DNA of 64,000 nucleotides from Brachybacterium ginsengisoli. Lineage in GTDB: Bacteria; Actinomycetota; Actinomycetes; Actinomycetales; Dermabacteraceae. This document shows positions 1-64,000 of this stretch, in pieces. The stretch lies in the NCBI RefSeq assembly GCF_002407065.1, contig NZ_CP023564.1, positions 62,001 to 126,000 of the forward strand. Reading direction: 5' to 3'. The position numbers and the translations under genes were made by a program. Numbering within the stretch: the first letter of the stretch is position 1; every line of letters starts with the position of its first letter. The notes below the pieces were generated by a model. That model saw nothing but the letters and a program-made list of their open reading frames with translations. It made no database searches and was not told the origin of the DNA.

Positions 1-338
1 TGCAGGCCCATGTCGGTGGCCGGTGGGTGCTCGTCGACGCGACGCACGATCCGCCACTGGACGCCCTGGGTCTGCCGGTCGGCCGCTGGGACGGTCGCAG
101 CGCGACGGAGCCCGCCTATCGGCCCATAGGGCCGCGCGTCGTGCTCGGGCAGAAAGGACCAGGTTCCGAGCAGCTCCAGGAGGCGGGGGAACGTATCGGG
201 CGCCAGGTCGAGGCCACCCGCCCAGAGCTGATCACGCAGTATCGGGATGAGCTGAACGCGCTGTTCGAGGGCTGTCGGCAGGGGCGAGAGCCGTTGCCGA
301 TGCGGGACGGCGACGGACCTCTCGCCTCAAAGGCCTAG
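1..338 (+). CDS. C-terminal fragment of a transglutaminase-like protein (5' end outside window)
   Basis: The frame is open from base 3 and ends with TAG at 336-338, leaving 111 residues. It begins QAHVGGRWVLVDATHD. A Gly-x-Trp-x-x-x-Asp-Ala-Thr stretch of this kind is where transglutaminase-like proteins carry the third catalytic residue (Asp) after the upstream Cys and His, which would lie outside the window. The rest is charged and helical with no further domain I recognise. The stop overlaps the stop of the convergent kinase gene by 4 bp (CTAG). The family call rests on this one motif, so it is moderate; an unrelated protein with a similar motif is possible. Confidence 0.55.
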   Translation, partial: QAHVGGRWVLVDATHDPPLDALGLPVGRWDGRSATEPAYRPIGPRVVLGQKGPGSEQLQEAGERIGRQVEATRPELITQYRDELNALFEGCRQGREPLPMRDGDGPLASKA

Positions 339-1306
339 CCGGCCGAACGGGCACGGAGGAGGTCGGGCCAGGACTCCTTCCCGTCTCCGGAGGTGAGCGC
401 GAGGAGGTCCAGGAGTGTCGCGCTGCGGGGAGCGGCCCAGTTCCTGTCCTCCGAGGTGGAGGGCTCTTTCAGGAGACGCGCGAGCGCCAGGTAGAGGTGA
501 TACCAGAGTGCGTCCCGCTCGAGCTCGAGCTCGAGGTCGGAGCCGTCGTCAGTGCGATATCCCGCGAGGAGATCGGGCAGGTCCTCGAGCGGCAGGCCGA
601 CGAGATCACGGGCCGGGGAACCCCACTCGGCGCATCCCCAGTCCAGCAGGGCGGTGACCTCTCCCGCGCCGTCGACCATCACGTTGGAGGGGGCCACGTC
701 CCGGTGCACCAGCACGGGGTCCGCGAGCGAGGGGCCCTCGGGGCGGAGGCGCTCGAACTGTTCACGCAGCCAGACGTGCTGGGCGCCGCCGATCTCTCCG
801 GCCTCGACGAGGCGGTCGAGCAGCTCGGGGAGGGAGAAGGCGTAGGGCTCGGGAAGCGCGTCGAGGGGGCCGACCCGCTGCATGCGGATCTCGTGCAGCG
901 CCCGCAGGATCTCGCCGAGCGCGCCGAGCGTGCGTCGGCGCCCCGTCCTGTTGAGGGGCCGTGCCGCGAGGGTCTCGCCGCGGGCGCGGCGGAGGACCAT
1001 GTAGGGCACGCTCGCGTGCCGCAGGGACGTGTCGAAACTGATGATCTCCGGCGCCGGCAACCCGGCGTCGCGGACGAGCGGGATCACCAGGGACTCCTTC
1101 GCCAGCAGGCCCTCGGCCCGAGTGGTGCGCGGGAGTCGGAGGACCAGCTCGTCGCCTAGGAGGAGCGAGAGGTTCACCTGGCCCTGGACGGGGACCGGCA
1201 CCACGTCCGAGGGGGCGACGCCGTGCTGCCCGGCGACCGCGCGCGCGATCTCGCGGGCATCCTGGGGCAGGTCAGGGGGCTGTGGGGCCGCGCGTGCAGC
1301 ATCCAC
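335..1306 (-). CDS. Aminoglycoside phosphotransferase (APH) family kinase-like protein
   Basis: A 323-residue protein with the fold signatures of the APH/choline kinase family: the catalytic loop VHRDVAPSN (H201, D203, N208) and the metal-binding LLDWG (D222). These enzymes phosphorylate small hydroxylated molecules with ATP; the substrate cannot be told, and most chromosomal actinobacterial members are not proven resistance enzymes. I chose GTG at 1306 because a strong Shine-Dalgarno (GGGAGG) lies 7 bases upstream; an in-frame ATG at 1327 has no such site. The N-terminal lobe has the expected VVPVPVQGQVN and LVLRLPR strands. It is the first of three APH-like genes within 10 kb. Confidence 0.8.
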   Translation of the reverse strand: MDAARAAPQPPDLPQDAREIARAVAGQHGVAPSDVVPVPVQGQVNLSLLLGDELVLRLPRTTRAEGLLAKESLVIPLVRDAGLPAPEIISFDTSLRHASVPYMVLRRARGETLAARPLNRTGRRRTLGALGEILRALHEIRMQRVGPLDALPEPYAFSLPELLDRLVEAGEIGGAQHVWLREQFERLRPEGPSLADPVLVHRDVAPSNVMVDGAGEVTALLDWGCAEWGSPARDLVGLPLEDLPDLLAGYRTDDGSDLELELERDALWYHLYLALARLLKEPSTSEDRNWAAPRSATLLDLLALTSGDGKESWPDLLRARSAG

Positions 1307-1365
1307 CCTCGAGCCCTCCCTTCGCATCGGCCGTGCACTGTGGGTACAGAGTTCGCGGCTCGCGG

Positions 1366-1941
1366 TCAGCGCACCACGTCGTAGACCAGCTTCACCACGC
1401 CGTTGCCGTAGGCGACGGAGTCGCGCAGGCGCAGGTCCTGCCGGTCGTGCGCCGAGGTGGGGAGGAACCGCTTGCCGGTCCCCAGCGTCACCGGGAACAG
1501 CAGCAGGTGGTAGCGGTCGATGAGGCCCGCCTCCCCGAGCCGGCGGGCGAGCTCGGCGCTGCCGTGGATGAAGATCGTGCCACCGTCGCCTGCCTTCTCC
1601 GTGGCGACGTCCTCGGTGGAGCGGAGGATCCGGGTCTCGCCCCAGCCCTCGTGCAGGTCTGCCTCGTCCAGCGAGGAGGAGACGACGATCTTCGGGATGT
1701 CCTGGTACGCGGCGTGATCGGGGGAGCCGTTCCACTCCGGGGCGAAGTCCTTGTAGCTGCGCCGGCCGAACATCAGCGCGGAGGTCTCGGCGATCTCCTC
1801 GCCCTTGAGGGAGAACGCCTCCTCGTCGAAGGGCGTGCTGAGCACCCAGCCTCCCTGCGGATGCCCCTCCACCACCCCGCCGGGGGAGTCGACGATGCCG
1901 TCGAGCGTCATGAAGCCGGTCCAGACCAGTTCTCGAGCCAT
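1366..1941 (-). CDS. Dihydrofolate reductase-like (RibD C-terminal domain) oxidoreductase
   Basis: A 191-residue single-domain protein of the RibD-C/DHFR-like family common in actinobacteria. It opens with ARELVWTGFMTLDGIVDSP, the family's first strand and Leu-Asp-Gly turn, has MFGRRSYKDF after the first third, and near the C-terminus has DRYHLLLFPVTLGTGKRF, the typical pre-C-terminal block. These are presumed NADPH-dependent reductases of unknown physiological substrate. ATG 1941 follows AGGAGA at a spacing of about 5. The upstream gene on the same strand is 118 bp away and the downstream APH gene 59 bp away, so cotranscription is possible but unproven. Confidence 0.8.
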   Translation of the reverse strand: MARELVWTGFMTLDGIVDSPGGVVEGHPQGGWVLSTPFDEEAFSLKGEEIAETSALMFGRRSYKDFAPEWNGSPDHAAYQDIPKIVVSSSLDEADLHEGWGETRILRSTEDVATEKAGDGGTIFIHGSAELARRLGEAGLIDRYHLLLFPVTLGTGKRFLPTSAHDRQDLRLRDSVAYGNGVVKLVYDVVR

Positions 1942-2059
1942 GATGTCTCCTGGGGTGAGACGGCTCGGGGGCGTCTCCGTCCGGGTGCCCGATGCACCGG
2001 GGCCGTCACGTGCACAGTAGTCAGCCGCGGGTGAGGGCGCACCCCCTGCGGGCCGGTGG

Positions 2060-2230
2060 TCAGTCCCGGCGCTCGCCGCGTCGAGGCCGCGCGCCGCCGT
2101 CGGCCTGCCGGACGCCGGAGGCGATTGCTGCCCGCACCACGAGGTGCAGCCCGCCCACCACGGAGACCACGGCGAGGGCGATGCCGAGCAGCACGACGAT
2201 CTCGAATCCGTCGATCCCCAGGACGTCCAT
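2060..2230 (-). CDS. Candidate small single-pass membrane protein (56 aa)
   Basis: A short frame from ATG 2230 to TGA 2060 encodes 56 residues: a short acidic N-terminus (MDVLGIDGFE), one strongly hydrophobic segment (IVVLLGIALAVVSVVGGLHL), and a basic tail rich in Arg. The composition is that of a small membrane protein and codon third positions are GC-rich like its neighbours. The Shine-Dalgarno is poor (CAGGAC just before the ATG), which lowers confidence. It lies between the DHFR-like gene and the acetyltransferase gene on the same strand. I recognise no family. Confidence 0.45.
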   Translation of the reverse strand: MDVLGIDGFEIVVLLGIALAVVSVVGGLHLVVRAAIASGVRQADGGARPRRGERRD

Positions 2231-2414
2231 GTCCTGACTCTATGCGCCGAGAGATCGTATCGAGGTGTCCCGCGGCGTCTCGGCACGCATATCCGCGGGG
2301 CGATGCTCGTCGGTCGGCGCGCACAAGGCGTTCGGCGCGAGCATGGGGAGGAGTCTGGCAAGCCGCGGGGGTGGTCTCGCCGAAGGATGGGAGATCCCAG
2401 GTCCGCCCGGCGGG

Positions 2415-3041
2415 TCAGAGCTTCCGCGCCGCGGCGGCTCGCAGCATCGAATGGACGACCGGGCCGTCGGGGATCTGCGTCGTCGCGGTGACGGTGAAGC
2501 CGTGGCGGGAGTAGAGCTCCACGTTGCGGGGGTCCGAGGTCTCCAGCACGCAGCTCCCACCGGCCGCATCGACTCGGCGCAGGCCCTCGACGAGCAGTGC
2601 GGAGCCGATGCCCTGCCCGCGTGCCGAGGGGTGGACGCCGAGGGTCGCGAGCTCCCAGGCCTCGGGCGGACGCGGCGGCAGCTCGGCGGCGAGGAACGCG
2701 TCGAGCCGCTCGCCCAGCAGGTGCACGACCCGCGCCTGCGCTGCGTCGGCCGGGGCGGGGGAGTGCGGCCGGAGCAGGGCGGCCACCCCGTCCAGCCGCT
2801 CACTCACGAGCACGATGCCACTGGTCAGGGCATGCTCGAGATAGATCGACTGCAGCTCCTCGAGCCGTTCCGCATAGTGGTCCTCGGGGATGGACCACCG
2901 TGTCCACGGGTAGTCGTCGAAGGCCGTGGCGAGAGTGCCCGCAGCAGCGGGAACGTCGGCGGGCAGGGCATCGCGGAGTGGGATCGGCACCCCGGTACGG
3001 TAGTCCACCTCGTCCAGGGCGCGGCCGGCCGCTGCACTCAT
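2415..3041 (-). CDS. GNAT family N-acetyltransferase
   Basis: A 208-residue GCN5-related acetyltransferase. The acetyl-CoA-binding motif A is clear: LATLGVHPSARGQGIGSALL (R/Q-x-x-G-x-G/A), followed by CVLETSDPRNVELYSRHGF, the alpha4/beta7 block. The substrate is unknown. ATG 3041 overlaps the stop of the upstream kinase gene (ATGA, 3038-3041), so the two are translationally coupled. The pairing of a small-molecule kinase and an acetyltransferase hints at detoxification or small-molecule modification, but this is inference. Confidence 0.85.
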   Translation of the reverse strand: MSAAAGRALDEVDYRTGVPIPLRDALPADVPAAAGTLATAFDDYPWTRWSIPEDHYAERLEELQSIYLEHALTSGIVLVSERLDGVAALLRPHSPAPADAAQARVVHLLGERLDAFLAAELPPRPPEAWELATLGVHPSARGQGIGSALLVEGLRRVDAAGGSCVLETSDPRNVELYSRHGFTVTATTQIPDGPVVHSMLRAAAARKL

Positions 3042-3787
3042 GACGACTCCCGCATGCGCGCCCTGAGCACGTCGAACTCGCAGCCCGGGGCGTCGGGATC
3101 GAAGCCGTGCTCGAGCAGCCAGCGCGCCGCGGTGAGGCTCCGCAGCGACCACCAGGCGCGGATCGCGCCCCGGTCCACGTCCGTGCCGTAGCCCGCGAGC
3201 AGGTCCTCCAGGCGCTCCTCGTGGCCGAGGGTGAGGATCGCGAGATCGAACATCGCGTCTCCCGGCGCGCCCTCCGACCAGTCGATGATGCCGGTGACCT
3301 CGTCGTGCTCGACGAAGACGTGGGTGATCTGCAGATCGCCGTGGACGAATACGGGCCGCCGCGGCCGCAGCGCCCCGCGAGCGATCCGCCGATTGCGCTG
3401 CACCACCTCGGCGGGGAGAGGGGAGTGCGCGAGCAGCCACTCGCACTCCCGCTCGAGCTCCGCCTCGACCTCCTCCAGCGGCCGCCCGGGCCACGCCGGG
3501 AGCGGCGCCTCGTGGAGCCGACGGAGGGCGCGTCCTGCCGCGGCCCACGCCGCGGGCGATGCCTCCGACGGGGCGCCGAGCACGCCCAGGGCCGTGCCGG
3601 GCACCGCCGCGAGGGCGAGCGCCGGCGGCTCGTGCCACAGCACCTCGGGAGTCGGGACCGGGGCGAGCTCCATCGCCCGGACCTCCCGCGCGGAGCGCCC
3701 GGGATCCCCGTCGACCTTCAGGAACACCTCGCCCACGCGCAGGGTCGCCCGCTCGCTGTGCGCGACGACCAGCTCGACCTCGTCCAT
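3038..3787 (-). CDS. APH family phosphotransferase
   Basis: A 249-residue protein, second APH-type kinase in the window. It has VFVHGDLQITHVFV (catalytic loop, His-Gly-Asp with a His in place of the usual Asn further on) followed by GIIDWSEGAPGDAMFDLA, the DxD-like metal site and family-typical 'gD..fDLA' block. The N-terminal lobe is short (RATLRVGEVFLKVD contains the ATP-anchoring Lys). ATG 3787 follows GGAGG at about 7 bases. The 3' end overlaps the GNAT start by 4 bp. It is divergent from the metal transporter operon, whose operator-like palindrome lies about 105 bp from this start. Substrate unknown. Confidence 0.82.
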   Translation of the reverse strand: MDEVELVVAHSERATLRVGEVFLKVDGDPGRSAREVRAMELAPVPTPEVLWHEPPALALAAVPGTALGVLGAPSEASPAAWAAAGRALRRLHEAPLPAWPGRPLEEVEAELERECEWLLAHSPLPAEVVQRNRRIARGALRPRRPVFVHGDLQITHVFVEHDEVTGIIDWSEGAPGDAMFDLAILTLGHEERLEDLLAGYGTDVDRGAIRAWWSLRSLTAARWLLEHGFDPDAPGCEFDVLRARMRESS

Positions 3788-3890
3788 GCGGCCATCCTCC
3801 CCGCACGGCGGCGGGATGTCGCCGGATTTCGAGGAGGGCCGACGCGCCGCGTGACTCGCGCCCCGGGATATGAGACAGTTCCCTCCACAA

Positions 3891-3908
3891 AGTTCGGCAT
3901 GCCGAACT
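3891..3908. promoter_or_regulatory. Perfect 18-bp palindrome, candidate metal-regulator (MntR-type) operator
   Basis: AGTTCGGCATGCCGAACT is fully self-complementary and sits 33 bp before the start of the metal-transport binding-protein gene, in the divergent gap. A DtxR/MntR-family regulator is encoded at the other end of the operon, so this is the natural candidate for its binding site. The assignment to that regulator is inference. Confidence 0.6.
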
Positions 3909-3940
3909 CCGAATGACAGCAGAGGCGAAGAGGTGTGCTC

Positions 3941-4867
3941 GTGAGGCATGGAGGACGGGTCGGGACGAGGGCTGCGGCGATGGCGGCGGCGCTGGTGATG
4001 CTGCTGGCCGGGTGCGGGGGCGCGGGCGACCAGGACACGCGGGACGTGCCCGTCGTGCTGACCACCTTCACGGTCCTGCAGGACGTGGCGCAGAACGTCG
4101 CCGGGGAGCATCTCCGCGTCGAGTCGATCACCAAGCCCGGCGCCGAGATCCACGGCTACGAGCCCACTCCCGGCGACGTCGCCAGAGCCTCCGAGGCGGA
4201 TCTCATCCTCGACAACGGCCTGCACCTCGAGGCCTGGTTCGCCCAGTTCGTCGAGACCGCCGACGTGCCCCACGCAGTGGTCTCCGACGGGGTCGAGGCG
4301 CTCGACATCGCCGGGGATCCCGGCACGCCCAACCCCCACGCCTGGATGAGCCCCGAGGCGGCGCAGGTCTACGTCGACAATATGGCCGGCGCCTTCAGCG
4401 AGCTCGACCCCGAGCACGCCGAGGACTACGCGAGGAACGCCGAAGAGTACTCCCGGCAGCTCCAGCAGATCCACGACGAGCTCGTCGAGACCGTCGGCGC
4501 CCTCCCGGAGAACCAGCGAGCGCTCGTGACCTGCGAGGGAGCCTTCTCCTATCTCGCCCGCGACGTGGGCCTCGAGGAGCACTACATCTGGCCCGTCAAC
4601 GCCGAGCAGCAGGCCACCCCGCAGCAGATCGCCGCGGTCATCGAGACCGTTCGTGACCAGGACGTCCCCGCCGTGTTCTGCGAGTCGACCGTCTCCGACG
4701 CCCCCATGCAGCAGGTCGTCGAGGCGACCGGAGCCCGCTTCGGCGGCACCCTCTACGTCGACTCGCTCTCGGAGGAGGGGGGACCCGTCCCCTCCTATCT
4801 CGCTCTGCTCCGTCACGACGCCGACGTGATCGTCGAGGGCCTGACCGGGACGGAGGCCGCCGCATGA
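3941..4867 (+). CDS. Metal (Mn/Zn) ABC transporter substrate-binding lipoprotein
   Basis: A 308-residue cluster A-I (ZnuA/PsaA/MntC type) binding protein. A signal peptide ends at the lipobox LLAGC, so it should be a lipoprotein outside the membrane. Typical ligand regions are present: GAEIHGYEPTPGD, then NPHAWMSPEAA, then the late CESTVSDAPMQQV block. It lacks the His-rich loop typical of many zinc-specific members, and the linked MntR-like regulator favours manganese; zinc or iron cannot be excluded. GTG 3941 is chosen because AGAGG lies 7 bases upstream; an in-frame GTG at 3935 is the alternative. The stop overlaps the ATPase start (ATGA). First gene of a three-gene importer operon. Confidence 0.85.
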   Translation: MRHGGRVGTRAAAMAAALVMLLAGCGGAGDQDTRDVPVVLTTFTVLQDVAQNVAGEHLRVESITKPGAEIHGYEPTPGDVARASEADLILDNGLHLEAWFAQFVETADVPHAVVSDGVEALDIAGDPGTPNPHAWMSPEAAQVYVDNMAGAFSELDPEHAEDYARNAEEYSRQLQQIHDELVETVGALPENQRALVTCEGAFSYLARDVGLEEHYIWPVNAEQQATPQQIAAVIETVRDQDVPAVFCESTVSDAPMQQVVEATGARFGGTLYVDSLSEEGGPVPSYLALLRHDADVIVEGLTGTEAAA

Positions 4868-5601
4868 GCATCCACGTGGACGACCTCACGGTCCGGTACG
4901 GCGAGGTCACCGCCCTGGACGGCCTGAGCGTGCACGTCGCGGCCGGAGAGGTGACCGGCCTGGTCGGCATGAACGGCGCCGGGAAGTCCACCCTGTTCGG
5001 CGCGATCATGGGCACCGTCCCGATCGCCTCCGGACGGATCCGACTGGACGGCGACGATCCCGTCCGGGCTCGCCGTCGCGGCGCGATCGGGTACGTCCCG
5101 CAGGGCGAGGCGATCGACGTGGCCTTCCCTGTCAGCGTGGGCGATGTGGTGATGATGGGCCGCTACGGCCACCAGGGCCTGACCCGTCGGCCCCGCCCCG
5201 CGGACCGCCGCGCCGTGGCCGAGGCGATCGAACGGGTCGAGCTCGAGGGGCTCGCCCGTCGGCCGATCGGCGCGCTCTCCGGCGGTCAGCGGCGCCGGGC
5301 CTTCGTGGCCCGCGGCCTCGCCCAGGGCGCCCGCACCCTCCTGCTGGACGAGCCCTTCGCCGGCGTCGACAAGCGCAGCGAGGCACTGCTGGTCGGCGTG
5401 CTCCGCGAGCTCGCGGCCGACGGCTGCACCGTGCTGGTCTCCACCCACGACCTCCACGCGCTGCCCGACCTCGCGCACTCCGCCGTGCTGCTGCGGCGCC
5501 GACTCCTCTTCCACGGCCCGGTCGCCGAGGCGCTCGAGCCCGCCATGCTCGCCCGAGCCTTCGGCCTGGACCCGCTGACCCGGCAGGAGGCCGGCCGATG
5601 A
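4864..5601 (+). CDS. Metal ABC transporter ATP-binding protein
   Basis: A 245-residue ATPase of the Mn/Zn/Fe importer family. Visible motifs in order: Walker A GMNGAGKST (residues 35-43), Q-loop in GYVPQGEAI, signature LSGGQRRRAFVARGLAQ, Walker B TLLLDEPFAGVD, and switch His in VSTHDLHAL. It powers the permease encoded next. The start overlaps the binding-protein gene by 4 bp and the end overlaps the permease start by 4 bp (5598-5601), so the three are one translationally coupled operon. Confidence 0.92.
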   Translation: MSIHVDDLTVRYGEVTALDGLSVHVAAGEVTGLVGMNGAGKSTLFGAIMGTVPIASGRIRLDGDDPVRARRRGAIGYVPQGEAIDVAFPVSVGDVVMMGRYGHQGLTRRPRPADRRAVAEAIERVELEGLARRPIGALSGGQRRRAFVARGLAQGARTLLLDEPFAGVDKRSEALLVGVLRELAADGCTVLVSTHDLHALPDLAHSAVLLRRRLLFHGPVAEALEPAMLARAFGLDPLTRQEAGR

Positions 5602-6719
5602 ACCCGCTCGACCTGCTCACCGAGCCGCTGCAGTACGACTTCATGCTGCGCGCGCTCGCCGCCACCTCCCTCGCCGCCGTGGTCTGCGCCCTGCTGTCCT
5701 GCTGGCTGGTGCTCATCGGCTGGTCGCTGATGGGGGACGCGGTCTCCCACGCCGTGCTGCCCGGCGTGGTCCTCTCCTACGCCCTCGGCCTGCCCTTCGC
5801 GCTCGGCGCGATCGTGTTCGGGATCCTCGCCGTGGTGCTCATCGGCGCGGTCCGCGACTCGCGACGGGTGGCGGAGGATGCCGCGATCGGGATCGTGTTC
5901 ACGACCCTGTTCGCTCTCGGTCTGGTGCTGATCTCCGTCACCCCGAGCCACACCGACCTCGGCCACATCCTCTTCGGCAGCGTGCTCGGGGTCTCCCGGG
6001 GCGATCTCGTGCAGATCGCGCTGCTCGCCGCCCTCGTGCTGGTGCTGCTGCTCATGCGGCGTCGCGACCTCACGCTCTACGCCTTCGACCCCACCCACGC
6101 CCGGGCGATCGGCCTGTCCCCGCGCCGCCTCGGCGCCCTGCTGCTGGGGCTGCTGGCCGTCACGGCGGTGGTCGCGCTGCAGGTGGTGGGCGTGATCCTC
6201 GTGGTCGCGATGCTGATCATCCCCGGCGCCACGGCGCGCCTGCTCACCGACCGCTTCTCCCGCATGCTGCTGATCGCGCCGACGTTCTCGGTCGCGGCCT
6301 CTGCGGCTGGGATCCTGCTGAGCTACTGGCTCGACGCCGCCTCTGGCGGACTGATCGTGCTGGTGCAGGGGACGCTGTACGCGCTCGTCCACCTGTTCGC
6401 ACCCCGCTACGGGCTGCTGGCCCGGCATCGGGTGTGGCGCGGGGACGGATCGGAAGGCTCCGTCTCGTCGGGCGCGGCGTCATCGGCCGACGGATCGGCG
6501 GCGACGGGATCCTCGGAGACGACGGGATTCTCGGAGACGACAGGAGTCGCGGTGCCGACGGAGCGTCAGGCGCCGCCGGTCTCCGACGCCCAGATCGCCT
6601 CGGTCGCCGAACGGCCCAGCGGCACCGCGCCGCTCGATCCGACCAGCGACACCTCGAGCGCGTCGGAGAACTCCGGCCCCTCGCGGACCTCGAGCTCCGC
6701 CCCCACCACGATGCCCTGA
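5598..6719 (+). CDS. Metal ABC transporter permease (ABC-3 family) with long C-terminal tail
   Basis: A 373-residue permease. Residues 1-275 hold about eight membrane segments and the family hallmark WSLMGDAVSHAVLPGVVLSYALG near the N-terminus and VVGVILVVAMLIIPGATARLLTDRF in the second half. Family members normally end about here; this one continues for about 90 residues of Ser/Thr/Gly/Pro-rich, uncharged sequence with repeats such as GSSETTGFSETTG. The last 154 bp lie antisense to the 3' end of the convergent regulator gene (6566-7249). The tail is probably cytoplasmic and disordered and may exist because the reading frame has run on into the neighbour. Confidence 0.87.
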   Translation: MNPLDLLTEPLQYDFMLRALAATSLAAVVCALLSCWLVLIGWSLMGDAVSHAVLPGVVLSYALGLPFALGAIVFGILAVVLIGAVRDSRRVAEDAAIGIVFTTLFALGLVLISVTPSHTDLGHILFGSVLGVSRGDLVQIALLAALVLVLLLMRRRDLTLYAFDPTHARAIGLSPRRLGALLLGLLAVTAVVALQVVGVILVVAMLIIPGATARLLTDRFSRMLLIAPTFSVAASAAGILLSYWLDAASGGLIVLVQGTLYALVHLFAPRYGLLARHRVWRGDGSEGSVSSGAASSADGSAATGSSETTGFSETTGVAVPTERQAPPVSDAQIASVAERPSGTAPLDPTSDTSSASENSGPSRTSSSAPTTMP

Positions 6720-7249
6720 GCGGCGCAGAAGGTGAGCAGGCGAGGATCGGCGTCGGAGATCCGCTCCACGCGCACCCGCGTCCCCGCCGGGAGGGTGGCG
6801 AGAAGCTGCGCCTCGGGCTGGTCGACGGACCCGTCGGCCGCGGGGATCGGATCCCCGTGCGGATCACGGGAGGGCCGGCCCAGGTGGGCGTCGAGCCGCT
6901 CGACGAGCAGGTCGGAGACCGCGTGCTCGAGCTGCTCCGCCTCGTCGTGCACCTCCTCCCAGCCGTAGCCGAGGTCCCGCACCAGGAACGTCTCGATCAG
7001 CCGGTGCCGACGCACCATCGCCAGGGCGTGCGCACGACCCTGCGCGCTCAGCGCGATCGCGCCGTAGCGGGTGTGCTCGACCAGCCCCTGCTCGCCGAGC
7101 TTCCGCATCGCATCGGACACGCTGGAGAGCCGCACCCCCACCCGCTCCGCGATCGCGGAGACCGTCACCGACTCCTCGGACCACTCGCCGAGGCTCCAGA
7201 CGGCCTTGAGGTAGTTCTGGGCGCTGGTCGACAGCTCGGAGACGGACAT
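6566..7249 (-). CDS. DtxR/MntR family metal-dependent transcriptional regulator
   Basis: A 227-residue repressor. The N-terminal winged helix (MSVSELSTSAQNYLKAVWSL, then VTVSAIAERVGVRLSSVSDAMRKL) is typical of the DtxR family; the dimerisation/metal domain has EEVHDEAEQLEHAVSDLL, where the Glu-x-x-His pattern provides metal ligands. A C-terminal FeoA/SH3-like domain (RVRVERISDADPRLLTF...GIVVGAELEV) follows. It probably uses manganese or iron to repress the convergent importer operon through the palindrome at 3891-3908. ATG 7249 is the first start matching the family N-terminus. Its 3' 154 bp overlap the permease gene in antisense. Confidence 0.87.
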   Translation of the reverse strand: MSVSELSTSAQNYLKAVWSLGEWSEESVTVSAIAERVGVRLSSVSDAMRKLGEQGLVEHTRYGAIALSAQGRAHALAMVRRHRLIETFLVRDLGYGWEEVHDEAEQLEHAVSDLLVERLDAHLGRPSRDPHGDPIPAADGSVDQPEAQLLATLPAGTRVRVERISDADPRLLTFCAAQGIVVGAELEVREGPEFSDALEVSLVGSSGAVPLGRSATEAIWASETGGA

Positions 7250-7331
7250 GGGAACACGGTAGCCAACGGCAGGCGGGTGCCGCGGCGGAGTGGGGGCGGG
7301 CGCGGCCCGGTTGCGTGCCGCCACCGGATCC

Positions 7332-7391
7332 AGTGACGTCAGATGACCCGCGAGCCCCGCATATGGGCCTCGTGGGTCATCTGACGTCACT
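7332..7391. repeat. Long palindrome, 23-nt arms
   Basis: Arms at 7332-7354 and 7369-7391 match at 22 of 23 positions around a 14-nt loop; the outer sequence is AGTGACGTCAGATGACCC and its complement. It lies between the starts/ends of two minus-strand genes, 87 bp 3' of the VOC gene. It could act as a terminator but has no T-run. It belongs with the group of long intergenic palindromes found elsewhere in the window, though its sequence is its own type. Confidence 0.75.
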
Positions 7392-7477
7392 TCTTTCGCG
7401 CCGCGGCGCGGCGCGGTGGCGGGCGCCGGGGATGCCCGGGCCCCGGCGCCGTCACTCGAGCGCGCTCCCGGGGACCC

Positions 7478-7837
7478 TCAGGAATCCGCGAACACCCCGA
7501 GCCGGTTCCCGCTGGGGTCGGTGAACTCGAAGCGTCGGCCGCCGGGGAACTCGTAGGGTCCCGCGACGACGGTGCCGCCCGCGTCCATCACGGCGCCGAC
7601 CGTCGCGTCCAGATCCTCCGAGAACAGCAGCACGAGCGGCCCCTCGGCCGACGGGGCCGCGCCAGGGTTCAGCCCTCCGATCTCACCCTCCCCGTCCGGG
7701 GCGGCGATGCTGCTGTACGCAGGCCCGTAGTCGTTGAACCGCCAGCCGAAGGCCTGCTCGTAGAAGGCGCGGGCGGCAGACAGGTCGGTGACGCCGAGCT
7801 CGATGTAGCTGATCGCGTGGTGGGTCGGTGCGGGCAT
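7478..7837 (-). CDS. VOC (glyoxalase/bleomycin resistance-like) family protein
   Basis: A 119-residue protein with two beta-alpha-beta-beta-beta half modules: ISYIELGVTDLSAARAFYEQAFGWRF at the N-terminus and PYEFPGGRRFEFTDPSGNRLGVF at the C-terminus. VOC proteins bind a metal and act as lyases, dioxygenases or drug-binding proteins; the substrate here is unknown. It is followed upstream by an AraC regulator gene on the same strand at 62 bp, and the two may be cotranscribed. Confidence 0.85.
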   Translation of the reverse strand: MPAPTHHAISYIELGVTDLSAARAFYEQAFGWRFNDYGPAYSSIAAPDGEGEIGGLNPGAAPSAEGPLVLLFSEDLDATVGAVMDAGGTVVAGPYEFPGGRRFEFTDPSGNRLGVFADS

Positions 7838-7899
7838 GGGATCTCCTCCGTGCGGTCGTGAGCCGGCCGAGCGGTGGCTCCGGCCTCGTGTCCCTGACG

Positions 7900-8619
7900 C
7901 TAGGCGTCGTCCCGGACGCCGTCTTCCAGGAATCGGACAGCAGTGATCCCTGTCAGGCGACGCACCTCGTCGTTCATGTGAGCCTGATGCGCATAGCCGG
8001 CACCGAGCGCGCGCTCGGCGGAAGTGCGGCCGGGCGACGCCCTCAGGCGCTGAAGCCGCGTCACCCGCGCCAGCAGCTTGGGTCCGTACCCGACGGCGTG
8101 CACCGTGCGACGGTGCAGCGTGCGCTCGGTGACCCCCAGGTCGGCGGCCACTTCGGCGACGCGAGCCCGCGGGCGTCCGAGGCGCTGCGCCGCGGCGGCG
8201 ACGAGGCCGTCCGGGGAGGCACGACGCTGCGAGACCGCGGCGGCGAGCAGCTCCAGGCGCCGACGGGGAGAGGCGGCGGCGAGATCCTCGACGAGCCGAC
8301 CCGCCCCCGTTCCCCAGACCTGCTCGAGAGGCACCCGCAGGTCCCGCAGTTCCGAGGCGGGCAGTCCCAGGACGGCGGCCGCGGCGCCCGGCCGAAGCCG
8401 GATCCCCGAGGAGCGCCGACCGGCCGGGAGCAGCACCTCATGGGCGGAGGTGTCGGGGCCGGCGACCACGAGCTCCTGCTCGGCGAGCCAGATCAGGTCG
8501 ACGCAGCCGTCGGGGTCGATCCGTCGGCCCCGCGACACATCGGCCTCGTGCTCCCACACGCACGACACCAGCGGGCCGAGACCGCCGGGCGCTGGGAGCT
8601 CGCGGTAGAGATCCGACAT
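7900..8619 (-). CDS. AraC/XylS family transcriptional regulator
   Basis: A 239-residue protein. The N-terminal part (YRELPAPGGLGPLVSCVWEHE, DGCVDLIW) resembles the DUF6597-type ligand domain found with AraC domains. The C-terminal DNA-binding domain has two helix-turn-helix motifs: VAEVAADLGVTERTLHRRTVHAVGYGPK and the second helix YAHQAHMNDEVRRLTGITAVRFL. ATG 8619 begins MSDLYRELP, the family-typical start. It probably controls the VOC gene just downstream. Confidence 0.85.
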   Translation of the reverse strand: MSDLYRELPAPGGLGPLVSCVWEHEADVSRGRRIDPDGCVDLIWLAEQELVVAGPDTSAHEVLLPAGRRSSGIRLRPGAAAAVLGLPASELRDLRVPLEQVWGTGAGRLVEDLAAASPRRRLELLAAAVSQRRASPDGLVAAAAQRLGRPRARVAEVAADLGVTERTLHRRTVHAVGYGPKLLARVTRLQRLRASPGRTSAERALGAGYAHQAHMNDEVRRLTGITAVRFLEDGVRDDA

Positions 8620-8770
8620 GGTGTCAGAGCGTATCGGCGTGGCTGTCGACCACGCCCCGGGCTGCGCCTGCTCGCGTGCGGCCAGTCGTGGCCCTTCTCC
8701 GCGAGCCAGGCGGCGGCCGCCTGCTCGGCGGAGTCCTCTGCCGCCTGCGGATGAGCCGCGGACGATCAGG

Positions 8771-9250
8771 TCAGGGCCGTTCGATGCTGAACCGCTGCTC
8801 GACCGTCCCGTCGGCCTCGACCGTCTCCTCGAACGGCACCGGGATCGCTCGGCGCCAGAACGAGGTGGCCTCGGGGTTCGAGGCCAGCTGCGTGATCGAC
8901 CAGGCCCCGGCGTGGGCCTCGAGCAGGTGACGCGCGGCAGCGAGGCCGACGCCCTCGCGCCGATACTTCCGGAGCACGAAGAACTCGGCCATCTGGATCC
9001 GCTCCGCCTCCCGCACCAGGGCGAATCCCGCAGGACGGCCCTCGACCCGGAACACGTAGGCGTGGCGGCCCTGCTCGTGGCGGTACGCATCGAGCCAGGC
9101 GTAGTGGAAGAGGCCGTGCTCATCGACGTCCCAGCCCGTGTGCTCGGAGAAGTCGTGGAGATAGAGCTGCAGCAGCCCGGCGAGGAGGTCGAAGTCCTCG
9201 CCCCTCGCCGGGCGGACCGTGGGAGCTGAGGCGGAGCGGGGAACGGTCAT
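8771..9250 (-). CDS. GNAT family N-acetyltransferase
   Basis: A 159-residue acetyltransferase. Motif A is recognisable as MAEFFVLRKYRREGVGLAAARHLLEAH (R-x-x-G-x-G-like with Glu replacing the first Gln/Gly), preceded by the AYVFRVEGRPAGFALV beta strands and followed by WSITQLASNPEATSFWRR. Acceptor unknown. It starts at ATG 9250, 84 bp downstream of the third APH-like kinase gene on the same strand. Confidence 0.82.
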   Translation of the reverse strand: MTVPRSASAPTVRPARGEDFDLLAGLLQLYLHDFSEHTGWDVDEHGLFHYAWLDAYRHEQGRHAYVFRVEGRPAGFALVREAERIQMAEFFVLRKYRREGVGLAAARHLLEAHAGAWSITQLASNPEATSFWRRAIPVPFEETVEADGTVEQRFSIERP

Positions 9251-9334
9251 ACGGTCACCGTAGATGTGGCTCCTACGTGAGAGCTCGTGCTTTTCCGGGG
9301 GAGACTGCCGCTGGGGACGGACGCCGCCCTCGCA

Positions 9335-10237
9335 TCACTGCCTCTCCGCCCAGTCCTCGAGGAGCAGGTCGAACGCGCTGCGAAGTCCCGCGACCTCGCC
9401 CGGTCCGAGGAACGTGGCGAACTCCGGATACTGCTCGACGAGGATCAGCAGCTGCTGCGCGGTGATGGATCGGTGGACGGCCGCGGAAGCGGTGCCGGCG
9501 GCGGCGCTGTAGGCCTCGATCACCTGGTCGCGGGGGATGCTGCCGGCTGCTGCTGCCGCTCGGGTGAGGGCGAAGGCCACGTCGCCGATCGACGGCCCGA
9601 CGTGAGCGGACTGCCAGTCCACCAGCAGGAGCGTCCCGTCGGTCGTCAGCACGACGTTCCCGAGGTGGCTGTCGCCGTGCACGAAGGATGCGGGTCCGTC
9701 CGATACAGCGTCGTGGAGCCGGTCCAGGGCGCTGCACGCGGCCTCGAGCCGGGCATCATCGCCCTCGCCGTTCCAGAGCTGCTGGGCGAACACGGCGAGC
9801 TCGTCGACGGGGCGCGAGCTCACGGCGTGGAGGGGAGCGAACCGCCCTGCGAGCTCGCGCGATCCCGCGTGCAGCTTTCCCAGCAGGACTGCGAGATCGT
9901 GCCACTGCGCCGATGTCCACTCCGACGCCGGAGGGGCGGGCCGGTGCCGTTCGAGGGCGATCGCGATCCACTCCTCCGTGCGGTGTGCGGCGACGAGGCG
10001 AGGAGCCGGGAGCGGCACCCGGAGCAAGAGCTCGGTGTAGACGTCGAGCTCGCGTCGGGCGCGGTGCGATGACTCCGGGGTTCCGAACGAGCTGACCTTC
10101 ACCACCACGGGCTCTCCGCCGGGCGTCACCGCTCCCAGCACGCTCGAGCCCGACATCCCCCCGGTGAGAGCAGGGGCGACGGGGTCCGCATGCACGCCCA
10201 GCGCGTCGAGCACCTCCGCGACCGAGATCCCTGGCAT
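9335..10237 (-). CDS. APH family phosphotransferase
   Basis: A 300-residue kinase-like protein. The catalytic loop is SFVHGDSHLGNVVL (His-Gly-Asp with Asn five residues after) and the metal-binding segment is LLLVDWQSAHVGPSIGDVAF; the N-lobe has PVVVKVSSFGT with the ATP-anchoring Lys. The family includes homoserine, choline and aminoglycoside kinases; the substrate here is unknown. ATG 10237 starts MPGISVAEVLDAL. It is the best-conserved of the three such kinases in the window. Confidence 0.83.
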   Translation of the reverse strand: MPGISVAEVLDALGVHADPVAPALTGGMSGSSVLGAVTPGGEPVVVKVSSFGTPESSHRARRELDVYTELLLRVPLPAPRLVAAHRTEEWIAIALERHRPAPPASEWTSAQWHDLAVLLGKLHAGSRELAGRFAPLHAVSSRPVDELAVFAQQLWNGEGDDARLEAACSALDRLHDAVSDGPASFVHGDSHLGNVVLTTDGTLLLVDWQSAHVGPSIGDVAFALTRAAAAAGSIPRDQVIEAYSAAAGTASAAVHRSITAQQLLILVEQYPEFATFLGPGEVAGLRSAFDLLLEDWAERQ

Positions 10238-10488
10238 GGCGGCAACGCTAGACCCTGTGGGGGACGGAGGACACCTCGCGTTCTCCGCGTCGGGAGCGCC
10301 GACGCGGTCAGTCGTCGCTCTCCGCGGCTGGGCGCTCGGCCTCGCCGGGCTGGGGTTCGTGCCGACCGCACTCCTCGCGGCCCTGAGCCCGACGCTGAGG
10401 CGGCTCGAGGCGGATGGGTGATCCTGCGATCCCCTGACGCAGCACGCCGGACTCAGGCTCAAGCTCGGCGGCAGCGCCCTCATCGAGG

Positions 10489-11169
10489 TCAGCCGACGAG
10501 CCGCTCGGCCGCTCGGCGCACTGCCTGCTCCCGGCGGCTGTGCGTCGCCGAGATGGTCTCCCGGACCTGTGCGGGGTCGGCCTCCGGTCGATCGGGACGG
10601 CCGGCATCGAAGGGCGGCTGCGGATCGTACTCCAGAGCCAACTGCGCACTGCGCGCCGTCTCCGGGTCGTACAGCTCGGCGGCGACGGAGAGCGCCATGT
10701 CGATGCCCGCGGTGACCCCGCCGCCGGTGATCACCGGGCCGTCCCGCACCACCCGGGCCCGCTCCGGGATCGCACCGAGCAGCTCGAGCATGGCGTGGGA
10801 GGCCCAGTGGGTCGTCGCGCGCCGGCCCGTCAGCAGGCCGGCCGCACCGAGGACGAAAGCGCCTGTGCACACGCTCGTCACGCACTGCGCCCCGCGGGCC
10901 TGACGGCGCACGAAGTCCAGAGCGCTCTCGTCCTCGAGCAGGTCGAACGCTCCCTGCCCGCCCGGGACGAGCAGCACGTCGGCCTGCGGGGCGTCCTCGA
11001 AGGACACCGTCGGCACGATCGAGAACCCCACGTCGGTGAGTACCGGCGCGTCGTCCCGCCAGGCGAGGTGCACGCGCGCTCCGGGCAGGCGGGAGAACAC
11101 CTGCACAGGCCCGGTGAGGTCCAGCTGGGTCACGTTCGGGAACAGCACGGCCACCACGTCGAGGGTCAT
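10489..11169 (-). CDS. DJ-1/PfpI family protein (isonitrile hydratase-like)
   Basis: A 226-residue protein with the flavodoxin-like PfpI fold. It begins LDVVAVLFPNVTQLDLTGPVQVFS (with the early acidic/polar residues of the isonitrile hydratase subgroup), has the nucleophile elbow VTSVCTGAFVLGAAGLL (Cys), then RRATTHWA (partner His region) and GPVITGGGVTAGIDMAL. Without a C-terminal AraC domain it is likely an enzyme, not a regulator. The last 40 residues are a charged extension. Start ATG 11169. The true reaction is not determined. Confidence 0.82.
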   Translation of the reverse strand: MTLDVVAVLFPNVTQLDLTGPVQVFSRLPGARVHLAWRDDAPVLTDVGFSIVPTVSFEDAPQADVLLVPGGQGAFDLLEDESALDFVRRQARGAQCVTSVCTGAFVLGAAGLLTGRRATTHWASHAMLELLGAIPERARVVRDGPVITGGGVTAGIDMALSVAAELYDPETARSAQLALEYDPQPPFDAGRPDRPEADPAQVRETISATHSRREQAVRRAAERLVG

Positions 11170-11242
11170 GGGGTCAGTATTCCCCGTGGGGTGCGGCGGG
11201 GCAGCGGGCGCCGCCCTGTTCGCGACGGTCCGGGGTCTGCGC

Positions 11243-11896
11243 TCAGCAGTCCAGGATCACCTCGGCGAGGAGATCCGGCTGCGAGATGTACGCCGAGTGG
11301 CTCGCTGTGAGGTGCCGGCTGCTCGAGCATCTCGCCGCCATCCTGCGCTGGAGCGTCGGGCTCACGGCGCGGTCGTCGTCACAGACGACGTAGTGGCTCG
11401 GAGCGTGCCTCCACGTCGCACGCCTGACCACTCCCCGACCGTGACCGCTGGCCTGCGGCACCAGCAGCGCGGTCGCGCGCTCGGCGTCCTCCTCCGTGCA
11501 GTCGGCATAGAACAGCTCGGACGCGTACTCGTCAGGGATACAGCTCCCACCGGAGGGGTGAGGACGCACCCAGGAGTTGACGAGCGCGTCGGGACCGCCG
11601 AGCTCGGCGCAGCTCTCCCCGGTCTCCGGCACGAACGCGGCGACGAAGACGAAGGACCGGCCGCCGAGCACGTCGGCGATCACCGCGCCGCCGTAGCTGT
11701 GCCCGACCAGCACGGGAGCGGACGGGCACCGGTCGACCGCCCGCTGCACGGCGCGGACATCCTGCTCGAAGCTCCCCCGGTGCAGCCTCGGGACGGAGAC
11801 CCGAGCGCCCCTGCGCTCGAGCGCGGTCCTGAGCGCATCCATGTGGGCGGGCTGGTGGAACAGCCCGTGCACGAGGACGACCTCGGGCGGCGACAT
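11243..11896 (-). CDS. Alpha/beta hydrolase
   Basis: A 217-residue serine hydrolase of the small single-domain type. EVVLVHGLFHQPAHMDALRTAL provides the oxyanion-hole region, VLVGHSYGGAVIADVL the nucleophile elbow (Gly-His-Ser-Tyr-Gly), and TASHSAYISQPDLLAEVI the C-terminal catalytic His region. The start at ATG 11896 gives a usual length for the family; there is no strong ribosome site. It faces away from the larA promoter with 134 bp between the starts. Substrate unknown. Confidence 0.83.
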   Translation of the reverse strand: MSPPEVVLVHGLFHQPAHMDALRTALERRGARVSVPRLHRGSFEQDVRAVQRAVDRCPSAPVLVGHSYGGAVIADVLGGRSFVFVAAFVPETGESCAELGGPDALVNSWVRPHPSGGSCIPDEYASELFYADCTEEDAERATALLVPQASGHGRGVVRRATWRHAPSHYVVCDDDRAVSPTLQRRMAARCSSSRHLTASHSAYISQPDLLAEVILDC

Positions 11897-11995
11897 GGAC
11901 AGCAGTAGAGCACGATCCTGCGCGTGCCGCTGTCCTCCCTCTCGCGGCCACCGCGTCGCCCGCACCGGGCACCCATGGCAACAGCCGGGCCGTCC

Positions 11996-12024
11996 TTGTC
12001 CCCGGCCTGGCCACGGCGCATAGT
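11996..12024 (+). promoter_or_regulatory. Candidate promoter for larA giving a leaderless transcript
   Basis: TTGTCC (11996-12001) and CATAGT (12019-12024) are separated by 17 bp. Transcription would begin about 7 bases after the -10 element, that is at or next to the ATG at 12031, and no Shine-Dalgarno is seen before that ATG. Leaderless transcripts are common in actinobacteria; this instance is inference. Confidence 0.4.
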
Positions 12025-12030
12025 GGAACG

Positions 12031-13383
12031 ATGAGCGAGACGACGGCGACCCAGCAGCCCACGATCCACCCGATCCCCGAGGGTCTCGCGGAACGCGCCG
12101 CGCTCCTCGGCGGTCCCGAGGGGATCCTCACCGACGAGCAGATCGCGGGCTTCGTCGCCGAGCAGCTCGCCGGGACCGACTACGACGGCAAGAGCGTCTG
12201 CCTGATCATCCCCGACGGCACCCGCTCCGTCCCGCTGCCGAAGGTGCTGCCCGCGATCCACGACGCGCTCGCCGGCCGTGCTTCCTCCGTCACCGTGCTC
12301 ATCGCCCTGGGCACCCATGCCGCGATGAGCGAGCAGGCCATCGACACCCTCCTCGGGGCGACCGGGCGCGGTGCCGCGGCGACCTACCCGGAGTGGACCG
12401 TCCTCAACCACGCCTGGGACGACCCCTCCCAGATCGCGGACCTCGGCGAGATCCCCGCCGAGCGGATCGCCGAGCTCACCGGCGGTCTGCTCACCGACGT
12501 CCCCATGACCGTGCAGATCAACAGGCTCTGCGTCGAGTCGGACGTCAACCTGATCGTCGGCCCCGTCTTCCCCCACGAGGTCGTGGGCTTCTCCGGCGGG
12601 AACAAGTACTTCTTCCCCGGCTGCTCGGTGCACGACGTCATCGATATCTCCCACTGGGTGGGCGCGCTCATCACCGCCAGCCGCATCATCGGCACCCTCG
12701 GCATCACCCCCGTGCGTCAGCTGATCGACGCCGCGAGCGAGCTCATCCCCTCCGAGAAGCTCGCTGTCACCATGGACGTCGCCGAGGGCGGAGCGGATCT
12801 CGGGGCGATCGCCTACGGCGACCCGCAGGCCGCCTGGGCCGCGATGGCGAAGATCTCCGCCCGGACCCACATCACCTACGTCGAGAAGCCCTACCAGCGG
12901 ATCGTCGCGCTGGTCCCGGAGATGTACGAGGACATGTGGACCGGGGCGAAGGGCTTCTACAAGTCCGAGCCCGTCTGCGCCGACGGCGGCGACGTCATCA
13001 TCTACGCCCCGCACATCACCGAGGTCGCCGCGATGCACCCCGGCATCCGCGACATCGGCTATCACAACATCGAGTACTTCACGAAGCAGTGGGACCGGTT
13101 CAAGGACCACCCCTGGGGCGAGCTCGCCCACTCCACGCACGTGACGGGCCTGGGCACCTACGACCCCGAGACCGGCGTCGAGCAGCAGCGGGTGAACCGC
13201 TACTTCGCCACCTCCATCTCGAAGGAGGAGACCGAGGCGCACAACGTCCTCTACATGGACCCGGCCTCTCTCGACCTCGAGGCGCTGCGCGCGGATCCCG
13301 ACACCCTCGTGATCGATCACGCCGGCGAGGTGCTGTTCCGCCTTGCCTCCGAGCGCGACGGGATCGCGGGGCAGCCGCGGTGA
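12031..13383 (+). CDS. larA: Nickel-dependent lactate racemase family protein
   Basis: A 450-residue LarA homologue. LarA interconverts L- and D-lactate (and relatives interconvert other 2-hydroxyacids) using a nickel pincer cofactor tethered to a lysine. The segment VVGFSGGNKYFFPGCSV carries that Lys (K192), PHEVVG provides a conserved His just before it, and the GTH motif (H96) and PDGTR motif lie in the N-terminal domain. The length matches the longer LarA homologue group better than the 424-residue Lactobacillus enzyme, so a substrate other than lactate is possible. The stop overlaps the larE start (GTGA), and larE and larB supply the cofactor pathway, which supports the call strongly. 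Confidence 0.88.
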   Translation: MSETTATQQPTIHPIPEGLAERAALLGGPEGILTDEQIAGFVAEQLAGTDYDGKSVCLIIPDGTRSVPLPKVLPAIHDALAGRASSVTVLIALGTHAAMSEQAIDTLLGATGRGAAATYPEWTVLNHAWDDPSQIADLGEIPAERIAELTGGLLTDVPMTVQINRLCVESDVNLIVGPVFPHEVVGFSGGNKYFFPGCSVHDVIDISHWVGALITASRIIGTLGITPVRQLIDAASELIPSEKLAVTMDVAEGGADLGAIAYGDPQAAWAAMAKISARTHITYVEKPYQRIVALVPEMYEDMWTGAKGFYKSEPVCADGGDVIIYAPHITEVAAMHPGIRDIGYHNIEYFTKQWDRFKDHPWGELAHSTHVTGLGTYDPETGVEQQRVNRYFATSISKEETEAHNVLYMDPASLDLEALRADPDTLVIDHAGEVLFRLASERDGIAGQPR

Positions 13384-14336
13384 CCAGCCTTCGTGAGCCC
13401 GTCACCCTGACCCTCGGCACCGCGCCGTCGGCCCCCACCTCGCTGTTCGCGCCCGGACATCCCGGCTTCGAGGTCGAGGCGATGACGCCCGACGCCCTGA
13501 ACGGCGAAGCGCTCGCGCTGGCGGACGCGGTCGCCGCCGAGCTCGCGGGCGTCCGAAAGCTCGGCGTCGCCTATTCCGGCGGCGTCGACTCCGCCGTGCT
13601 GCTCGCGCTCGCGGTGCGCGCGCTCGGCGCCGAGAATGTCACCGCCCTGCTCGGGGTCTCCCCGTCCCTCGCCCGACGGGAGCGGCGCCTGGCCCACCAG
13701 GTCGCGCGCGTGATCGGCGCCGAGGTGCTCGAGGTCGCGACCCTCGAGGGCGAGAACCCCGACTACCAGAAGAACGACGCCGCGCGGTGCTTCCACTGCA
13801 AGGACGAGCTGTTCACCCGCATCGACGACGACGTGGTCGGCGCGCAGCAGCTCGACGCGGTCGCCTACGGCGAGAACGCCGACGACGCCACCCGCCACGA
13901 CCGCCCCGGCGCGGGCGCCGCCACCCGCCATCGCGTGCTGCGCCCGCTCTCCGTCGTCGGCATGACGAAGTCGCAGGTGCGCGAGGTGGCCAGGCAGCTC
14001 TCGCTGCCCGTCGCGGACAAGCCCGCCGCCCCCTGCCTGGCCTCCCGGATCCCCTTCGGCCAGGAGGTCACCCCCGAGAAGCTGCGCCAGATCGACGACC
14101 TCGAGGACGCCGTCTACGAGCAGGGCTTCAGCGACTGCCGGGTGCGCCACCACGGCGCCGTGGGCCGCATCGAGCTGCCCACGGACGAGCTCGCGCGGGC
14201 CATGGAGCCCGAGATCCGCGCCGCCCTCGTCGCCGCCGGGAAGGAGACCGGGTTCCAGCACGTCACCATCGACCTCGACGGCATCCGCTCGGGCCTGTTC
14301 TCCCTGCAGGTCGTGGGCAGGGGCGGGCATGCCTGA
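13380..14336 (+). CDS. larE: ATP-dependent sacrificial sulfur transferase LarE
   Basis: A 318-residue PP-loop protein. LarE adenylates the nicotinate-derived P2CMN precursor and donates sulfur from its own cysteine to make the pincer thioacids. The PP-loop is GVAYSGGVDSAVLLAL (SGGVDS at 66-71). Cysteines are in RCFHCKDELF (C137, C140) and PCLASRIPFG (C219); the last corresponds to the position of the sacrificial cysteine in the well-studied enzyme, as far as I can judge by eye. Three cysteines in total in these blocks would fit the iron-sulfur-dependent LarE type as well. GTG start 13380 overlaps larA; the end overlaps larB by 8 bp. Confidence 0.9.
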   Translation: MTSLREPVTLTLGTAPSAPTSLFAPGHPGFEVEAMTPDALNGEALALADAVAAELAGVRKLGVAYSGGVDSAVLLALAVRALGAENVTALLGVSPSLARRERRLAHQVARVIGAEVLEVATLEGENPDYQKNDAARCFHCKDELFTRIDDDVVGAQQLDAVAYGENADDATRHDRPGAGAATRHRVLRPLSVVGMTKSQVREVARQLSLPVADKPAAPCLASRIPFGQEVTPEKLRQIDDLEDAVYEQGFSDCRVRHHGAVGRIELPTDELARAMEPEIRAALVAAGKETGFQHVTIDLDGIRSGLFSLQVVGRGGHA

Positions 14337-15042
14337 GGGCGCGGCCGACGGGCGGATCGAGGGCTTCCTCGACCTCGATCTCGACCGGGCGCAGCGCCGC
14401 GGCGCGCCCGAGGCGGTGCTGTGCGACGCCAAGAGCGTCGAGCAGGTCGCCGCGATCGCGGCGGAGTACGCCCGCCTGCACGCCGAGGGTCGCGACGATC
14501 TCGGGCCGGTGCTGTTCACCCGGGCCGACGCCGACCGCGCCGAGGCGGTGCTCGCCGCCCTGCCGGACGCCTTCCACGACCCCGCCGCCCGCCTGCTCGC
14601 CTGGCCCGCCGCGCCGCCGGAGCCGACGGGAGGCCTGGTCATCGTGGCCTGCGCCGGCACCAGCGACCTGCCCGCGGCGCGGGAGGCGGAGCTCACCGCG
14701 CGCTACCTGGGCCGGCCCACCCGCCTCATCGCCGACATCGGCATCGCCGGACTGCACCGGCTCCTGAACCGCCTGCCCGAGCTGCGCGAGGCGGCGTGCG
14801 TGGTGGTCGCCGCCGGGATGGACGGGGCGCTGCCCACCGTGGTCGCCGGGCAGATCAGCGCGCCCGTCGTCGCGCTGCCCACCTCCGTCGGCTACGGCGT
14901 CGCCTCCGGCGGCGTCACCGCGGCGCTGACGATGCTCTCCGCGTGCGCGCCGGGCATCGGCGTGGTGAACATCGACAACGGCTACGGCGCCGGGCACCTC
15001 GCCGCGCAGATCGCGCGCTGGGCTCCCGCGCCGATCCTCTGA
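14329..15042 (+). CDS. larB: Nickel pincer cofactor biosynthesis protein LarB
   Basis: A 237-residue protein of the AIR carboxylase-like family. LarB carboxylates and hydrolyses nicotinic acid adenine dinucleotide, the first step to the LarA cofactor. Family blocks visible: CDAKSVEQVAAIAAEY near residue 30, VIVACAGTSDLPAAREAELTARYLG in the middle, IADIGIAGLHRLL, and the C-terminal VVAAGMDGALPTVVAGQISAPVVALPTSVGYG. It overlaps larE by 8 bp. No larC (nickel insertion) follows; the gene converges with a Doc toxin gene after 36 bp, so LarC must come from elsewhere. Confidence 0.9.
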   Translation: MPEGAADGRIEGFLDLDLDRAQRRGAPEAVLCDAKSVEQVAAIAAEYARLHAEGRDDLGPVLFTRADADRAEAVLAALPDAFHDPAARLLAWPAAPPEPTGGLVIVACAGTSDLPAAREAELTARYLGRPTRLIADIGIAGLHRLLNRLPELREAACVVVAAGMDGALPTVVAGQISAPVVALPTSVGYGVASGGVTAALTMLSACAPGIGVVNIDNGYGAGHLAAQIARWAPAPIL

Positions 15043-15078
15043 CCGTGCCGACCCTCTGACCGCGCCGTCCCGGCGAGG

Positions 15079-15441
15079 TCAGTGCCACCGGGTGAGGGCG
15101 GCGGCGATGTCGGAGGGCTCCACGGCTCCCGTGGCGACCGCGATCACCAGGTCGTACGCGTCGTCGTCCGGTGCCTCGATCTCGATGTCGTTCAGGCCGT
15201 AGAAGACGATCACCCCGAGCCAGCCCAGACGCTTGTTCCCGTCGACCAGGGCGTGATTCCGCACGAGCGACTCGAGGAGAACGGCGGCTTTGGTGTCCAG
15301 GTCCGGATACGCCTCCCGCCCCCAGAGTCGGGTCGCGGGACGATGGGCGGCGGAGTCGAGCAGCCCGACATCCCGCACCGGCCCGACGCCCAGGTCGTCC
15401 ACGAGGACGAGCAGGTCCTCGAGGGTGAGGAACGTGGTCAC
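15079..15441 (-). CDS. Doc-type toxin (Fic/DOC family)
   Basis: A 120-residue death-on-curing-like toxin. The Fic motif reads HALVDGNKRLGW (His, Asp-Gly-Asn-Lys-Arg), the catalytic loop that in Doc phosphorylates EF-Tu and in Fic enzymes AMPylates targets. Upstream block GLLDSAAHRPATRLWG and EAYPDLDTKAAVLLESLVRNH match Doc. The start overlaps the antitoxin stop by 4 bp (15438-15441). Doc kinase activity rather than AMPylation would be expected from the Lys in place of Gly at the motif (DGNKR is shared by both, so this is not decisive). Confidence 0.85.
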   Translation of the reverse strand: MTTFLTLEDLLVLVDDLGVGPVRDVGLLDSAAHRPATRLWGREAYPDLDTKAAVLLESLVRNHALVDGNKRLGWLGVIVFYGLNDIEIEAPDDDAYDLVIAVATGAVEPSDIAAALTRWH

Positions 15442-15635
15442 CGACCCAGCCGGTCGAGCAGATCGGCGTAGCGCTCCCGGCCCCGCACGGAGAGGGCCTG
15501 CACCGCCTGCTGGTGGCCGCGACGGGCGGCGGCTTCACGGATCGCCCGCACGGTGGCCTCCTGGCGGCTGATGCCCTCCTGCTCGGCGAGGTCGGCCAGG
15601 ATCTTCTCATCGGTGTCGGTCAGTCGAAGTGTCAT
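15438..15635 (-). CDS. Ribbon-helix-helix-like antitoxin of the Doc module
   Basis: A 65-residue protein beginning MTLRLTDTDEKILADLAEQE, a short N-terminal strand followed by two helices, as in CopG/RHH DNA-binding antitoxins, then a C-terminal toxin-binding part (QQAVQALSVRGRERYADLLDRLGR). It does not look like the Phd fold usually paired with Doc. ATG 15635 is chosen since AGGG lies 6 bases upstream; ATG 15641 would have no space for that site. The inverted repeat 15650-15666 lies just upstream and is the probable autoregulatory operator. Confidence 0.75.
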   Translation of the reverse strand: MTLRLTDTDEKILADLAEQEGISRQEATVRAIREAAARRGHQQAVQALSVRGRERYADLLDRLGR

Positions 15636-15649
15636 CGCCATCCCTGAAT

Positions 15650-15666
15650 GATACCAACGTGGTATC
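15650..15666. promoter_or_regulatory. Inverted repeat operator of the toxin-antitoxin operon
   Basis: GATACCAACGTGGTATC: perfect 7-nt arms around 3 bases, 15 bp before the antitoxin start. On the minus strand it overlaps TATCAT, a possible -10 element, so binding by the antitoxin would block transcription. Binding is inferred. Confidence 0.6.
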
Positions 15667-15856
15667 GCGGAGTCGATGGTCCGTGGACCGTGCGCGCGCC
15701 CCGACAGGGCCCTGATCTCGCCCTCTTCCGTCGGCGGACGCCGTGCGTTCATGCCCACGACGCTGGAGCGATCCACCGGGCCCGTAGCGTTCCGCGCGTC
15801 CACCATCGCGCACCTGCTCGCCGCGCACCGACCGCTTCCGAGAGGCGCCCTCCCCG

Positions 15857-17596
15857 ATGCATCACGACCCCGCCGACCCGTCGGCCCCGCAGACCGCTCC
15901 TGCCCCCGCCACCGGGGCCGAGAAGCCCGCACGGCGCGGCTTCCTCCGCGGGGCGGGCCTGGCCGGAGCCGGAGGGATCGCGGCCCTCACCGCACCCACC
16001 GCCGCCCAGGCGGACAAGGGCAAGGGCGCGGGGAAGCCCGAGAAGCCCGGGCCGCCGAAGGGGCCGGGCACGGACGGGTTCGTCTGGCTCGTGGGCGACC
16101 ACCACCTGCACAGTCAGTACAGCAACGACGCCATGTACCGCATCGAGGACCAGGCGCGACGCGCCGTGGCCGGCGGCCTCGACTGGATCGTCATCACCGA
16201 CCACGGCAACGAGCCCTTCGCCGCGCACAGCATCGAGCCCCAGCGCGAGGACATGCTCGCCGCCCGCGAGCGCTTCGGCGACGAGCTGCTGCTCTTCAAC
16301 GGCCTCGAGTGGAACATCCCCGCCGGCGAGCACACCACGCTGATCATGGCGCCCGGCGAGCACGAGGCCGAGGTGCTCCAGGAGTTCGTGGAGCGCTACG
16401 ACGCGAACGTGGTCGACGCCCGCCCCGGCACCTCGGAGAACGAGGCGCTCGCCCTCGAAGCGCTCGGCTTCCTCGAGCAGACCCGTGCGACGGGGCGGCT
16501 CGAGGACGTGCTCGTGCTGCCCAACCACCCCGCCCGCAAGGGCATCGACTCCCCGTCCGAGCTGCGCGCCTGGCAGGACGCCGCTCCCGAGGTCGTGATC
16601 GGCTTCGAGGGCGCGCCCGGGCACCAGGCCGCCTCCCTGCCCGCCGGGATGGCCCGCGGCCGCGGCCTCTACGACGGGGGCTCGAGCGAGCACTCCTTCC
16701 CCGGCTACCCCGAGGAGAGCTACCGCACCTGGGGCGGCTTCGACTGGATGACCGCGACCGTCGGCGGCGTATGGGACTCCCTGCTCGCCGAGGGCCGGCG
16801 CTGGTGGATCACCACCACCTCCGACGGCCACCAGGGCTGCGGCGACTGGGTGAAGAACCCCGTGGACGAGCTCCAGCAGACGGGCTACGACGACATCCCC
16901 TACAACGACGCCGGCGACACCTTCCAGACCACCGGGGTGTTCCCGCCGCCGGTCAACGCCGGGCGGCCCGTCGTGGAGTACAGCTCCTTCACGCCCGGCG
17001 CCTACAACCGCACCTGGGTGGGCGCGACCGACCGCAGCCACCGCGCGGTCATGGAGGGCATGCGCGCCGGGCGGATGTGGGTGTGCTTCGGTGACCTCAT
17101 CGCCTCGCTCGACATGACCCTGCGCGTGGTGGGCCGCGGAGGGAAGCCGCACCGCGCCGGCCTCGGTGCGACCCTCGAGGTCGACGGTCCCACCGAGGTC
17201 GAGCTGGTGCTCTCGATCGAGACGGCCTCCCGGGTCAACCACGCCGGACTCCTCCCGCAGCTGGCGCGGGTGGATCTCATCCTCGGGAAGGTCACCGGCC
17301 CCGCCGAGGACCGCGAGACGATCACCGCCCCCGCGACGAAGGTCGTGACGTCCTGGGACACCTCCGGCCGGGACGGCACGCTCGAGCTCAACCACCGGTT
17401 CACCCTCGAGGAGGACTCCTACCTGCGGGTGCGCGGCACCGACGGGAAGCGCAGCCAGCCGGGCTTCCTCGGCGCGGACGTCGACCCCCACGGCCCGGCG
17501 ATCGACGTCCCCGGCGAGGTCGATGCGTGGGAGGACCTCTGGTTCTACACGAACCCGATCTTCGCGAGCGTGCGCTCCGCGGCATCCGGCGGCTGA
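15857..17596 (+). CDS. Tat-exported PHP-domain phosphoesterase
   Basis: A 579-residue protein. A twin-arginine signal (ARRGFLRGAGLAGAGG, residues about 26-41) precedes a PHP domain: WLVGDHHLHSQYSND gives the HxH metal site, DWIVITDHGNEPF the TDH motif, and further His occur at NHPARKG and SDGHQGCGD. PHP enzymes hydrolyse phosphoesters with a polynuclear metal centre. The last 140 residues (from about 415) look like a beta-sandwich appended domain. ATG 15857 lies within the first good export-signal frame. It sits upstream of the LacI-uxaC-uxuB genes but the gap to LacI is 169 bp and holds an operator-like motif, so it is probably a separate unit. Confidence 0.83.
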   Translation: MHHDPADPSAPQTAPAPATGAEKPARRGFLRGAGLAGAGGIAALTAPTAAQADKGKGAGKPEKPGPPKGPGTDGFVWLVGDHHLHSQYSNDAMYRIEDQARRAVAGGLDWIVITDHGNEPFAAHSIEPQREDMLAARERFGDELLLFNGLEWNIPAGEHTTLIMAPGEHEAEVLQEFVERYDANVVDARPGTSENEALALEALGFLEQTRATGRLEDVLVLPNHPARKGIDSPSELRAWQDAAPEVVIGFEGAPGHQAASLPAGMARGRGLYDGGSSEHSFPGYPEESYRTWGGFDWMTATVGGVWDSLLAEGRRWWITTTSDGHQGCGDWVKNPVDELQQTGYDDIPYNDAGDTFQTTGVFPPPVNAGRPVVEYSSFTPGAYNRTWVGATDRSHRAVMEGMRAGRMWVCFGDLIASLDMTLRVVGRGGKPHRAGLGATLEVDGPTEVELVLSIETASRVNHAGLLPQLARVDLILGKVTGPAEDRETITAPATKVVTSWDTSGRDGTLELNHRFTLEEDSYLRVRGTDGKRSQPGFLGADVDPHGPAIDVPGEVDAWEDLWFYTNPIFASVRSAASGG

Positions 17597-17638
17597 GCGG
17601 GAGCGGAGCCCGGCCGGGGGCGGCGCCGACCATCGGAC

Positions 17639-17655
17639 GGTTGCCACTGGTTGCC
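17639..17655. promoter_or_regulatory. Operator-like motif upstream of the LacI regulator gene
   Basis: GGTTGCCACTGGTTGCC is a 7-bp repeat spaced by 3. Fifteen of 16 bases recur as GTTGTCACTGGTTGCC (opposite strand) before uxaC at 18828-18843. Two copies in front of the two promoters of one catabolic cluster suggest a shared regulator, most simply the LacI protein encoded between them. Confidence 0.5.
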
Positions 17656-17765
17656 CTTGCTGCGGGGTAAGGTGGTGCCTCGATGATCGGGCTCTCCCGG
17701 CCCTGCGCGGGTCAGGGCGGCGGCCCCCGAGGCAGCGCCGCGAGCGGCGAGGACGGAGCCGCACG

Positions 17766-18770
17766 ATGGCGGAGAAGCGCGTGACGATCTACGACGTCGC
17801 GAAGGCGGCCGGTGTCGCGCCGTCCACCGTATCCCGTGCGTTCTCCCGCCCCGGCCGCGTCAGCGCCGCCACGCACGCCAAGGTGATGGACGCCGCCAAG
17901 GAGCTCGACTACCGCACCGAGGCGCCCGCCGCCCAGGAGCGCGGAGAGCGCCACCACCGCCTCGGCATCGAGGTCCCCGACCTCACCAACCCCTACTTCG
18001 CCGAGCTCGTCTCCGGCATGCAGGAGGCCGCCCACGAGCAGGACTTCCTGCTGCTCCTGCTCGACACCGTGGAGGACGAGGTCCGCGAGCGCTCGAGCCT
18101 CGAGAGCGCCATCAACGTGGTGGACGGGATCGTGCTCTCCGGCACGAGGCTCTCCGACGCCACCCTGAACCACCTCACCAAGCGCATCCCGGTGGTGGTG
18201 CTGAACCGTCGCGTGGCAGGGCTCGACTCGGTGACGCCCGACTTCGAGCACGGCATGGGGCAGGCCATGACCCATCTGGCCGAGAACGGGATCCGCACCG
18301 TCACCTATGTGGCGGGTCCGGTGAACTCCTGGTCCGACGGGGAGCGCTGGCGGGCCGCCCGGGTCGCCGCGCGCCAGCACGGCCTGCAGGTGCAGCGGCA
18401 CGGACCCTTCGCCCCCACCACCGCCGGCGGCGAGCAGGCCTTCGAGGAGCTGCGCGACTCCCTCCCGCATGCCGTGATCTGCTACAACGACCTGGTCGCC
18501 TTCGGCTTCCTGATCTCCGCGCTGCGCGCCGGGATCCGGGTCCCCGGGGAGCTGTCGGTCATGGGGCACGACGACATCCAGCTCTCCCGCCTCGTGGGCG
18601 GCGGCCTCACCACCGTGGTCAGCCCCAAGCGGGCCCAGGGACGCGCGGCCGTCGAACGGCTCGTGCGCCGGATCGAGAACCCCTCGGCGCATCGCAGCCC
18701 CGTCGAGGGCACGCTGCCGGTGCGGCTCGTCCCGCGCGGCACCACCGGCCCCCGCGAGGGCGCGCGCTGA
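17766..18770 (+). CDS. LacI family transcriptional regulator (hexuronate cluster)
   Basis: A 334-residue regulator: N-terminal helix-turn-helix and hinge (VTIYDVAKAAGVAPSTVSRAF, then RVSAATHAKVMDAAKELDY), followed by a periplasmic-binding-like ligand domain (RLGIEVPDLTNPYFAELVSGM to SVMGHDDIQLSRLVGGGLTTV). It starts at ATG 17766 and lies 111 bp upstream of uxaC in the same direction. It probably senses a hexuronate or its degradation product and controls itself and uxaC-uxuB through the repeated motif at 17639 and 18828. Confidence 0.88.
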   Translation: MAEKRVTIYDVAKAAGVAPSTVSRAFSRPGRVSAATHAKVMDAAKELDYRTEAPAAQERGERHHRLGIEVPDLTNPYFAELVSGMQEAAHEQDFLLLLLDTVEDEVRERSSLESAINVVDGIVLSGTRLSDATLNHLTKRIPVVVLNRRVAGLDSVTPDFEHGMGQAMTHLAENGIRTVTYVAGPVNSWSDGERWRAARVAARQHGLQVQRHGPFAPTTAGGEQAFEELRDSLPHAVICYNDLVAFGFLISALRAGIRVPGELSVMGHDDIQLSRLVGGGLTTVVSPKRAQGRAAVERLVRRIENPSAHRSPVEGTLPVRLVPRGTTGPREGAR

Positions 18771-18827
18771 GGGTCTCGCGCTGAGGATGTCGACCCGTCG
18801 GCCGATCAGGATCGTCTGCTCGGCACC

Positions 18828-18843
18828 GGCAACCAGTGACAAC
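18828..18843. promoter_or_regulatory. Operator-like motif upstream of uxaC
   Basis: GGCAACCAGTGACAAC, the near-identical reverse-oriented counterpart of the motif at 17639-17655, 38 bp before the uxaC start. Confidence 0.5.
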
Positions 18844-18881
18844 GCCGCGCAGGAGTTTCGCCGGCTTGCGAGGATGGCGGG

Positions 18882-20318
18882 ATGAGCAACGACGCCTACG
18901 TCCCGCACCCTGACCGCCTGCTGCCTGCGGACCCGGGCGTCCGCGAGATCGCCCGGACGCTGTACGAGCTGGAGAAGGACCAGCCGATCGTGTCCCCCCA
19001 CGGCCACGTCGACCCCCGCATGCTCCTCGACGACGAGCCGTTCCGCGACCCGACCTCGCTGTTCATCACGCCCGATCACTACGTGAACCGCCTGATGCAC
19101 TCCCGCGGCGTGGACCTCAAGGACCTCGGCGTGGGCCAGGGCCCGCTCGACGAGGCCGCCTCCCGCAGGGCCTGGAGCCTCATGGCCGAGCACTGGCATG
19201 CCTACGCCGGCACCCCGTCCCGCTACTGGATGGAGCATGAGTTCTCCGAGGTCTTCGGCCTCGGGACGGTGCTGAACCCGCGCACTGCCGACGCGATGTA
19301 CGACGCGATCGCGGAGAAGCTCGCCCAGCCCGCGTTCCGCCCCCGCGCACTCTTCGACCAGTTCAAGATCGCGGTCATGGCGACCACCGACGACCCGGTC
19401 GACGACCTCGCCCCGCACGACGCGCTCGCCGCCGACGAGTCCTTCACCGGCAGCGTCATCCCCACCTTCCGGCCCGACAAGTACCTCGAGCCCGCCCGCG
19501 CAGACTTCCGCGAGCTGACCGACGCCCTCGGCGAGGCCGCCGGCGTCGACACCGGCACCTACGACGGCCATCTCGAGGCGATGCGCATCCGCCGCCAGTA
19601 CTTCCGCGACCACGGCGCCGTCTCCTCCGACCACGCCCACATCGACCCCGGCACCGCCCGCCTGAGCGACGAGGACGCCCGCCGCCTCTACACCGCCGCC
19701 CGCGACGGCGCCATCGGGGCCGACGAGGCTGTGGCCCTGCGCCGCCACCTGCTCGCCGACCAGGCCCGCCTGGCCTCCGAGGACGGCCTGGTCATGACGA
19801 TCCACCCGGCCGTCGCCCGCAACCACAGCGACGCGATGTTCGAGCAGTTCGGCGCCGACGTCGGCTTCGACATCCCCGTCGCGGTGGACTACGTCCACCA
19901 TCTCCGCCCGATGCTCAACGACGTGGGCCACCACCCGAACTTCCGCACCGTGCTCTTCACGATCGACGAGACGGTGTTCTCCCGCGAGATCGCGCCGCTG
20001 GCCGGCGTGTACCCCTCCGTGTACGCCGGAGCTCCCTGGTGGTTCATCGACGCGCCTGACGCGATCCTGCGCTACCGCCGCGCCGTCGCCGAGACCATCG
20101 GCTACAGCCGCACCAGCGGCTTCATCGACGACACCCGCGCGTTCTGCTCCATCCCCGCCCGCCACGACATGTCCCGCCGCCTCGACGCGACGCACCTCGC
20201 AGGCCTGGTCGCCGAGCACCGGATGCGTCTCGAGGACGCCCAGGAGCTCGTGGTCACCCTGCCCGATCAGCAGCCGCGCGAGGTCTTCCGCCTCGACGCT
20301 GCAGGAGAGAAGAACTGA
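18882..20318 (+). CDS. uxaC: Glucuronate (uronate) isomerase
   Basis: A 478-residue UxaC. It converts D-glucuronate to D-fructuronate and D-galacturonate to D-tagaturonate. The amidohydrolase-like fold is recognisable: IVSPHGHVDPRMLLDDEPF with the metal-binding HxH, SLFITPDHYVNRLMHSRGV, RYWMEHEFSEVFG, ALFDQFKIAVMATTDDPVDDL, and the C-terminal APWWFIDAPDAILRYRRAV and GFIDDTRAFCSIPARHD blocks. Length matches the family (about 470). Start ATG 18882 follows GAGGATGGCGGG. The stop overlaps the next start (TGATG), so the two enzymes are cotranslated. Confidence 0.93.
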   Translation: MSNDAYVPHPDRLLPADPGVREIARTLYELEKDQPIVSPHGHVDPRMLLDDEPFRDPTSLFITPDHYVNRLMHSRGVDLKDLGVGQGPLDEAASRRAWSLMAEHWHAYAGTPSRYWMEHEFSEVFGLGTVLNPRTADAMYDAIAEKLAQPAFRPRALFDQFKIAVMATTDDPVDDLAPHDALAADESFTGSVIPTFRPDKYLEPARADFRELTDALGEAAGVDTGTYDGHLEAMRIRRQYFRDHGAVSSDHAHIDPGTARLSDEDARRLYTAARDGAIGADEAVALRRHLLADQARLASEDGLVMTIHPAVARNHSDAMFEQFGADVGFDIPVAVDYVHHLRPMLNDVGHHPNFRTVLFTIDETVFSREIAPLAGVYPSVYAGAPWWFIDAPDAILRYRRAVAETIGYSRTSGFIDDTRAFCSIPARHDMSRRLDATHLAGLVAEHRMRLEDAQELVVTLPDQQPREVFRLDAAGEKN

Positions 20319-21589
20319 TGAGCACACCCAGCCCCTCCGACGTGGGCCGCCTGGTCCACCTCGGCATCGGCAACTTCGCCCGCGCCCACACCCTGCACGC
20401 CACCGACATGGCCGGCGGCTGGTCCGTGGTCGCGTTCACCGGCCGCTCGGCCGCGATGGCCGATGCGCTGAACGCCCAGGGCGGCAAGTACGGCCTGATC
20501 GTCCGCGGCGCCGAGAAGGACGAGGTCAGCGTCATCGACGTCATCGACGAGGTGTTCCCCGCCTCCGACGTCGACGCCCTCGTGCGCCTGCTCGCCGATC
20601 CCTTCACCGCCGTGGTCACCCTGACCATCACCGAGAAGGGCTACGCCGCCGGCTCGGACCCGGCCACCTCCGCCCCGGCTCGTCTCGCGCTCGGCCTGAA
20701 GGCCCGCCGCGAGGCCGGGGTCACCGAGCAGATCGCGCTGGTCTCCTGCGACAATCTCACCGGCAACGGCGAGGTGCTGCGCGAGGCCGTCCTCGCCGAG
20801 CTCGACGAGGAGACCGCCGCCTGGTTCGCCGACCACGTCGACGTCATCTCCACGATGGTCGACCGGATCACCCCGTCGGCCGACGAGAAGGCGGGGGACA
20901 CCGTCCGCGAGCAGGCCGGCTTCGAGGACTCCGTCCCCGTGGTCACCGAGCCCTTCACCGAGTGGGTCATCGAGGACCGCTTCCGCGGCCGTCGCCCCGA
21001 GTGGGAGAAGGCCGGCGTGCAGTTCACCGACGACATCGAGGTGCATGAGCTGCGCAAGCTGCGCCTGCTCAACGGCGCCCACACCCTCATGGCCTACGCC
21101 GGACAGGTCGCGGGCGTGGAGCGCGTGGACGAGGCCATCTCGCACCGCGAGGTGCGGGCGCTGGTCGAGCAGCTGTGGGCCGAGGCCCGCGAGACGCTGC
21201 CGCTCCCGGCGGACGAGCTCGACGCCTACACCGCGGCTCTCGAGGAGCGCTTCCGCAACCCGCGCCTGGCCGACAACCTCCTCCGCATCGCCGCCGACGG
21301 CTCCGTGAAGCTGCCCGTGCGCGCGCTGCCCGTGATCGCCGAGCTCGGCGGCCCGGACCAGGCGCCCGGCGAGGTCGCGGCGGTCGCCGCGTGGACCGCC
21401 TGGGTCACCGATCGCGTGGCCGGCGGCGGCGAGGTCAAGGACCCGCGGGCCGCGGAGATCGCCTCGGCCGCCGCGCTCGAGGACGCCACCGAGCGGGTGA
21501 GCTCCCTGCTCGCCCTGCTCGACGTCCCCGCGATCGACCCGCTGGTCGATGCGGTCCTCGCCGAGGAGCGGCGCCTGCCGCGTCCCTGA
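20318..21589 (+). CDS. uxuB: Mannitol dehydrogenase family oxidoreductase (fructuronate reductase-like)
   Basis: A 423-residue NAD(P)H-dependent long-chain polyol dehydrogenase. RLVHLGIGNFARAHTLHATDM is the N-terminal nucleotide-binding motif, LVSCDNLTGNGEVLREAVL the middle block, VDRITPSAD and PFTEWVIEDRFRG the substrate loop, and KLRLLNGAHTLMAYAG the catalytic Lys-x-x-x-x-Asn-x-x-His motif. Next to uxaC it most likely reduces fructuronate to mannonate (UxuB), though tagaturonate or mannitol activity cannot be excluded from sequence. No mannonate dehydratase (UxuA) is in the window. A long palindrome follows the stop. Confidence 0.85.
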   Translation: MSTPSPSDVGRLVHLGIGNFARAHTLHATDMAGGWSVVAFTGRSAAMADALNAQGGKYGLIVRGAEKDEVSVIDVIDEVFPASDVDALVRLLADPFTAVVTLTITEKGYAAGSDPATSAPARLALGLKARREAGVTEQIALVSCDNLTGNGEVLREAVLAELDEETAAWFADHVDVISTMVDRITPSADEKAGDTVREQAGFEDSVPVVTEPFTEWVIEDRFRGRRPEWEKAGVQFTDDIEVHELRKLRLLNGAHTLMAYAGQVAGVERVDEAISHREVRALVEQLWAEARETLPLPADELDAYTAALEERFRNPRLADNLLRIAADGSVKLPVRALPVIAELGGPDQAPGEVAAVAAWTAWVTDRVAGGGEVKDPRAAEIASAAALEDATERVSSLLALLDVPAIDPLVDAVLAEERRLPRP

Positions 21590-21670
21590 GCGACGCCCCA
21601 CAGCGCGGTCGGCGCCCCTCTCGCCCCCGCCGCGACGACTGGTCGGCGGGTCGGCGGGCCGACCGCACCG

Positions 21671-21722
21671 ACGGCATTGTGCGCCTGGCTTCCACTCGTG
21701 GAAGCCAGGCGCGCAAAGCCGT
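21671..21722. repeat. Long palindrome, type A, copy 1
   Basis: Arms of 25 nt (21671-21695 and 21698-21722) around a 2-nt loop; the core reads TTGTGCGCCTGGCTTCCAC and its complement with a few mismatches. It sits 82 bp after uxuB in a convergent gap, so it may help terminate both sides. It shares GTTGTGCGC..CTTCCA with copies at 22879, 26201 and 62532. A stretch of CCTGCCCGCC short tandem repeats follows at about 21745-21805. Confidence 0.85.
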
Positions 21723-21820
21723 TCAGGGCCCGGGGCGATGCCCGGCCCTGCCCGCCCCTGCCCGCCCCTGCCCGCCCTCGGCCCGGCCCGGCTCGGCCCT
21801 GCCCGCCCTCGGCCTCGGCC

Positions 21821-22732
21821 CTACCGGCATGCGCGGAGGCGAGGGGTGCCGAGGTGCTCGAGGCGGCCGAGGAGGTCGTCGGGTGATCCGAGGTCGCTGT
21901 CGGTGACCCGCACGACCCTCCACCCCAGCTCGTGCAGGACGTCATCCTTGCGGCGGTCCCTCCGGAATCGTGCCCTGTCGGTGCGATGCCAGTCGCCGTC
22001 GTACTCGATCGCGATCTTCAGTGACGGGTAGGCGAGATCCAGCCGGAACTGCTCGCCGGTCGCCGGGGCGCGCACCGGGACGTTGATCCCGGGCTCCGCG
22101 AATCCCTTCCCGATCAGGAGGAGGCGCAGCTCGGTCTCCTTCGGGGACTCCACCCGCTCCCTGGCTGCGAGGATTGCTCGGCGCACCTTCTTGATCCCTG
22201 GCATCGGCGTCGCCTCCTCGACGAGCCTCGTCAGCTCGCCCAGGGTGACTCGGGGGCGCGCCGTCACCGGGCCGATCAGGGCGTCGCAGGCCTGGACCAG
22301 CTCGAGAGGAGTCAGCACGCCGGCGAGATCGCTCAGCAGCCTGACCGGCGAGCTCATCGTCAGCCCGAGCCATCGTCGGGTCGCCTCGGGGCGCCTGGCG
22401 TGGACCTTCACCTGCGGCCCCATCCTCCGGCGCCGCTCGGGCGGGACCGTGCAGTGGAGCTGCTTCAGGATCGTGTACCGCTGGACGGCCGGGAGCGGGA
22501 GCCCGAGCACCTCAGCGGCCGTGGCATGGCTGATGACCGACCCGGGCCCGGCCTCGCGCTGCAGCACGCGAGCGATCACCTGCAGCTCGGCAGGCGCCGC
22601 CGTCGGCGTGCAGAACCCGGGGATCACCTCGGTGAACTCGGTCGAGGCGAGCCGACGCGGATGGACACCGCTCGCGAGGAGCAGCGTCCGGGGCAGGAGG
22701 CTTCTTGGCGGCGGGGACCAACGGGGCGTCAT
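21821..22732 (-). CDS. AbiEi-like antitoxin domain plus DUF559 endonuclease-like protein
   Basis: A 303-residue protein. The N-terminal half looks like the winged-helix region of AbiEi-type proteins (LASGVHPRRLASTEF, AELQVIARVLQREAGPGSVISHATAAEVLGLPLP). The C-terminal half has the DUF559/Vsr-like nuclease fold: ELRLLLIGKGFAEPGINVPV, then DLAYPSLKIAIEYDGDWHRT with the Asp/Glu-rich strand, and DVLHELGWRVVRVTDSDL. It may be a stand-alone defence or DNA-processing protein; no partner toxin is beside it. It lies between two type A palindromes (150 bp from its 3' end and 147 bp from its start). Confidence 0.72.
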   Translation of the reverse strand: MTPRWSPPPRSLLPRTLLLASGVHPRRLASTEFTEVIPGFCTPTAAPAELQVIARVLQREAGPGSVISHATAAEVLGLPLPAVQRYTILKQLHCTVPPERRRRMGPQVKVHARRPEATRRWLGLTMSSPVRLLSDLAGVLTPLELVQACDALIGPVTARPRVTLGELTRLVEEATPMPGIKKVRRAILAARERVESPKETELRLLLIGKGFAEPGINVPVRAPATGEQFRLDLAYPSLKIAIEYDGDWHRTDRARFRRDRRKDDVLHELGWRVVRVTDSDLGSPDDLLGRLEHLGTPRLRACR

Positions 22733-22878
22733 GGCCCGACGCTAGGGAGTCTTCGCCGCCCTCGCCGACCATCGGCTGGCGCTGTGGATGACAGGCCTCT
22801 GTGGAGGATCGGTCAGATCCGCCAGCGCCGAAAGCTTGGTGCGGGGCCCGCCGTCACTCCACTCACGTTCCCTGCGCT

Positions 22879-22932
22879 GACGGCGTTGTGCGCCCTACTT
22901 CCCTGTGTGGAAGCAGGGCACACAACGCCGTC
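22879..22932. repeat. Long palindrome, type A, copy 2
   Basis: Arms 22879-22902 and 22909-22932 match at 22 of 24 positions around a 6-nt loop. The outer part is GACGGCGTTGTG; the core matches the other type A copies. It lies between the DUF559 gene start and the response-regulator gene end, so it is on the other flank of the DUF559 gene relative to copy 1. Confidence 0.85.
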
Positions 22933-23020
22933 GCAGATCGGACGTTGTGGCAGGCGGGGGGCGGTGGGGCGCTACCCAGCGCCTTGCCGACCGGCTCAGC
23001 TCCGACCCGTTCCTCCCCGC

Positions 23021-23686
23021 TCACGACCCCTCGGGCACCCTCACGATCTCGTTCTGGTAGGCCCACACCACGGCCTGCAGACGTGAGCGCACGCCGAGCT
23101 TCGGCAGCATCCGTGCCACGTGGGACTTCACGGTGGAGATCTCGACGACCAGCTCCCGGGCGATCTCCTCGTTGGACATGCCCTGGGCGAGCAGACCCAG
23201 GATGTCGACCTCGCGGGCGGTGAGGAGCCCGTCGGTCCCCTGGACGGTGACCGGCCGGAGGCTGCGCCGGCGCACGAACTCGGCGAGGATGCGCCGCGTG
23301 AGCGCCTGGTCGAGGGTGCCCTGGCCGGCGGCGACCCTCCGCACGGCGCTCACGATGACCTCAGGGTCGGCGTCCTTGAGGAGGAACCCTGCGGCGCCGG
23401 CCTCCAGGGCCCCGAAGACGTAGTCGTCCAGGTCGAAGGTGGTCAGGATCAGCACCGGGACCGGCGGGTCCATCGCCGTGAGCTGCCGGGTGGCCGCGAT
23501 CCCGTCGAGCACGGGCATGCGGATGTCCAGGCAGGCCACGTCAGGGCGCAGCTCGCCGACGAGGTGCACGGCCTCCTGCCCGTCAGCCGCGGCGGCGACC
23601 ACCTCGAGATCGGCCTCGGTGCTGAGGAGGCCGGTGAGGCCGGCACGGACCAGGGGCTGATCATCCGCCAGCAGCACTCGGATCAT
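23021..23686 (-). CDS. NarL/FixJ family response regulator
   Basis: A 221-residue two-component response regulator. The receiver domain (residues 1-120) has the acidic pocket LLADDQ, the phosphorylation site CLDIRMP (D54), and LTTF and KDADPEVI with the conserved Thr/Ser and Lys; the C-terminal LuxR-type helix-turn-helix reads TAREVDILGLLAQGMSNEEIARELVVEISTVKSHVARMLPKLG. ATG 23686 overlaps the kinase stop by 4 bp (23683-23686). Last gene of the CPBP-kinase-regulator operon; targets unknown. Confidence 0.92.
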   Translation of the reverse strand: MIRVLLADDQPLVRAGLTGLLSTEADLEVVAAAADGQEAVHLVGELRPDVACLDIRMPVLDGIAATRQLTAMDPPVPVLILTTFDLDDYVFGALEAGAAGFLLKDADPEVIVSAVRRVAAGQGTLDQALTRRILAEFVRRRSLRPVTVQGTDGLLTAREVDILGLLAQGMSNEEIARELVVEISTVKSHVARMLPKLGVRSRLQAVVWAYQNEIVRVPEGS

Positions 23687-25068
23687 CGGTGGGCTCCCTC
23701 GGTCGTCGTGGTGGCGATGTCGACCGCATCGTCCTGTGAGGGGGCCCCGACCGTGTCGCGGGGGATCGTCAGCTCCGCGACCCAGCCCCCGTCGGCCGAC
23801 GGGCCGGCCTCCAGCCGGCCGCCGACCAGCTGCGCGCGCTCGAGCATGCCGATCAGGCCGAAGCCACCAGCTCCTCCCGAGGACGTGGCCGGGGCGGGCC
23901 CGTCGGGACGCTCGTTGCGCACGGTGACCTGCAGGGCCGCGGCGCCCGAGTCATCGACCGTGACCAGGCACGGAGCACCGGAGGCGTGCACGGCGGCGTT
24001 GCTCAGCGACTCCTGGACCATCCGGAAGGCCACGAGCTGCGCGAGCGGGCCCACGCCCGCCGCCTCCCTCCTGGCGTCGGCCGGACCGCGCCGTTCGAGC
24101 CGCACGGGCTGACCGGTCGCGGCACGGGCGGTCACCAGCTCAGGGACGGTCGAGAGGGACTCGACGGTGCGTTCGGCCGCGCCGTCGCCGCGCAGCAGCC
24201 CCACCACGCGGCGGATGTCCTCGAGGACGGTCCGGGTTTGGCTGCGCACCTGCCGCACGGACTCGTGCGCGGCGTCGGGATCCGTGTCGATCTGCCGGTC
24301 CGCGGCGGCGGCCAGGAGCGTGATGCCGGAGAGGTGATGGGCGGCGATGTCGTGCAGCTCGCGGGCCATCGCGGCGCGCTGCTCGGAGAGGACCGCACGG
24401 GTCGTCGCCTCCCGCTCCCGGATCACCGCGTCCCGCTCCCGCTCGGCGGCAGTCCGCGCCCGATCCACGGCTTCCCGCTCGCGGGTGAGCGCCGCGACTT
24501 CCTTGCGCTGAGCCTCACGGGCCGTGCGGATCGATGCCAGGGCGAGGGAGATCAGCGCCGTGATGCCCACCAGGCCGATGCCCTGCACCAGCGCCTCGAC
24601 GAGCACCCCCGGCAGGGTGCCGAGGCCGCTGCGCAGCGTGTTCATCAGCGTCCCGAGCGCGACCGCGAGGGCCGCCGCGGCCAGCACGGTGCGCGTCGTC
24701 CGCCACCGGCCGCGCGGCGCGGCAACGAACACCGCCACCAGAACCGGGAGGTGGCTGAGCGTGTACGGGACACCGGGGGCGAATGCCGCGAGCACGAGCG
24801 CGAGGCCGGCCGTGACCAGCACGGACACTGTCGATGAGCGGTGGACGGCCAGCAGCGCCGCGCCCTGGAGCGCGAGGGTCGCCGCGACCGTCCACCAGGA
24901 GGCGGAGCCGACGGAGACTGCCCCGGGACCGAGGGAACCGATGGAGGAGGAGCCGCCGTCGGTCGCGACGAGGAGGGGCAGCAGGAGCAGCAGGACCATC
25001 CCCGTCGTCCACGTGCCCAGGGCGGTCGCGAGGGCGACCGGCCTGGGTGATCGCGCACCGGGTGTCAT
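23683..25068 (-). CDS. Sensor histidine kinase (HisKA_3, NarX/DesK-like)
   Basis: A 461-residue membrane kinase. The first 185 residues hold about five hydrophobic segments; a coiled-coil-like linker rich in RERE follows (190-230). The dimerisation/phosphoacceptor motif is AMARELHDIAAHHLSGI (H239) and the HATPase_c domain ends with GGAGGFGLIGMLERAQLVGG. It phosphorylates the regulator encoded next. ATG 25068 overlaps the CPBP gene stop by 4 bp (25065-25068). The signal is not evident from sequence. Confidence 0.9.
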   Translation of the reverse strand: MTPGARSPRPVALATALGTWTTGMVLLLLLPLLVATDGGSSSIGSLGPGAVSVGSASWWTVAATLALQGAALLAVHRSSTVSVLVTAGLALVLAAFAPGVPYTLSHLPVLVAVFVAAPRGRWRTTRTVLAAAALAVALGTLMNTLRSGLGTLPGVLVEALVQGIGLVGITALISLALASIRTAREAQRKEVAALTREREAVDRARTAAERERDAVIREREATTRAVLSEQRAAMARELHDIAAHHLSGITLLAAAADRQIDTDPDAAHESVRQVRSQTRTVLEDIRRVVGLLRGDGAAERTVESLSTVPELVTARAATGQPVRLERRGPADARREAAGVGPLAQLVAFRMVQESLSNAAVHASGAPCLVTVDDSGAAALQVTVRNERPDGPAPATSSGGAGGFGLIGMLERAQLVGGRLEAGPSADGGWVAELTIPRDTVGAPSQDDAVDIATTTTEGAHR

Positions 25069-26021
25069 GGGCGCGAGCTTAGTGCGGCTCGGCTGCGAAC
25101 CGGTCCGAGCCGCGGGGGCGTCAGGGCGCGGAAGCCCAGGCGGCCTCGTGTGGCGAGCACCAGCACGATCGAGGCGATCACGGCGGCGACGGTCATCGAC
25201 AGCAGCGAAGCCTCCGGATCCAGGGACGGGAACATCTCGGCGCCCAGCGAGGACGCGAAGGTGTTCGTCCCGGCGTGCATCAGCATCGACATCGGCAGAG
25301 ACTCCCCGGTGCGATTGAAGACCCAGCTCATGACGATGTTGAAGGCGAAGCAGAAGACGAGGAACACCACCGGGCGGGTCCAGGTCGCGTCCGGCCAGCC
25401 GCCCCAGTCGGTCAGGAACAGCGGCAGATGCCACAGCCCCCACAGCGGCCCGAGCACAAGCGCCGAACGCAGCGGGCCCATCGTGCGCTGCATCCGGGAC
25501 AGGGCGAAGTCCCGCCAGCCCGGCTCTTCCGCGAGGCCGGTCGTGACCATCTGGAGCAGGAGCAGCGGGAGGTAGGCGACGAGAACCGTCGCCGAGGGTG
25601 CGAGGACCTCGCCACCCGAGAACACCAGCCCGGCCAGCAGGGCCGCCGCCGGCACGGCGAGCAGGGTGACGGCGTACCAGCGCCAGTTCACGTTCCACCT
25701 CAGCAGACGCTCGGCCCAGCTCCTCAGGCCGGCCCGACCGTCGACGATCGCGGTGACCAACAGGGCGGAGCCGATCGGGCCGAGATACGCGCCGGGCAGT
25801 ACGCCGAGCAGCTGGCTGGTGCCCAGCATCGCCGGGAACTCCACGCCCCACACGCCCAGCCCGTTCAGGGACAGGATGTACGGCAGCCAGGCCAGCCAGC
25901 TGAGTCCGTTGGCCAGGAGGAAGAAGGTCAGCAGCGGGTGACGGCGAATGGCTTCGAGCAGGCCGACGCCGCCGTCATGGGCGGTGGGCCGCGGCGCCGG
26001 GGGCCGGTCGATGATGGTCAT
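25065..26021 (-). CDS. CPBP family intramembrane metalloprotease
   Basis: A 318-residue membrane protein. About eight hydrophobic segments, with the CPBP (CAAX protease and bacteriocin-processing) motifs: AEEPGWRDFALSRM (E165, E166 and R170, the EExxxR motif), LWGLWHLPLF (H198) and MLMHAGTNTF (third motif). These enzymes process prenylated or signal peptides or act in immunity to bacteriocins. ATG 26021 has GAGAGG upstream. As the first gene of an operon with a histidine kinase and response regulator it may be regulated by, or modulate, the signalling pair; an exact role is inference. Confidence 0.85.
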   Translation of the reverse strand: MTIIDRPPAPRPTAHDGGVGLLEAIRRHPLLTFFLLANGLSWLAWLPYILSLNGLGVWGVEFPAMLGTSQLLGVLPGAYLGPIGSALLVTAIVDGRAGLRSWAERLLRWNVNWRWYAVTLLAVPAAALLAGLVFSGGEVLAPSATVLVAYLPLLLLQMVTTGLAEEPGWRDFALSRMQRTMGPLRSALVLGPLWGLWHLPLFLTDWGGWPDATWTRPVVFLVFCFAFNIVMSWVFNRTGESLPMSMLMHAGTNTFASSLGAEMFPSLDPEASLLSMTVAAVIASIVLVLATRGRLGFRALTPPRLGPVRSRAALSSRP

Positions 26022-26124
26022 GGGAGCACCTCTCGTCGTGGTCGGTGCCCGGGGAAGGGCACGCCTCAACGCTAGGTATCCGTGCAGGTGACAGCCAGAT
26101 CACGAAGGATGAATCCCGAAGGTT

Positions 26125-26138
26125 CCTCCTAAAGGAGG
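26125..26138. promoter_or_regulatory. Inverted repeat upstream of the CPBP-kinase-regulator operon
   Basis: CCTCCTAAAGGAGG: 6-nt arms around AA, about 105 bp before the CPBP start and on the upstream side of its promoter region. It could be a response-regulator site. No other support. Confidence 0.35.
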
Positions 26139-26200
26139 CATCAGGTGACGGTGACGGTGCGACCCGGCCCCGCCCCGCCGGCCCCGGACCCCGTGCCCGT

Positions 26201-26254
26201 GACGCCGTTGTGCGCCTGGCTTCCAGTCGTGGAAGCCAGGCGCACAACGCCGTT
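26201..26254. repeat. Long palindrome, type A, copy 3
   Basis: Arms 26201-26225 and 26230-26254 around GTCG. The core GTTGTGCGCCTGGCTTCCA is the clearest type A match. It lies 50 bp 3' of the FGGY kinase gene end, between that gene and the CPBP operon promoter, so it may mark the end of the kinase transcript. Confidence 0.85.
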
Positions 26255-26303
26255 CGTGAGGCGGCGGGGGAGACGCAGGGCCCCGCCGGACTCCCGATCC
26301 CGA

Positions 26304-27794
26304 TCAGGCCAGGTCGGCGAGCTTCTCGAAGCGCTCGAGGCGCTCGCGGTAGTAGTCCTGATGGGCCGCGACGGGCTCCACCCGGGTCAGCACCGGCACC
26401 TCGGCGACGGGGACGCCGGGAGCGGCCTGCTCGAGCGCCATCACCGCGGCGCCGCGCATGGTCGAGCGGGACACGGCGACGTGGTCGATCGGCATGGCCA
26501 GCGCGTCGGAGAGCAGGTGCAGCCAGCCGGGGATCGCCCCGGTCATGCCGCCGGAGAGCACGATCCGCTCGGGCTCGCCGCCGGCCTCGCGCATCTGGTC
26601 GGCGATGCGCAGGAACGAGAGGGCCACGCCCTCCATCGCCCCGAGCAGCATGTCCTTCCAGGTGGTGGACGCACCGACGTTCACGAACATCGCCCGCGAG
26701 CTGCCCCGCCACTTGGTGCCGCGCTCCCCGGAGAAGAAGGGGATGACCAGCGGGGTCCCGGCCGACGGCGGACCGGAGAAGAGGGTCGCGGTGTCGGTCT
26801 GGTCGATGTCGAAGGGCATCGCGAGCTCGTTGCGGCACCAGTCCAGCACCCGGCCGCAGTCGCTCATCGCGGAGCCCACGAGGGTGCGCTGCTGGTCCAC
26901 GCGGTACGCCCACAGGCCGCTGGGCAGGGTGGGGATGTCGGTGGAGAGCAGCTGGCGGATCGCGCCGGAGGTCGCCGTGGAGATGCCCCAGGTGCCCTCG
27001 CCGAGCGCGCCGATGCCGAGGTTCGCGGCGAGGCCGTCGCCGATCACCGGCAGCCACACGGCGTCCGCCAGCTGCGGGAACTCGGCGGCGAGCGGGGTAC
27101 CGGCCACGGGCAGCGCCTGATCGGGGTCGAGCGACTCGCCCATCGTCGCGGCGTCCACGCCCACGGCCTCGAGCAGCTCGGGGATGTACTGCCCGGTGCG
27201 GCGGTCGATCATCCCGGACCAGGCCGCGGAGGCGGTGCCGAGCGCGGCGGTGCCCAGCAGCTTGAAGGCCACGTACTCGCCGAGGGCCATGAAGCGCTCG
27301 GTGCGGGCGAACACCTCGGGCTCCTCGGCGCGCAGCCAGGCCAGGCGGGGCGCGGTGTACGAGGAGTGGAGACGGGCGCCCGTACGCTCGTGCAGGTCGT
27401 CGACGTCCAGGCGCGAGGCGAGCTCGCCCACCTGGGCGTGGCAGCGGGTGTCCGCATAGGTGATGCAGGGGGTCAGCGCGTTGCCGGCGGCGTCGACCGC
27501 GACCAGCGAGGAGGCGAAGGTGTCGAAGCCGATCGCGCGCACCTCGCCCGGGAGGGACTCGGCGGTGAGCACCGCCGCGAGGGAGGCACGGATCTCGGCG
27601 ACGATCTGATCGGCATCGATGGTGCTCGTGCCGTCGTCGTCGACCGTGAACTCGTGGGTCTCCTTGTGGTTGAGCTTGCCGACCTCGCGGCCGGAGACGT
27701 CGTAGACCGCGGCGCGGGTGCCGCCGGAGCCGATGTCGATCCCGACGACCAGGGGACCCTGGGCGTCCTCGGCCGGGATGTTGAAGCGGGGCAT
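26304..27794 (-). CDS. FGGY-family carbohydrate kinase (gluconokinase-like)
   Basis: A 496-residue sugar kinase. The N-terminal phosphate-1 loop is VVGIDIGSGGTRAAVYD; the middle has GLWAYRVDQQRTLVGSAMSDCGRVLDW and GTPLVIPFFSGERGTKWRG; the FGGY-like adenosine motif is RIVLSGGMTGAIPGWLHLLSDAL. The GSGGTRAAVYD signature and the SGERGTKWRGSSRAMF block fit gluconate kinase more than xylulose or glycerol kinase, but the substrate is not certain. ATG 27794 follows GCAGGAGAGTCC. No other sugar genes are adjacent; a hairpin lies upstream (27918-27942). Confidence 0.83.
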   Translation of the reverse strand: MPRFNIPAEDAQGPLVVGIDIGSGGTRAAVYDVSGREVGKLNHKETHEFTVDDDGTSTIDADQIVAEIRASLAAVLTAESLPGEVRAIGFDTFASSLVAVDAAGNALTPCITYADTRCHAQVGELASRLDVDDLHERTGARLHSSYTAPRLAWLRAEEPEVFARTERFMALGEYVAFKLLGTAALGTASAAWSGMIDRRTGQYIPELLEAVGVDAATMGESLDPDQALPVAGTPLAAEFPQLADAVWLPVIGDGLAANLGIGALGEGTWGISTATSGAIRQLLSTDIPTLPSGLWAYRVDQQRTLVGSAMSDCGRVLDWCRNELAMPFDIDQTDTATLFSGPPSAGTPLVIPFFSGERGTKWRGSSRAMFVNVGASTTWKDMLLGAMEGVALSFLRIADQMREAGGEPERIVLSGGMTGAIPGWLHLLSDALAMPIDHVAVSRSTMRGAAVMALEQAAPGVPVAEVPVLTRVEPVAAHQDYYRERLERFEKLADLA

Positions 27795-27917
27795 GGACTC
27801 TCCTGCAGTCGTCGGTGCGCCTGCGCTCGCGCGGCGTCATGGCGCCGGCGCAGGTCGTCGGGACAGCATACGAGCTGGGCTGATGCCGGCCGGAGGGTTC
27901 GCCGCGGGTTGCCATGC

Positions 27918-27942
27918 GAGCGCCGTCTCACTCGGCGCTCGC
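27918..27942 (-). terminator. Hairpin 3' of the DyP peroxidase operon
   Basis: CGAGCGCCG and its exact complement are separated by 7 bases, 85 bp after the DyP gene stop (minus strand). GC-rich stem without a T-run, so a weak or Rho-assisted terminator is all that can be claimed. Confidence 0.45.
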
Positions 27943-28026
27943 GCCCGCGACCGTGCCGGGCCCGTGCCCGCGGAGGTGAGGACCCCCGCCGGCGCGGGCC
28001 CGGGCGGCCTGCGCATCAGGTAGCGC

Positions 28027-29283
28027 CTACTCCAGCACCGACTGTCCCAGGAACTCGCCCTCCGCGCACCCCGGCGGGATCGCGAACACGGCGGAGCCGA
28101 TCGGGGTGGTCCATTCGTTGAGCAGGTCCAGCTCGTCCAGCCGGCGCTGGATCGGCAGGAACTGGCCCGGGAGGTCCGCCTGGAAGGAGACGAAGATCTG
28201 CCCGGCCTCGGAGATCGCCCCGCTGCCCGGCGGCGGCGCGATGTCGTAGTTGTACGGCCGACGGAGGATCTCCTGGTGCTCGCCGTCGTCGACCCCTCGC
28301 GCCCTCCGCATGTGGGAGAACTCCCCGATCAGCGGGAACCCGTAGGCCGAGGTCAACGAGAAGTCCGCCGGGGTGCGCTCGGTGCCGCCGCTGAGCGGGG
28401 CCCCGGTGTCGAGCCTGGTGCCGGTGGACTGCTCCCGGGCGGAGCGGTCCACCTCGTCCCAGCGGTCCAGGTCCATCCGGATCCGCCGGAGCACCATCGA
28501 GGTGCCGCCGGCGAAGGGACCGTCGGGGATCCACACGACGCGGTCGAAGTGCTCCGTGCCGGGCTGCGCGTTCGCACTGCCGTCGAGCTGGCCGAAGAGG
28601 TTCCGCATCGTGGTGCCGGGGGCCTGGGTCCCCGGGGAGCGGCGGAATCCCCGCTGCAGCCAGCGCAGACGCGCGTAGGCGCGGGCGTCCTTGAGCAGCA
28701 TCCGGGCCGCGTGGGAGACGGTCAGCGGATCCTCCGCCGCGATCTGCAGCAGGAGGTCGCCGTCGTTCCACTGCTCCTCGAGCTCATCGATCCCGAAGGC
28801 GGGCAGCGGAGCCAGCCAGTCCGGGACGGGCCGCTCGGTCCGCTCCATGAGCCCGGGCCCGAAGCCCGCCGTGATCGTGAGCGAGGCGGGCTGGGCCGCC
28901 ATCTCCGGCTCGGTGTCCGCCAGGGCGGGCTGACCGCGGGTGAGGCGGGAGGCGTCGTCGGTGAGCAGGCGCAGCAGTCGCAGCACCCCCTCCCGGTCCA
29001 CCTCCTCCCGCAGGTCGAGGGCCAGGAAGGTCGCCGAGGCCGGGGCGGGCGTCCCGATGCCCGCCTGATGCTCGCCGTGGAAGGGGACCGTGACCTCGCC
29101 GAGGAGCGGGCTCGGCCCGGTCGCGGAGCGTCCGTCGGCCGGGTTCCGATCCTCGCGCAGTGAGCGGTCCAGACCGACGGAGGCGGCGCCCACGCCGAGC
29201 GCGCCCACGCCCACCGAGCCGGCCCGCAGCAGATGGCGGCGACCCCACCGGCGCGGGTCGGCGGGGGAGTCCTGGCCCGTCAT
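28027..29283 (-). CDS. Tat-exported Dyp-type peroxidase (EfeB-like)
   Basis: A 418-residue heme peroxidase. A twin-arginine signal (RRHLLRAGSVGVGALGVG, from residue 15) is followed by the family hallmark GQLDG at 231-235 (the distal Asp) and the proximal heme ligand region EFSHMRRARG (H324). GLMERTERPVPDWLAPLPAF and DILRRPYNYD-like blocks are also typical. It would be exported folded with heme bound and act on peroxide-dependent oxidation outside the membrane. No EfeU/EfeO iron genes are beside it. Instead the upstream gene, overlapping by 4 bp, encodes a PCu(A)C copper chaperone-like lipoprotein. Confidence 0.87.
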   Translation of the reverse strand: MTGQDSPADPRRWGRRHLLRAGSVGVGALGVGAASVGLDRSLREDRNPADGRSATGPSPLLGEVTVPFHGEHQAGIGTPAPASATFLALDLREEVDREGVLRLLRLLTDDASRLTRGQPALADTEPEMAAQPASLTITAGFGPGLMERTERPVPDWLAPLPAFGIDELEEQWNDGDLLLQIAAEDPLTVSHAARMLLKDARAYARLRWLQRGFRRSPGTQAPGTTMRNLFGQLDGSANAQPGTEHFDRVVWIPDGPFAGGTSMVLRRIRMDLDRWDEVDRSAREQSTGTRLDTGAPLSGGTERTPADFSLTSAYGFPLIGEFSHMRRARGVDDGEHQEILRRPYNYDIAPPPGSGAISEAGQIFVSFQADLPGQFLPIQRRLDELDLLNEWTTPIGSAVFAIPPGCAEGEFLGQSVLE

Positions 29284-29927
29284 CGGTCCTCGCCGTGACC
29301 GGCGTGCTCGCCGCCGCCGTCCGAGGCGCCGGAACCGGAGTCCTCGGGGGCATAGTGCTCCTGCGCACCGGAGAAGTCCTTCACGGTCGCGGTGAAGGGA
29401 TGCTCGGTGCCGTCGGCGAACTCGAGCACCACCTCGATCTCGTCACCGGGCTGCAGAGGAGCGGTGACCTCCATGAGCATGAGGTGGTTCCCGCCGGGCT
29501 CGAGCGCGAGGTCCTCGCCGGCGGCGACCGGGAAGCCGCCCTCCTTCTCCTGCATGCTCATGCCGCCGGATCCGTCGGAGGTGGTCTCGTGCAGCTGCAC
29601 CGAGGTGCTCGCGGGGGTGCGCGCGCCGATGAGCACGAGGTCGTGGCCGGTGCCGTTGGTCAGGGTGCCGAAGGCGGCGGTCATGCCCTCCTCGACGGCC
29701 TTGACCCACGGATCGGTGACGGAGAGGGCGCCGGTCGGGGTGGCGGCATCCCCGTCGGAGGTGCCGCCGTCGGATGCGCCGGCGCCGGCGTCCCCACCGC
29801 TCCCGGAGCTGTCGGCGCAGGCCGCGAGCGGGAGCAGGAGCGCGGCGAGGGCCGCGCGGCGGGGGATCCGCACCGGGCCCGGAGCGGATCGGCGGGACGG
29901 GCGGGAGGACAGGGTGCTGCGAGACAT
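29280..29927 (-). CDS. PCu(A)C family copper chaperone lipoprotein
   Basis: A 215-residue lipoprotein: signal peptide with lipobox LLPLAAC, a Gly/Ser/Asp-rich linker to about residue 70, then the PCu(A)C domain. The copper(I) ligand pattern is visible: VQLHETTSDGSGGMSMQ (His, then Met) and, about 20 residues on, HLMLMEVT (HxM). The C-terminal tail is His-rich at HAGHGEDR. PCu(A)C proteins deliver copper to cytochrome oxidase or other extracytoplasmic enzymes. ATG 29927 has AAAGGAC upstream. The stop overlaps the DyP start (29280-29283), so chaperone and peroxidase are coupled. Confidence 0.88.
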   Translation of the reverse strand: MSRSTLSSRPSRRSAPGPVRIPRRAALAALLLPLAACADSSGSGGDAGAGASDGGTSDGDAATPTGALSVTDPWVKAVEEGMTAAFGTLTNGTGHDLVLIGARTPASTSVQLHETTSDGSGGMSMQEKEGGFPVAAGEDLALEPGGNHLMLMEVTAPLQPGDEIEVVLEFADGTEHPFTATVKDFSGAQEHYAPEDSGSGASDGGGEHAGHGEDR

Positions 29928-30086
29928 GAGAGGTCCTTTCGGGGCGCTCCGCGGGCCGTCGGCGAGAGCACGATCGGCGGCGGGCGTGACGAGGAACCGC
30001 ACGGCGGTGCCGCGCGGGGTGATCGACCGGAGGGCGGCCCGAGCAGGTGCGGGATCGCAGCCGACGACGCGAGGCGTCGCCGGTGC

Positions 30087-30770
30087 TCAGGCGGCCAGGA
30101 CCAGCGGGGGACCCCGACGCAGCTGCGGGGTGAGCACGGCCCGTCGGGCGTGCGGGAGGTGCGCGACGCCGGGCACCGGGAGGGGCCGACGGGGGAGCAC
30201 GAGGCGCGGCCGCGCCGGGGAGTGCGGCGGGGTGCGCAGCAGGTCGAGGACCGAGCCCACCAGGCCCGCGCAGCGCAGCAGGAAGCTCTCCCCGGAATGC
30301 AGCAGCACCGTGGTCACGAGGGCGGCCACGAGGTGCCACAGCAGCATCTGCAGGTCGGCGTGCTGGCCATGGAGCGTGTGCTCGGCGACGGCGGCGACCC
30401 CGTCGGAACCCGCAGCGCCGTGGACGGCATGGGACGAGCTGAGCGCCCCGGCCGTCGGCAGGCCGTGGCCCAGATGGGAGCCCGGCGGATCGACGAGCGT
30501 GCGCGTCGGATCGCCCGGGGCGCCGACGGTGAACAGGGCGTGGAACAGCGCCTGGCTGCTCAGCACCGCGAGACCCATGCGCGGGAGCGAGAACCGCGAA
30601 CCGGCCAGCACCGTGCAGACCGCCACGGCGAGCCACCAGGGCACCGCCACCCCGAGCCACGAGGGCACGGTCCCGCCGCCCACCAGGTGGCCGCCGAGGG
30701 CGACCGCGGTGGCGAGGGACGCCGCCATGCCGCCGCGCAGCAGGCGCAACGGGGAGCGGCTCGAGGTCAT
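30087..30770 (-). CDS. Membrane protein of unknown function, next to PCu(A)C gene
   Basis: A 227-residue protein with about four to five hydrophobic segments, e.g. GVAVPWWLAVAVCTVLAG, MGLAVLSSQALFHALF and MLLWHLVAALVTTVLLH. Many His occur in the loops (HLGHGLP, SHAVHG, HTLHGQHADLQ), reminiscent of copper-related membrane proteins in actinobacteria, and the C-terminal 50 residues are Arg/Pro-rich and cytoplasmic. It lies 159 bp upstream of the PCu(A)C gene in the same direction. Copper handling is an inference from neighbours and His content. Confidence 0.7.
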   Translation of the reverse strand: MTSSRSPLRLLRGGMAASLATAVALGGHLVGGGTVPSWLGVAVPWWLAVAVCTVLAGSRFSLPRMGLAVLSSQALFHALFTVGAPGDPTRTLVDPPGSHLGHGLPTAGALSSSHAVHGAAGSDGVAAVAEHTLHGQHADLQMLLWHLVAALVTTVLLHSGESFLLRCAGLVGSVLDLLRTPPHSPARPRLVLPRRPLPVPGVAHLPHARRAVLTPQLRRGPPLVLAA

Positions 30771-30812
30771 GACCCCATTGTGCTCCAGGTCGGGCGCCCG
30801 CGTATCAGCCGA

Positions 30813-31817
30813 TCAGCGGGGCGCCTCCCCGTCGGCGTCGGGATCCTCCGAGCACAGCGGGGGGACCACCATCACCGGGCCCTCGGCGCGCTGCAGCACC
30901 GCCTGGGAGATCGAGCCGAGCAGGGTGCTGGCCACCCGGCCGTGCCCACGGGTGCCGAGCACCGTGAGCTGGGAGGCCGGGGTGCGGGCGAGCAGCTCGG
31001 AGACCGGCTCGGCCATCACCGCCTCGGAGGTGATCGTGAGATCCGGGTGCTCGGCCCGCAGCGCCGCGGCCTCCTCCTCGAGCCGCGTCTCGAGCTCGCG
31101 CCGGTGGCGGTCCATCAGATCCGGGTCCGGGAGCCAGGCCATCGACGCCCCGCCCCAGTCCTCGATCGAGGAGATCACCATCAGCAGGTGCAGCGGCGCC
31201 TGGCGGGTCCGCGCGGCGATGACCGCGTGGCGGACGGTGCGATCGCTGTGCGCGGAGCCGTCCACGCCCACCAGCACCGGGGTGTCCTCGTCCCGCGGGG
31301 TGAAGCGACCGGCCCCGGTCAGGTCGCCCAGCTCGTACTGGCGGGGGACCACGACGGTGGGGCAGTGCGCATGGCCGGGCAGGGCCGAGGAGACCGAGCC
31401 CAACAGGCGGCCGAGGAAGCCGCCCCGGCCGCGGGAACCGACCACCACCATCCGGGCCTCCTCCGAGAGGCGCACCAGCACCCCCGCCGCGTCGCCGTGC
31501 TCGGTGCGCAGCTCGACCGGGCCGGGATAGCCCTCCAGGTGCTGACGCGCCCCTTCGAGCTGCTCCTGCGCGGCCGCGAGCCGGGCGACCTCCGCGGGCA
31601 CCGCGGGAGTCGTCGCGACGTCGGAGTAGGCGAGGTTCGGGACCGTGAAGGCGGTGACGACGGTGAGCGGGCGCTCGAGCCGTCGGGCGGCGCGGGCCGC
31701 GTAGTACAGGGCCCGGACGGACTGGTCCGAGCCGTCGTAGCCGACCAGCACGCCGAGCGGGCGGTCCGCGGGATCGGAGGGGTTCGTGGACGGAGTGCTG
31801 ACGTCGTCGTCGGGCAT
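30813..31817 (-). CDS. Universal stress protein (two tandem USP domains)
   Basis: A 334-residue protein with two USP domains. Each has a VLVGYDGSDQSVRAL or VLVGVDGSAHSDRTV start and an ATP-binding loop: VVVGSRGRGGFLGRLLGSVSSAL and VLGTRGHGRVASTLLGSISQAVL (G-x2-G-x9-G-S/T). Both are intact, so it probably binds ATP and acts in stress or dormancy signalling. ATG 31817 is chosen because GGAGGTCGAG precedes it; an in-frame ATG at 31844 lacks such a site. Confidence 0.9.
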   Translation of the reverse strand: MPDDDVSTPSTNPSDPADRPLGVLVGYDGSDQSVRALYYAARAARRLERPLTVVTAFTVPNLAYSDVATTPAVPAEVARLAAAQEQLEGARQHLEGYPGPVELRTEHGDAAGVLVRLSEEARMVVVGSRGRGGFLGRLLGSVSSALPGHAHCPTVVVPRQYELGDLTGAGRFTPRDEDTPVLVGVDGSAHSDRTVRHAVIAARTRQAPLHLLMVISSIEDWGGASMAWLPDPDLMDRHRRELETRLEEEAAALRAEHPDLTITSEAVMAEPVSELLARTPASQLTVLGTRGHGRVASTLLGSISQAVLQRAEGPVMVVPPLCSEDPDADGEAPR

Positions 31818-31877
31818 CTCGACCTCCTGCGTCGGGGGCTCCATCGTAGGCCCGACGGCGGGGTCTACGCTCGGTCC

Positions 31878-32168
31878 ATGGACCTGACCTTCACCGCGAC
31901 CACCATCGAGTGGCGCGGGCCGGCGCCCTTCGTCTTCGCGCCCGTGCCCCCGGACGAGGCCGACGCGATCGCGGCGATCGCCTCCTCCGCCACGTACGGC
32001 TGGGGATGCATCCCGGCGAACGCCCGCATCGGCGGCACCGACTTCACCACCTCGCTGTTCCCCCGTGACGGCGGCTACCTGGTGCCGGTCAAGGTCGCGG
32101 TGCAGCGCGCCGAGGGCGTCGAGGTGGGGGACACGGTGGAGGTCTCGCTCCACATCGAGGCGCGCTGA
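31878..32168 (+). CDS. DUF1905 domain protein
   Basis: A 96-residue protein matching the DUF1905 pattern: FTATTIEWRGPAPFVFAPVP, YGWGCIPANARIGGTDFTTSLFPRDGGYLVPVK and the end GDTVEVSLHIE. These small beta-barrel-like proteins occur alone or fused to YdeI-like domains; function is unknown. ATG 31878 begins the domain directly. It is divergent from the USP gene by 60 bp and ends 2 bp before the convergent SRPBCC gene. Confidence 0.85.
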   Translation: MDLTFTATTIEWRGPAPFVFAPVPPDEADAIAAIASSATYGWGCIPANARIGGTDFTTSLFPRDGGYLVPVKVAVQRAEGVEVGDTVEVSLHIEAR

Positions 32169-32170
32169 GC

Positions 32171-32698
32171 TCAGCCCACCTCGGGCTGGTCCGGCAGGTC
32201 CAGCTCCTCGGCGTAGCGGTCGCGCAGCTCGCGCCAGCCGTGCTCGAGGGCATCCATGCCCACGATCCGCTCCTGGTCCTCGCCGTCGAGGCGGGCGTCG
32301 AGCACCGCGAGGCACACCTGCCAACCGGCGAGATAGGTGGGGGCGTAGCGAGGCTCGGCGAGGTTCATCTGGAGCGTCAGGCGGGCCTCGTCGACCAGCC
32401 ATTCCAGCAGGTCGTCGCCCCAGCGGTGGCTCAGGGCGTGGTCCCCGGCGGTGGCCAGGACGTCGGCCGAGACGGGATCGTCGCCAGGGTTCTCGCGGGC
32501 GAGCACGGGGCCCACGTCCGTCAGCGGACGCTCGGGCACGATCGGCGACCAGGTCGCCAGGAGCTCCGGGTCGGTCAGGTGCTCCCAGATCTGCGCGCCG
32601 GTCCCGGAGAGGTCCACCTCGAGGATCACGGCGTCCTCGGTGCGGTCCACGGCGACGGGCAGCTCGGCGATGCGCTGGTCGATGGGGGTGGCGGTCAT
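32171..32698 (-). CDS. SRPBCC (START/AHSA1-like) domain protein
   Basis: A 175-residue protein with the N-terminal beta strand and helix-grip features of the SRPBCC superfamily: VILEVDLSGTGAQIWEHLTDPELLATWSPIV, then HRWGDDLLEWLVDEARLTLQMNLAEPRYAPTYLAGWQVCLAVLDARL. Such proteins bind hydrophobic ligands. ATG 32698 has GGAAGGAC upstream. Ligand unknown; no operon partner is obvious. Confidence 0.75.
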   Translation of the reverse strand: MTATPIDQRIAELPVAVDRTEDAVILEVDLSGTGAQIWEHLTDPELLATWSPIVPERPLTDVGPVLARENPGDDPVSADVLATAGDHALSHRWGDDLLEWLVDEARLTLQMNLAEPRYAPTYLAGWQVCLAVLDARLDGEDQERIVGMDALEHGWRELRDRYAEELDLPDQPEVG

Positions 32699-32764
32699 GG
32701 GGTGTCCTTCCAGTCTGCCGCGAGAGGGCGCGGCGGGCGGCTCTCCCATTGTCCACCCGGAGGT

Positions 32765-33682
32765 TCAGAGCGCGACGACGCCGGGGATCCGCCCTGCGGT
32801 CTCCTGGGCGAACTCCTGCAGCCGGCGGACGATGAACCGGGTCGCCGGGTTCTCCGCGATCGAGCGTCGCACCCGTATCTCGACGCGCCGCTCCGGGCAG
32901 GGGCGCCGCAGCGGGACGGTGACGATGCCCGGCTGGGAGGTGGCGGCGATGAGCGAGGGCTGGACGCTGACGTAGTCGCCGGTGGCGACGAAGCCGCCGA
33001 CGGCCGCGTAGTCCGAGGGGTTCGCTGCGATCTCCGGGACGAAGCCCGCCGCCCGGCACGAGGAGAGGATGCGCTGGAACCACCAGGAGTCCAGCGGGTC
33101 GTCCGTGGTCCAGGGCAGCGACGCGATGTCGTGGAGCGTCAGCTCGGCCCGGTCCGCGAGGGGATGGCCCTCGGCGAGCAGCACCGAGTAGACCTCCTCG
33201 ACCAGCTCGATGGAGGACCAGTCCGGGCCGAAGGACGGCGAGCCGGCGTCGGCGAGCACCACGTCGAAGCGATGTCCGGCCTCCTGCACCGTGCAGTCGC
33301 GGTGCATCAGGTCGAGGGTCAGATCCGGGAAGGTGCGGCGCACCTCGTGCGAGATGGAGGGGACCCAGGTCGCCGCGACGGAGGTGACGTAGCCGAAGCC
33401 GAGCCTCCCGGTGCGGCCGCTCGCGAGCTCCCGGGCCAGGCGCTCCACGTCGTCGAGGGCCTCGAGCGCGGTGCAGGCCCGCTCGGCGAGCTGCTGCCCG
33501 GCGGAGGTGACCACGATGCCGCGCCCGCTGCGCTCCACGAGCGCGACCCCGGTCTCCCTGCCGAGCGTGGACAGCTGCTGGCTCACGGCCGACGGGGTGT
33601 AGCCGAGCGCCTCGGCGCTCGCACGGATGCTCCCGGTCTCGACGACGGAGCGGAGCACGCGGAGCTTGGTGGGATCGAGCAT
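32765..33682 (-). CDS. LysR family transcriptional regulator
   Basis: A 305-residue regulator. The N-terminal winged helix is MLDPTKLRVLRSVVETGSIRASAEALGYTPSAVSQQLSTLGRETGVALVER, classic for LysR; the effector domain begins RTGRLGFGYVTSVAATWVP and contains LLAEGHPLADR. It is divergent from a small membrane protein gene, with an inverted repeat (33698-33718) in the gap, the usual place for a LysR site. The inducer is unknown. Confidence 0.9.
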   Translation of the reverse strand: MLDPTKLRVLRSVVETGSIRASAEALGYTPSAVSQQLSTLGRETGVALVERSGRGIVVTSAGQQLAERACTALEALDDVERLARELASGRTGRLGFGYVTSVAATWVPSISHEVRRTFPDLTLDLMHRDCTVQEAGHRFDVVLADAGSPSFGPDWSSIELVEEVYSVLLAEGHPLADRAELTLHDIASLPWTTDDPLDSWWFQRILSSCRAAGFVPEIAANPSDYAAVGGFVATGDYVSVQPSLIAATSQPGIVTVPLRRPCPERRVEIRVRRSIAENPATRFIVRRLQEFAQETAGRIPGVVAL

Positions 33683-33697
33683 GGGGCGACCCTACAA

Positions 33698-33718
33698 CTG
33701 TTCACCCGAGCTGAACAG
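33698..33718. promoter_or_regulatory. Inverted repeat between LysR gene and small membrane protein gene
   Basis: CTGTTCA-N7-TGAACAG, perfect 7-nt arms, 15 bp from the LysR start. Fits the T-N11-A style of LysR sites only loosely, but the position in the divergent gap is right. Confidence 0.5.
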
Positions 33719-33771
33719 AGGCGTGCCAATCATCGCTTGTCCTGAATGATCGCGGGGTCGAGGATCGAGGC

Positions 33772-34098
33772 ATGACCTCCGCACTGATCGGCCTCGCCCT
33801 CATCCTCCTCATCGCCGTCGTCACCGTCGCGCTCGGTGCGCTCACCCGCCTGCTCGCCGCGCGGATCATCGCCCCCGAGGCTCCGGCCGACGGTCGCCCG
33901 CTCACCCCGCTCGAGCGCATCGCGCTGGGCAACGAGATCATCGCCCGCGACCTCCAGCCCGACGACACCCACCCCGTGGCCCGCACTGCGGACCGGGCCG
34001 CGGACCACGGTCCGGCCACGGCGTACGACGACCGACCGATGCTGCGCCAGGACCTCGCCCTGCGCTACCCGAGCATCGCCGCCCACTCCCTGCGGTGA
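33772..34098 (+). CDS. Small membrane protein with hydrophilic tail (unknown function)
   Basis: A 108-residue protein: a single hydrophobic N-terminal segment (LIGLALILLIAVVTVALGAL), then a charged tail (TPLERIALGNEIIARDLQPDD, MLRQDLALRYPSIAAHSLR) with no recognisable domain. It is divergent from the LysR gene across an inverted repeat, so it is a likely target of that regulator. Codon third positions are GC-rich like neighbours. Confidence 0.6.
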   Translation: MTSALIGLALILLIAVVTVALGALTRLLAARIIAPEAPADGRPLTPLERIALGNEIIARDLQPDDTHPVARTADRAADHGPATAYDDRPMLRQDLALRYPSIAAHSLR

Positions 34099-34131
34099 GA
34101 GGTGGCGGTGGAGGGCGTCGCCTTTCGCCGT

Positions 34132-34210
34132 CCGGCCCGCCTCACGGTGTCGTCCGCCCGTCGACTGCTCGCCGCTGCCCGGCCCGCCTCACGGTGTCGT
34201 CCGCCCGTCG
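34132..34210. repeat. Direct repeat, 32-bp units with 47-bp period
   Basis: Identical 32-bp copies at 34132-34163 and 34179-34210 (each begins CCGGCCCGCCTCACGGTGTC). They lie in the 274-bp gap after the small membrane protein gene, just before the first type B palindrome. Confidence 0.75.
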
Positions 34211-34250
34211 TCCGGCCCACCGCCGCTCATCGCTGGCGCCCCGGGGCAGG

Positions 34251-34309
34251 TCGACTGTCAGCTGGCGAACCAGATTTCAGGCTGAAGCGGTTCGCCAGCT
34301 GACCGTTGA
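34251..34309. repeat. Long palindrome, type B, copy 1
   Basis: Arms 34251-34271 and 34289-34309 agree at 19 of 21 positions; core GTCAGCTGGCGAACC. It lies in the convergent gap between the small membrane protein gene and the VOC gene. Related copies occur at 35519, 35682 and, more diverged, 35764. Confidence 0.8.
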
Positions 34310-34372
34310 GTCCCGCACTGCTGTCGCGCGGGTGGCGGGAGCGGCGGCGGAAGCGACCGCCGGTCAGCGAAG

Positions 34373-34747
34373 TCAGGCCGCGACGGTGTGAGCGGTGAGC
34401 GCGTAGCCCTCGGGGCCGACGAAGGCCACGGTGCGGCCGAACGGCGAGTCCGACGGCGGGCCGAGCACCTCGACGCCGGCGGCGACGAGGCGCGAGTGCA
34501 GGTCGTCGGCGTCGTCGACGCCGAACCACATCGCGACGCCCGCTCCCGGTCGCGGCGAGACGGACGCGAGGTCGACGCCGGGCAGGGGCTCCCGCACGGC
34601 GAAGGGGATCGGGGCGGTGTCGAACACGATCGCCCCGGGCGGGCCGGCGGGGACGCGTGCCAACCCCAGGTGCTGCTCGAAGAAGCCGGCGGCCGCCTCG
34701 AGATCGCGCACCTGCAGGGCGAGGAAGTCGGGTCCGGTGGTGGTCAT
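34373..34747 (-). CDS. VOC family protein
   Basis: A 124-residue glyoxalase-superfamily protein: FLALQVRDLEAAAGFFEQHLGLARV opens the first half and VAMWFGVDDADDLHSRLVAAGVEVLGPPSDSPFGRTVAFVGPEGYALTAH closes the second. Function is unknown, but position divergent from a MarR gene suggests a response to a toxic compound. The start at 34747 is just beyond the MarR operator region (34775-34834). Confidence 0.85.
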   Translation of the reverse strand: MTTTGPDFLALQVRDLEAAAGFFEQHLGLARVPAGPPGAIVFDTAPIPFAVREPLPGVDLASVSPRPGAGVAMWFGVDDADDLHSRLVAAGVEVLGPPSDSPFGRTVAFVGPEGYALTAHTVAA

Positions 34748-34774
34748 GGGGTCCTCCTGGTCTCGGAACTCCTG

Positions 34775-34834
34775 TATGTCAGGACCCTTATATGGAACAT
34801 CGGCAGACGGGGGTATGTCAAGATGCTGATATGC
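34775..34834. promoter_or_regulatory. Two direct-repeat operator sites of the MarR regulator
   Basis: TATGTCAGGACCCTTATATG (34775-34794) and TATGTCAAGATGCTGATATG (34814-34833) are 39 bp apart, each an imperfect inverted repeat of ATRTCA-N6-TGAYAT type. The second overlaps the MarR start codon. Fits autorepression and control of the divergent VOC gene; not proven. Confidence 0.55.
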
Positions 34835-35310
34835 AGACGCCGGACGCTCCCCGCCCCGACAGCACCCCTGCCCCGGGATCCGACCTCGGGCGCCGCCTCG
34901 GGTACGTGCTCAAGCAGGCGCAGTCGGCGCTCCGCTCCCGCATGGACGGCGCGCTGCGGCCGCTGGGACTCACCGTTCCGCAGTACGCCTGCCTCGAGCT
35001 CCTCGAGCCCGGACCGCTCTCCAGCGCCGAGCTCGCGCGCGGCGTGTTCGTCACCGCGCAGTCGATGAACGCCGTGGTGAAGTCGCTGCAGGAGCGGGGG
35101 CTCGTGGCGCGCGACGATGTCGCCGCGAGCGGACGTCGGCGCCCTGCCGAGCTCACCGCCGCGGGGCGCGCGCTGCTCGCCGAGGCGGACGGGTCGGTGC
35201 GCAGGATCGAGGCGCAGATGGTCGAGGCGATCGCCGGAACGGACGTCGATCGCCTGGTCGACGAGCTCGCGGCGATCGCCACGCATCTCCCGTCGGCCGC
35301 CGACGACTGA
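34831..35310 (+). CDS. MarR family transcriptional regulator
   Basis: A 159-residue regulator. The winged helix is PLGLTVPQYACLELLEPGPLSSAELARGVFVTAQSMNAVVKSLQERGLVARDD, followed by the wing SGRRRPAELTAAGRALL and a C-terminal dimer helix. Start ATG 34831 sits inside the second operator-like repeat, so the transcript may be leaderless or the site may block translation start. The last codons (AADD, stop at 35308-35310) are the first unit of a 26-bp tandem repeat. Confidence 0.9.
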   Translation: MQTPDAPRPDSTPAPGSDLGRRLGYVLKQAQSALRSRMDGALRPLGLTVPQYACLELLEPGPLSSAELARGVFVTAQSMNAVVKSLQERGLVARDDVAASGRRRPAELTAAGRALLAEADGSVRRIEAQMVEAIAGTDVDRLVDELAAIATHLPSAADD

Positions 35311-35456
35311 GAGCGGCCGCTGGCGCCGACGACTGAGCCCGGCCGCTGGCGCCGACGACTGATACCGGCAGCTGGCGCCGACGACTGAGCGCGGCCGTTG
35401 GCACCGACGACTGATACCTGCTGCTAGCGCCGACGACTGAGCGCGGCCGCTGGCAC
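35301..35456 (+). repeat. 26-bp tandem repeat starting at the MarR stop codon
   Basis: Six units beginning CGACGACTGA at 35301, 35327, 35353, 35379, 35405 and 35431, each 26 bp, then a decayed seventh. The first unit carries the last two Asp codons and the stop of the MarR gene. The inner part of each unit (GAGCGGCCGCTGG-like) varies. This looks like slipped-strand expansion at a gene end. Confidence 0.85.
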
Positions 35457-35518
35457 CGGTCACCGAACGGTGTCCGCTGGCGCCGGCTGGTGTCGGTCGT
35501 GCGGGCGGGCGCGGGAGT

Positions 35519-35575
35519 CGACTGTCAGCTGGCGAACCAGATGGCAATCATTTTTGGCTCGCCAGCTGACAGTCG
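35519..35575. repeat. Long palindrome, type B, copy 2
   Basis: Arms 35519-35538 and 35556-35575, one mismatch in 20; loop 17 nt. Its whole length is repeated almost exactly by copy 3, 163 bp further on. Confidence 0.85.
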
Positions 35576-35681
35576 GACGGGCTGGGCGCCGAGAGGAGGC
35601 GCCCGGGCCAGCATCAGCTGCGGCGGGCAGCGAGCGGCGGGCGGCGAGCGGCGAGCGGCGAGCGGCGAGCGGCGCGGGAGT

Positions 35682-35738
35682 CGACTGTCAGCTGGCGAAC
35701 CAGATGGCTATCATTCTTGGCTCGCCAGCTGACAGTCG
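35682..35738. repeat. Long palindrome, type B, copy 3
   Basis: Arms 35682-35701 and 35719-35738, one mismatch. Nearly identical to copy 2 including flanks (GCGGGAGT before, CGGACGGG after), so one is probably a duplicate of the other. Confidence 0.85.
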
Positions 35739-35763
35739 GACGGGAACGGGAGCGAGCGCGCGC

Positions 35764-35850
35764 GGAATCGTCAGGTGTCGAACCAGAATCCGGTGCCCAG
35801 GATCCGGTGCCCAGGATCCGGTGCGGAGTGGTTCGGGACCTGACGATTCC
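35764..35850. repeat. Long palindrome related to type B with tandem repeats in the loop
   Basis: Arms 35764-35785 and 35829-35850, 20 of 22 matching. The arm GGAATCGTCAGGTGTCGAAC shares GTCAG.TG.CGAACCAGA with type B. The 43-nt loop contains about 2.5 copies of CCGGTGCCCAGGAT. Confidence 0.75.
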
Positions 35851-35938
35851 GTGGCCAGGACTGCGGCGGGCCGACCGGGAGCCTTCGCCCCGGCCTGGTC
35901 GGCCCGGTCGGCCCAGCCCGCCGACAGGCCCGGCCGGA

Positions 35939-38900
35939 TCAGCGGCGGAAGCGCGGGGCGGGCAGCGGGGGTGCGACCGCGGCGGGCTTCGCCTCCAGCA
36001 GCGCGAGCGCCTCGGTGACGCCGCGCTCGAGCTGCGGATCCTGCCCGCCCACCCAGGCGTTCGGCGGGAAGTGCACCTCGATGTCGGGCTCGACGCCGTA
36101 GTTCTCGATCGCCCAGTCCTCGCCCTCGAACCAGCTGGCGTACTTCGGCTGGGTGACGCCGGTGCCGTCGACCAGGTCGTAGCGGCCGTCGATGCCGATC
36201 ACGCCGCCCCAGGTGCGGGTGCCGACGATCGGCCCGATCTCCAGGGCGCGCGAGACCGCGTTCACGATGTCGCCGTCGGAGCCCGCCTCCTGGTTCGTCA
36301 CCAGCACCACCGCGCCGCGCGGCGCGAAGGACGGGTAGGTGCCCGGCCGCTCGTGCCGCGGGTAGCCCCAGGAGAGCACCCGTCGGGCGATCCTGTCGGT
36401 GACCAGCTGCGAGGTGTGGCCGCCGCTGTTGTAGCGCACGTCCACGACCAGGCCCTCCTTGGTGGAGGCCTCGCGCAGGTCGCGGTGCATCTGCGCCCAG
36501 CCCGAGGAGACCATGTCCGGGATGTGCAGGTACCCGAGGCGGCCGCCGGAGAGCTCCTGGACCCGCTCGCGGCGGGCGGCGACCCAGTCCTGGTAGCGCA
36601 GGGCGGAGTCGTCGGGGAGCGGGGTGACCGCCACCCGGTGCTCGGCGCCGTCGCGCAGCAGCACCAGCTCGGTGGCCTTGTTCGCAGCGCCGATCAGCGC
36701 CGCCTCCACGCCCTCGCGGGGCACCGGCCGGCCGTCGACCCGGATCACCGCGTCGCCGACCTCCGCTCCCACGCCGGGGGCGAGCAGCGGCGAGCGGGCG
36801 TCGGGGTCCGAGGAGTCGCCGGGGAGGATCCGGGTGATCACCCAGCGGCCGTCCACGAGCTCGACCTCCGCGCCCAGGTGCCCGGGCAGCATCGGCGGAT
36901 CCGCCTGGTACACCCCGCCCTGCACGTAGGCGTGCGAGGTCCCGAGCTCGCCCTGGACCTCCCACATCATGTCCTGGAAGTCGTCCTCGGTGACCAGGCG
37001 CTCCACGACCGGGTCGTACCAGGACGTCATGGCGTGCCAGTCCATGCCGTCCATGTCCGCACGCCAGTACTGCTGGGCCATGATCCGGTAGTTGTCCCAG
37101 AGCATCCCGCGACGCTCCAGCACCGGATCCACGGTGAGCCGCATCCGGGAGGTGTCGATGACGATGCGCGCCGGGTCCTCGTCCTCGGCCTTGCGGGTCG
37201 CGGGCACCTGCACCCACTGCTCGCCCTGGCGGATCACCAGGGTCTCCCCGTCGCCGGAGGCGGCGAGGTCGGAGACGTCCTCGGCGAGCACGGTGAGCTT
37301 GCGGTCCGCGAGGCTCCAGTGCTCGAGCGTCGGCGTGGGCGCGTCGCCCGTGACCCCGGCGCGAGCGCTGCCCAGCACGCCCTGCTGCGGGTGGCGCAGC
37401 CAGACGAACCCGCCGGTCACCGCGGTGAGATGCGAGTAGTAGCCCGAGATGACCGGGAAGGGCACCAGTCGCGACTCCACGGCGTCGGTGTCGATGCGGG
37501 TGGTGGGCGGCCGATGCGCCTCGTCGGCCCCGGCGGCGCTGTGCGAGGTGGCGGGCTGCGTCGAGGCGTCCTGCGTCTCCGCGCGCGTGGTCGCCGCGGT
37601 ACCGGCGCCGTGGGCCCCGCTCGCGGACTCCGAGGATCCCGTCGAGCCCGTGGCGTCCTTGCCGGCGTCGGCGGCGCCCCAGCCGTCGGGGTGGGGGCCG
37701 AAGGGGTCGGGGGTGGTGCGCTCGAGCGGCAGCAGGAAGGGCCGCTCGGCGTTGACGAACCCGAGGTCGAAGACCATGTCGTCGTACACCGTCTCGAAGG
37801 TGCGCAGGCTCAGCAGGGCCAGGTGCTTGCCGTCGGCGCTGAAGGCCGGGGCGGAGTCCTGATACTTCCCGGAGGTGAGGGCGCGGCCGGTGGGCTCGTG
37901 GTCCTCGGTGTCCGAGAGCATGAGGCGGCTGAGCTGCCAGGAGTTGGGCTCGGCCCACACCAGCCAGCGGCCGTCCGGGGACCAGGCGAGGTCCTGCACC
38001 TCGCCGCCGGTGGAGCGGCCCACCTCGCGCACGTGGTCCAGCCGCGGGGCGGGGACGGCGCTGTCGGCGTCCTGCTCCCAGGCGGAGGCGGCGGGGGTGG
38101 TCGCGGGAGTGCGGTGCGAGGCCTTCGCGGGGTCCTCGGTGCCGCGCAGGGTCACCAGGCGCACCACGTTGTCGTGGGAGGCGATCGCGATCTTCGACCC
38201 GTCGGGGGAGGGGATCGCGTGCAGGATGCGGCCCACCTCGCCGAGGTCGAGCCGGATCTCCTCGCCGCCGCCGTCGAGCCGGGCGAGGGCGAGCACGTCG
38301 GAGCCGACGCCCCCGTTCTCGCGGTCCGCGAGCGCCTCCGCGTCCGAGACGAACACGGCGAAGGGGGTGCGGCCCAGCGGGTGCACCTCGCGCAGGCGCA
38401 GCCCGCAGCTCCCGGCGAGCAGCCGGGAGGGGCCGCCGCGGTGGGTGAGGGCGTGGACGCTGCCGCGCCACTCGACGACGCTCGCGCGGGCGTCGTGGAG
38501 GGGGCGCACCGCCAGCACGTTCTCCTGCGGGGAGGCCGGGCGGGGCAGCCGCGAGGCGCCGACGCCGGAGACCAGGATCTCGACCTCGCGCGGGGCGTCG
38601 TCCAGGGAGTCCATCGCGAACAGCTGCCCGCGGGAGGTGAAGACGATGGTGGAGCCGTCGGTCGCGGGTTCGCGCAGGTACCCCTGCTCGGAGGTGAAGG
38701 AGGTGTGGGAGCGCAGGTCCGAGCCGTCGGCCGCGGTCGACCAGAGGTTCGCGGAGGCGCGGTCGGTCAGCGCCGCGCCGGCCCCCGGGGTGTCCGAGGC
38801 GAACAGCAGCCGGTCCCCGTACCAGGCGATGCGCAGCTTCGAGGCGAGCACCTCGTCCAGCAGCGGCTCCCAGGCGCGCGCCGCATGGGCCTCGGCCGGG

Positions 38901-39454
38901 GCGTCCAGCGGGACGTCCTCGCGGGAGACCCAGAGCTTGACCGCGGTGCCGCCCTGGTAGTGCTTCCAGGAGGCCTGGTCGCGGCGCCACGGGGTGGAGA
39001 CGACGGTGGTGCCCGAGGGGTGGATCGCCACCTCGCCGCTGCGGCCCAGCGGCAGCAGCTCGGCGGAGCCGTCGAGGTCGATCGCCCACAGCTGCGCGTC
39101 CCGGGCGATGGGGGCGCCGTAGCTGGTGGTGGCGAGGACCCGGCCGTCGGGCAGCCAGCCGGCGACCTTCGTCGAGGGGCGGCCCCAGGAGGTGAGGCGG
39201 CGCGGGGCGGAATCGCCCTCGGTGGCGATCACCCACACCTCGGGGCCGCCGGAGGTGCGGGAGGTGTACGCGACGTGCTCGCCGTCGGGCGAGAAGCGGG
39301 GGTACCCGACGGGGGCGCCCTCGTCGGTCAGGCGCCAGGCGCGCCCGCCGGCCAGCGGGGCCAGCCAGACGTCGTTCGCGGCGGTGAAGGTCAGGAGGTC
39401 TCCGCGGACATCGGGGTGGCGGAGATAAGCAGCATGTGCGGGCGTCGTCGGCAT
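35939..39454 (-). CDS. Tricorn protease homologue (S41 family)
   Basis: A 1171-residue protease. The N-terminal half is beta-propeller (LTFTAANDVWLAPLAGG, SPDGEHVAYTS, and repeated WD/PD40-like segments such as SPDGSKIAIASHDN and WSPDGRWLVWAE). A PDZ-like domain follows (GAEVELVDGRWVITRIL, VGDAVIRVDGRPVP), then the S41 core: LGYLHIPDMVSSGWAQMH, VVDVRYNSGGHTSQL and the serine motif EAGSDGDIV (S1059, D1060), with a Glu at about 1122 (NYGVEPDI), matching tricorn's Ser/Asp/Glu arrangement. It would degrade oligopeptides made by other proteases. No signal peptide, so cytoplasmic. Residues about 585-660 are a Ser/Thr/Ala/Gly-rich insertion not expected in the propeller. Confidence 0.9.
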   Translation of the reverse strand: MPTTPAHAAYLRHPDVRGDLLTFTAANDVWLAPLAGGRAWRLTDEGAPVGYPRFSPDGEHVAYTSRTSGGPEVWVIATEGDSAPRRLTSWGRPSTKVAGWLPDGRVLATTSYGAPIARDAQLWAIDLDGSAELLPLGRSGEVAIHPSGTTVVSTPWRRDQASWKHYQGGTAVKLWVSREDVPLDAPAEAHAARAWEPLLDEVLASKLRIAWYGDRLLFASDTPGAGAALTDRASANLWSTAADGSDLRSHTSFTSEQGYLREPATDGSTIVFTSRGQLFAMDSLDDAPREVEILVSGVGASRLPRPASPQENVLAVRPLHDARASVVEWRGSVHALTHRGGPSRLLAGSCGLRLREVHPLGRTPFAVFVSDAEALADRENGGVGSDVLALARLDGGGEEIRLDLGEVGRILHAIPSPDGSKIAIASHDNVVRLVTLRGTEDPAKASHRTPATTPAASAWEQDADSAVPAPRLDHVREVGRSTGGEVQDLAWSPDGRWLVWAEPNSWQLSRLMLSDTEDHEPTGRALTSGKYQDSAPAFSADGKHLALLSLRTFETVYDDMVFDLGFVNAERPFLLPLERTTPDPFGPHPDGWGAADAGKDATGSTGSSESASGAHGAGTAATTRAETQDASTQPATSHSAAGADEAHRPPTTRIDTDAVESRLVPFPVISGYYSHLTAVTGGFVWLRHPQQGVLGSARAGVTGDAPTPTLEHWSLADRKLTVLAEDVSDLAASGDGETLVIRQGEQWVQVPATRKAEDEDPARIVIDTSRMRLTVDPVLERRGMLWDNYRIMAQQYWRADMDGMDWHAMTSWYDPVVERLVTEDDFQDMMWEVQGELGTSHAYVQGGVYQADPPMLPGHLGAEVELVDGRWVITRILPGDSSDPDARSPLLAPGVGAEVGDAVIRVDGRPVPREGVEAALIGAANKATELVLLRDGAEHRVAVTPLPDDSALRYQDWVAARRERVQELSGGRLGYLHIPDMVSSGWAQMHRDLREASTKEGLVVDVRYNSGGHTSQLVTDRIARRVLSWGYPRHERPGTYPSFAPRGAVVLVTNQEAGSDGDIVNAVSRALEIGPIVGTRTWGGVIGIDGRYDLVDGTGVTQPKYASWFEGEDWAIENYGVEPDIEVHFPPNAWVGGQDPQLERGVTEALALLEAKPAAVAPPLPAPRFRR

Positions 39455-39512
39455 GCGACCCAGCCTATGTCCGTGCTGTGACGGGGCGAACGGATTTTGT
39501 GTCGCGGCGCGA

Positions 39513-40484
39513 TCAGCCCAGAGCGGAGGCGATGACCTGGTCCGCGCGGTGCAGGGACAGGGCGAGGTCGGCGCGGGTCACGCCCTCCTCGCCGGCCCAG
39601 TCCGCGAGCGACTCCAGCGCCGGGACCATGCCCGCGGCGGTGAGCCAGGCGACGTCGGCGAGCGCCGGGTCGGCCACTTCGGCCTGCGGCAACGAGGACT
39701 CGGGGGAGGGGTCCCAGGTCACGCCCATCCCGGCGAGGGCCGGGCGCATCAGGGCGGTGAGCATCATCGCCGTGCAGTCCCGGGTGGCGGGCTCGTCCGG
39801 ATGCACCCGCAGCTCGGCATCGCCCCACAGCGCCCCGTGGCCGTGCAGCCACAGCAGCGCCGCATCGGTGGCGGGATCGTCGCCCAGGTCGGTGAACAGC
39901 GCCGGGGCGGCGGCGAGGTCCACCGCGGGCGCGCCGGCCAGCCGATGCAGGGCGAGCGCCGCCTGACCGCGGGTGACCGGCGCGTGCGGGGAGTACGCGG
40001 TCGCGCTCGTCGCGGGCTGGACCCCGGTCTCGTGCGCCCAGCGGATCGCCGCCGCGGCGGGATCGCCGGAGTCGACGTCGGAGAACGAGACGCGCGCTCC
40101 GCCCGCGAGGAACGGCGGGAGGTCCACCCCGGCGCCGCGGAGCAGACCGGTGACGCCGATCGTGCCGCCGACGGCCGCGGCCGCGCCGACGAGCAGCACG
40201 GTGCGCCGCCCGGCGAGGGAGCGGGCGGGGGTCGCCGGGGCGGGAGCCGAGATCGGGCCGACGGGCTCTGGTGCGAGGGGCGGTGCCGGGGTCTGCGGCG
40301 CGGACGCCGCAGAGGCGGCGGGCGCCATCGGGGCGATCTCGGTCGGGATGGACGTCGGGCCATCGTCGGCGACCGGCGCGACCTCCGTCGGGACGACGGG
40401 CGGAGCCGGGGCCGACGGGGGAGGCGTCGGCGCTCCGGGGCGACCAGCCCGCAGATGCGGGGCGGCCGGTCGTCTCAGAGCCAT
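39513..40484 (-). CDS. Membrane-anchored protein with SLH-like repeats
   Basis: A 323-residue protein. Residues 1-100 are Pro/Ala-rich; one hydrophobic segment follows (RRTVLLVGAAAAVGGTIGVTGLL), then an extracellular domain with about three repeats that resemble S-layer homology motifs: SFSDVDSGDPAAAAIRWAHETGVQP...YSPHAPVTRGQAALALHRLAG, a second from ALFTDLGDD to PDEPATRDCTAMMLTALM and a third ending VTRADLALSLHRADQVI. SLH repeats usually bind cell-wall polymers. The start (40484) overlaps the end of the SGNH hydrolase gene by 10 bp, so they are coupled. Confidence 0.75.
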   Translation of the reverse strand: MALRRPAAPHLRAGRPGAPTPPPSAPAPPVVPTEVAPVADDGPTSIPTEIAPMAPAASAASAPQTPAPPLAPEPVGPISAPAPATPARSLAGRRTVLLVGAAAAVGGTIGVTGLLRGAGVDLPPFLAGGARVSFSDVDSGDPAAAAIRWAHETGVQPATSATAYSPHAPVTRGQAALALHRLAGAPAVDLAAAPALFTDLGDDPATDAALLWLHGHGALWGDAELRVHPDEPATRDCTAMMLTALMRPALAGMGVTWDPSPESSLPQAEVADPALADVAWLTAAGMVPALESLADWAGEEGVTRADLALSLHRADQVIASALG

Positions 40485-41437
40485 CTCAGCTCCCGCAGAC
40501 GCCGCACGATCGCCCAGCTCACGGCCAGGTTCCCCCAGCCGTTGAGGTGGATGTCGTCCGGGGCGCGGAGGTCCGCCGGGACGATCCCCTGCTCGAGGGC
40601 GGCGTGCGTGGTGGCCTGCTCCAGCAGACGCAGCGGGGCCAGCGGCGGACAGCTGAGCCCCGACTCGGAGGTCAGCAGCTCGCCGAGGTCGAGGAAGTGG
40701 TCGCCGTAGCGGCGCTGCTGCTCGGCGCTGACCTGCGCCACGGCCTCGGCGGTCGCGGAGCCGACGGGGTCGGAAGGGGTCGCCCACTGGCCGAGCACCA
40801 GGGTGTCGTGCTCGGGGTCCGCGGCGGCGTCCCACATGCGCTGGGTGTCCTCGAGCACGCGCTCCACCTGGTGGATGTTGTTCTTGCCCATCCACAGCAC
40901 CTGCCGGGAGCCCTCCGCGACGGTCGCGAGCGAGGAGCGGAAGGTGCCCGCTTCGAGGGAGGCGGCCGGGTCGTCGGGCGCGAACAGCCAGCTGCCGCTG
41001 GAGCCGTCCAGCATGCCGGGGACCCCGGAGAGATCGCCCGGGATGCGCAGCGGACCGGCCGGGGTGAGGCCGGAGTCCAGCTCGACGGGCACCTGCCCCG
41101 TGCCCGGGGCGGGATCTCCCAGCAGGGCCAGGTGCGGGGTGTCCAGGCCGCGCATGAGCACGGTGTGCGGGGAGCGCGTGGCGCCCACGCCGTAGGCGTG
41201 CACCACCGCAGGGGCGAGCGCGAGGGCGAGGTGCTCGTGGATCCGTACCGTCAGCGGGGTCGCGGCGTCGCCGCCCTCCGAGCTCATCGAGGAGGAGCCC
41301 CACAGGGTCAGCGGCCGGGCGTCGCCCTCCGGGGCGAGCAGCCGACGGGAGGCCTCGGTGCCGGGAAGGGAGCGGGCGCCGCCGTCCGCCAGAAGGGGTG
41401 CGGCAGGCGCGGCCGGGGCGGCGGCGTGCTGCGGCAT
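40475..41437 (-). CDS. SGNH/GDSL-like hydrolase family protein
   Basis: A 320-residue protein with the pattern of an SGNH hydrolase: TLWGSSSMSSEG in place of the GDS block, GKNNIHQ near the middle, and DDIHLNGWGNLAVSWAI for the Asp-x-x-His block near the C-terminus. A signal peptide is not obvious (Ala/Pro-rich N-terminus). ATG 41437 is chosen because GGAGG lies 7 bases upstream. It overlaps the SLH-like gene, suggesting a shared role at the cell surface, such as acetyl group removal or transfer on a wall polymer; this is inference. Confidence 0.75.
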   Translation of the reverse strand: MPQHAAAPAAPAAPLLADGGARSLPGTEASRRLLAPEGDARPLTLWGSSSMSSEGGDAATPLTVRIHEHLALALAPAVVHAYGVGATRSPHTVLMRGLDTPHLALLGDPAPGTGQVPVELDSGLTPAGPLRIPGDLSGVPGMLDGSSGSWLFAPDDPAASLEAGTFRSSLATVAEGSRQVLWMGKNNIHQVERVLEDTQRMWDAAADPEHDTLVLGQWATPSDPVGSATAEAVAQVSAEQQRRYGDHFLDLGELLTSESGLSCPPLAPLRLLEQATTHAALEQGIVPADLRAPDDIHLNGWGNLAVSWAIVRRLRELRWL

Positions 41438-41609
41438 CACTGGCCTCCGAGGGGCTGGGCAGGGCGGGCGCCCCACCGGCGCTCACGGGCCTCAGCTTAC
41501 GGGACCGCAGGCGGCTCGCACGAGGAGTCGGCGAGGATCACGTGGGCGTCGCGCGCTCCTCGCCGCGGAGGCCCGCGAACGCCCCGACGACGTGGAGGGC
41601 GGAGAGGCC

Positions 41610-41638
41610 TTGACCGCTCAAGCACACGGTGGCAGGCT
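41610..41638 (+). promoter_or_regulatory. Candidate promoter of the GH76 gene
   Basis: TTGACC (41610-41615), 17 bp, CAGGCT (41633-41638). The start codon lies about 80 bp further on. Only consensus similarity supports this. Confidence 0.3.
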
Positions 41639-41720
41639 CGGCGGCGGCCGCACCCGAGCACCATGCGGCCTGTGCACGGACAGGCATCCAGCCCTCCGAC
41701 CTCTGACCCGGAGCCCATCG

Positions 41721-43613
41721 ATGACGATGACCCGCCGTACGCTCGCCACCCTCTCCGCCGCCGCCGTGCCGATCCTCGGCCTGGCCCCGGCCGCCTGGTC
41801 CGCCCCGCCCGGCTCCCTGTCGGCCGGCGGTGACGCCTCCCGAGCGCTGTCCCGGGCGCGCGCCGCCGCCGAGGTGCTCATGGCTGATTACGACCCGGAC
41901 AAGGCCTGGTTCCCCTCGAGCTGGTGGAACTCCGCCGTCGCCCTCCAGACCATCGGCGACTACATGCTGCGCAGCGGGGATCTCCGCTTCCTCGACCAGC
42001 TGGAGCGCACCTTCGAGCGCAACAAGGGCCCCTTCCCTGCCGGGGAGCTCTCCGGCGACGAGATCTACGGGAGCTTCTGCAGCCGCGCGATCGACGACTC
42101 CGGCTGGTGGGCGCTGACCTGGATGCGCGCCTACGACCTCACGGGCGAGCAGAAGCACCTCGACATGGCCGTGACCATCGGCGAGTTCATGAGCGACTTC
42201 TGGGACCCGAGCACCTGCGGCGGCGGCATCTGGTGGGACGAGGAGCGCACCTACAAGAACGCCGTCACCAACGGGCAGTGGATCCGCCTGACCGCCCAGC
42301 TCCACGCCCGCATCCCCGGCGACCGGCAGTGGCTCGAGCGCGCGCTCGAAGCCTGGGAGTGGTACGCCCACGGGGCGATGATCGGCGAGGACGGCCTGCT
42401 CAACGACGGTCTCACCGACGCCTGCGAGAACAACCACGACCGCGTCTACACCTACAACCAGGGCCTCGCGATCGGCGGCGCGCTCGAGCTGTGGCGCGCC
42501 ACGGGCGATGAGACCCAGCTGGAGCGGGCGCGCTGCTTCGCCGACTCCGCGCTGGCCGAGGGCGCCCTCGTCGAGGACGGCATCCTGGTGGAGTGGACCG
42601 ACGCGCTCGGCGAGTCCACGAACGACAACCACAAGCAGTTCAAGGGCATCTTCCTGCGCTACCTCATGGACCTCGCCGACACGACGGGGGACGCACGCTA
42701 CCGGGAGTTCGTGGCCCGCCAGGCCGCCTCGATCTGGGAGCGCGACCGCACCCTCGACGGCCGGCTCGGGGTGCGCTGGAGCGGTGAGGAGTCGGCGGAC
42801 TCCCCGAACGTCGCCGACTGGCGCACGCAGGCCAGCGCCCTCAGCGCCCTGATCGCGGATCTCCCGGCCGACGGGGCGGACAGCTCCCTCACCGCCGCGC
42901 TCACCCAGCCGTCGGTCGTGATCCCCGACGGCGAACCCACCGCGAGCAGCCTGCAGCTGGAGGTCACCGCGACCACCGCAGCGGCGCGGAAGCTGGTGGT
43001 GCACCTCGAGGTGGAGGCGCCCGACGGGTGGATCGTGGACCTGGCCTCCCGGATCCGGCTCGACCTCCCCGGCGGCGACGCGGTCGTCGCGGTGGAGCTG
43101 CCGCTGACGGTGACGATCCCGCCGGACGCTGCCGACGGCGTCCATGAGATCAGCGTCCGCGCCCGCACCTCGGCCCAGCAGGACTTCACCGCCGGCGCCC
43201 GCGTGGTGGTGGCTCGCGAGATCGCCTTCGCCGGCGGCACCGAGGACGGCCCCTGGCTGTGGGAGGACCGGGGGTCGGGCGTGACCGACGAGCCCGGCCG
43301 CTTCGCCGACGGGACCAGCTCCTTCACCTACCGCTTCCCCTTCCCGGCCGGCACCACGACGGCGCAGGCCACCGTGACGATCTCGAACCAGTTCGTGGTC
43401 GAGCTCAGCGCCGACGGCTCGGAGTGGACCTCGGTGCTGCGCGAGACGGAGCAGATCCGCGACGCCTCCAACCGGGGCGACCGCACCCTCGACCTCACCC
43501 CCTATCTCGGCGGCGAGGACAAGGACGTCTACCTCCGGGTCTCCGACGCCTTCGCCGAGGACGGCTGGGGTGGGCAGGTGCACCGCGTCACCGCGGAGCA
43601 CAGCGCCGGCTGA
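41721..43613 (+). CDS. Secreted GH76 family alpha-1,6-mannanase-like protein
   Basis: A 630-residue protein. The N-terminal signal peptide (TRRTLATLSAAAVPILGLAPAAWSA) is Tat/Sec-like. The GH76 (alpha/alpha)6 domain spans about 35-390; the catalytic Asp pair is in SRAIDDSGWWALTWMRAYDL (D125, D126), and GGGIWWDEERTYKNAVTN, DGLTDACENNHDRVYTYNQGLAIGGALELWRATG match the family. Two beta-sandwich parts follow: an immunoglobulin/alpha-galactosidase NEW3-like part (about 405-500) and a C-terminal part with WEDRGSGVTDEPGRFADG. It probably cuts alpha-1,6-mannan of yeast or of actinobacterial lipomannan. The stop is only 13 bp from the convergent exonuclease gene. Confidence 0.88.
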   Translation: MTMTRRTLATLSAAAVPILGLAPAAWSAPPGSLSAGGDASRALSRARAAAEVLMADYDPDKAWFPSSWWNSAVALQTIGDYMLRSGDLRFLDQLERTFERNKGPFPAGELSGDEIYGSFCSRAIDDSGWWALTWMRAYDLTGEQKHLDMAVTIGEFMSDFWDPSTCGGGIWWDEERTYKNAVTNGQWIRLTAQLHARIPGDRQWLERALEAWEWYAHGAMIGEDGLLNDGLTDACENNHDRVYTYNQGLAIGGALELWRATGDETQLERARCFADSALAEGALVEDGILVEWTDALGESTNDNHKQFKGIFLRYLMDLADTTGDARYREFVARQAASIWERDRTLDGRLGVRWSGEESADSPNVADWRTQASALSALIADLPADGADSSLTAALTQPSVVIPDGEPTASSLQLEVTATTAAARKLVVHLEVEAPDGWIVDLASRIRLDLPGGDAVVAVELPLTVTIPPDAADGVHEISVRARTSAQQDFTAGARVVVAREIAFAGGTEDGPWLWEDRGSGVTDEPGRFADGTSSFTYRFPFPAGTTTAQATVTISNQFVVELSADGSEWTSVLRETEQIRDASNRGDRTLDLTPYLGGEDKDVYLRVSDAFAEDGWGGQVHRVTAEHSAG

Positions 43614-43626
43614 GGGCCGGGGCCGG

Positions 43627-44847
43627 TCACGGCAGGTCGTAGTCGACGACCACGGGCGAGTGGTCCGAGAGCCGTTGCCCGCGGAACTCCCGGTCGACCA
43701 CGGCCTGCCGTGCCGTGCGCGCGAGACCGGGCGTGGCCAGGTGGTAGTCGATCCGCCAGCCCGTGTCCTTGGTGAAGGACTGCCCGAGCCAGGACCACCA
43801 CGAGTAGGGGCCGTCCTCCTCCGGGTGGAGGCTGCGCACCACGTCCACGAGCGTGCGCGGGGAGAGCTGCTGACCGAACCACTCCCGCTCCTCGGGCAGG
43901 AAGCCGTCGTTGCTCTGGTTGCGCCGCCAGGCGGCGAGGTCCTGCCGGGTGTGGGCGATGTTGAGATCCCCCATCAGCAGGAGCTCGCGCCCGTTCGCGG
44001 CGGCCGCGCGGCGCGTGCTGGTCAGGTAGCGGCTGAACGCGGCGAGGAAGCCCATCTTGCGCGCGTACTTCGCTCCGCCGTCGGGCGCCTCCCGCATCCG
44101 CTCCGGGCGCTGCAGGTGAGCGGGCAGACCGCCCTTCGGGAGGTAGAGGCAGGCGATGGTCACGGGGGCGTCCGCAAGGTCCACCTCGAGGTAGCGGCCC
44201 TCCGCGGCGAAGGGGCCGAGCCCGCGGGAGAGCGGCACGTGGTCGGGGGCGTCGACCGAGATGAGCGGCGCTCCGGGGGCTGCAGCCGTTCCGCCGGCTC
44301 CCGCCGTTCCGCCCGCTGCCGCCGTTCCGCCGGCTGCCGGGCCTGTCGCGCCCGCAGCACTGCCAGCTCCCGACGTCGGGTGGCGAGCGGTCGTGTCACG
44401 GAATGGCGTATGGCGACGAGAGGTGGCTATATCGCCACCTCTCGTCGCCATACGCCCTTCCATGACGCCGCCGTCCGGTGCGACCCCCGGTTCCGGCGAG
44501 TCCGCGGGCCCCGGTGAGCCCGCCGGGGCCGCCGAGACCGGCTGGCCATCCGCGCCGCCCGCGCCGTCCGTGCCGCCCGGCGCGCCGAGCAGGGCGGTGC
44601 CGCTCCAGGTCCGCACCGCCGCTGGGGGCTCGCGGGTGAGCACCGCGACGCCGTTGCGGCCGGGGAGCGTGCCGGTCTCGAGGGCCACGTGATAGTCGCC
44701 GAAGGCGGCGTCGGGCAGCTTGTCCGCCTGCGCCCGGACCTCCTGGAGCGCGACCACGTCGCAGTCCCGGTCGGCGAGCCACTCCCCGAAGCCCCGGCGG
44801 TGCGCGGCGCGGATCCCGTTGACGTTGGCAGAGGCGATGCGGAGCAT
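43627..44847 (-). CDS. xthA: Exonuclease III (XthA) with a 110-residue internal insertion
   Basis: A 406-residue AP endonuclease/exonuclease; usual length is about 260-270. Core motifs are all present: LRIASANVNGIRAA at the start, VVALQEVRAQ (catalytic Glu), RNGVAVLTR, LLLMGDLNIAH and the end RIDYHLAT...LSDHSPVVVDYDL. Between residues about 85 and 195 there is a low-complexity stretch rich in Gly, Ala, Thr and Pro; residues 128-151 are encoded exactly by a 72-bp palindrome (44395-44466). The insertion lies in a loop of the fold between beta strands (after the AVRTWSG strand), so the enzyme may stay active. It is a DNA repair enzyme acting on abasic sites. Start ATG 44847. Confidence 0.88.
   Translation of the reverse strand: MLRIASANVNGIRAAHRRGFGEWLADRDCDVVALQEVRAQADKLPDAAFGDYHVALETGTLPGRNGVAVLTREPPAAVRTWSGTALLGAPGGTDGAGGADGQPVSAAPAGSPGPADSPEPGVAPDGGVMEGRMATRGGDIATSRRHTPFRDTTARHPTSGAGSAAGATGPAAGGTAAAGGTAGAGGTAAAPGAPLISVDAPDHVPLSRGLGPFAAEGRYLEVDLADAPVTIACLYLPKGGLPAHLQRPERMREAPDGGAKYARKMGFLAAFSRYLTSTRRAAAANGRELLLMGDLNIAHTRQDLAAWRRNQSNDGFLPEEREWFGQQLSPRTLVDVVRSLHPEEDGPYSWWSWLGQSFTKDTGWRIDYHLATPGLARTARQAVVDREFRGQRLSDHSPVVVDYDLP
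44395..44466. repeat. 72-bp palindrome inside xthA, exactly 24 codons
   Basis: Arms 44395-44427 and 44434-44466, 31 of 33 matching, loop of 6. It begins at a codon boundary of xthA and is exactly in frame, encoding VMEGRMATRGGDIATSRR then HTPFRD. Because it is palindromic, the opposite strand reads almost the same peptide. Flanks are short tandem Gly/Ala/Thr codon repeats. Confidence 0.9.
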
Positions 44848-44879
44848 CCCCCGAGGTTACGGCCCCGGGGTTCGTACCG

Positions 44880-44990
44880 CCCAGCCCGACGGCCGGCCCG
44901 CCAGGCCAGCTCGACGGCCGGCCCGACGGCCGGCTCGCCGGGCCAGCCCAACGGCCGGCCCGCCAGGCCGGCCCGCCGACGCGACCGACC
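44880..44990. repeat. GGCCGGC-rich tandem repeats between xthA and the next gene
   Basis: About four copies of CGACGGCCGGCCCGCCA-like units, with variants, fill most of the 148-bp gap upstream of xthA. No promoter can be picked out within it. Confidence 0.65.
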
Positions 44991-44995
44991 GGCCC

Positions 44996-46063
44996 TCAGC
45001 CGATCGCGTCGCCGATGACGGGGCCCTCCGTGTTGGGCTTCCAGCCCAGCGCCGGCGCGACGTGCTCGGCGAAGCTCTGCAGGATGTTGAGGTTGATGTC
45101 CACCCCGGCCTGGCTGGGGATCGTGAGCAGCACCGTGTCGGCGGACTGCACGGCGGCGTCGGCCTTCAGCTGCTCGATGAGCTGGTCCGGCTCCCCCGTG
45201 TAGGAGCGGCCGAAGGTGGAGCGGGTGCCGTCGATGATGCCGATCTGGTCCGAGTCCTCGCCCGGGCGCGTGCCGAACAGCATGCGGTCCTGCTCGGTGA
45301 CGATCGGGAACACGCTGCGCGAGACGGACACCCGCGGGGTGTGGGTGTGCCCGGCCTCGCGGAAGGCGGTGCGGAAGGCGTCGATCTGCTCGGCCTGGAG
45401 GTCGCCGAAGGCGGCGCCGGTGGCCTCGGTGAGCAGGGTCGAGCTCATCATGTTCAGGCCCTGCTGCCCGGTCCACTCGGCGGTGCCGCGGGAGCCAGCG
45501 CCCCACCAGATGTGGCGCAGGAGGTCCTCGGACTGCGGCTCGATCGCCAGCGGCGCGTGCGGCGAGGCATCGGACATGTACGGCTGCGCGGCCGCCCGGG
45601 TCATCGGCTTGCCCTGGATGGCCTGCAGGAACACGTCGAATTTGGCGCGGGCGATGTCCGCGCCGCGAGGGTCGGTCGAGCCCGTGTAGCCGAAGGACTC
45701 CCAGCCCCGCTCCGCCGCCTCGGGGGCACCGCGGGAGATGCCGAGCGCCACGCGGCCGTCGGCGATGAGGTCGAGCGCGGCGGCCTCCTCGGCGAGGTAG
45801 AGGGGGTTCTCGTAGCGCATGTCGATCACGCCGGTCCCCACCTCGATCCGCTGCGTGCGCGCGGCGACGGCGGAGAGCAGCGGCATGGGGGAGGCCGCCT
45901 GGCGGGCGTAGTGGTGGACGCGGAAGTACGCACCGTTCACGCCCAGCTCGTCGGCGCCGACGGAGATGTCGATCGCGTCGTGCAGCATCTGGCGGGCGCT
46001 CAGGCCGCCCTGCGCGGGGCTGCCGCCGTAGTGACCGAAGCTGAGGAATCCGAAGGCTCGCAT
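44996..46063 (-). CDS. LLM class (luciferase-like) flavin-dependent oxidoreductase
   Basis: A 355-residue TIM-barrel flavoprotein of the bacterial luciferase family: FGFLSFGHYGG at the N-terminus, GVNGAYFRVHHYARQAASPMPLLSAVAARTQRIEVGTGVIDMRYENPLYLAEEAAALDLIADGRVALGISRG in the middle and SYTGEPDQLIEQLKAD near the end. These use reduced flavin and oxygen or F420. The substrate is unknown. It is transcribed away from the ADH gene, 69 bp apart on the same strand. Confidence 0.87.
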   Translation of the reverse strand: MRAFGFLSFGHYGGSPAQGGLSARQMLHDAIDISVGADELGVNGAYFRVHHYARQAASPMPLLSAVAARTQRIEVGTGVIDMRYENPLYLAEEAAALDLIADGRVALGISRGAPEAAERGWESFGYTGSTDPRGADIARAKFDVFLQAIQGKPMTRAAAQPYMSDASPHAPLAIEPQSEDLLRHIWWGAGSRGTAEWTGQQGLNMMSSTLLTEATGAAFGDLQAEQIDAFRTAFREAGHTHTPRVSVSRSVFPIVTEQDRMLFGTRPGEDSDQIGIIDGTRSTFGRSYTGEPDQLIEQLKADAAVQSADTVLLTIPSQAGVDINLNILQSFAEHVAPALGWKPNTEGPVIGDAIG

Positions 46064-46131
46064 GCGCCCACCCTACCTTCTTGTTGAAAAATGCACTATG
46101 CCTCGCGGCGGTGCGTCACGCCCTGTCGCCG

Positions 46132-47193
46132 TCAGCCCACATCGAGATCGAGGTCGGACAGGTCCAGCACCAGGCGGTAGCGCGCTTCGCCCCGCTCCAG
46201 CCGGGCCAGCGCCTCGTCGACCTGGGACGACGGGAGCACCTCGACGTCCGCGGTCACGCCGTGCGTCGCGCAGAACTCGAGCAGCTCTGCGGTGCGGGGC
46301 ATCCCGCCGCTCCCGGCCGACGTGAGCTTCTTCCGCCCGACCAGCAGTGACATGGTCTCGAGCGAGATCGGCCCGAGGTGGCCCAGCTGGGAGAGCGTCC
46401 CGTCGAGGGCGAGCAGCTCGAGCAGGGGAGCGAGGTCGTGCGGCGCGGACACCGTGTCCAGGATGACGTCGAATCGCCCTCGGGCGCGGCCCATCTCCTC
46501 CTCGTCGGTGGAGAGCAGCAGGTGATCGGCGCCGAGGCGCCTCGCGTCGTCGGCCTTGGCGGCCGTGCGGCTGAGCACGGTCACCTCGGCGCCGAGGGCC
46601 GACCCCAGCTTCGCCGCGAGATGGCCGAGGCCGCCGAGGCCCACCACGGCGAGCCGGGTCCCCGCGCCCACCTCGAGCGCCCGCAGCGGCTCCCAGACGG
46701 TGATCCCGGCGCAGAGGAGAGGAGCGGCGGCAGCGGGGTCGAGGCCGGACGGGAGGGGGTGGGCGAACTCCTCGCGCACCACGTGCTCACGGGAGAAGCC
46801 GCCGAGCGTGGGGGTGCCGTCCCGGCGGTCCGTGCCGCCGTAGGTCAGCGTCGGGAACTCGCGGCAGTAGTTCTCCTGACCGCCGAGGCACATGTCGCAG
46901 CGCAGGCAGGCGTCGACGATGTTGCCGACGGCGACCGCCTCGCCCACGGTGAACCTCGTCGCGCCGGCCCCGACAGCCACGACGACCCCGGTGAACTCGT
47001 GGCCGGGGACGAGCGGGCCCTCGCGGTCGGCGCCGTGTGCGGCGTGGTCGTCCAGGGCGTGGAGGTCGCTGTGGCAGACCCCGCAGTAGTCGATCCGCAC
47101 GGCGACATCCTCCGGGCGCAGGTCACGCCGCTGCAAGGTGGTGCGGTGCATGGTGCGCGGCCCGCGGGCCGCCCATCCGGTGGTGGTCCTCAT
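46132..47193 (-). CDS. Zinc-dependent alcohol dehydrogenase (NAD(P)-dependent)
   Basis: A 353-residue medium-chain dehydrogenase. The catalytic zinc site is YCGVCHSDLHALDDHAAHG with PGHEFTG; the structural zinc cysteines are in CLRCDMCLGGQENYC; the nucleotide-binding motif is LAVVGLGGLGHLAAKLG. It fits the YahK/cinnamyl alcohol dehydrogenase-like group (NADP-preferring aldehyde reductases). ATG 47193 has GAAGGGAC upstream. It is divergent from a TetR gene with two palindromic sites between, a typical inducible aldehyde-handling pair. Confidence 0.9.
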   Translation of the reverse strand: MRTTTGWAARGPRTMHRTTLQRRDLRPEDVAVRIDYCGVCHSDLHALDDHAAHGADREGPLVPGHEFTGVVVAVGAGATRFTVGEAVAVGNIVDACLRCDMCLGGQENYCREFPTLTYGGTDRRDGTPTLGGFSREHVVREEFAHPLPSGLDPAAAAPLLCAGITVWEPLRALEVGAGTRLAVVGLGGLGHLAAKLGSALGAEVTVLSRTAAKADDARRLGADHLLLSTDEEEMGRARGRFDVILDTVSAPHDLAPLLELLALDGTLSQLGHLGPISLETMSLLVGRKKLTSAGSGGMPRTAELLEFCATHGVTADVEVLPSSQVDEALARLERGEARYRLVLDLSDLDLDVG

Positions 47194-47211
47194 CGGGGTC
47201 CCTTCCAAAAA

Positions 47212-47280
47212 ACAGACTGTTCGGTCTGTTGGACAGTAGCGCCCCGGAGGGTCGAAGTAAACCAACCGGTCTGTTCGGTT
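47212..47280. promoter_or_regulatory. TetR-type operator region (two palindromes)
   Basis: ACAGACTGTTCGGTCTGT (47212-47229) has 6-nt arms; AACCGGTCTGTTCGGTT (47264-47280) has 5-nt arms. Both share GTCTGTT/TGTTCGGT and lie in the 98-bp divergent gap. Likely sites of the TetR protein. Confidence 0.6.
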
Positions 47281-47291
47281 ACCATGAGCCC

Positions 47292-47879
47292 ATGCCCCAG
47301 AAGCAGCTGACCCCGCGCGGAGCCGCCACCCGCGCACGGATCATCGAGGCGGCGACGGCCGAGTTCGCCGCGCACGGCCTCGCCGGCGCCCGCGTGGAGC
47401 GGATCGTCGACGCCGCACGGACGAACAAGGCTCAGCTCTACACGTACTTCGGGAGCAAGGAGAAGCTGTTCGACGCGATCTTCGGGGCCTCGCTCGACCG
47501 GATCGTCGAGGTGGTCCCCATCGACTCCTCGGACCTCGCGGACTGGGCGGTGCGCCTGTACGACGAGTACCTCGAGCGCCCCGATCTGATCCGCCTCGCC
47601 ACCTGGACCCGCCTCGAGCGACGGCCCACGGGGCATCTCGTCGAGGATGCGGAGCGCCGTGACGACGCCAAGCTGCGCTTCATCGCGCAGGGGCAGGTCG
47701 AGGGGCGGATCCGCGACGGGGACCCCTTCGACCTCATGGCGCTGGTGATCGCCATGTCGATGGCCTGGTCGCCGGTCAGCAACGTCTACGCGGCCACCGG
47801 CGAGGAGACCGAGGATGTCCACCGGGCGCGCCGAGAGCTGCTGCGCGGGGCGGTCGCAGCGGCGGTGTCCCCCGCGTGA
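47292..47879 (+). CDS. TetR family transcriptional regulator
   Basis: A 195-residue repressor. The helix-turn-helix reads TRARIIEAATAEFAAHGLAGARVERIVDAARTNKAQLYTYFGSKEKLFDAIF, typical of TetR; the C-terminal part is the TetR_C (DUF-like) domain ending AVAAAVSPA. Divergent from the alcohol dehydrogenase gene, it probably represses that gene until a small aldehyde or related ligand binds. Confidence 0.9.
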   Translation: MPQKQLTPRGAATRARIIEAATAEFAAHGLAGARVERIVDAARTNKAQLYTYFGSKEKLFDAIFGASLDRIVEVVPIDSSDLADWAVRLYDEYLERPDLIRLATWTRLERRPTGHLVEDAERRDDAKLRFIAQGQVEGRIRDGDPFDLMALVIAMSMAWSPVSNVYAATGEETEDVHRARRELLRGAVAAAVSPA

Positions 47880-48090
47880 GCACCCCGGGGGCGCGGATGA
47901 GACGTGTCCCCCGATCTCGCGGCCGAGCACCCCGTCTGCCGACGGACTCCCCGTAGGGTGGAGCGTTCTGCGCCCGGGCCCCATCGCGCCCCGTCGGTCC
48001 GCCGACCGTCGCAGACCCCCTCCTCCGCTGCCCGCCACCGCGCTCTCCTGCCCGGATCGCACGTCAGCGCCCTACGGAACGGACCGCTCC

Positions 48091-49752
48091 ATGCCCATGG
48101 ACGACCCTGCCGACCACCCTCCTTCAGCGCCCCGCCCCGTGGCGCCCCGCTCCGCCCCGCGCAGCGCCCGGCGCGAGGCCGAGCGCTTCCCGGCGACGCC
48201 CCATCTGCCCGGCAGCTCCCGGAACGTGGTCCTGTGGATCTCGGTGGCGCTCATCCTCGCCCTCCTGCTCGTCGCCGGGCTCGCGCCCGAACGGATGAAC
48301 ACCGCGGCCGACGCGGCGATGCAGTGGGTGACCGCCACGAGCGGCTGGTCCCTCCTGGTCATCCCCCTCGGGCTGATCGCGCTGCTGCTCGTCCTGGCGC
48401 TCACCCGGGTGGGCGGCATCCGGCTCGGTCCGGACGACTCGCGCCCGGAGTACCCCACCTATGCGTGGATCGCGATGCTGCTCGGCGCCGTGATGGGGAT
48501 CGGCATGATCACCTACGGCGTCGCCGAGCCCGTCTCGCACCTGGTCGCCCCGCCGCACGGCCTCGCCGAGCCCGGCAGCCCGGACGCGGTCGTGGACGCC
48601 CTGCGCTTCACCTTCCTGGACTGGGGCCTGCACGCCTGGGCGGTGTTCGCCGTCTTCGGCCTGGCGATCGGCTACTCCACCCACCGGCTGGGCAACAAGG
48701 GGCTGGTCTCGCCGATCCTGCGGCCGCTGATCGGGCGCCACGCCGACGGAGCGCTGGGTCGGGCGGTCGACGTGCTGGTGATCCTGTCCACGCTGTTCGG
48801 GACCACCACCTCGCTGGGGCTGGGGGCGGCCCAGATCAGCCAGGGCCTGGCCCAGATCACCGGGCTCGAGCTCACCACCACCGGCGTGCAGCTCGTGGTG
48901 ATCGCGCTGGTGACGGTGCTGTTCACCGCCTCGGCCATGAGCGGCATCGGGCGCGGCATCCGCTACCTGAGCGAGGCCACGATGGTGATCGCCGCCGCCC
49001 TGCTGCTCTTCGTGCTGGTCACCGGCCCCACGAGCTGGCTGATCAACGTCCTCCTGCGCTCGCTGGGAGGGTATGTGGGCGACTTCGTCGAGATCAGCCT
49101 GCTGCTGCCCACCGACGGCGAGGACCTCGCCTGGATGCAGGGCTGGACCTACTTCATGATGGCCTGGTGGATCTCCTGGGGCGCCTTCGTGGGGATCTTC
49201 CTGGCGCGCATCTCCCGCGGCCGCACCATCCGGCAGTTCGTCCTGGTGGTCCTGGGGCTGCCCACGCTGGTCTTCTCCGTCTGGTTCTCCGTGTTCGGCG
49301 GCTCGGCGATGTTCATGGACCTCGAGCGCGGCACCTCGATCGGCGACGCCGCGGCGGAGGACGTCAACACCGCGTTCTTCGGCCTCCTGGACCAGCTGCC
49401 GCTGACCACGCTGACCTCGGTCGTCGCCGTGGGTCTGGTGGTCCTCTACTTCATCACCGGGGCGGACTCGAACACCTATGTCCTCGCCGTGCTCTCCTCG
49501 GACGGCCACCTCGAGCCGGGACGCTGGGTGACCTGCCTGTGGGGGCTGCTCACCGGTGCGACCGCCGCCGTGCTGCTGTACGCCGGGGGCCTGGAGGCGC
49601 TGCAGACCGCCGTGATGCTCTCGGCGGCGCCGTTCATCCTCGTCATCCTGGCGCTCGCGATCTCGCTGGTGATGATGCTGCGGCGCGATCCTCTGCTCGC
49701 CGGCACACCGGTCGAGCCGGCGCCCGTCCCGGAGACCGCCGACCGGAGCTGA
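48091..49752 (+). CDS. BCCT family transporter (betaine/choline/carnitine)
   Basis: A 553-residue transporter with about 12 membrane segments. The sodium/glycine-rich motif is LLGAVMGIGMITYGVAEPVSH, and the family signature WTYFMMAWWISWGAFVGIFLARISRGRTIRQF is intact with the aromatic substrate box. The Gly-x-Gly pattern (GIG) is typical of Na+-coupled members such as BetP. The N-terminal tail (about 40 residues) is Pro/Arg-rich. It would import glycine betaine, choline or a similar osmolyte. ATG 48091 has GGAACGGACC upstream; 48097 is an alternative. A strong hairpin follows (49766). Confidence 0.9.
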   Translation: MPMDDPADHPPSAPRPVAPRSAPRSARREAERFPATPHLPGSSRNVVLWISVALILALLLVAGLAPERMNTAADAAMQWVTATSGWSLLVIPLGLIALLLVLALTRVGGIRLGPDDSRPEYPTYAWIAMLLGAVMGIGMITYGVAEPVSHLVAPPHGLAEPGSPDAVVDALRFTFLDWGLHAWAVFAVFGLAIGYSTHRLGNKGLVSPILRPLIGRHADGALGRAVDVLVILSTLFGTTTSLGLGAAQISQGLAQITGLELTTTGVQLVVIALVTVLFTASAMSGIGRGIRYLSEATMVIAAALLLFVLVTGPTSWLINVLLRSLGGYVGDFVEISLLLPTDGEDLAWMQGWTYFMMAWWISWGAFVGIFLARISRGRTIRQFVLVVLGLPTLVFSVWFSVFGGSAMFMDLERGTSIGDAAAEDVNTAFFGLLDQLPLTTLTSVVAVGLVVLYFITGADSNTYVLAVLSSDGHLEPGRWVTCLWGLLTGATAAVLLYAGGLEALQTAVMLSAAPFILVILALAISLVMMLRRDPLLAGTPVEPAPVPETADRS

Positions 49753-49765
49753 CGGGCCCGGACAC

Positions 49766-49807
49766 GACGGAGGCCGGTCCGCGCCGCAGCGCGGACCGGC
49801 CTCCGTC
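49766..49807 (+). terminator. Hairpin after the BCCT transporter gene
   Basis: Perfect 19-nt stem (49766-49784 and 49789-49807) with a CGCA loop, 14 bp after the stop and 62 bp before the convergent ferritin stop. Bidirectional use is likely. No T-run follows. Confidence 0.7.
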
Positions 49808-49868
49808 GGTCCTGATCCCGGCCGTGGCGTCGCAGACGCGCCGCCGCACGGGATCGGTCAGGCGAGGA

Positions 49869-50390
49869 TCAGTCCTCGGCGGCCTCGGTGGACTGGGTGG
49901 GGCGCGCGCCCAGCTCGGAGTCGAGCCGGAGCAGGCCGGAGCCGTCGTCGCCGATCAGCTTCAGGCGGCCGATGATCTCCGAGGCGGTGGCCTCCTCCTC
50001 GATCTGCTCGTCCACGAACCAGTTCAGCAGCGGGCGGGAGTCGTAGTCGCCCTCCTTGTCGGCGCTGCGGTACAGCTCGCGGATCGCCTCGGAGACCTTC
50101 TCCTCATGGGCGAGGGCGGCCTCGAAGATCTCCAGCACGGTCAGGCCGGGTGCCACGCCGGGCTCGGTGATGGTGCCGATCGCCGCGTGGTTGCCGCGGT
50201 CCGAGACGTGCTGGATGAACTTGTTGGCGTGGACGATCTCCTCATCGGCCTGGTGGCGCAGCCACGCGGCGATGCCGGGGAGGTCCTGCTCGTCCGCCTC
50301 GATGGCGAGCTGCCGGTAGGTGATCGACGCGGCGAACTCGAGGGTGATCTGGTCCTGGAACTTCTTCTCAAGGTCATGGCTCATCTTCAT
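49869..50390 (-). CDS. Ferritin (bacterial ferritin, FtnA-like)
   Basis: A 173-residue ferritin. The helix A ligand region is QDQITLEFAASITYRQLAIEADEQ, helix B has DEEIVHANKFIQHVSDRG (E-x-x-H), and the later helices have LAHEEKVSEAIRELY and DEQIEEEATASEIIGRL. It stores iron. The start is between ATG 50390 (MKMSHDLEKK) and ATG 50384; neither has a good Shine-Dalgarno. The C-terminal 20 residues are Ser/Gly/Ala-rich. Two sites resembling DtxR/IdeR iron boxes lie upstream (50433 and 50459), fitting iron-dependent control. Confidence 0.87.
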   Translation of the reverse strand: MKMSHDLEKKFQDQITLEFAASITYRQLAIEADEQDLPGIAAWLRHQADEEIVHANKFIQHVSDRGNHAAIGTITEPGVAPGLTVLEIFEAALAHEEKVSEAIRELYRSADKEGDYDSRPLLNWFVDEQIEEEATASEIIGRLKLIGDDGSGLLRLDSELGARPTQSTEAAED

Positions 50391-50432
50391 GATGCCGACG
50401 GTAGTCCTCTGCGGCGCACTTGTCACCCATGG

Positions 50433-50478
50433 AAAGGCTTGCCTGACCTGCGCTGATGAGGTTCGGCGAGGCTTACCT
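50433..50478. promoter_or_regulatory. Two iron-box-like sites upstream of ferritin
   Basis: AAAGGCTTGCCTGACCT (50433-50449) and AGGTTCGGCGAGGCTTACCT (50459-50478) resemble the IdeR/DtxR consensus TWAGGTTAGSCTWACCTWA with several mismatches. They lie between the ferritin start and the LacI gene end. IdeR activates ferritin genes in mycobacteria; here it is only suggested. Confidence 0.45.
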
Positions 50479-50510
50479 GCCCGCGCGGGACGGGGTGCGG
50501 ACCGCCGTGG

Positions 50511-51593
50511 TCAGCTCCGTGGCCGTTCGGGTGCCGGCCCCAGCGTGCGCCCGGGCAGCAGGCGCCCGGGGATCGCGGTGTGGCGCACGGCCGGTCGGCG
50601 GTCCGCGGCGGCCGACGGGCCGGCGGAGTCCGGGGGAGCCGACGGATCCGCGGGCTCCTCCCGGGCGTCGGCCAGCAGCTCCTCCATCCGCGCCACGGCG
50701 CTGCGGGCCACCTCCTCCACGGGGAGGCGGATCGTGGCCAGGCCGATGAGGTCCAGCCCGTCGCCCATCCCGTCGAAGCCGACGGTGGAGACCTCCTCCG
50801 GGACGCGCACCCCGCGGGCGGCGGCGGCGCGCAGAAGATCCAGAGCCACGTAGTCCACCGGGCAGACGATGCAGGTCAGAGCCTGCTCGGCGGCGAGGTC
50901 GAGCGCCCGCACCACGCCCTGCTCGACCGGCAGCAGGTCGACGGGCACCGTGGCGAGGCCCAGCTCGTGGTAGCGGTCGACGAGGCTCCGCATGCGCAGG
51001 TCGAACACCCGCGAGTAGAGCAGCGGGGCGGTCAGCACCGCGATTCGGCGGTGGCCGGCCGCGGCGATCTCCTCGGCCATGAGGCGCCCGTGGGCGCGCT
51101 CGTCGTAGCTGACCGACTCGATCTGCGGGTGCTCGTTCGGGCGGCCCACGATCATCATCGGGGTGGCGGTGACGGTCTCGACGAGGTCCTCCGCCGCGGT
51201 GACGCCGGTGCCCACGAACACTCCCGCGACCCGCTGGCCGATGAGCCGGTTCAGGCCCTCCACCTCCGCGGTGCCGTAGTCGTGGCGGGAGGCCGTGACC
51301 GAGATGAGGGTGCGGCCGCCGGCCTCCACGGCCCTGTTCAGCTCGGTGTGGAGGTGGCCGTAGGCCGGGTTCGTGGCGTCGCGGATCAGCAGTCCCAGCT
51401 GCCGGCCCTGCCGCATCGCCAGCCCGCTGGCCACGAGGTTGTGCACGTAGCCCAGCCGCTTCGCGGCCTCGTGGATCCTGATCATCGCATCCGGGGAGAC
51501 GCGCTCCCCGCCGTTCTGGAACACCCGCGAGACCGTGGAGCGGGAGACGCCCGCGGCGCGCGCGACATCCTCCATCGTCGGTGGTCGAGCCAT
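50511..51593 (-). CDS. LacI family transcriptional regulator (Ugp-like cluster)
   Basis: A 360-residue regulator: helix-turn-helix TMEDVARAAGVSRSTVSRVFQNGGERVSPDAMIRIHEAAKRLGY, then the ligand-binding core (QLGLLIRDATNPAYGHLHTELN to VSTVGFDGMGDGLDLIGLATIRLPVEEVARSAV). The C-terminal 50 residues are Pro/Ala/Arg-rich. It is divergent from the ABC importer operon, across 545 bp that hold two GGGAGCGCTCCC operators. Its inducer is probably the transported substrate. Confidence 0.9.
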   Translation of the reverse strand: MARPPTMEDVARAAGVSRSTVSRVFQNGGERVSPDAMIRIHEAAKRLGYVHNLVASGLAMRQGRQLGLLIRDATNPAYGHLHTELNRAVEAGGRTLISVTASRHDYGTAEVEGLNRLIGQRVAGVFVGTGVTAAEDLVETVTATPMMIVGRPNEHPQIESVSYDERAHGRLMAEEIAAAGHRRIAVLTAPLLYSRVFDLRMRSLVDRYHELGLATVPVDLLPVEQGVVRALDLAAEQALTCIVCPVDYVALDLLRAAAARGVRVPEEVSTVGFDGMGDGLDLIGLATIRLPVEEVARSAVARMEELLADAREEPADPSAPPDSAGPSAAADRRPAVRHTAIPGRLLPGRTLGPAPERPRS

Positions 51594-51858
51594 GATCCGT
51601 CCCTCCTCCGGGGTCGGCGCGGACCAGCCGCGCGGCGGGAGCCCGTGCCGCCGCTCCGCGACCGGGTGTCGGCGCAGAATAGCCCGCCCGATGACGTCCA
51701 CCAGGGCCGACGGGTGACCGTCGGGTGAAGTCCGCGTTCGTGGACTCCTGTCTCGAACCGGCCGACGGGGAACTCTTCCGGGCGATGGGGTGAACAGTGG
51801 GTGGACCGGGGCCCCGGAGAGCCGCCGTCAGGCAGGGGGAAGGGCCGACGGACTCGAC

Positions 51859-51874
51859 GTGGGAGCGCTCCCAC
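51859..51874. promoter_or_regulatory. LacI-type operator 1
   Basis: GTGGGAGCGCTCCCAC, fully palindromic, the classical central-CG pattern of LacI family operators. It lies about 60 bp upstream of the possible ABC operon promoter and 266 bp from the LacI start. Confidence 0.7.
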
Positions 51875-52126
51875 CAGCGGTGACAGGCCCCGTTCATATG
51901 CGGTTCACCTGCGCGGATGCTCCGTTGGCGAGTGCCCGGACGGTTCTCTACGGTGAGGGCGTCGACGAGGCCGGGAGGCGTCGCCGAGCCGCCCTCGTCC
52001 GCACCGTCGTCACGGCCTCGCCGTGGCACGGAGCGGCGGGCTCCGCCCCGACCGGCAGCCGCCCTCGGGCGTGCAGCCGCCACCGACAGCCCTCGATGAC
52101 CCCGGTCATCGACCGACCAGGAATCC

Positions 52127-52138
52127 GGGAGCGCTCCC
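52127..52138. promoter_or_regulatory. LacI-type operator 2
   Basis: GGGAGCGCTCCC, the same core as operator 1, ends at the base before the permease ATG (52139). Bound repressor here would cover the ribosome start region or block transcription. Distance between the two centres is about 266 bp, which could allow looping. Confidence 0.65.
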
Positions 52139-53179
52139 ATGTCGATCTCCGTCCGCAGCCCCCGCACGGACCCCGCGGTCCCGTCTGGGGCCGCGCAGGC
52201 CGAGGCGCCCGTCGGCCCCTCCGGCGACAGCTCCCGCGGGGCGACCGCCACCGGGCCCCGGGGCCGCAGCGAGGAGCGCCGGCGCTCGCCGCAGCGCCGC
52301 CGCCGCGCCCGCCGCGACGCCCTCCTCTTCGGCCTGCTCATCGCGCCGAACCTGCTGGCGATCATCGTCTTCTCGTACTACCCGGCGCTCTACAACATCG
52401 GGCTGAGCTTCTTCGACTGGGACTTCGTGGCCCCGAGCCCGGACTTCGTGGGCCTGGAGAACTACACCGACCTGTTCACGAACCCCAACTTCGGCCAGGT
52501 CATGCTGAACACGCTGATCTTCACCGGCGTGAGCGTGGTGGGCTCGCTCGCGCTGGGCCTGGTGCTGGGGAGCCTGCTGGCCACCAAGGTGCCGCTGACC
52601 GGCTTCGCGCAGACCATGGCCTTCGCCCCGCACATGCTCCCCGGGGCCGCCGTGGGCATCCTGTGGCTGTTCATGTTCGACCCGAACTACGGTCTCTCCC
52701 GCTGGGCGTTCTCCCTGTTCGGGGCCGACTCGCCGGCCTGGACCACCACCTCGGACTGGTCGCTGTGGGCGATCACCATCGCCTACACCTGGCAGCGCCT
52801 CGGCTTCGTCACCGTCATCTGCTACACCGCGATCCTCGATCTGCCGAAGGACCTCTACGAGGCCGCCGCCCTCGACGGCGCGCACGGCTGGAAGCTGTTC
52901 CGCCACCTCACGCTGCCGCTGCTGAGCCCGATCACGTTCTTCCTCTCGATCACCGGCATCATCTCGGCCGCCCAGGCCTTCGACATCATCTCGATCATGA
53001 CCAACGGCGGGCCCGGGATCTCCTCGAGCACGCTGAGCTGGATGGTCTACGAGGAGGCCTTCCAGAAGTTCGACATCGGCAAGGCATCGGCCGGCGCCAC
53101 CGTGCTGCTGGTGCTGCTGCTGGCCATCACGTACGTGCAGGTCCGCTACGGCGAGAAGAAGGTGAACTACGACTCATGA
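52139..53179 (+). CDS. ABC sugar/glycerophosphate importer permease 1 (MalF/UgpA-like)
   Basis: A 346-residue permease with six main membrane segments after a basic N-terminal region (RSEERRRSPQRRRRARRDALLFGLLIAPN). The EAA loop that contacts the ATPase is EAAALDGAHGWKLFRHLTLPLLSP. FFDWDFVAPSPDFVGLENY is the family's periplasmic loop. The stop overlaps the second permease start (53176-53179). The neighbouring binding protein and phosphodiesterases suggest glycerol-3-phosphate or glycerophosphodiesters as substrate rather than maltose. Confidence 0.88.
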   Translation: MSISVRSPRTDPAVPSGAAQAEAPVGPSGDSSRGATATGPRGRSEERRRSPQRRRRARRDALLFGLLIAPNLLAIIVFSYYPALYNIGLSFFDWDFVAPSPDFVGLENYTDLFTNPNFGQVMLNTLIFTGVSVVGSLALGLVLGSLLATKVPLTGFAQTMAFAPHMLPGAAVGILWLFMFDPNYGLSRWAFSLFGADSPAWTTTSDWSLWAITIAYTWQRLGFVTVICYTAILDLPKDLYEAAALDGAHGWKLFRHLTLPLLSPITFFLSITGIISAAQAFDIISIMTNGGPGISSSTLSWMVYEEAFQKFDIGKASAGATVLLVLLLAITYVQVRYGEKKVNYDS

Positions 53180-54081
53180 GCGCTCTGACCCTCGACCCGG
53201 GCTCGCTCGAGACCCCCTCCGCGCCCGCCGCGCGCAACCGCGGCCGTGATCGCGGCCCCCGCCGCCCCCTCTGGAGGACCGGGCTGCTGATCGCCGGCGT
53301 CGTCGCCACCATCGTGGTGTTCACGCTCCCGCTGTACTGGCTGTTCTCCTCGGCCCTGAAGCCCCACCAGGACATCTACACCTGGCCGCTGCAGTGGATC
53401 CCCGGCGAGCTGACCCTCGCGAACTTCACGCAGGCCTGGAACAGCGCCCCGTTCGACCGCTTCTTCGTCAACTCGATCATCACCACGGGCGTGGGCACCT
53501 TCCTCGAGATCACCCTCGCGATCCTGTGCGCGTACGCCTTCGTGTTCGTGGAGTTCCGGTTCAAGAAGATCGCCTTCGCCCTGATCATCGCCTCGATGAT
53601 GCTGCCGGGCCACGTGACGCTGATCGTCAACTACATCACCATCGCGAACCTGGGCTGGCTGAACTCCTACGCCGGCATCATCCTTCCCGGCATCGCCAGC
53701 GCCTTCGCGATGTTCCTGCTCTACCAGTACATGCGGACCATCGACAAGGACATCCTGCAGGCCGCGGAGATCGACGGCGCGGGCCACCTCCGCCGGATGC
53801 TCACCATCGTGGTGCCGCTGTCCAGCCCGATGATCCTCACCGCGACCCTGATCGTGATGGTCGGGAAGTGGAACGAGTACGTGTGGCCGCTCATCGTCAC
53901 CTCCACCGCGGACATGCGCACCCTGCCCATCGGCCTGCTCTTCCTGCGCAGCCAGGAGGGCTACAGCAACTGGGGCGTGATCATGGCCGGCGCCGTGTTC
54001 GTCTCCCTGCCGATGCTGATCCTCTTCTTCCTCGCACAGAAGCGCATCATCGGCGGCCTGGCCGCCGGCGCGATGAAGTGA
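53176..54081 (+). CDS. ABC importer permease 2 (MalG/UgpE-like)
   Basis: A 301-residue permease of the carbohydrate ABC-1 family with six membrane segments. The EAA loop is QAAEIDGAGHLRRMLTIVVPLSSP and NWGVIMAGAVFVSLPMLILFFLAQK closes the protein, as in UgpE/MalG. It overlaps permease 1 by 4 bp. No ATP-binding gene is adjacent, so a shared multi-substrate ATPase (MsiK-type) elsewhere is required. Confidence 0.88.
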   Translation: MSALTLDPGSLETPSAPAARNRGRDRGPRRPLWRTGLLIAGVVATIVVFTLPLYWLFSSALKPHQDIYTWPLQWIPGELTLANFTQAWNSAPFDRFFVNSIITTGVGTFLEITLAILCAYAFVFVEFRFKKIAFALIIASMMLPGHVTLIVNYITIANLGWLNSYAGIILPGIASAFAMFLLYQYMRTIDKDILQAAEIDGAGHLRRMLTIVVPLSSPMILTATLIVMVGKWNEYVWPLIVTSTADMRTLPIGLLFLRSQEGYSNWGVIMAGAVFVSLPMLILFFLAQKRIIGGLAAGAMK

Positions 54082-54299
54082 TGGCCGCAGCGATCACGTG
54101 AGCCCCGGACCGAACAGGTCCTGACCGTTCGCGCCGCTCGCACCCCGGATCCGTCGGCCCGCCCACCGGATCCCCACCAGCCCCCGGGCCCTGCCCGGGC
54201 GGGCACCCGCGTGCCCCGCACGCCGCCCGCACCGCGTCCTGCAGGACGCCCCGCCCCAGACCGCATGCCCCGACCGACCCCTTCCAAGGAGCGATCCCC

Positions 54300-55694
54300 A
54301 TGTCCCGCACCCCCTTCAACGTCTCCCGCCGCAGCATGCTCGCGGCCCTGGGCCTCGGCACCGGCGCGGCCGGCCTCGCCGCCTGCGGCGCTCCCGGAGG
54401 AGGTGGCGGCGGCGAGGACGGCACCGTGCGTGACGGCTTCTCCCAGGCCGACCTCACCGTCCCCAAGGAGTACGAGGGCCGCACCCCGATCCTGTTCTGG
54501 GCGCCCTTCACCGACACCAACTACGAGGTGCTCTCGAAGCAGTTCGCCGAGTTCAACGAGTCGCAGGACGAGATCGTCGCGATCGCGGAGTCCGTGGGCG
54601 GCTACGTCGACCTCAACCAGAAGTTCACCGCCGCGCTCCAGGCCCGCACCGTGCCGGACATCGTCTGCTTCCCCGAGATGCAGTGGCTCCAGTTCCACCA
54701 GTCCGGCGCCCTCGCGCCGCTGGACGGCTACTTCGACGACGAGTGGAACCTGGACAAGTACATCCAGAACTACGTCGCCGAGGGCAAGGCCGGCGGCGAC
54801 ACCTACGTGGTGCCCTTCGCCCGCTCGACCCCGCTCTTCTATTACAACAAGACCCGCTACATCGAGGCAGGTCTGCCCGAGGAGGGCCCCGAGACCTGGG
54901 AGGACCTCGCCGAGTTCGCTCCCGAGCTCGCCAAGATCCAGGTCGACGGCCGCCCGCTGTCCGCCATCACCCTCGCGGCCGACGCCTGGGGCGGCCAGGC
55001 CGACATCTGGGGCTTCGGCGGCGCGAACTCCGACCAGGACTTCGCGGTCTCGATCAACGACGAGCGCGGCGTCGAGTGGCTGGAGTGGATGCGGAAGTTC
55101 GTCCACGACGACGGCTACGGCTACCTCGCCCAGGACTCCGCCACCGACTTCGCCTCCGGCCTGGCCGCCGGCTGGCGCGGCTCGACCGCCTCGCTGACCG
55201 GTCAGACCCAGGCCACCGAGGGCGTCTTCGAGATCGGCACCGCCTTCATGCTGTCCAAGGAGGGCGAGGAGAAGCAGGTCCCCACCGGCGGCTCGGGACT
55301 CTCGATCGTCAAGACCGACTCCCAGGACCGCCAGGACGCGTGCGCGGAGCTGTTCCGCTTCCTCGGGCAGCCGGAGAAGTCCGCCGAGTGGCACGTGGGC
55401 ACGGGCTACGTCCCGATCGTCGAGGCCGCGCGCGATACCCAGGTGGTCAAGGACCTCGTCGCGAAGAACCCCAACTACGGCGTCTCCCTGGCCCAGCTCG
55501 AGAACGCCCGCACCGCGGACTACACCAACTGGGACCAGGGCTCCATCACCGAGATCGGCGCCGCGATGGGCCAGGTCTTCGGTGACGGCGCCGATCCCCA
55601 GAAGGTGCTCGACACGCTCGCGGCCACCCTCCAGGAGACCCTGGACGACAACCGCGAGGATTATGAGGCAGTGGCCTTCGAGGGCTGGAACTGA
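54300..55694 (+). CDS. ABC importer substrate-binding lipoprotein (UgpB-like)
   Basis: A 464-residue type-I binding protein. A twin-arginine-like signal (SRRSMLAALGLGTGAAGLAAC) ends in a lipobox. Features: PILFWAPFTDTNYEVLSKQFAEFNESQDEIVA, ARTVPDIVCFPEMQWLQFHQSGALAPLD, YVVPFARSTPLFYYNKTRYIEAGLPEEGPETWEDLAE. The FARSTP/YYNK and Trp/Tyr-rich blocks match the UgpB group that binds glycerol-3-phosphate and glycerophosphocholine. It follows 218 bp after the permeases, and a hairpin follows at 55763. Confidence 0.87.
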   Translation: MSRTPFNVSRRSMLAALGLGTGAAGLAACGAPGGGGGGEDGTVRDGFSQADLTVPKEYEGRTPILFWAPFTDTNYEVLSKQFAEFNESQDEIVAIAESVGGYVDLNQKFTAALQARTVPDIVCFPEMQWLQFHQSGALAPLDGYFDDEWNLDKYIQNYVAEGKAGGDTYVVPFARSTPLFYYNKTRYIEAGLPEEGPETWEDLAEFAPELAKIQVDGRPLSAITLAADAWGGQADIWGFGGANSDQDFAVSINDERGVEWLEWMRKFVHDDGYGYLAQDSATDFASGLAAGWRGSTASLTGQTQATEGVFEIGTAFMLSKEGEEKQVPTGGSGLSIVKTDSQDRQDACAELFRFLGQPEKSAEWHVGTGYVPIVEAARDTQVVKDLVAKNPNYGVSLAQLENARTADYTNWDQGSITEIGAAMGQVFGDGADPQKVLDTLAATLQETLDDNREDYEAVAFEGWN

Positions 55695-55762
55695 GCCACC
55701 GCGCCCGACCGGCTCGCCCGGTCGTGCGCACCTGACGGGCTCGGCCTCACCGTCGAGACCGC

Positions 55763-55794
55763 GCGGCTCCGGGCGGCGGAACGCCCGGAGCCGC
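55763..55794 (+). terminator. Hairpin after the binding-protein gene
   Basis: GCGGCTCCGGGCG and its exact complement (55763-55775 and 55782-55794), loop 6. It may be an attenuator that keeps the binding protein more abundant than the phosphodiesterases 3' of it. Confidence 0.5.
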
Positions 55795-55851
55795 AGGCCC
55801 GCCGCCCGAGTCGGCGGGTCCCGCCCCGGATCCTTCGAGGAGATCGACCAC

Positions 55852-56610
55852 ATGACCTTCCAGCAGCCCGAGATCGTCGGGCACCGCGGCGCCGCCGCGC
55901 TCAGCCCCGAGAACACCGTCCAGTCCTTCCGTCGCGGTGTCGCCGAGGGCTCGACCTGGCTCGAGTGCGACGTGCACCTGAGCTCCGACGGCCAGGACGT
56001 GATCATCCACGACGCCACCCTGGACCGGACCGCACAGGCGGACTCCCCGCTGCGCACCGGCGCGGTCTCGGACCTCACCCGCACCCAGTTGGATCGCGTG
56101 CTGGTGGGGGAGGGACAGCACATCCCGACCCTCGCCCAGGTGCTCGAGGTGGCGGTGCGGGAGGACGGCAACCGGATCCCGGTGCTGGTGGAGATCAAGG
56201 CGGTCGACGCCGCGGAGCGGGTGGTGGCGATCCTCCAGGACTACTTCGTCCCCACCGCCTGGCAGGAGCCGGACGGTGCTCCGGCCTGGGTGATCTCCTT
56301 CCACGAGGAGCCGCTGCGGCGCACCCGCGAGCTCGCCCCGCAGATCCCGCTGATGCTCACCACCACGGCGACCTCGCCGCAGTGGTGGGAGGCCTGCCGG
56401 GATCTGGGGGTCGCGCAGGCGGGGGTGCGGATCGCCGATGCGCGTCAGGCCGACGTGGAGCGGGCCAAGGAGCTCGGCGTCGCGCTGAACCTGTGGACCG
56501 CGCGCTCCGAGGAGGAGCTCGAGCGGGCCCTCGAGCTCGGCTGCGACACGATCACCGTGGACGACCCCGCCTGGGCCGCCGTGGAGATCGAGCGCCGCAC
56601 CGGCGTCTGA
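55852..56610 (+). CDS. Glycerophosphodiester phosphodiesterase 1
   Basis: A 252-residue GDPD. The catalytic pair is EIVGHRGAAALSPENTVQSF (GHRG and PENT), the metal-binding ECDVHLSSDGQDVIIHD (E-x-D...H) and PVLVEIKA follow. It splits glycerophosphodiesters into glycerol-3-phosphate and an alcohol. There is no signal peptide, so it acts in the cytoplasm on imported diesters. ATG 55852 has GAGGAGATCG upstream. It lies in the same direction after the binding-protein gene and about 184 bp before a second GDPD gene. Confidence 0.92.
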   Translation: MTFQQPEIVGHRGAAALSPENTVQSFRRGVAEGSTWLECDVHLSSDGQDVIIHDATLDRTAQADSPLRTGAVSDLTRTQLDRVLVGEGQHIPTLAQVLEVAVREDGNRIPVLVEIKAVDAAERVVAILQDYFVPTAWQEPDGAPAWVISFHEEPLRRTRELAPQIPLMLTTTATSPQWWEACRDLGVAQAGVRIADARQADVERAKELGVALNLWTARSEEELERALELGCDTITVDDPAWAAVEIERRTGV

Positions 56611-56793
56611 GCGACCTCGGCGCCGGTGTCCACCCCGTCGCCGCACTCGACCTCGAGGCGAAGCCGCATTCGTTGTGATGCAGGTCACGACGGCGGTCCA
56701 ATGGATCGGAGTGCTCGTCGCCGGCATTCGTGGTGCGGTGGAGCAGTCTCGGTCGGCGCCGTCGACCGCAACACCCCTCTTCTCAGGAGAGTC

Positions 56794-57534
56794 ATGACCA
56801 ACCAGTCCAGCCCCGCACCCCAGCAGCGCCCCGCGATCGTCGGTCACCGCGGCGCCTCGGCCCACGCCCCCGAGAACACCCTCGCCGCGTTCCGACGGGC
56901 GCTCGAGGACGGCGCGCAGCTGCTCGAGTGCGATGTGCACCTGAGCGCCGACGGCGAGGTGGTCGTCATGCACGACGAGACGATCGACCGCACCGTCGCC
57001 TCCGACTCGCCCCTGCGCACCGGGGCGATCGGCGAGCTCACGCGGGCGCAGCTCGACACCGTGCTGCTCGAGGGCGGGGAGCGCGTGCCCTCCCTCGCCG
57101 AGCTGCTGGAGATGACCACCGCCCCGGTGTTCATCGAGGTCAAGGTCGCCGCCGCGGCCCAGGCCGTCGCCGAGATCCTCACCGCGCTGCCGAAGGGCTC
57201 CCCGGCCGCGGCCTCCACGGTCATCTCCTTCCATGTCGATGCGCTCGCCGAGATCCGCCGCACCACCGAGACGCCGGTCTCCTACCTGGTCGGCCAGGTC
57301 GACGAGCAGGCGATCGCGACTGCCCGCGAGCTCGGCGCGGCCGGGATCGGCCCCTCGATCAAGGGGCTCAGCCTGCAGGCGGCCGAGGCCGTGCATGAGG
57401 CCGGGCTCGCGGTGAACCCGTGGACGGTCAACACTGTTCCGCAGCTCGAGGTGGCGCTGGCCTGCGGCGTCGACACGATCACCACGGACGATCCGGCGTG
57501 GGTGCAGTGCGAGCTGGATGTGCGTCTGGGGTGA
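56794..57534 (+). CDS. Glycerophosphodiester phosphodiesterase 2
   Basis: A 246-residue GDPD paralogous to the previous gene: IVGHRGASAHAPENTLAAF, LECDVHLSADGEVVVMHD, TAPVFIEVKV, and INPWTVNT-like VNPWTVNTVPQLEVAL near the end. About 40 percent identity between the pair is apparent by eye, not computed. AGGAG lies 5 bases before ATG 56794. Two GDPDs with one importer suggests different diester substrates or regulation. A promoter of its own in the 183-bp gap is possible. Confidence 0.92.
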   Translation: MTNQSSPAPQQRPAIVGHRGASAHAPENTLAAFRRALEDGAQLLECDVHLSADGEVVVMHDETIDRTVASDSPLRTGAIGELTRAQLDTVLLEGGERVPSLAELLEMTTAPVFIEVKVAAAAQAVAEILTALPKGSPAAASTVISFHVDALAEIRRTTETPVSYLVGQVDEQAIATARELGAAGIGPSIKGLSLQAAEAVHEAGLAVNPWTVNTVPQLEVALACGVDTITTDDPAWVQCELDVRLG

Positions 57535-57582
57535 GCGTGCGGGCTGCGGTCGACGGGCGCCGCCCGCGCTCTGTCAGGTGTC

Positions 57583-57623
57583 CTTGACATTTTGTGTCAA
57601 GATCCCTTGACTTCGATGTCAAG
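57583..57623. promoter_or_regulatory. Two inverted-repeat sites before the membrane protein-XRE pair
   Basis: CTTGACATTTTGTGTCAAG (57583-57601) and CTTGAC-TTCGAT-GTCAAG (57606-57623) are both inverted repeats of CTTGACA/TGTCAAG type. The second contains TTGACT, a -35 with TTACTT 17 bp on (57630-57635) as -10. Binding would block the promoter, so the XRE protein encoded by the second gene is the likely autorepressor. Confidence 0.6.
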
Positions 57624-57711
57624 CACGCCTTACTTTTGAGGGGAAGGCGATGCTGGTGCTCCGGCCGGGGCATCGCAACCGCATCGATCATCATCGAGTG
57701 AAGGAGTCGCC

Positions 57712-58104
57712 ATGACCGCCGCCACCACCCCCCGCTCCCGCGTCAACCGGGTCTTCGCCGTCCGCTTCGTCGGCGGGGTCGTCCTCTACGTCGCGAGCCT
57801 CGCGCTGACCCAGGTCGCGCAGGCCGTCGGCGTCCCGGCCTGGCTGCCCGCGCTGCTCGTGCTCCCCGCCGTCGGCCTGATGGCCTGGGCGAACATCGAC
57901 ATGTACCGCAGCGGCGACGAGTTCGAGCGTCGCAAGATCGCCGAGGCGGTCATGGTCGCCTTCGTCGTCTCCGTGCCGCTGATCCTCGCCGTCGGCGTGC
58001 TGCAGTTCTCGCTGCTCCCGGCGATGAACTGGATCTTCGCCTTCTCGATCCTCATGCTCGCCTGGATCGCGGGGACCATCGTCTCCGCCGTCCGGTACCG
58101 CTGA
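57712..58104 (+). CDS. Four-helix membrane protein of unknown function, paired with an XRE regulator
   Basis: A 130-residue protein with four predicted membrane segments, e.g. VGGVVLYVASLALTQVA, WLPALLVLPAVGLMAWA, AVMVAFVVSVPLILAVGVL and IFAFSILMLAWIAGTIV. Such short proteins with a downstream XRE gene of about 70 residues are widespread in Gram-positive bacteria; function is unknown, maybe a partner sensor. ATG 57712 follows AAGGAGTCGCC. Confidence 0.75.
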   Translation: MTAATTPRSRVNRVFAVRFVGGVVLYVASLALTQVAQAVGVPAWLPALLVLPAVGLMAWANIDMYRSGDEFERRKIAEAVMVAFVVSVPLILAVGVLQFSLLPAMNWIFAFSILMLAWIAGTIVSAVRYR

Positions 58105-58115
58105 GCGGGCCCGCG

Positions 58116-58331
58116 ATGCGCAACGACCTCAAGGCCCGCCGCGCCGAGCGCCGCTGGTCCCAGGCCGAGCTCGGCACCGCCCTCGGCGTCTCCCGCCAGA
58201 CCGTGATCGCCCTCGAGAACGACCGCTACGACCCCTCCCTCCCGCTGGCCTTCCGGATCGCCGCCCTGTTCGGGTGCTCCATCGAGGAGATCTTTCAGCC
58301 CGAGGCGGACGGCGCCGACGGCGCCGCCTGA
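58116..58331 (+). CDS. XRE-type helix-turn-helix regulator (YozG-like)
   Basis: A 71-residue protein that is almost only the helix-turn-helix domain: RNDLKARRAERRWSQAELGTALGVSRQTVIALENDRYDPSLPLAFRIAALFGCSIEEIF. It lies 11 bp after the membrane protein gene and probably binds the inverted repeats upstream of the pair. Confidence 0.87.
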   Translation: MRNDLKARRAERRWSQAELGTALGVSRQTVIALENDRYDPSLPLAFRIAALFGCSIEEIFQPEADGADGAA

Positions 58332-58469
58332 ATCGCCCGTCAGGGCGGGGCTCGCTTGGTAGGTTGGGGGCGGTCCTGTGGGGCCGATCACAGAAAGTGG
58401 TCGGGCCCGGTCCTGCCACCACCCCCACCCCCGCCCGCGCGCTGCGCGAGGCACCGGAAGGTGACTTCT

Positions 58470-62449
<3,980 letters not shown>

Positions 62450-62471
62450 GCCGACCTCGATCTGATCAGGG

Positions 62472-62506
62472 AGGGCCCGGCCGGGAACGGTCGGGCCCTT
62501 CTTGTG
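62472..62506 (+). terminator. Rho-independent terminator after gdhA
   Basis: Stem AGGGCCCGGCCG (62472-62483) pairing with 62488-62499 (one G-T pair), loop GGAA, followed by TTCTTGTGTG. It lies 23 bp after the gdhA stop. Confidence 0.8.
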
Positions 62507-62531
62507 TGTGGGCGGCCCGGGGGGTGGGTCT

Positions 62532-62581
62532 CGACGTTGTGCGCTGTGCTTCCAGCAGTGGAAGCACAGCGCACAACGTCG
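62532..62581. repeat. Long palindrome, type A, copy 4
   Basis: Arms 62532-62554 and 62559-62581 (23 nt, perfect) around GCAG. Core GTTGTGCGCTGTGCTTCCA. It lies after the gdhA terminator. Confidence 0.88.
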
Positions 62582-62733
62582 TTCGAGGCGCCGGTGCGTG
62601 CGTGTGCGCCGGCCCGGCTCCTGGGCCCGGCGGCCGCGGCACCCGTCGGCCCTGCTGCCGGGGTCCGCGTCGTCGCGGGCCATGCTCGGGAACCGCCGAC
62701 GGCAGATGTGACCCGGAGCACCCCTCGTCGACA

Positions 62734-62793
62734 TGAGAACGATTGTCGGCAACTGCTAGTCTCGCCTCATGAATCCCATGAGAACCATTATCG
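62734..62793. promoter_or_regulatory. Two Zur-box-like sites before and over the AztD-like start
   Basis: TGAGAACGATTGTCG (62734-62748) and TGAGAACCATTATCG (62779-62793) match the actinobacterial Zur-type pattern TGAAAATGATTTTCA loosely and each other closely (13 of 15). The second overlaps codons 4-8 of the gene. Confidence 0.6.
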
Positions 62794-64000
62794 CTAAGCC
62801 GCGCCTCGCCGCCCTCCTCGGCGCGAGCCTGCTCGCGCTCTCCGCCTGCGGCGGCGCGTCCGACGGCGGCACCGGAGCCTCCGACAGGGGCGCGCAGGCC
62901 TCCGACGGCGGCGGCGCCGAGGCCGCACCCTCCTCCGACCGCACCGAGGTCGGCGCGCTGTCCCCGCGCATCGTGCTCGCCCACGACGGCGGAGTGACCA
63001 CGATCGACTCGACCGACGGCGCCACGCTCGGCACCTCCGAGATCGAGGGGTACGTGCGCCTGAACCCCGCCGGCGACGGCCGGCACGTCGCCGTCAGCGC
63101 CTCCGATGCGATCACGATGTACGACACGGGACTGCTCGCCCAGGGCCACGGCGACCACTTCCACTACTACGTGCAGGAGCCCGCGCTCACCGACCTCTCC
63201 GTGAACGCCCCGCACCCCGGCCACGTGGTCCCGCACGGCGACCGCACCGCCCTGTTCTCCGACGGCACCGGCGCCATCACCATCATCGACCCCACCACGC
63301 TCGCCGACGGCGACCTCGGCGTGCTCGAGGAGACCGCCACCGACGATCCGCATCACGGCGTCGCCGTGCCGCTCGAGGACGGCGGGCTGCTCACCACCCA
63401 GGGCACCGAGGAATCCCGCAGCACCGTCCAGGTGCTCGACGCCGACGGCAAGGTCACGGCCGAGACCACCGACTGCCCGGGCGTGCACGGCGAGGCGTCC
63501 GCGCAGCCCACCGAGTCCGGTGACGTGATCAGCCTGGGCTGCGAGAACGGCTCCGTGATCTACCGCGACGGCGCGTTCCACAAGGTCGAGATCGAGGGCG
63601 ACTTCCAGCGCTCCGGCAACCAGAAGGGTCATGAGGACTCGCCGATCGTGCTCGCCGACCTCAAGGTCGAGGCCGAGCCCGAGGACGGTATCGAGCGCCC
63701 CACCGAGATCGCGCTGATCGACACCCGCGACGAGACCCAGCAGGTCGTGGACCTGGGCTCGCCCTACTGGTTCCGCTCCCTGGACCGCGGTCCCGACGGC
63801 GAGGCGCTGGTGCTCACCTACGACGGCGAGCTGAACATCCTCGATCCCGAGACCGGGGAGATGCTGCACGAGGTGCCGGTCACGGGGGAGTGGACCGAGC
63901 CCGATCAGTGGCAGCAGGCCGCTCCGATGATGGCCGTCGCCGACGGCACCGCCTTCGTGGTGGACCCGCAGGCCAAGAAGCTCACCATGGTCGACGTGGC
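62769..64000 (+). CDS. AztD-like zinc-binding lipoprotein, 3' end outside window
   Basis: About 410 residues visible. A lipobox (LLALSAC) follows the signal, then a Gly/Ser/Asp-rich linker and a beta-propeller-like domain. His-rich ligand clusters are GHGDHFHYYV, APHPGHVVPHGD, DDPHHGVAV and NQKGHEDSP, matching the AztD periplasmic zinc chaperone pattern. With the Zur-like sites this fits zinc limitation response. ATG 62769 has no Shine-Dalgarno; TAGTCT at 62757-62762 would be a -10 placing the transcript start at the ATG (leaderless). An in-frame ATG at 62778 is possible. An AztABC importer downstream of the window is expected. Confidence 0.8.
   Translation, partial: MNPMRTIIAKPRLAALLGASLLALSACGGASDGGTGASDRGAQASDGGGAEAAPSSDRTEVGALSPRIVLAHDGGVTTIDSTDGATLGTSEIEGYVRLNPAGDGRHVAVSASDAITMYDTGLLAQGHGDHFHYYVQEPALTDLSVNAPHPGHVVPHGDRTALFSDGTGAITIIDPTTLADGDLGVLEETATDDPHHGVAVPLEDGGLLTTQGTEESRSTVQVLDADGKVTAETTDCPGVHGEASAQPTESGDVISLGCENGSVIYRDGAFHKVEIEGDFQRSGNQKGHEDSPIVLADLKVEAEPEDGIERPTEIALIDTRDETQQVVDLGSPYWFRSLDRGPDGEALVLTYDGELNILDPETGEMLHEVPVTGEWTEPDQWQQAAPMMAVADGTAFVVDPQAKKLTMVDV

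Follow-up and report, generated by a model that had tools for sequence, protein, structure and literature searches.

How does the gene of a conserved nuclease come to carry a long palindrome in its reading frame, and what keeps the two arms of the palindrome alike? The question is raised by xthA of Brachybacterium ginsengisoli, in the window analysed here (a stretch of 64,000 nucleotides), for which a preliminary description had proposed an element that can insert without breaking a gene. We find that the palindrome is one copy of a real and apparently undescribed family of palindromic repeats. The explanation we favour, with a probability of roughly two in three, is that an old, non-autonomous family of repeats of about 76 bp has one copy tolerated in a dispensable loop of XthA.

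An in-frame palindrome in a loop of XthA predicted to be disordered

The preliminary description had reported a 72-bp palindrome lying in frame in xthA, and its coordinates, the complementarity of 31 of 33 arm positions around a 6-nt centre, its length of 24 codons (codons 128-151) and its first base on a codon boundary were all reproduced (Table 1). The arms can be extended to 43 nt at 86%. When 20 windows simulated under a Markov-1 model were scanned for palindromes with 33-nt arms and spacers of 4, 6 or 8, the best of them paired at 21-23 positions, against 31 of 33 in xthA. Folded as RNA, the 86-nt stretch of xthA around the palindrome gave -73.6 kcal/mol, where shuffled sequences averaged -29.3 (z = -13.2).

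The host protein has the features of the exonuclease III family. Pfam Exo_endo_phos (PF03372) spans residues 5-396 (E 5.3e-26), the best relative in the PDB is 2jc5, and N8, E36, D294, N296, D395 and H396, which we take to be active-site residues with catalytic roles, are invariant in 34 aligned sequences. They are present on both sides of the loop, and the core catalytic motifs flanking the palindrome are intact, as had been noted before. AlphaFold, run with a 34-sequence alignment, assigned pLDDT values below 50 to residues 93-183, the means over ten residues being 82-98 outside residues 91-190; the palindrome thus lies in a loop region, in agreement with the earlier placement, and the loop is predicted to be disordered.

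Measured from AVRTW to GRYLEVDL, this low-complexity and fast-changing loop has 140 residues, against 39-69 in 21 non-carrier relatives, and is therefore about 70-100 residues longer than in those congeners. It is indeed enlarged, as first described (there by about 110 residues, relative to usual XthA), and the palindrome supplies just 24 of the additional residues. In the other genomes with a copy in xthA the loop measures 97 (G036), 89 (G009), 73 (G027) and 173 (G001) residues. The comparison was selected for genomes in which one ORF holds both halves of xthA (26 of 28, loops of 39-173 residues), so that G002 and G003 are missing from it. In G003 the two halves lie in two ORFs of different frames, with an apparent frameshift at the end of the loop, which could be a sequencing error.

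Table 1. Features discussed in the text (positions in the window, or given with the name of a locus)
Feature	Location	Strand	Basis or remark
xthA, exonuclease III / AP endonuclease family, 406 aa	43627..44847	-	
Palindrome-holding loop, xthA codons 93-183, predicted disordered (pLDDT < 50)	44299..44571	-	AlphaFold
Near-perfect 72-bp palindrome, 24 in-frame xthA codons (VMEGRMATRGGDIATSRRHTPFRD)	44395..44466	-	
Full 76-bp copy of the repeat family	44393..44468	.	covariance model R1, 92.3 bits
Luciferase-like monooxygenase (Bac_luciferase), upstream of xthA	44996..46063	-	
Second palindromic family, about 50 bp	21671-21722, 22878-22931, 26202-26253, 62532-62581		
Copy continuing into tandem repeats	L016 1502-1650		own genome, 833.6 kb
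Copy-enclosed stretches near phoH	L003 1498-2916, L186 1578-3255, L224 1495-2984, L236 1506-2946		
ORF with copy before ABC permease domain	L193 600-2036		G001
xthA in two ORFs	L045 1382-2361		G003
ORFs overlapping copies, Pfam domain beyond the copy	L193, L231, L169, L222, L227, L168, L204, L156, L178, L179		

A family of palindromic repeats in Brachybacterium

Searching the 86-nt stretch against its own genome (3.95 Mb, one contig) with blastn, we found a best further copy that is 92% identical over 72 nt. The search returned whole palindromes, other matches being of 14-17 nt at E values of at least 1.9, and no separated palindrome ends. We then described the family by a covariance model (R1), made from an alignment of 24 copies of four genomes, the xthA copy itself being one of the 24; among the matches listed for R1 the xthA copy has the highest score. 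The own genome has 34 strand matches, which amount to 17 places, and 17 copies were extracted. The element therefore exists in further genomic copies, as the earlier idea of an inserted element implied.

At E <= 0.01 the family is present in 24 of 38 Brachybacterium genomes, the own genome included; 14 have no match, and in G009 there are two places, of which one is a weak match. Nine genomes from five other genera of Dermabacteraceae, searched with stricter filters, gave no match, and neither did the plasmid and phage collections searched for the repeat or viral contigs searched with one exact pattern of it. Among the genomes tested, the family is restricted to Brachybacterium. The unit of about 76 bp is symmetric, with ends resembling GTGTC...GACAC, and some copies (G025) start with CCGTC. 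A second subfamily, with arms CGGAGCGGCATATAGCGGAC..CTCTGCC, occurs in G012 and G010 (L221, L237, L238, L274). Its G012 copies are nearly perfect as palindromes (30-35 of 38 pairs), one query placed it at nine sites in G010, and it is perhaps the youngest subfamily.

Two further kinds of repeat were seen. One copy of the main repeat in the own genome (L016) continues into tandem repeats of about 17 bp, which resemble the right end of the adjoining copy. The window also holds a second palindromic family of about 50 bp, with the core CGTTGTGCGC...CTTCC and a 5-nt block that varies, and does so in both arms. One query (E <= 0.01) found it at six places, three of them inside the window; these six, like the window copy at 62532, are no further than 183 kb from dnaA.

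Positions of the copies

For an account of their positions, 121 copies were extracted as a sample, fewer than all found, and the ORFs beside them were called by GC3 only. The copies prefer the 3' ends of genes: the gene ends adjoining the 116 sampled copies outside xthA were 3' in 111 cases and 5' in 44, and the median distance from a copy to the stop codon of the adjoining gene was 125 bp. Where an ORF was called on both sides (n = 51), 23 copies lay between convergent, 27 between co-directional and one between divergent ORFs. Except for that in xthA, the copies of the own genome lie outside coding-like ORFs or, in L010 and L011, overlap no more than the 5' part of such an ORF.

A clear coding location was found for only the five xthA copies among the 121. 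Eleven other sampled copies overlap a coding-like ORF; in ten of these (Table 1), and in a valS-like case, a Pfam domain lies beyond the copy, which suggests that these copies are in upstream sequence, N-terminal extensions being also possible. In one of them (L193), the copy is in frame in an N-terminal stretch of low complexity that precedes an ABC permease domain. It is the likeliest exception among the copies outside xthA, and possibly a second coding insertion with an uncertain start codon. The proposal that the element is specially able to enter genes and leave them intact is thus unsupported as stated, since one host gene and a disordered loop do not show such an ability. As far as the evidence goes, the coding copy in xthA is a tolerated loop insertion.

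Many positions are shared between genomes. Homologous flanks in common with a copy of another genome were found for 72 of the 121 copies, under permissive thresholds that may have admitted some paralogues. Copies at shared positions often stand at similar distances from the flanking genes across genomes, and in four of ten aligned pairs a single alignment crosses the copy uninterrupted. Near phoH, in four genomes (the own genome G000, G001, G011 and G021), two or three copies enclose a variable stretch of 1.1-1.5 kb. The gene between the twin copies near phoH, in the own genome an MTES_1575 REase-like ORF, was considered as a possible mobilising factor; the corresponding stretch of G001 has no Pfam family in the one frame tried.

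No Y1_Tnp (PF01797) RAYT transposase was found in any of the 38 Brachybacterium genomes, in a search that was positive in five of 14 control genomes, E. coli included; the repeat is therefore not a REP with a standard RAYT. For two copies of G012 (L238, L237), comparison with G010, G034 and G005, whose flanks are too diverged, gave neither a clean empty site nor a target duplication, so that the insertion itself is something we infer.

The two arms change together

The covariation of the arms was analysed in 75 copies out of the 121, chosen so that no genome gave more than six, with two additional copies from xthA. The arms differ greatly between genomes yet pair in 81.1% of cells. Double-sided changes occurred at 29 of 35 pairs, against a shuffle mean of 23.6 (1 of 500 shuffles), and the covariation score was 0.317, against 0.145 +/- 0.008 in shuffles (0 of 500) and at most 0.108 in slid versions. 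The shuffles ignore the relatedness of the sequences and the slid versions keep it; since slid versions are usually outscored by any structure that was itself derived from the sequences, the covariation of the 75 copies is somewhat overstated. The five xthA copies alone also covary (0.283 against 0.134, 0 of 500), with double changes at 12 pairs where 7.3 are expected (3 of 500).

Copies of one genome resemble each other. In 47 orthologous pairs, from 20 groups hand-picked from the shared-flank list, mean identity was 0.725, against 0.77 for copies of the same genome and 0.68 for other cross-genome pairs. Orthologous pairs exceeded the other cross-genome pairs in 32 of 47 cases and fell below same-genome copies in 31, indicating that homogenisation is partial and that some shared positions may be repeated insertions.

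These patterns could also be expected if the palindromes were functional DNA sites of a genus-specific protein acting in chromosome organisation or segregation, with the xthA copy as one site; Noc and SlmA offer an analogy. A drifting binding specificity would make the sites of one genome change together, which would agree with the greater closeness of same-genome copies, with positions common to different species and with a symmetric covariation that has no RNA signature (see below). Further, 77 copies of seven genomes lie nearer to dnaA than a uniform distribution predicts (mean relative distance 0.367, as a fraction of the way to the opposite point; KS p = 3.6e-4), with ten of the 77 in the terminus-most third. 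For this test 16 of the 17 own copies served, and the sizes of five genomes were rounded; the bias is uncorrected for shared positions, and slower loss near the origin may cause it. On the other side, a single dimeric site would hardly need 76 bp, 14 of the 38 genomes have no match, and G009 has no more than its two places.

The neighbouring genes speak no more clearly for such sites. Pfam families in the genes flanking the own copies were PhoH, fumarase, prolyl oligopeptidase, SSB, HAD, ABC transporter, class I tRNA synthetase, metallophosphatase, solute-binding protein, AlkZ-like glycosylase, aldolase, DUF2516, FGE-sulfatase, MFS, Exo_endo_phos, aldo/keto reductase, FecCD and MerR; four scanned flanking proteins, plus one from G001, have no family. 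A common regulon was considered and set aside, as no theme could be established, though three of the genes are DNA-related (SSB, AlkZ-like and a second Exo_endo_phos). We judge functional sites of this kind to be unlikely. A broader proposal, which we likewise regard as doubtful, is that the genus has a set of palindromic sites, at positions that are shared and biased towards the origin, and that their arms co-evolve as a set in each genome, through either a drifting DNA-binding chromosome factor or a repair process that rewrites one arm after the other and copies after each other; one such site would persist in the coding sequence of a DNA repair nuclease.

The xthA locus across the genus

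xthA was recognised (match at 1e-40) in 28 of the 38 genomes, and the locus was compared across these 28. A scan of 29 loci found the repeat inside xthA in five of the 28 genomes (the own genome, G036, G009, G027 and G001), so that the insertion varies among relatives and is not, as the preliminary description had allowed it might be, carried by all of them. The five copies occupy the same loop in the same frame, reading ..GDIA.. at the centre. In three other genomes (G004, G025 and G021) a repeat lies 48-158 bp upstream of xthA, between it and the homologue of the luciferase-like monooxygenase gene; 20 have none in xthA or just upstream. No locus has the repeat both inside and upstream, some loci ending at contig ends.

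As a tree of the xthA core had a weak backbone, it was replaced by a midpoint-rooted tree of rpoB and rpoC from 32 genomes (six of the 38 are absent, and G027 was placed by rpoB alone). In this tree the carrier G027 is sister to the non-carrier G013 (100), the carrier G009 is sister to the non-carrier G023 (100), and B. ginsengisoli stands elsewhere, apart from both. The carriers therefore belong to separate lineages, and the insertion is not obviously recent. Parsimony over 24 genomes with equal costs required five events from an ancestor without the repeat, against seven for a root that carried it; when a gain was made to cost three times as much as a loss, a root with the repeat became slightly cheaper (11 against 12). 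Outside the palindrome, too, G009 and G001 have sequence in common (RPA, E or D, DS.P.PSAPGTA), which favours a common origin there.

Such recurrence might reflect a specific function of the repeat at xthA, in regulating exonuclease III or in being regulated by it. xthA is the neighbour most often shared in the sample, and the repeat lies inside it or just upstream in eight of 28 genomes, in separate lineages and never at both places in one locus. But the survey was uneven, with 28 genomes covered for xthA and an incomplete sample for other sites, and even so other sites recur in up to five genomes; with nothing at the locus in the 20 remaining genomes, we find such a role improbable.

Pairing in DNA or RNA

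A bidirectional terminator or a 3' UTR stabiliser, selected as an RNA hairpin, would suit a position close to stop codons, the single copy between divergent genes and the great stability of the fold. Selection on RNA is nevertheless hard to reconcile with the mismatches. On the sense strand of the 27 co-directional copies, G-T and C-A mismatches number 52 and 53; on the coding strand of xthA they number 5 and 15, and over all 121 copies, with arbitrary strand, 205 and 252. That G-U does not exceed C-A on the sense strand suggests that the cause of the pairing lies at the level of DNA. Further, a terminator inside xthA would cut its mRNA, no terminator-like site was found in window positions 43500-45300, and in Rfam all 24 matches to the 201 bases around the xthA copy (locus L031) are below the gathering score, most of them to microRNA hairpins. 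An RNA role is thus quite improbable. That the palindrome was born in place by template switching, unrelated to other repeats, is scarcely credible even in a low-complexity, fast-changing loop, being contradicted by the 92% identity to another copy over 72 nt and by the top model score.

Discussion

We therefore return to an old repeat family with one copy tolerated in XthA. The copy may have entered the loop once, in an ancestor, and been lost repeatedly, or it may have entered a few times. It would be tolerated if the loop is dispensable and the family keeps the frame used mostly open; this frame is open in 197 of 242 family readings, the other two in 128 and 52. The palindromy could be maintained in the DNA itself, with one arm correcting the other through a hairpin or a template switch, and/or through turnover among the copies of one genome. 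Against this explanation, the origin-proximal bias and the shared positions would fit a functional site as well, and in G003 xthA is split between two frames at the loop.

Among the open-licence papers listed by our searches there was no report of the family, which is weak evidence of absence; PMC12306157 names some actinobacterial genomes, and Brachybacterium does not occur in its main text. In print we found coding palindromes for Rickettsiales, for scattered REP insertions and for nematomorph mitochondria.

The Rickettsia palindromic elements (RPEs) are repeats of 105-146 bp that lie between genes and, in frame, in conserved protein genes, where the host protein tolerates them (PMC2229807; see also PMC2635572). 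The Brachybacterium repeat is likewise a dispersed palindromic family with an in-frame copy in a protein gene (17 own copies, one in xthA). It differs in having one clear host gene in 121 sampled copies, where RPEs are inserted in 19 reading frames (PMC2229807), and in its covarying arms, whereas RPEs are said to lose their repeat identity over time (PMC6649704).

REPs are palindromes found at many sites, mainly 3' of genes and between convergent or co-directional genes; some lie inside genes, many of these being for DNA synthesis or repair, and some of those genes are the only coding sequences struck in a species (PMC3733652). The Brachybacterium repeat agrees with REPs of the GTAG and CGTC superfamilies in its intergenic position 3' of genes and in its preference for convergent and co-directional neighbours. 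It differs in its symmetric unit of 76 bp, with CGTC near some ends (G025) and not as a one-sided tag, whereas REPs have 20-40 bp, are tagged by GTAG or CGTC at one of their ends and frequently have a RAYT in their vicinity (PMC3733652); Y1_Tnp is absent from all 38 genomes here. Because REPs are described in DNA repair genes, the choice of xthA is worth testing.

Bacterial MITEs (ERIC, Correia/NEMIS, RUP) are, like the Brachybacterium repeat, small, stem-loop-forming and non-autonomous, and some are fused in frame to ORFs (PMC2229807); for the Brachybacterium repeat, the own genome and the two G012 copies showed no parent transposon, target duplication or TA ends. Nematomorph mitochondria have coding inverted repeats whose arms also change together, for which template switching has been proposed (PMC6649704), but these are described within mitochondrial genes and not as members of one dispersed, related family.

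On the best reading, the Brachybacterium repeats would work like RPE or REP elements, the likeness being one of behaviour. Coding palindromes had already been known from Rickettsiales, as had REPs from genes of DNA repair; new here are an actinobacterial family, the missing usual transposase and the covariation of the arms across the genus, and it is this genus-wide covariation without a Y1/RAYT transposase that is unusual. The family offers a natural experiment on the tolerance of a conserved enzyme for a repeat in one of its loops, and on whether the symmetry of a palindrome is kept by DNA repair or by selection.
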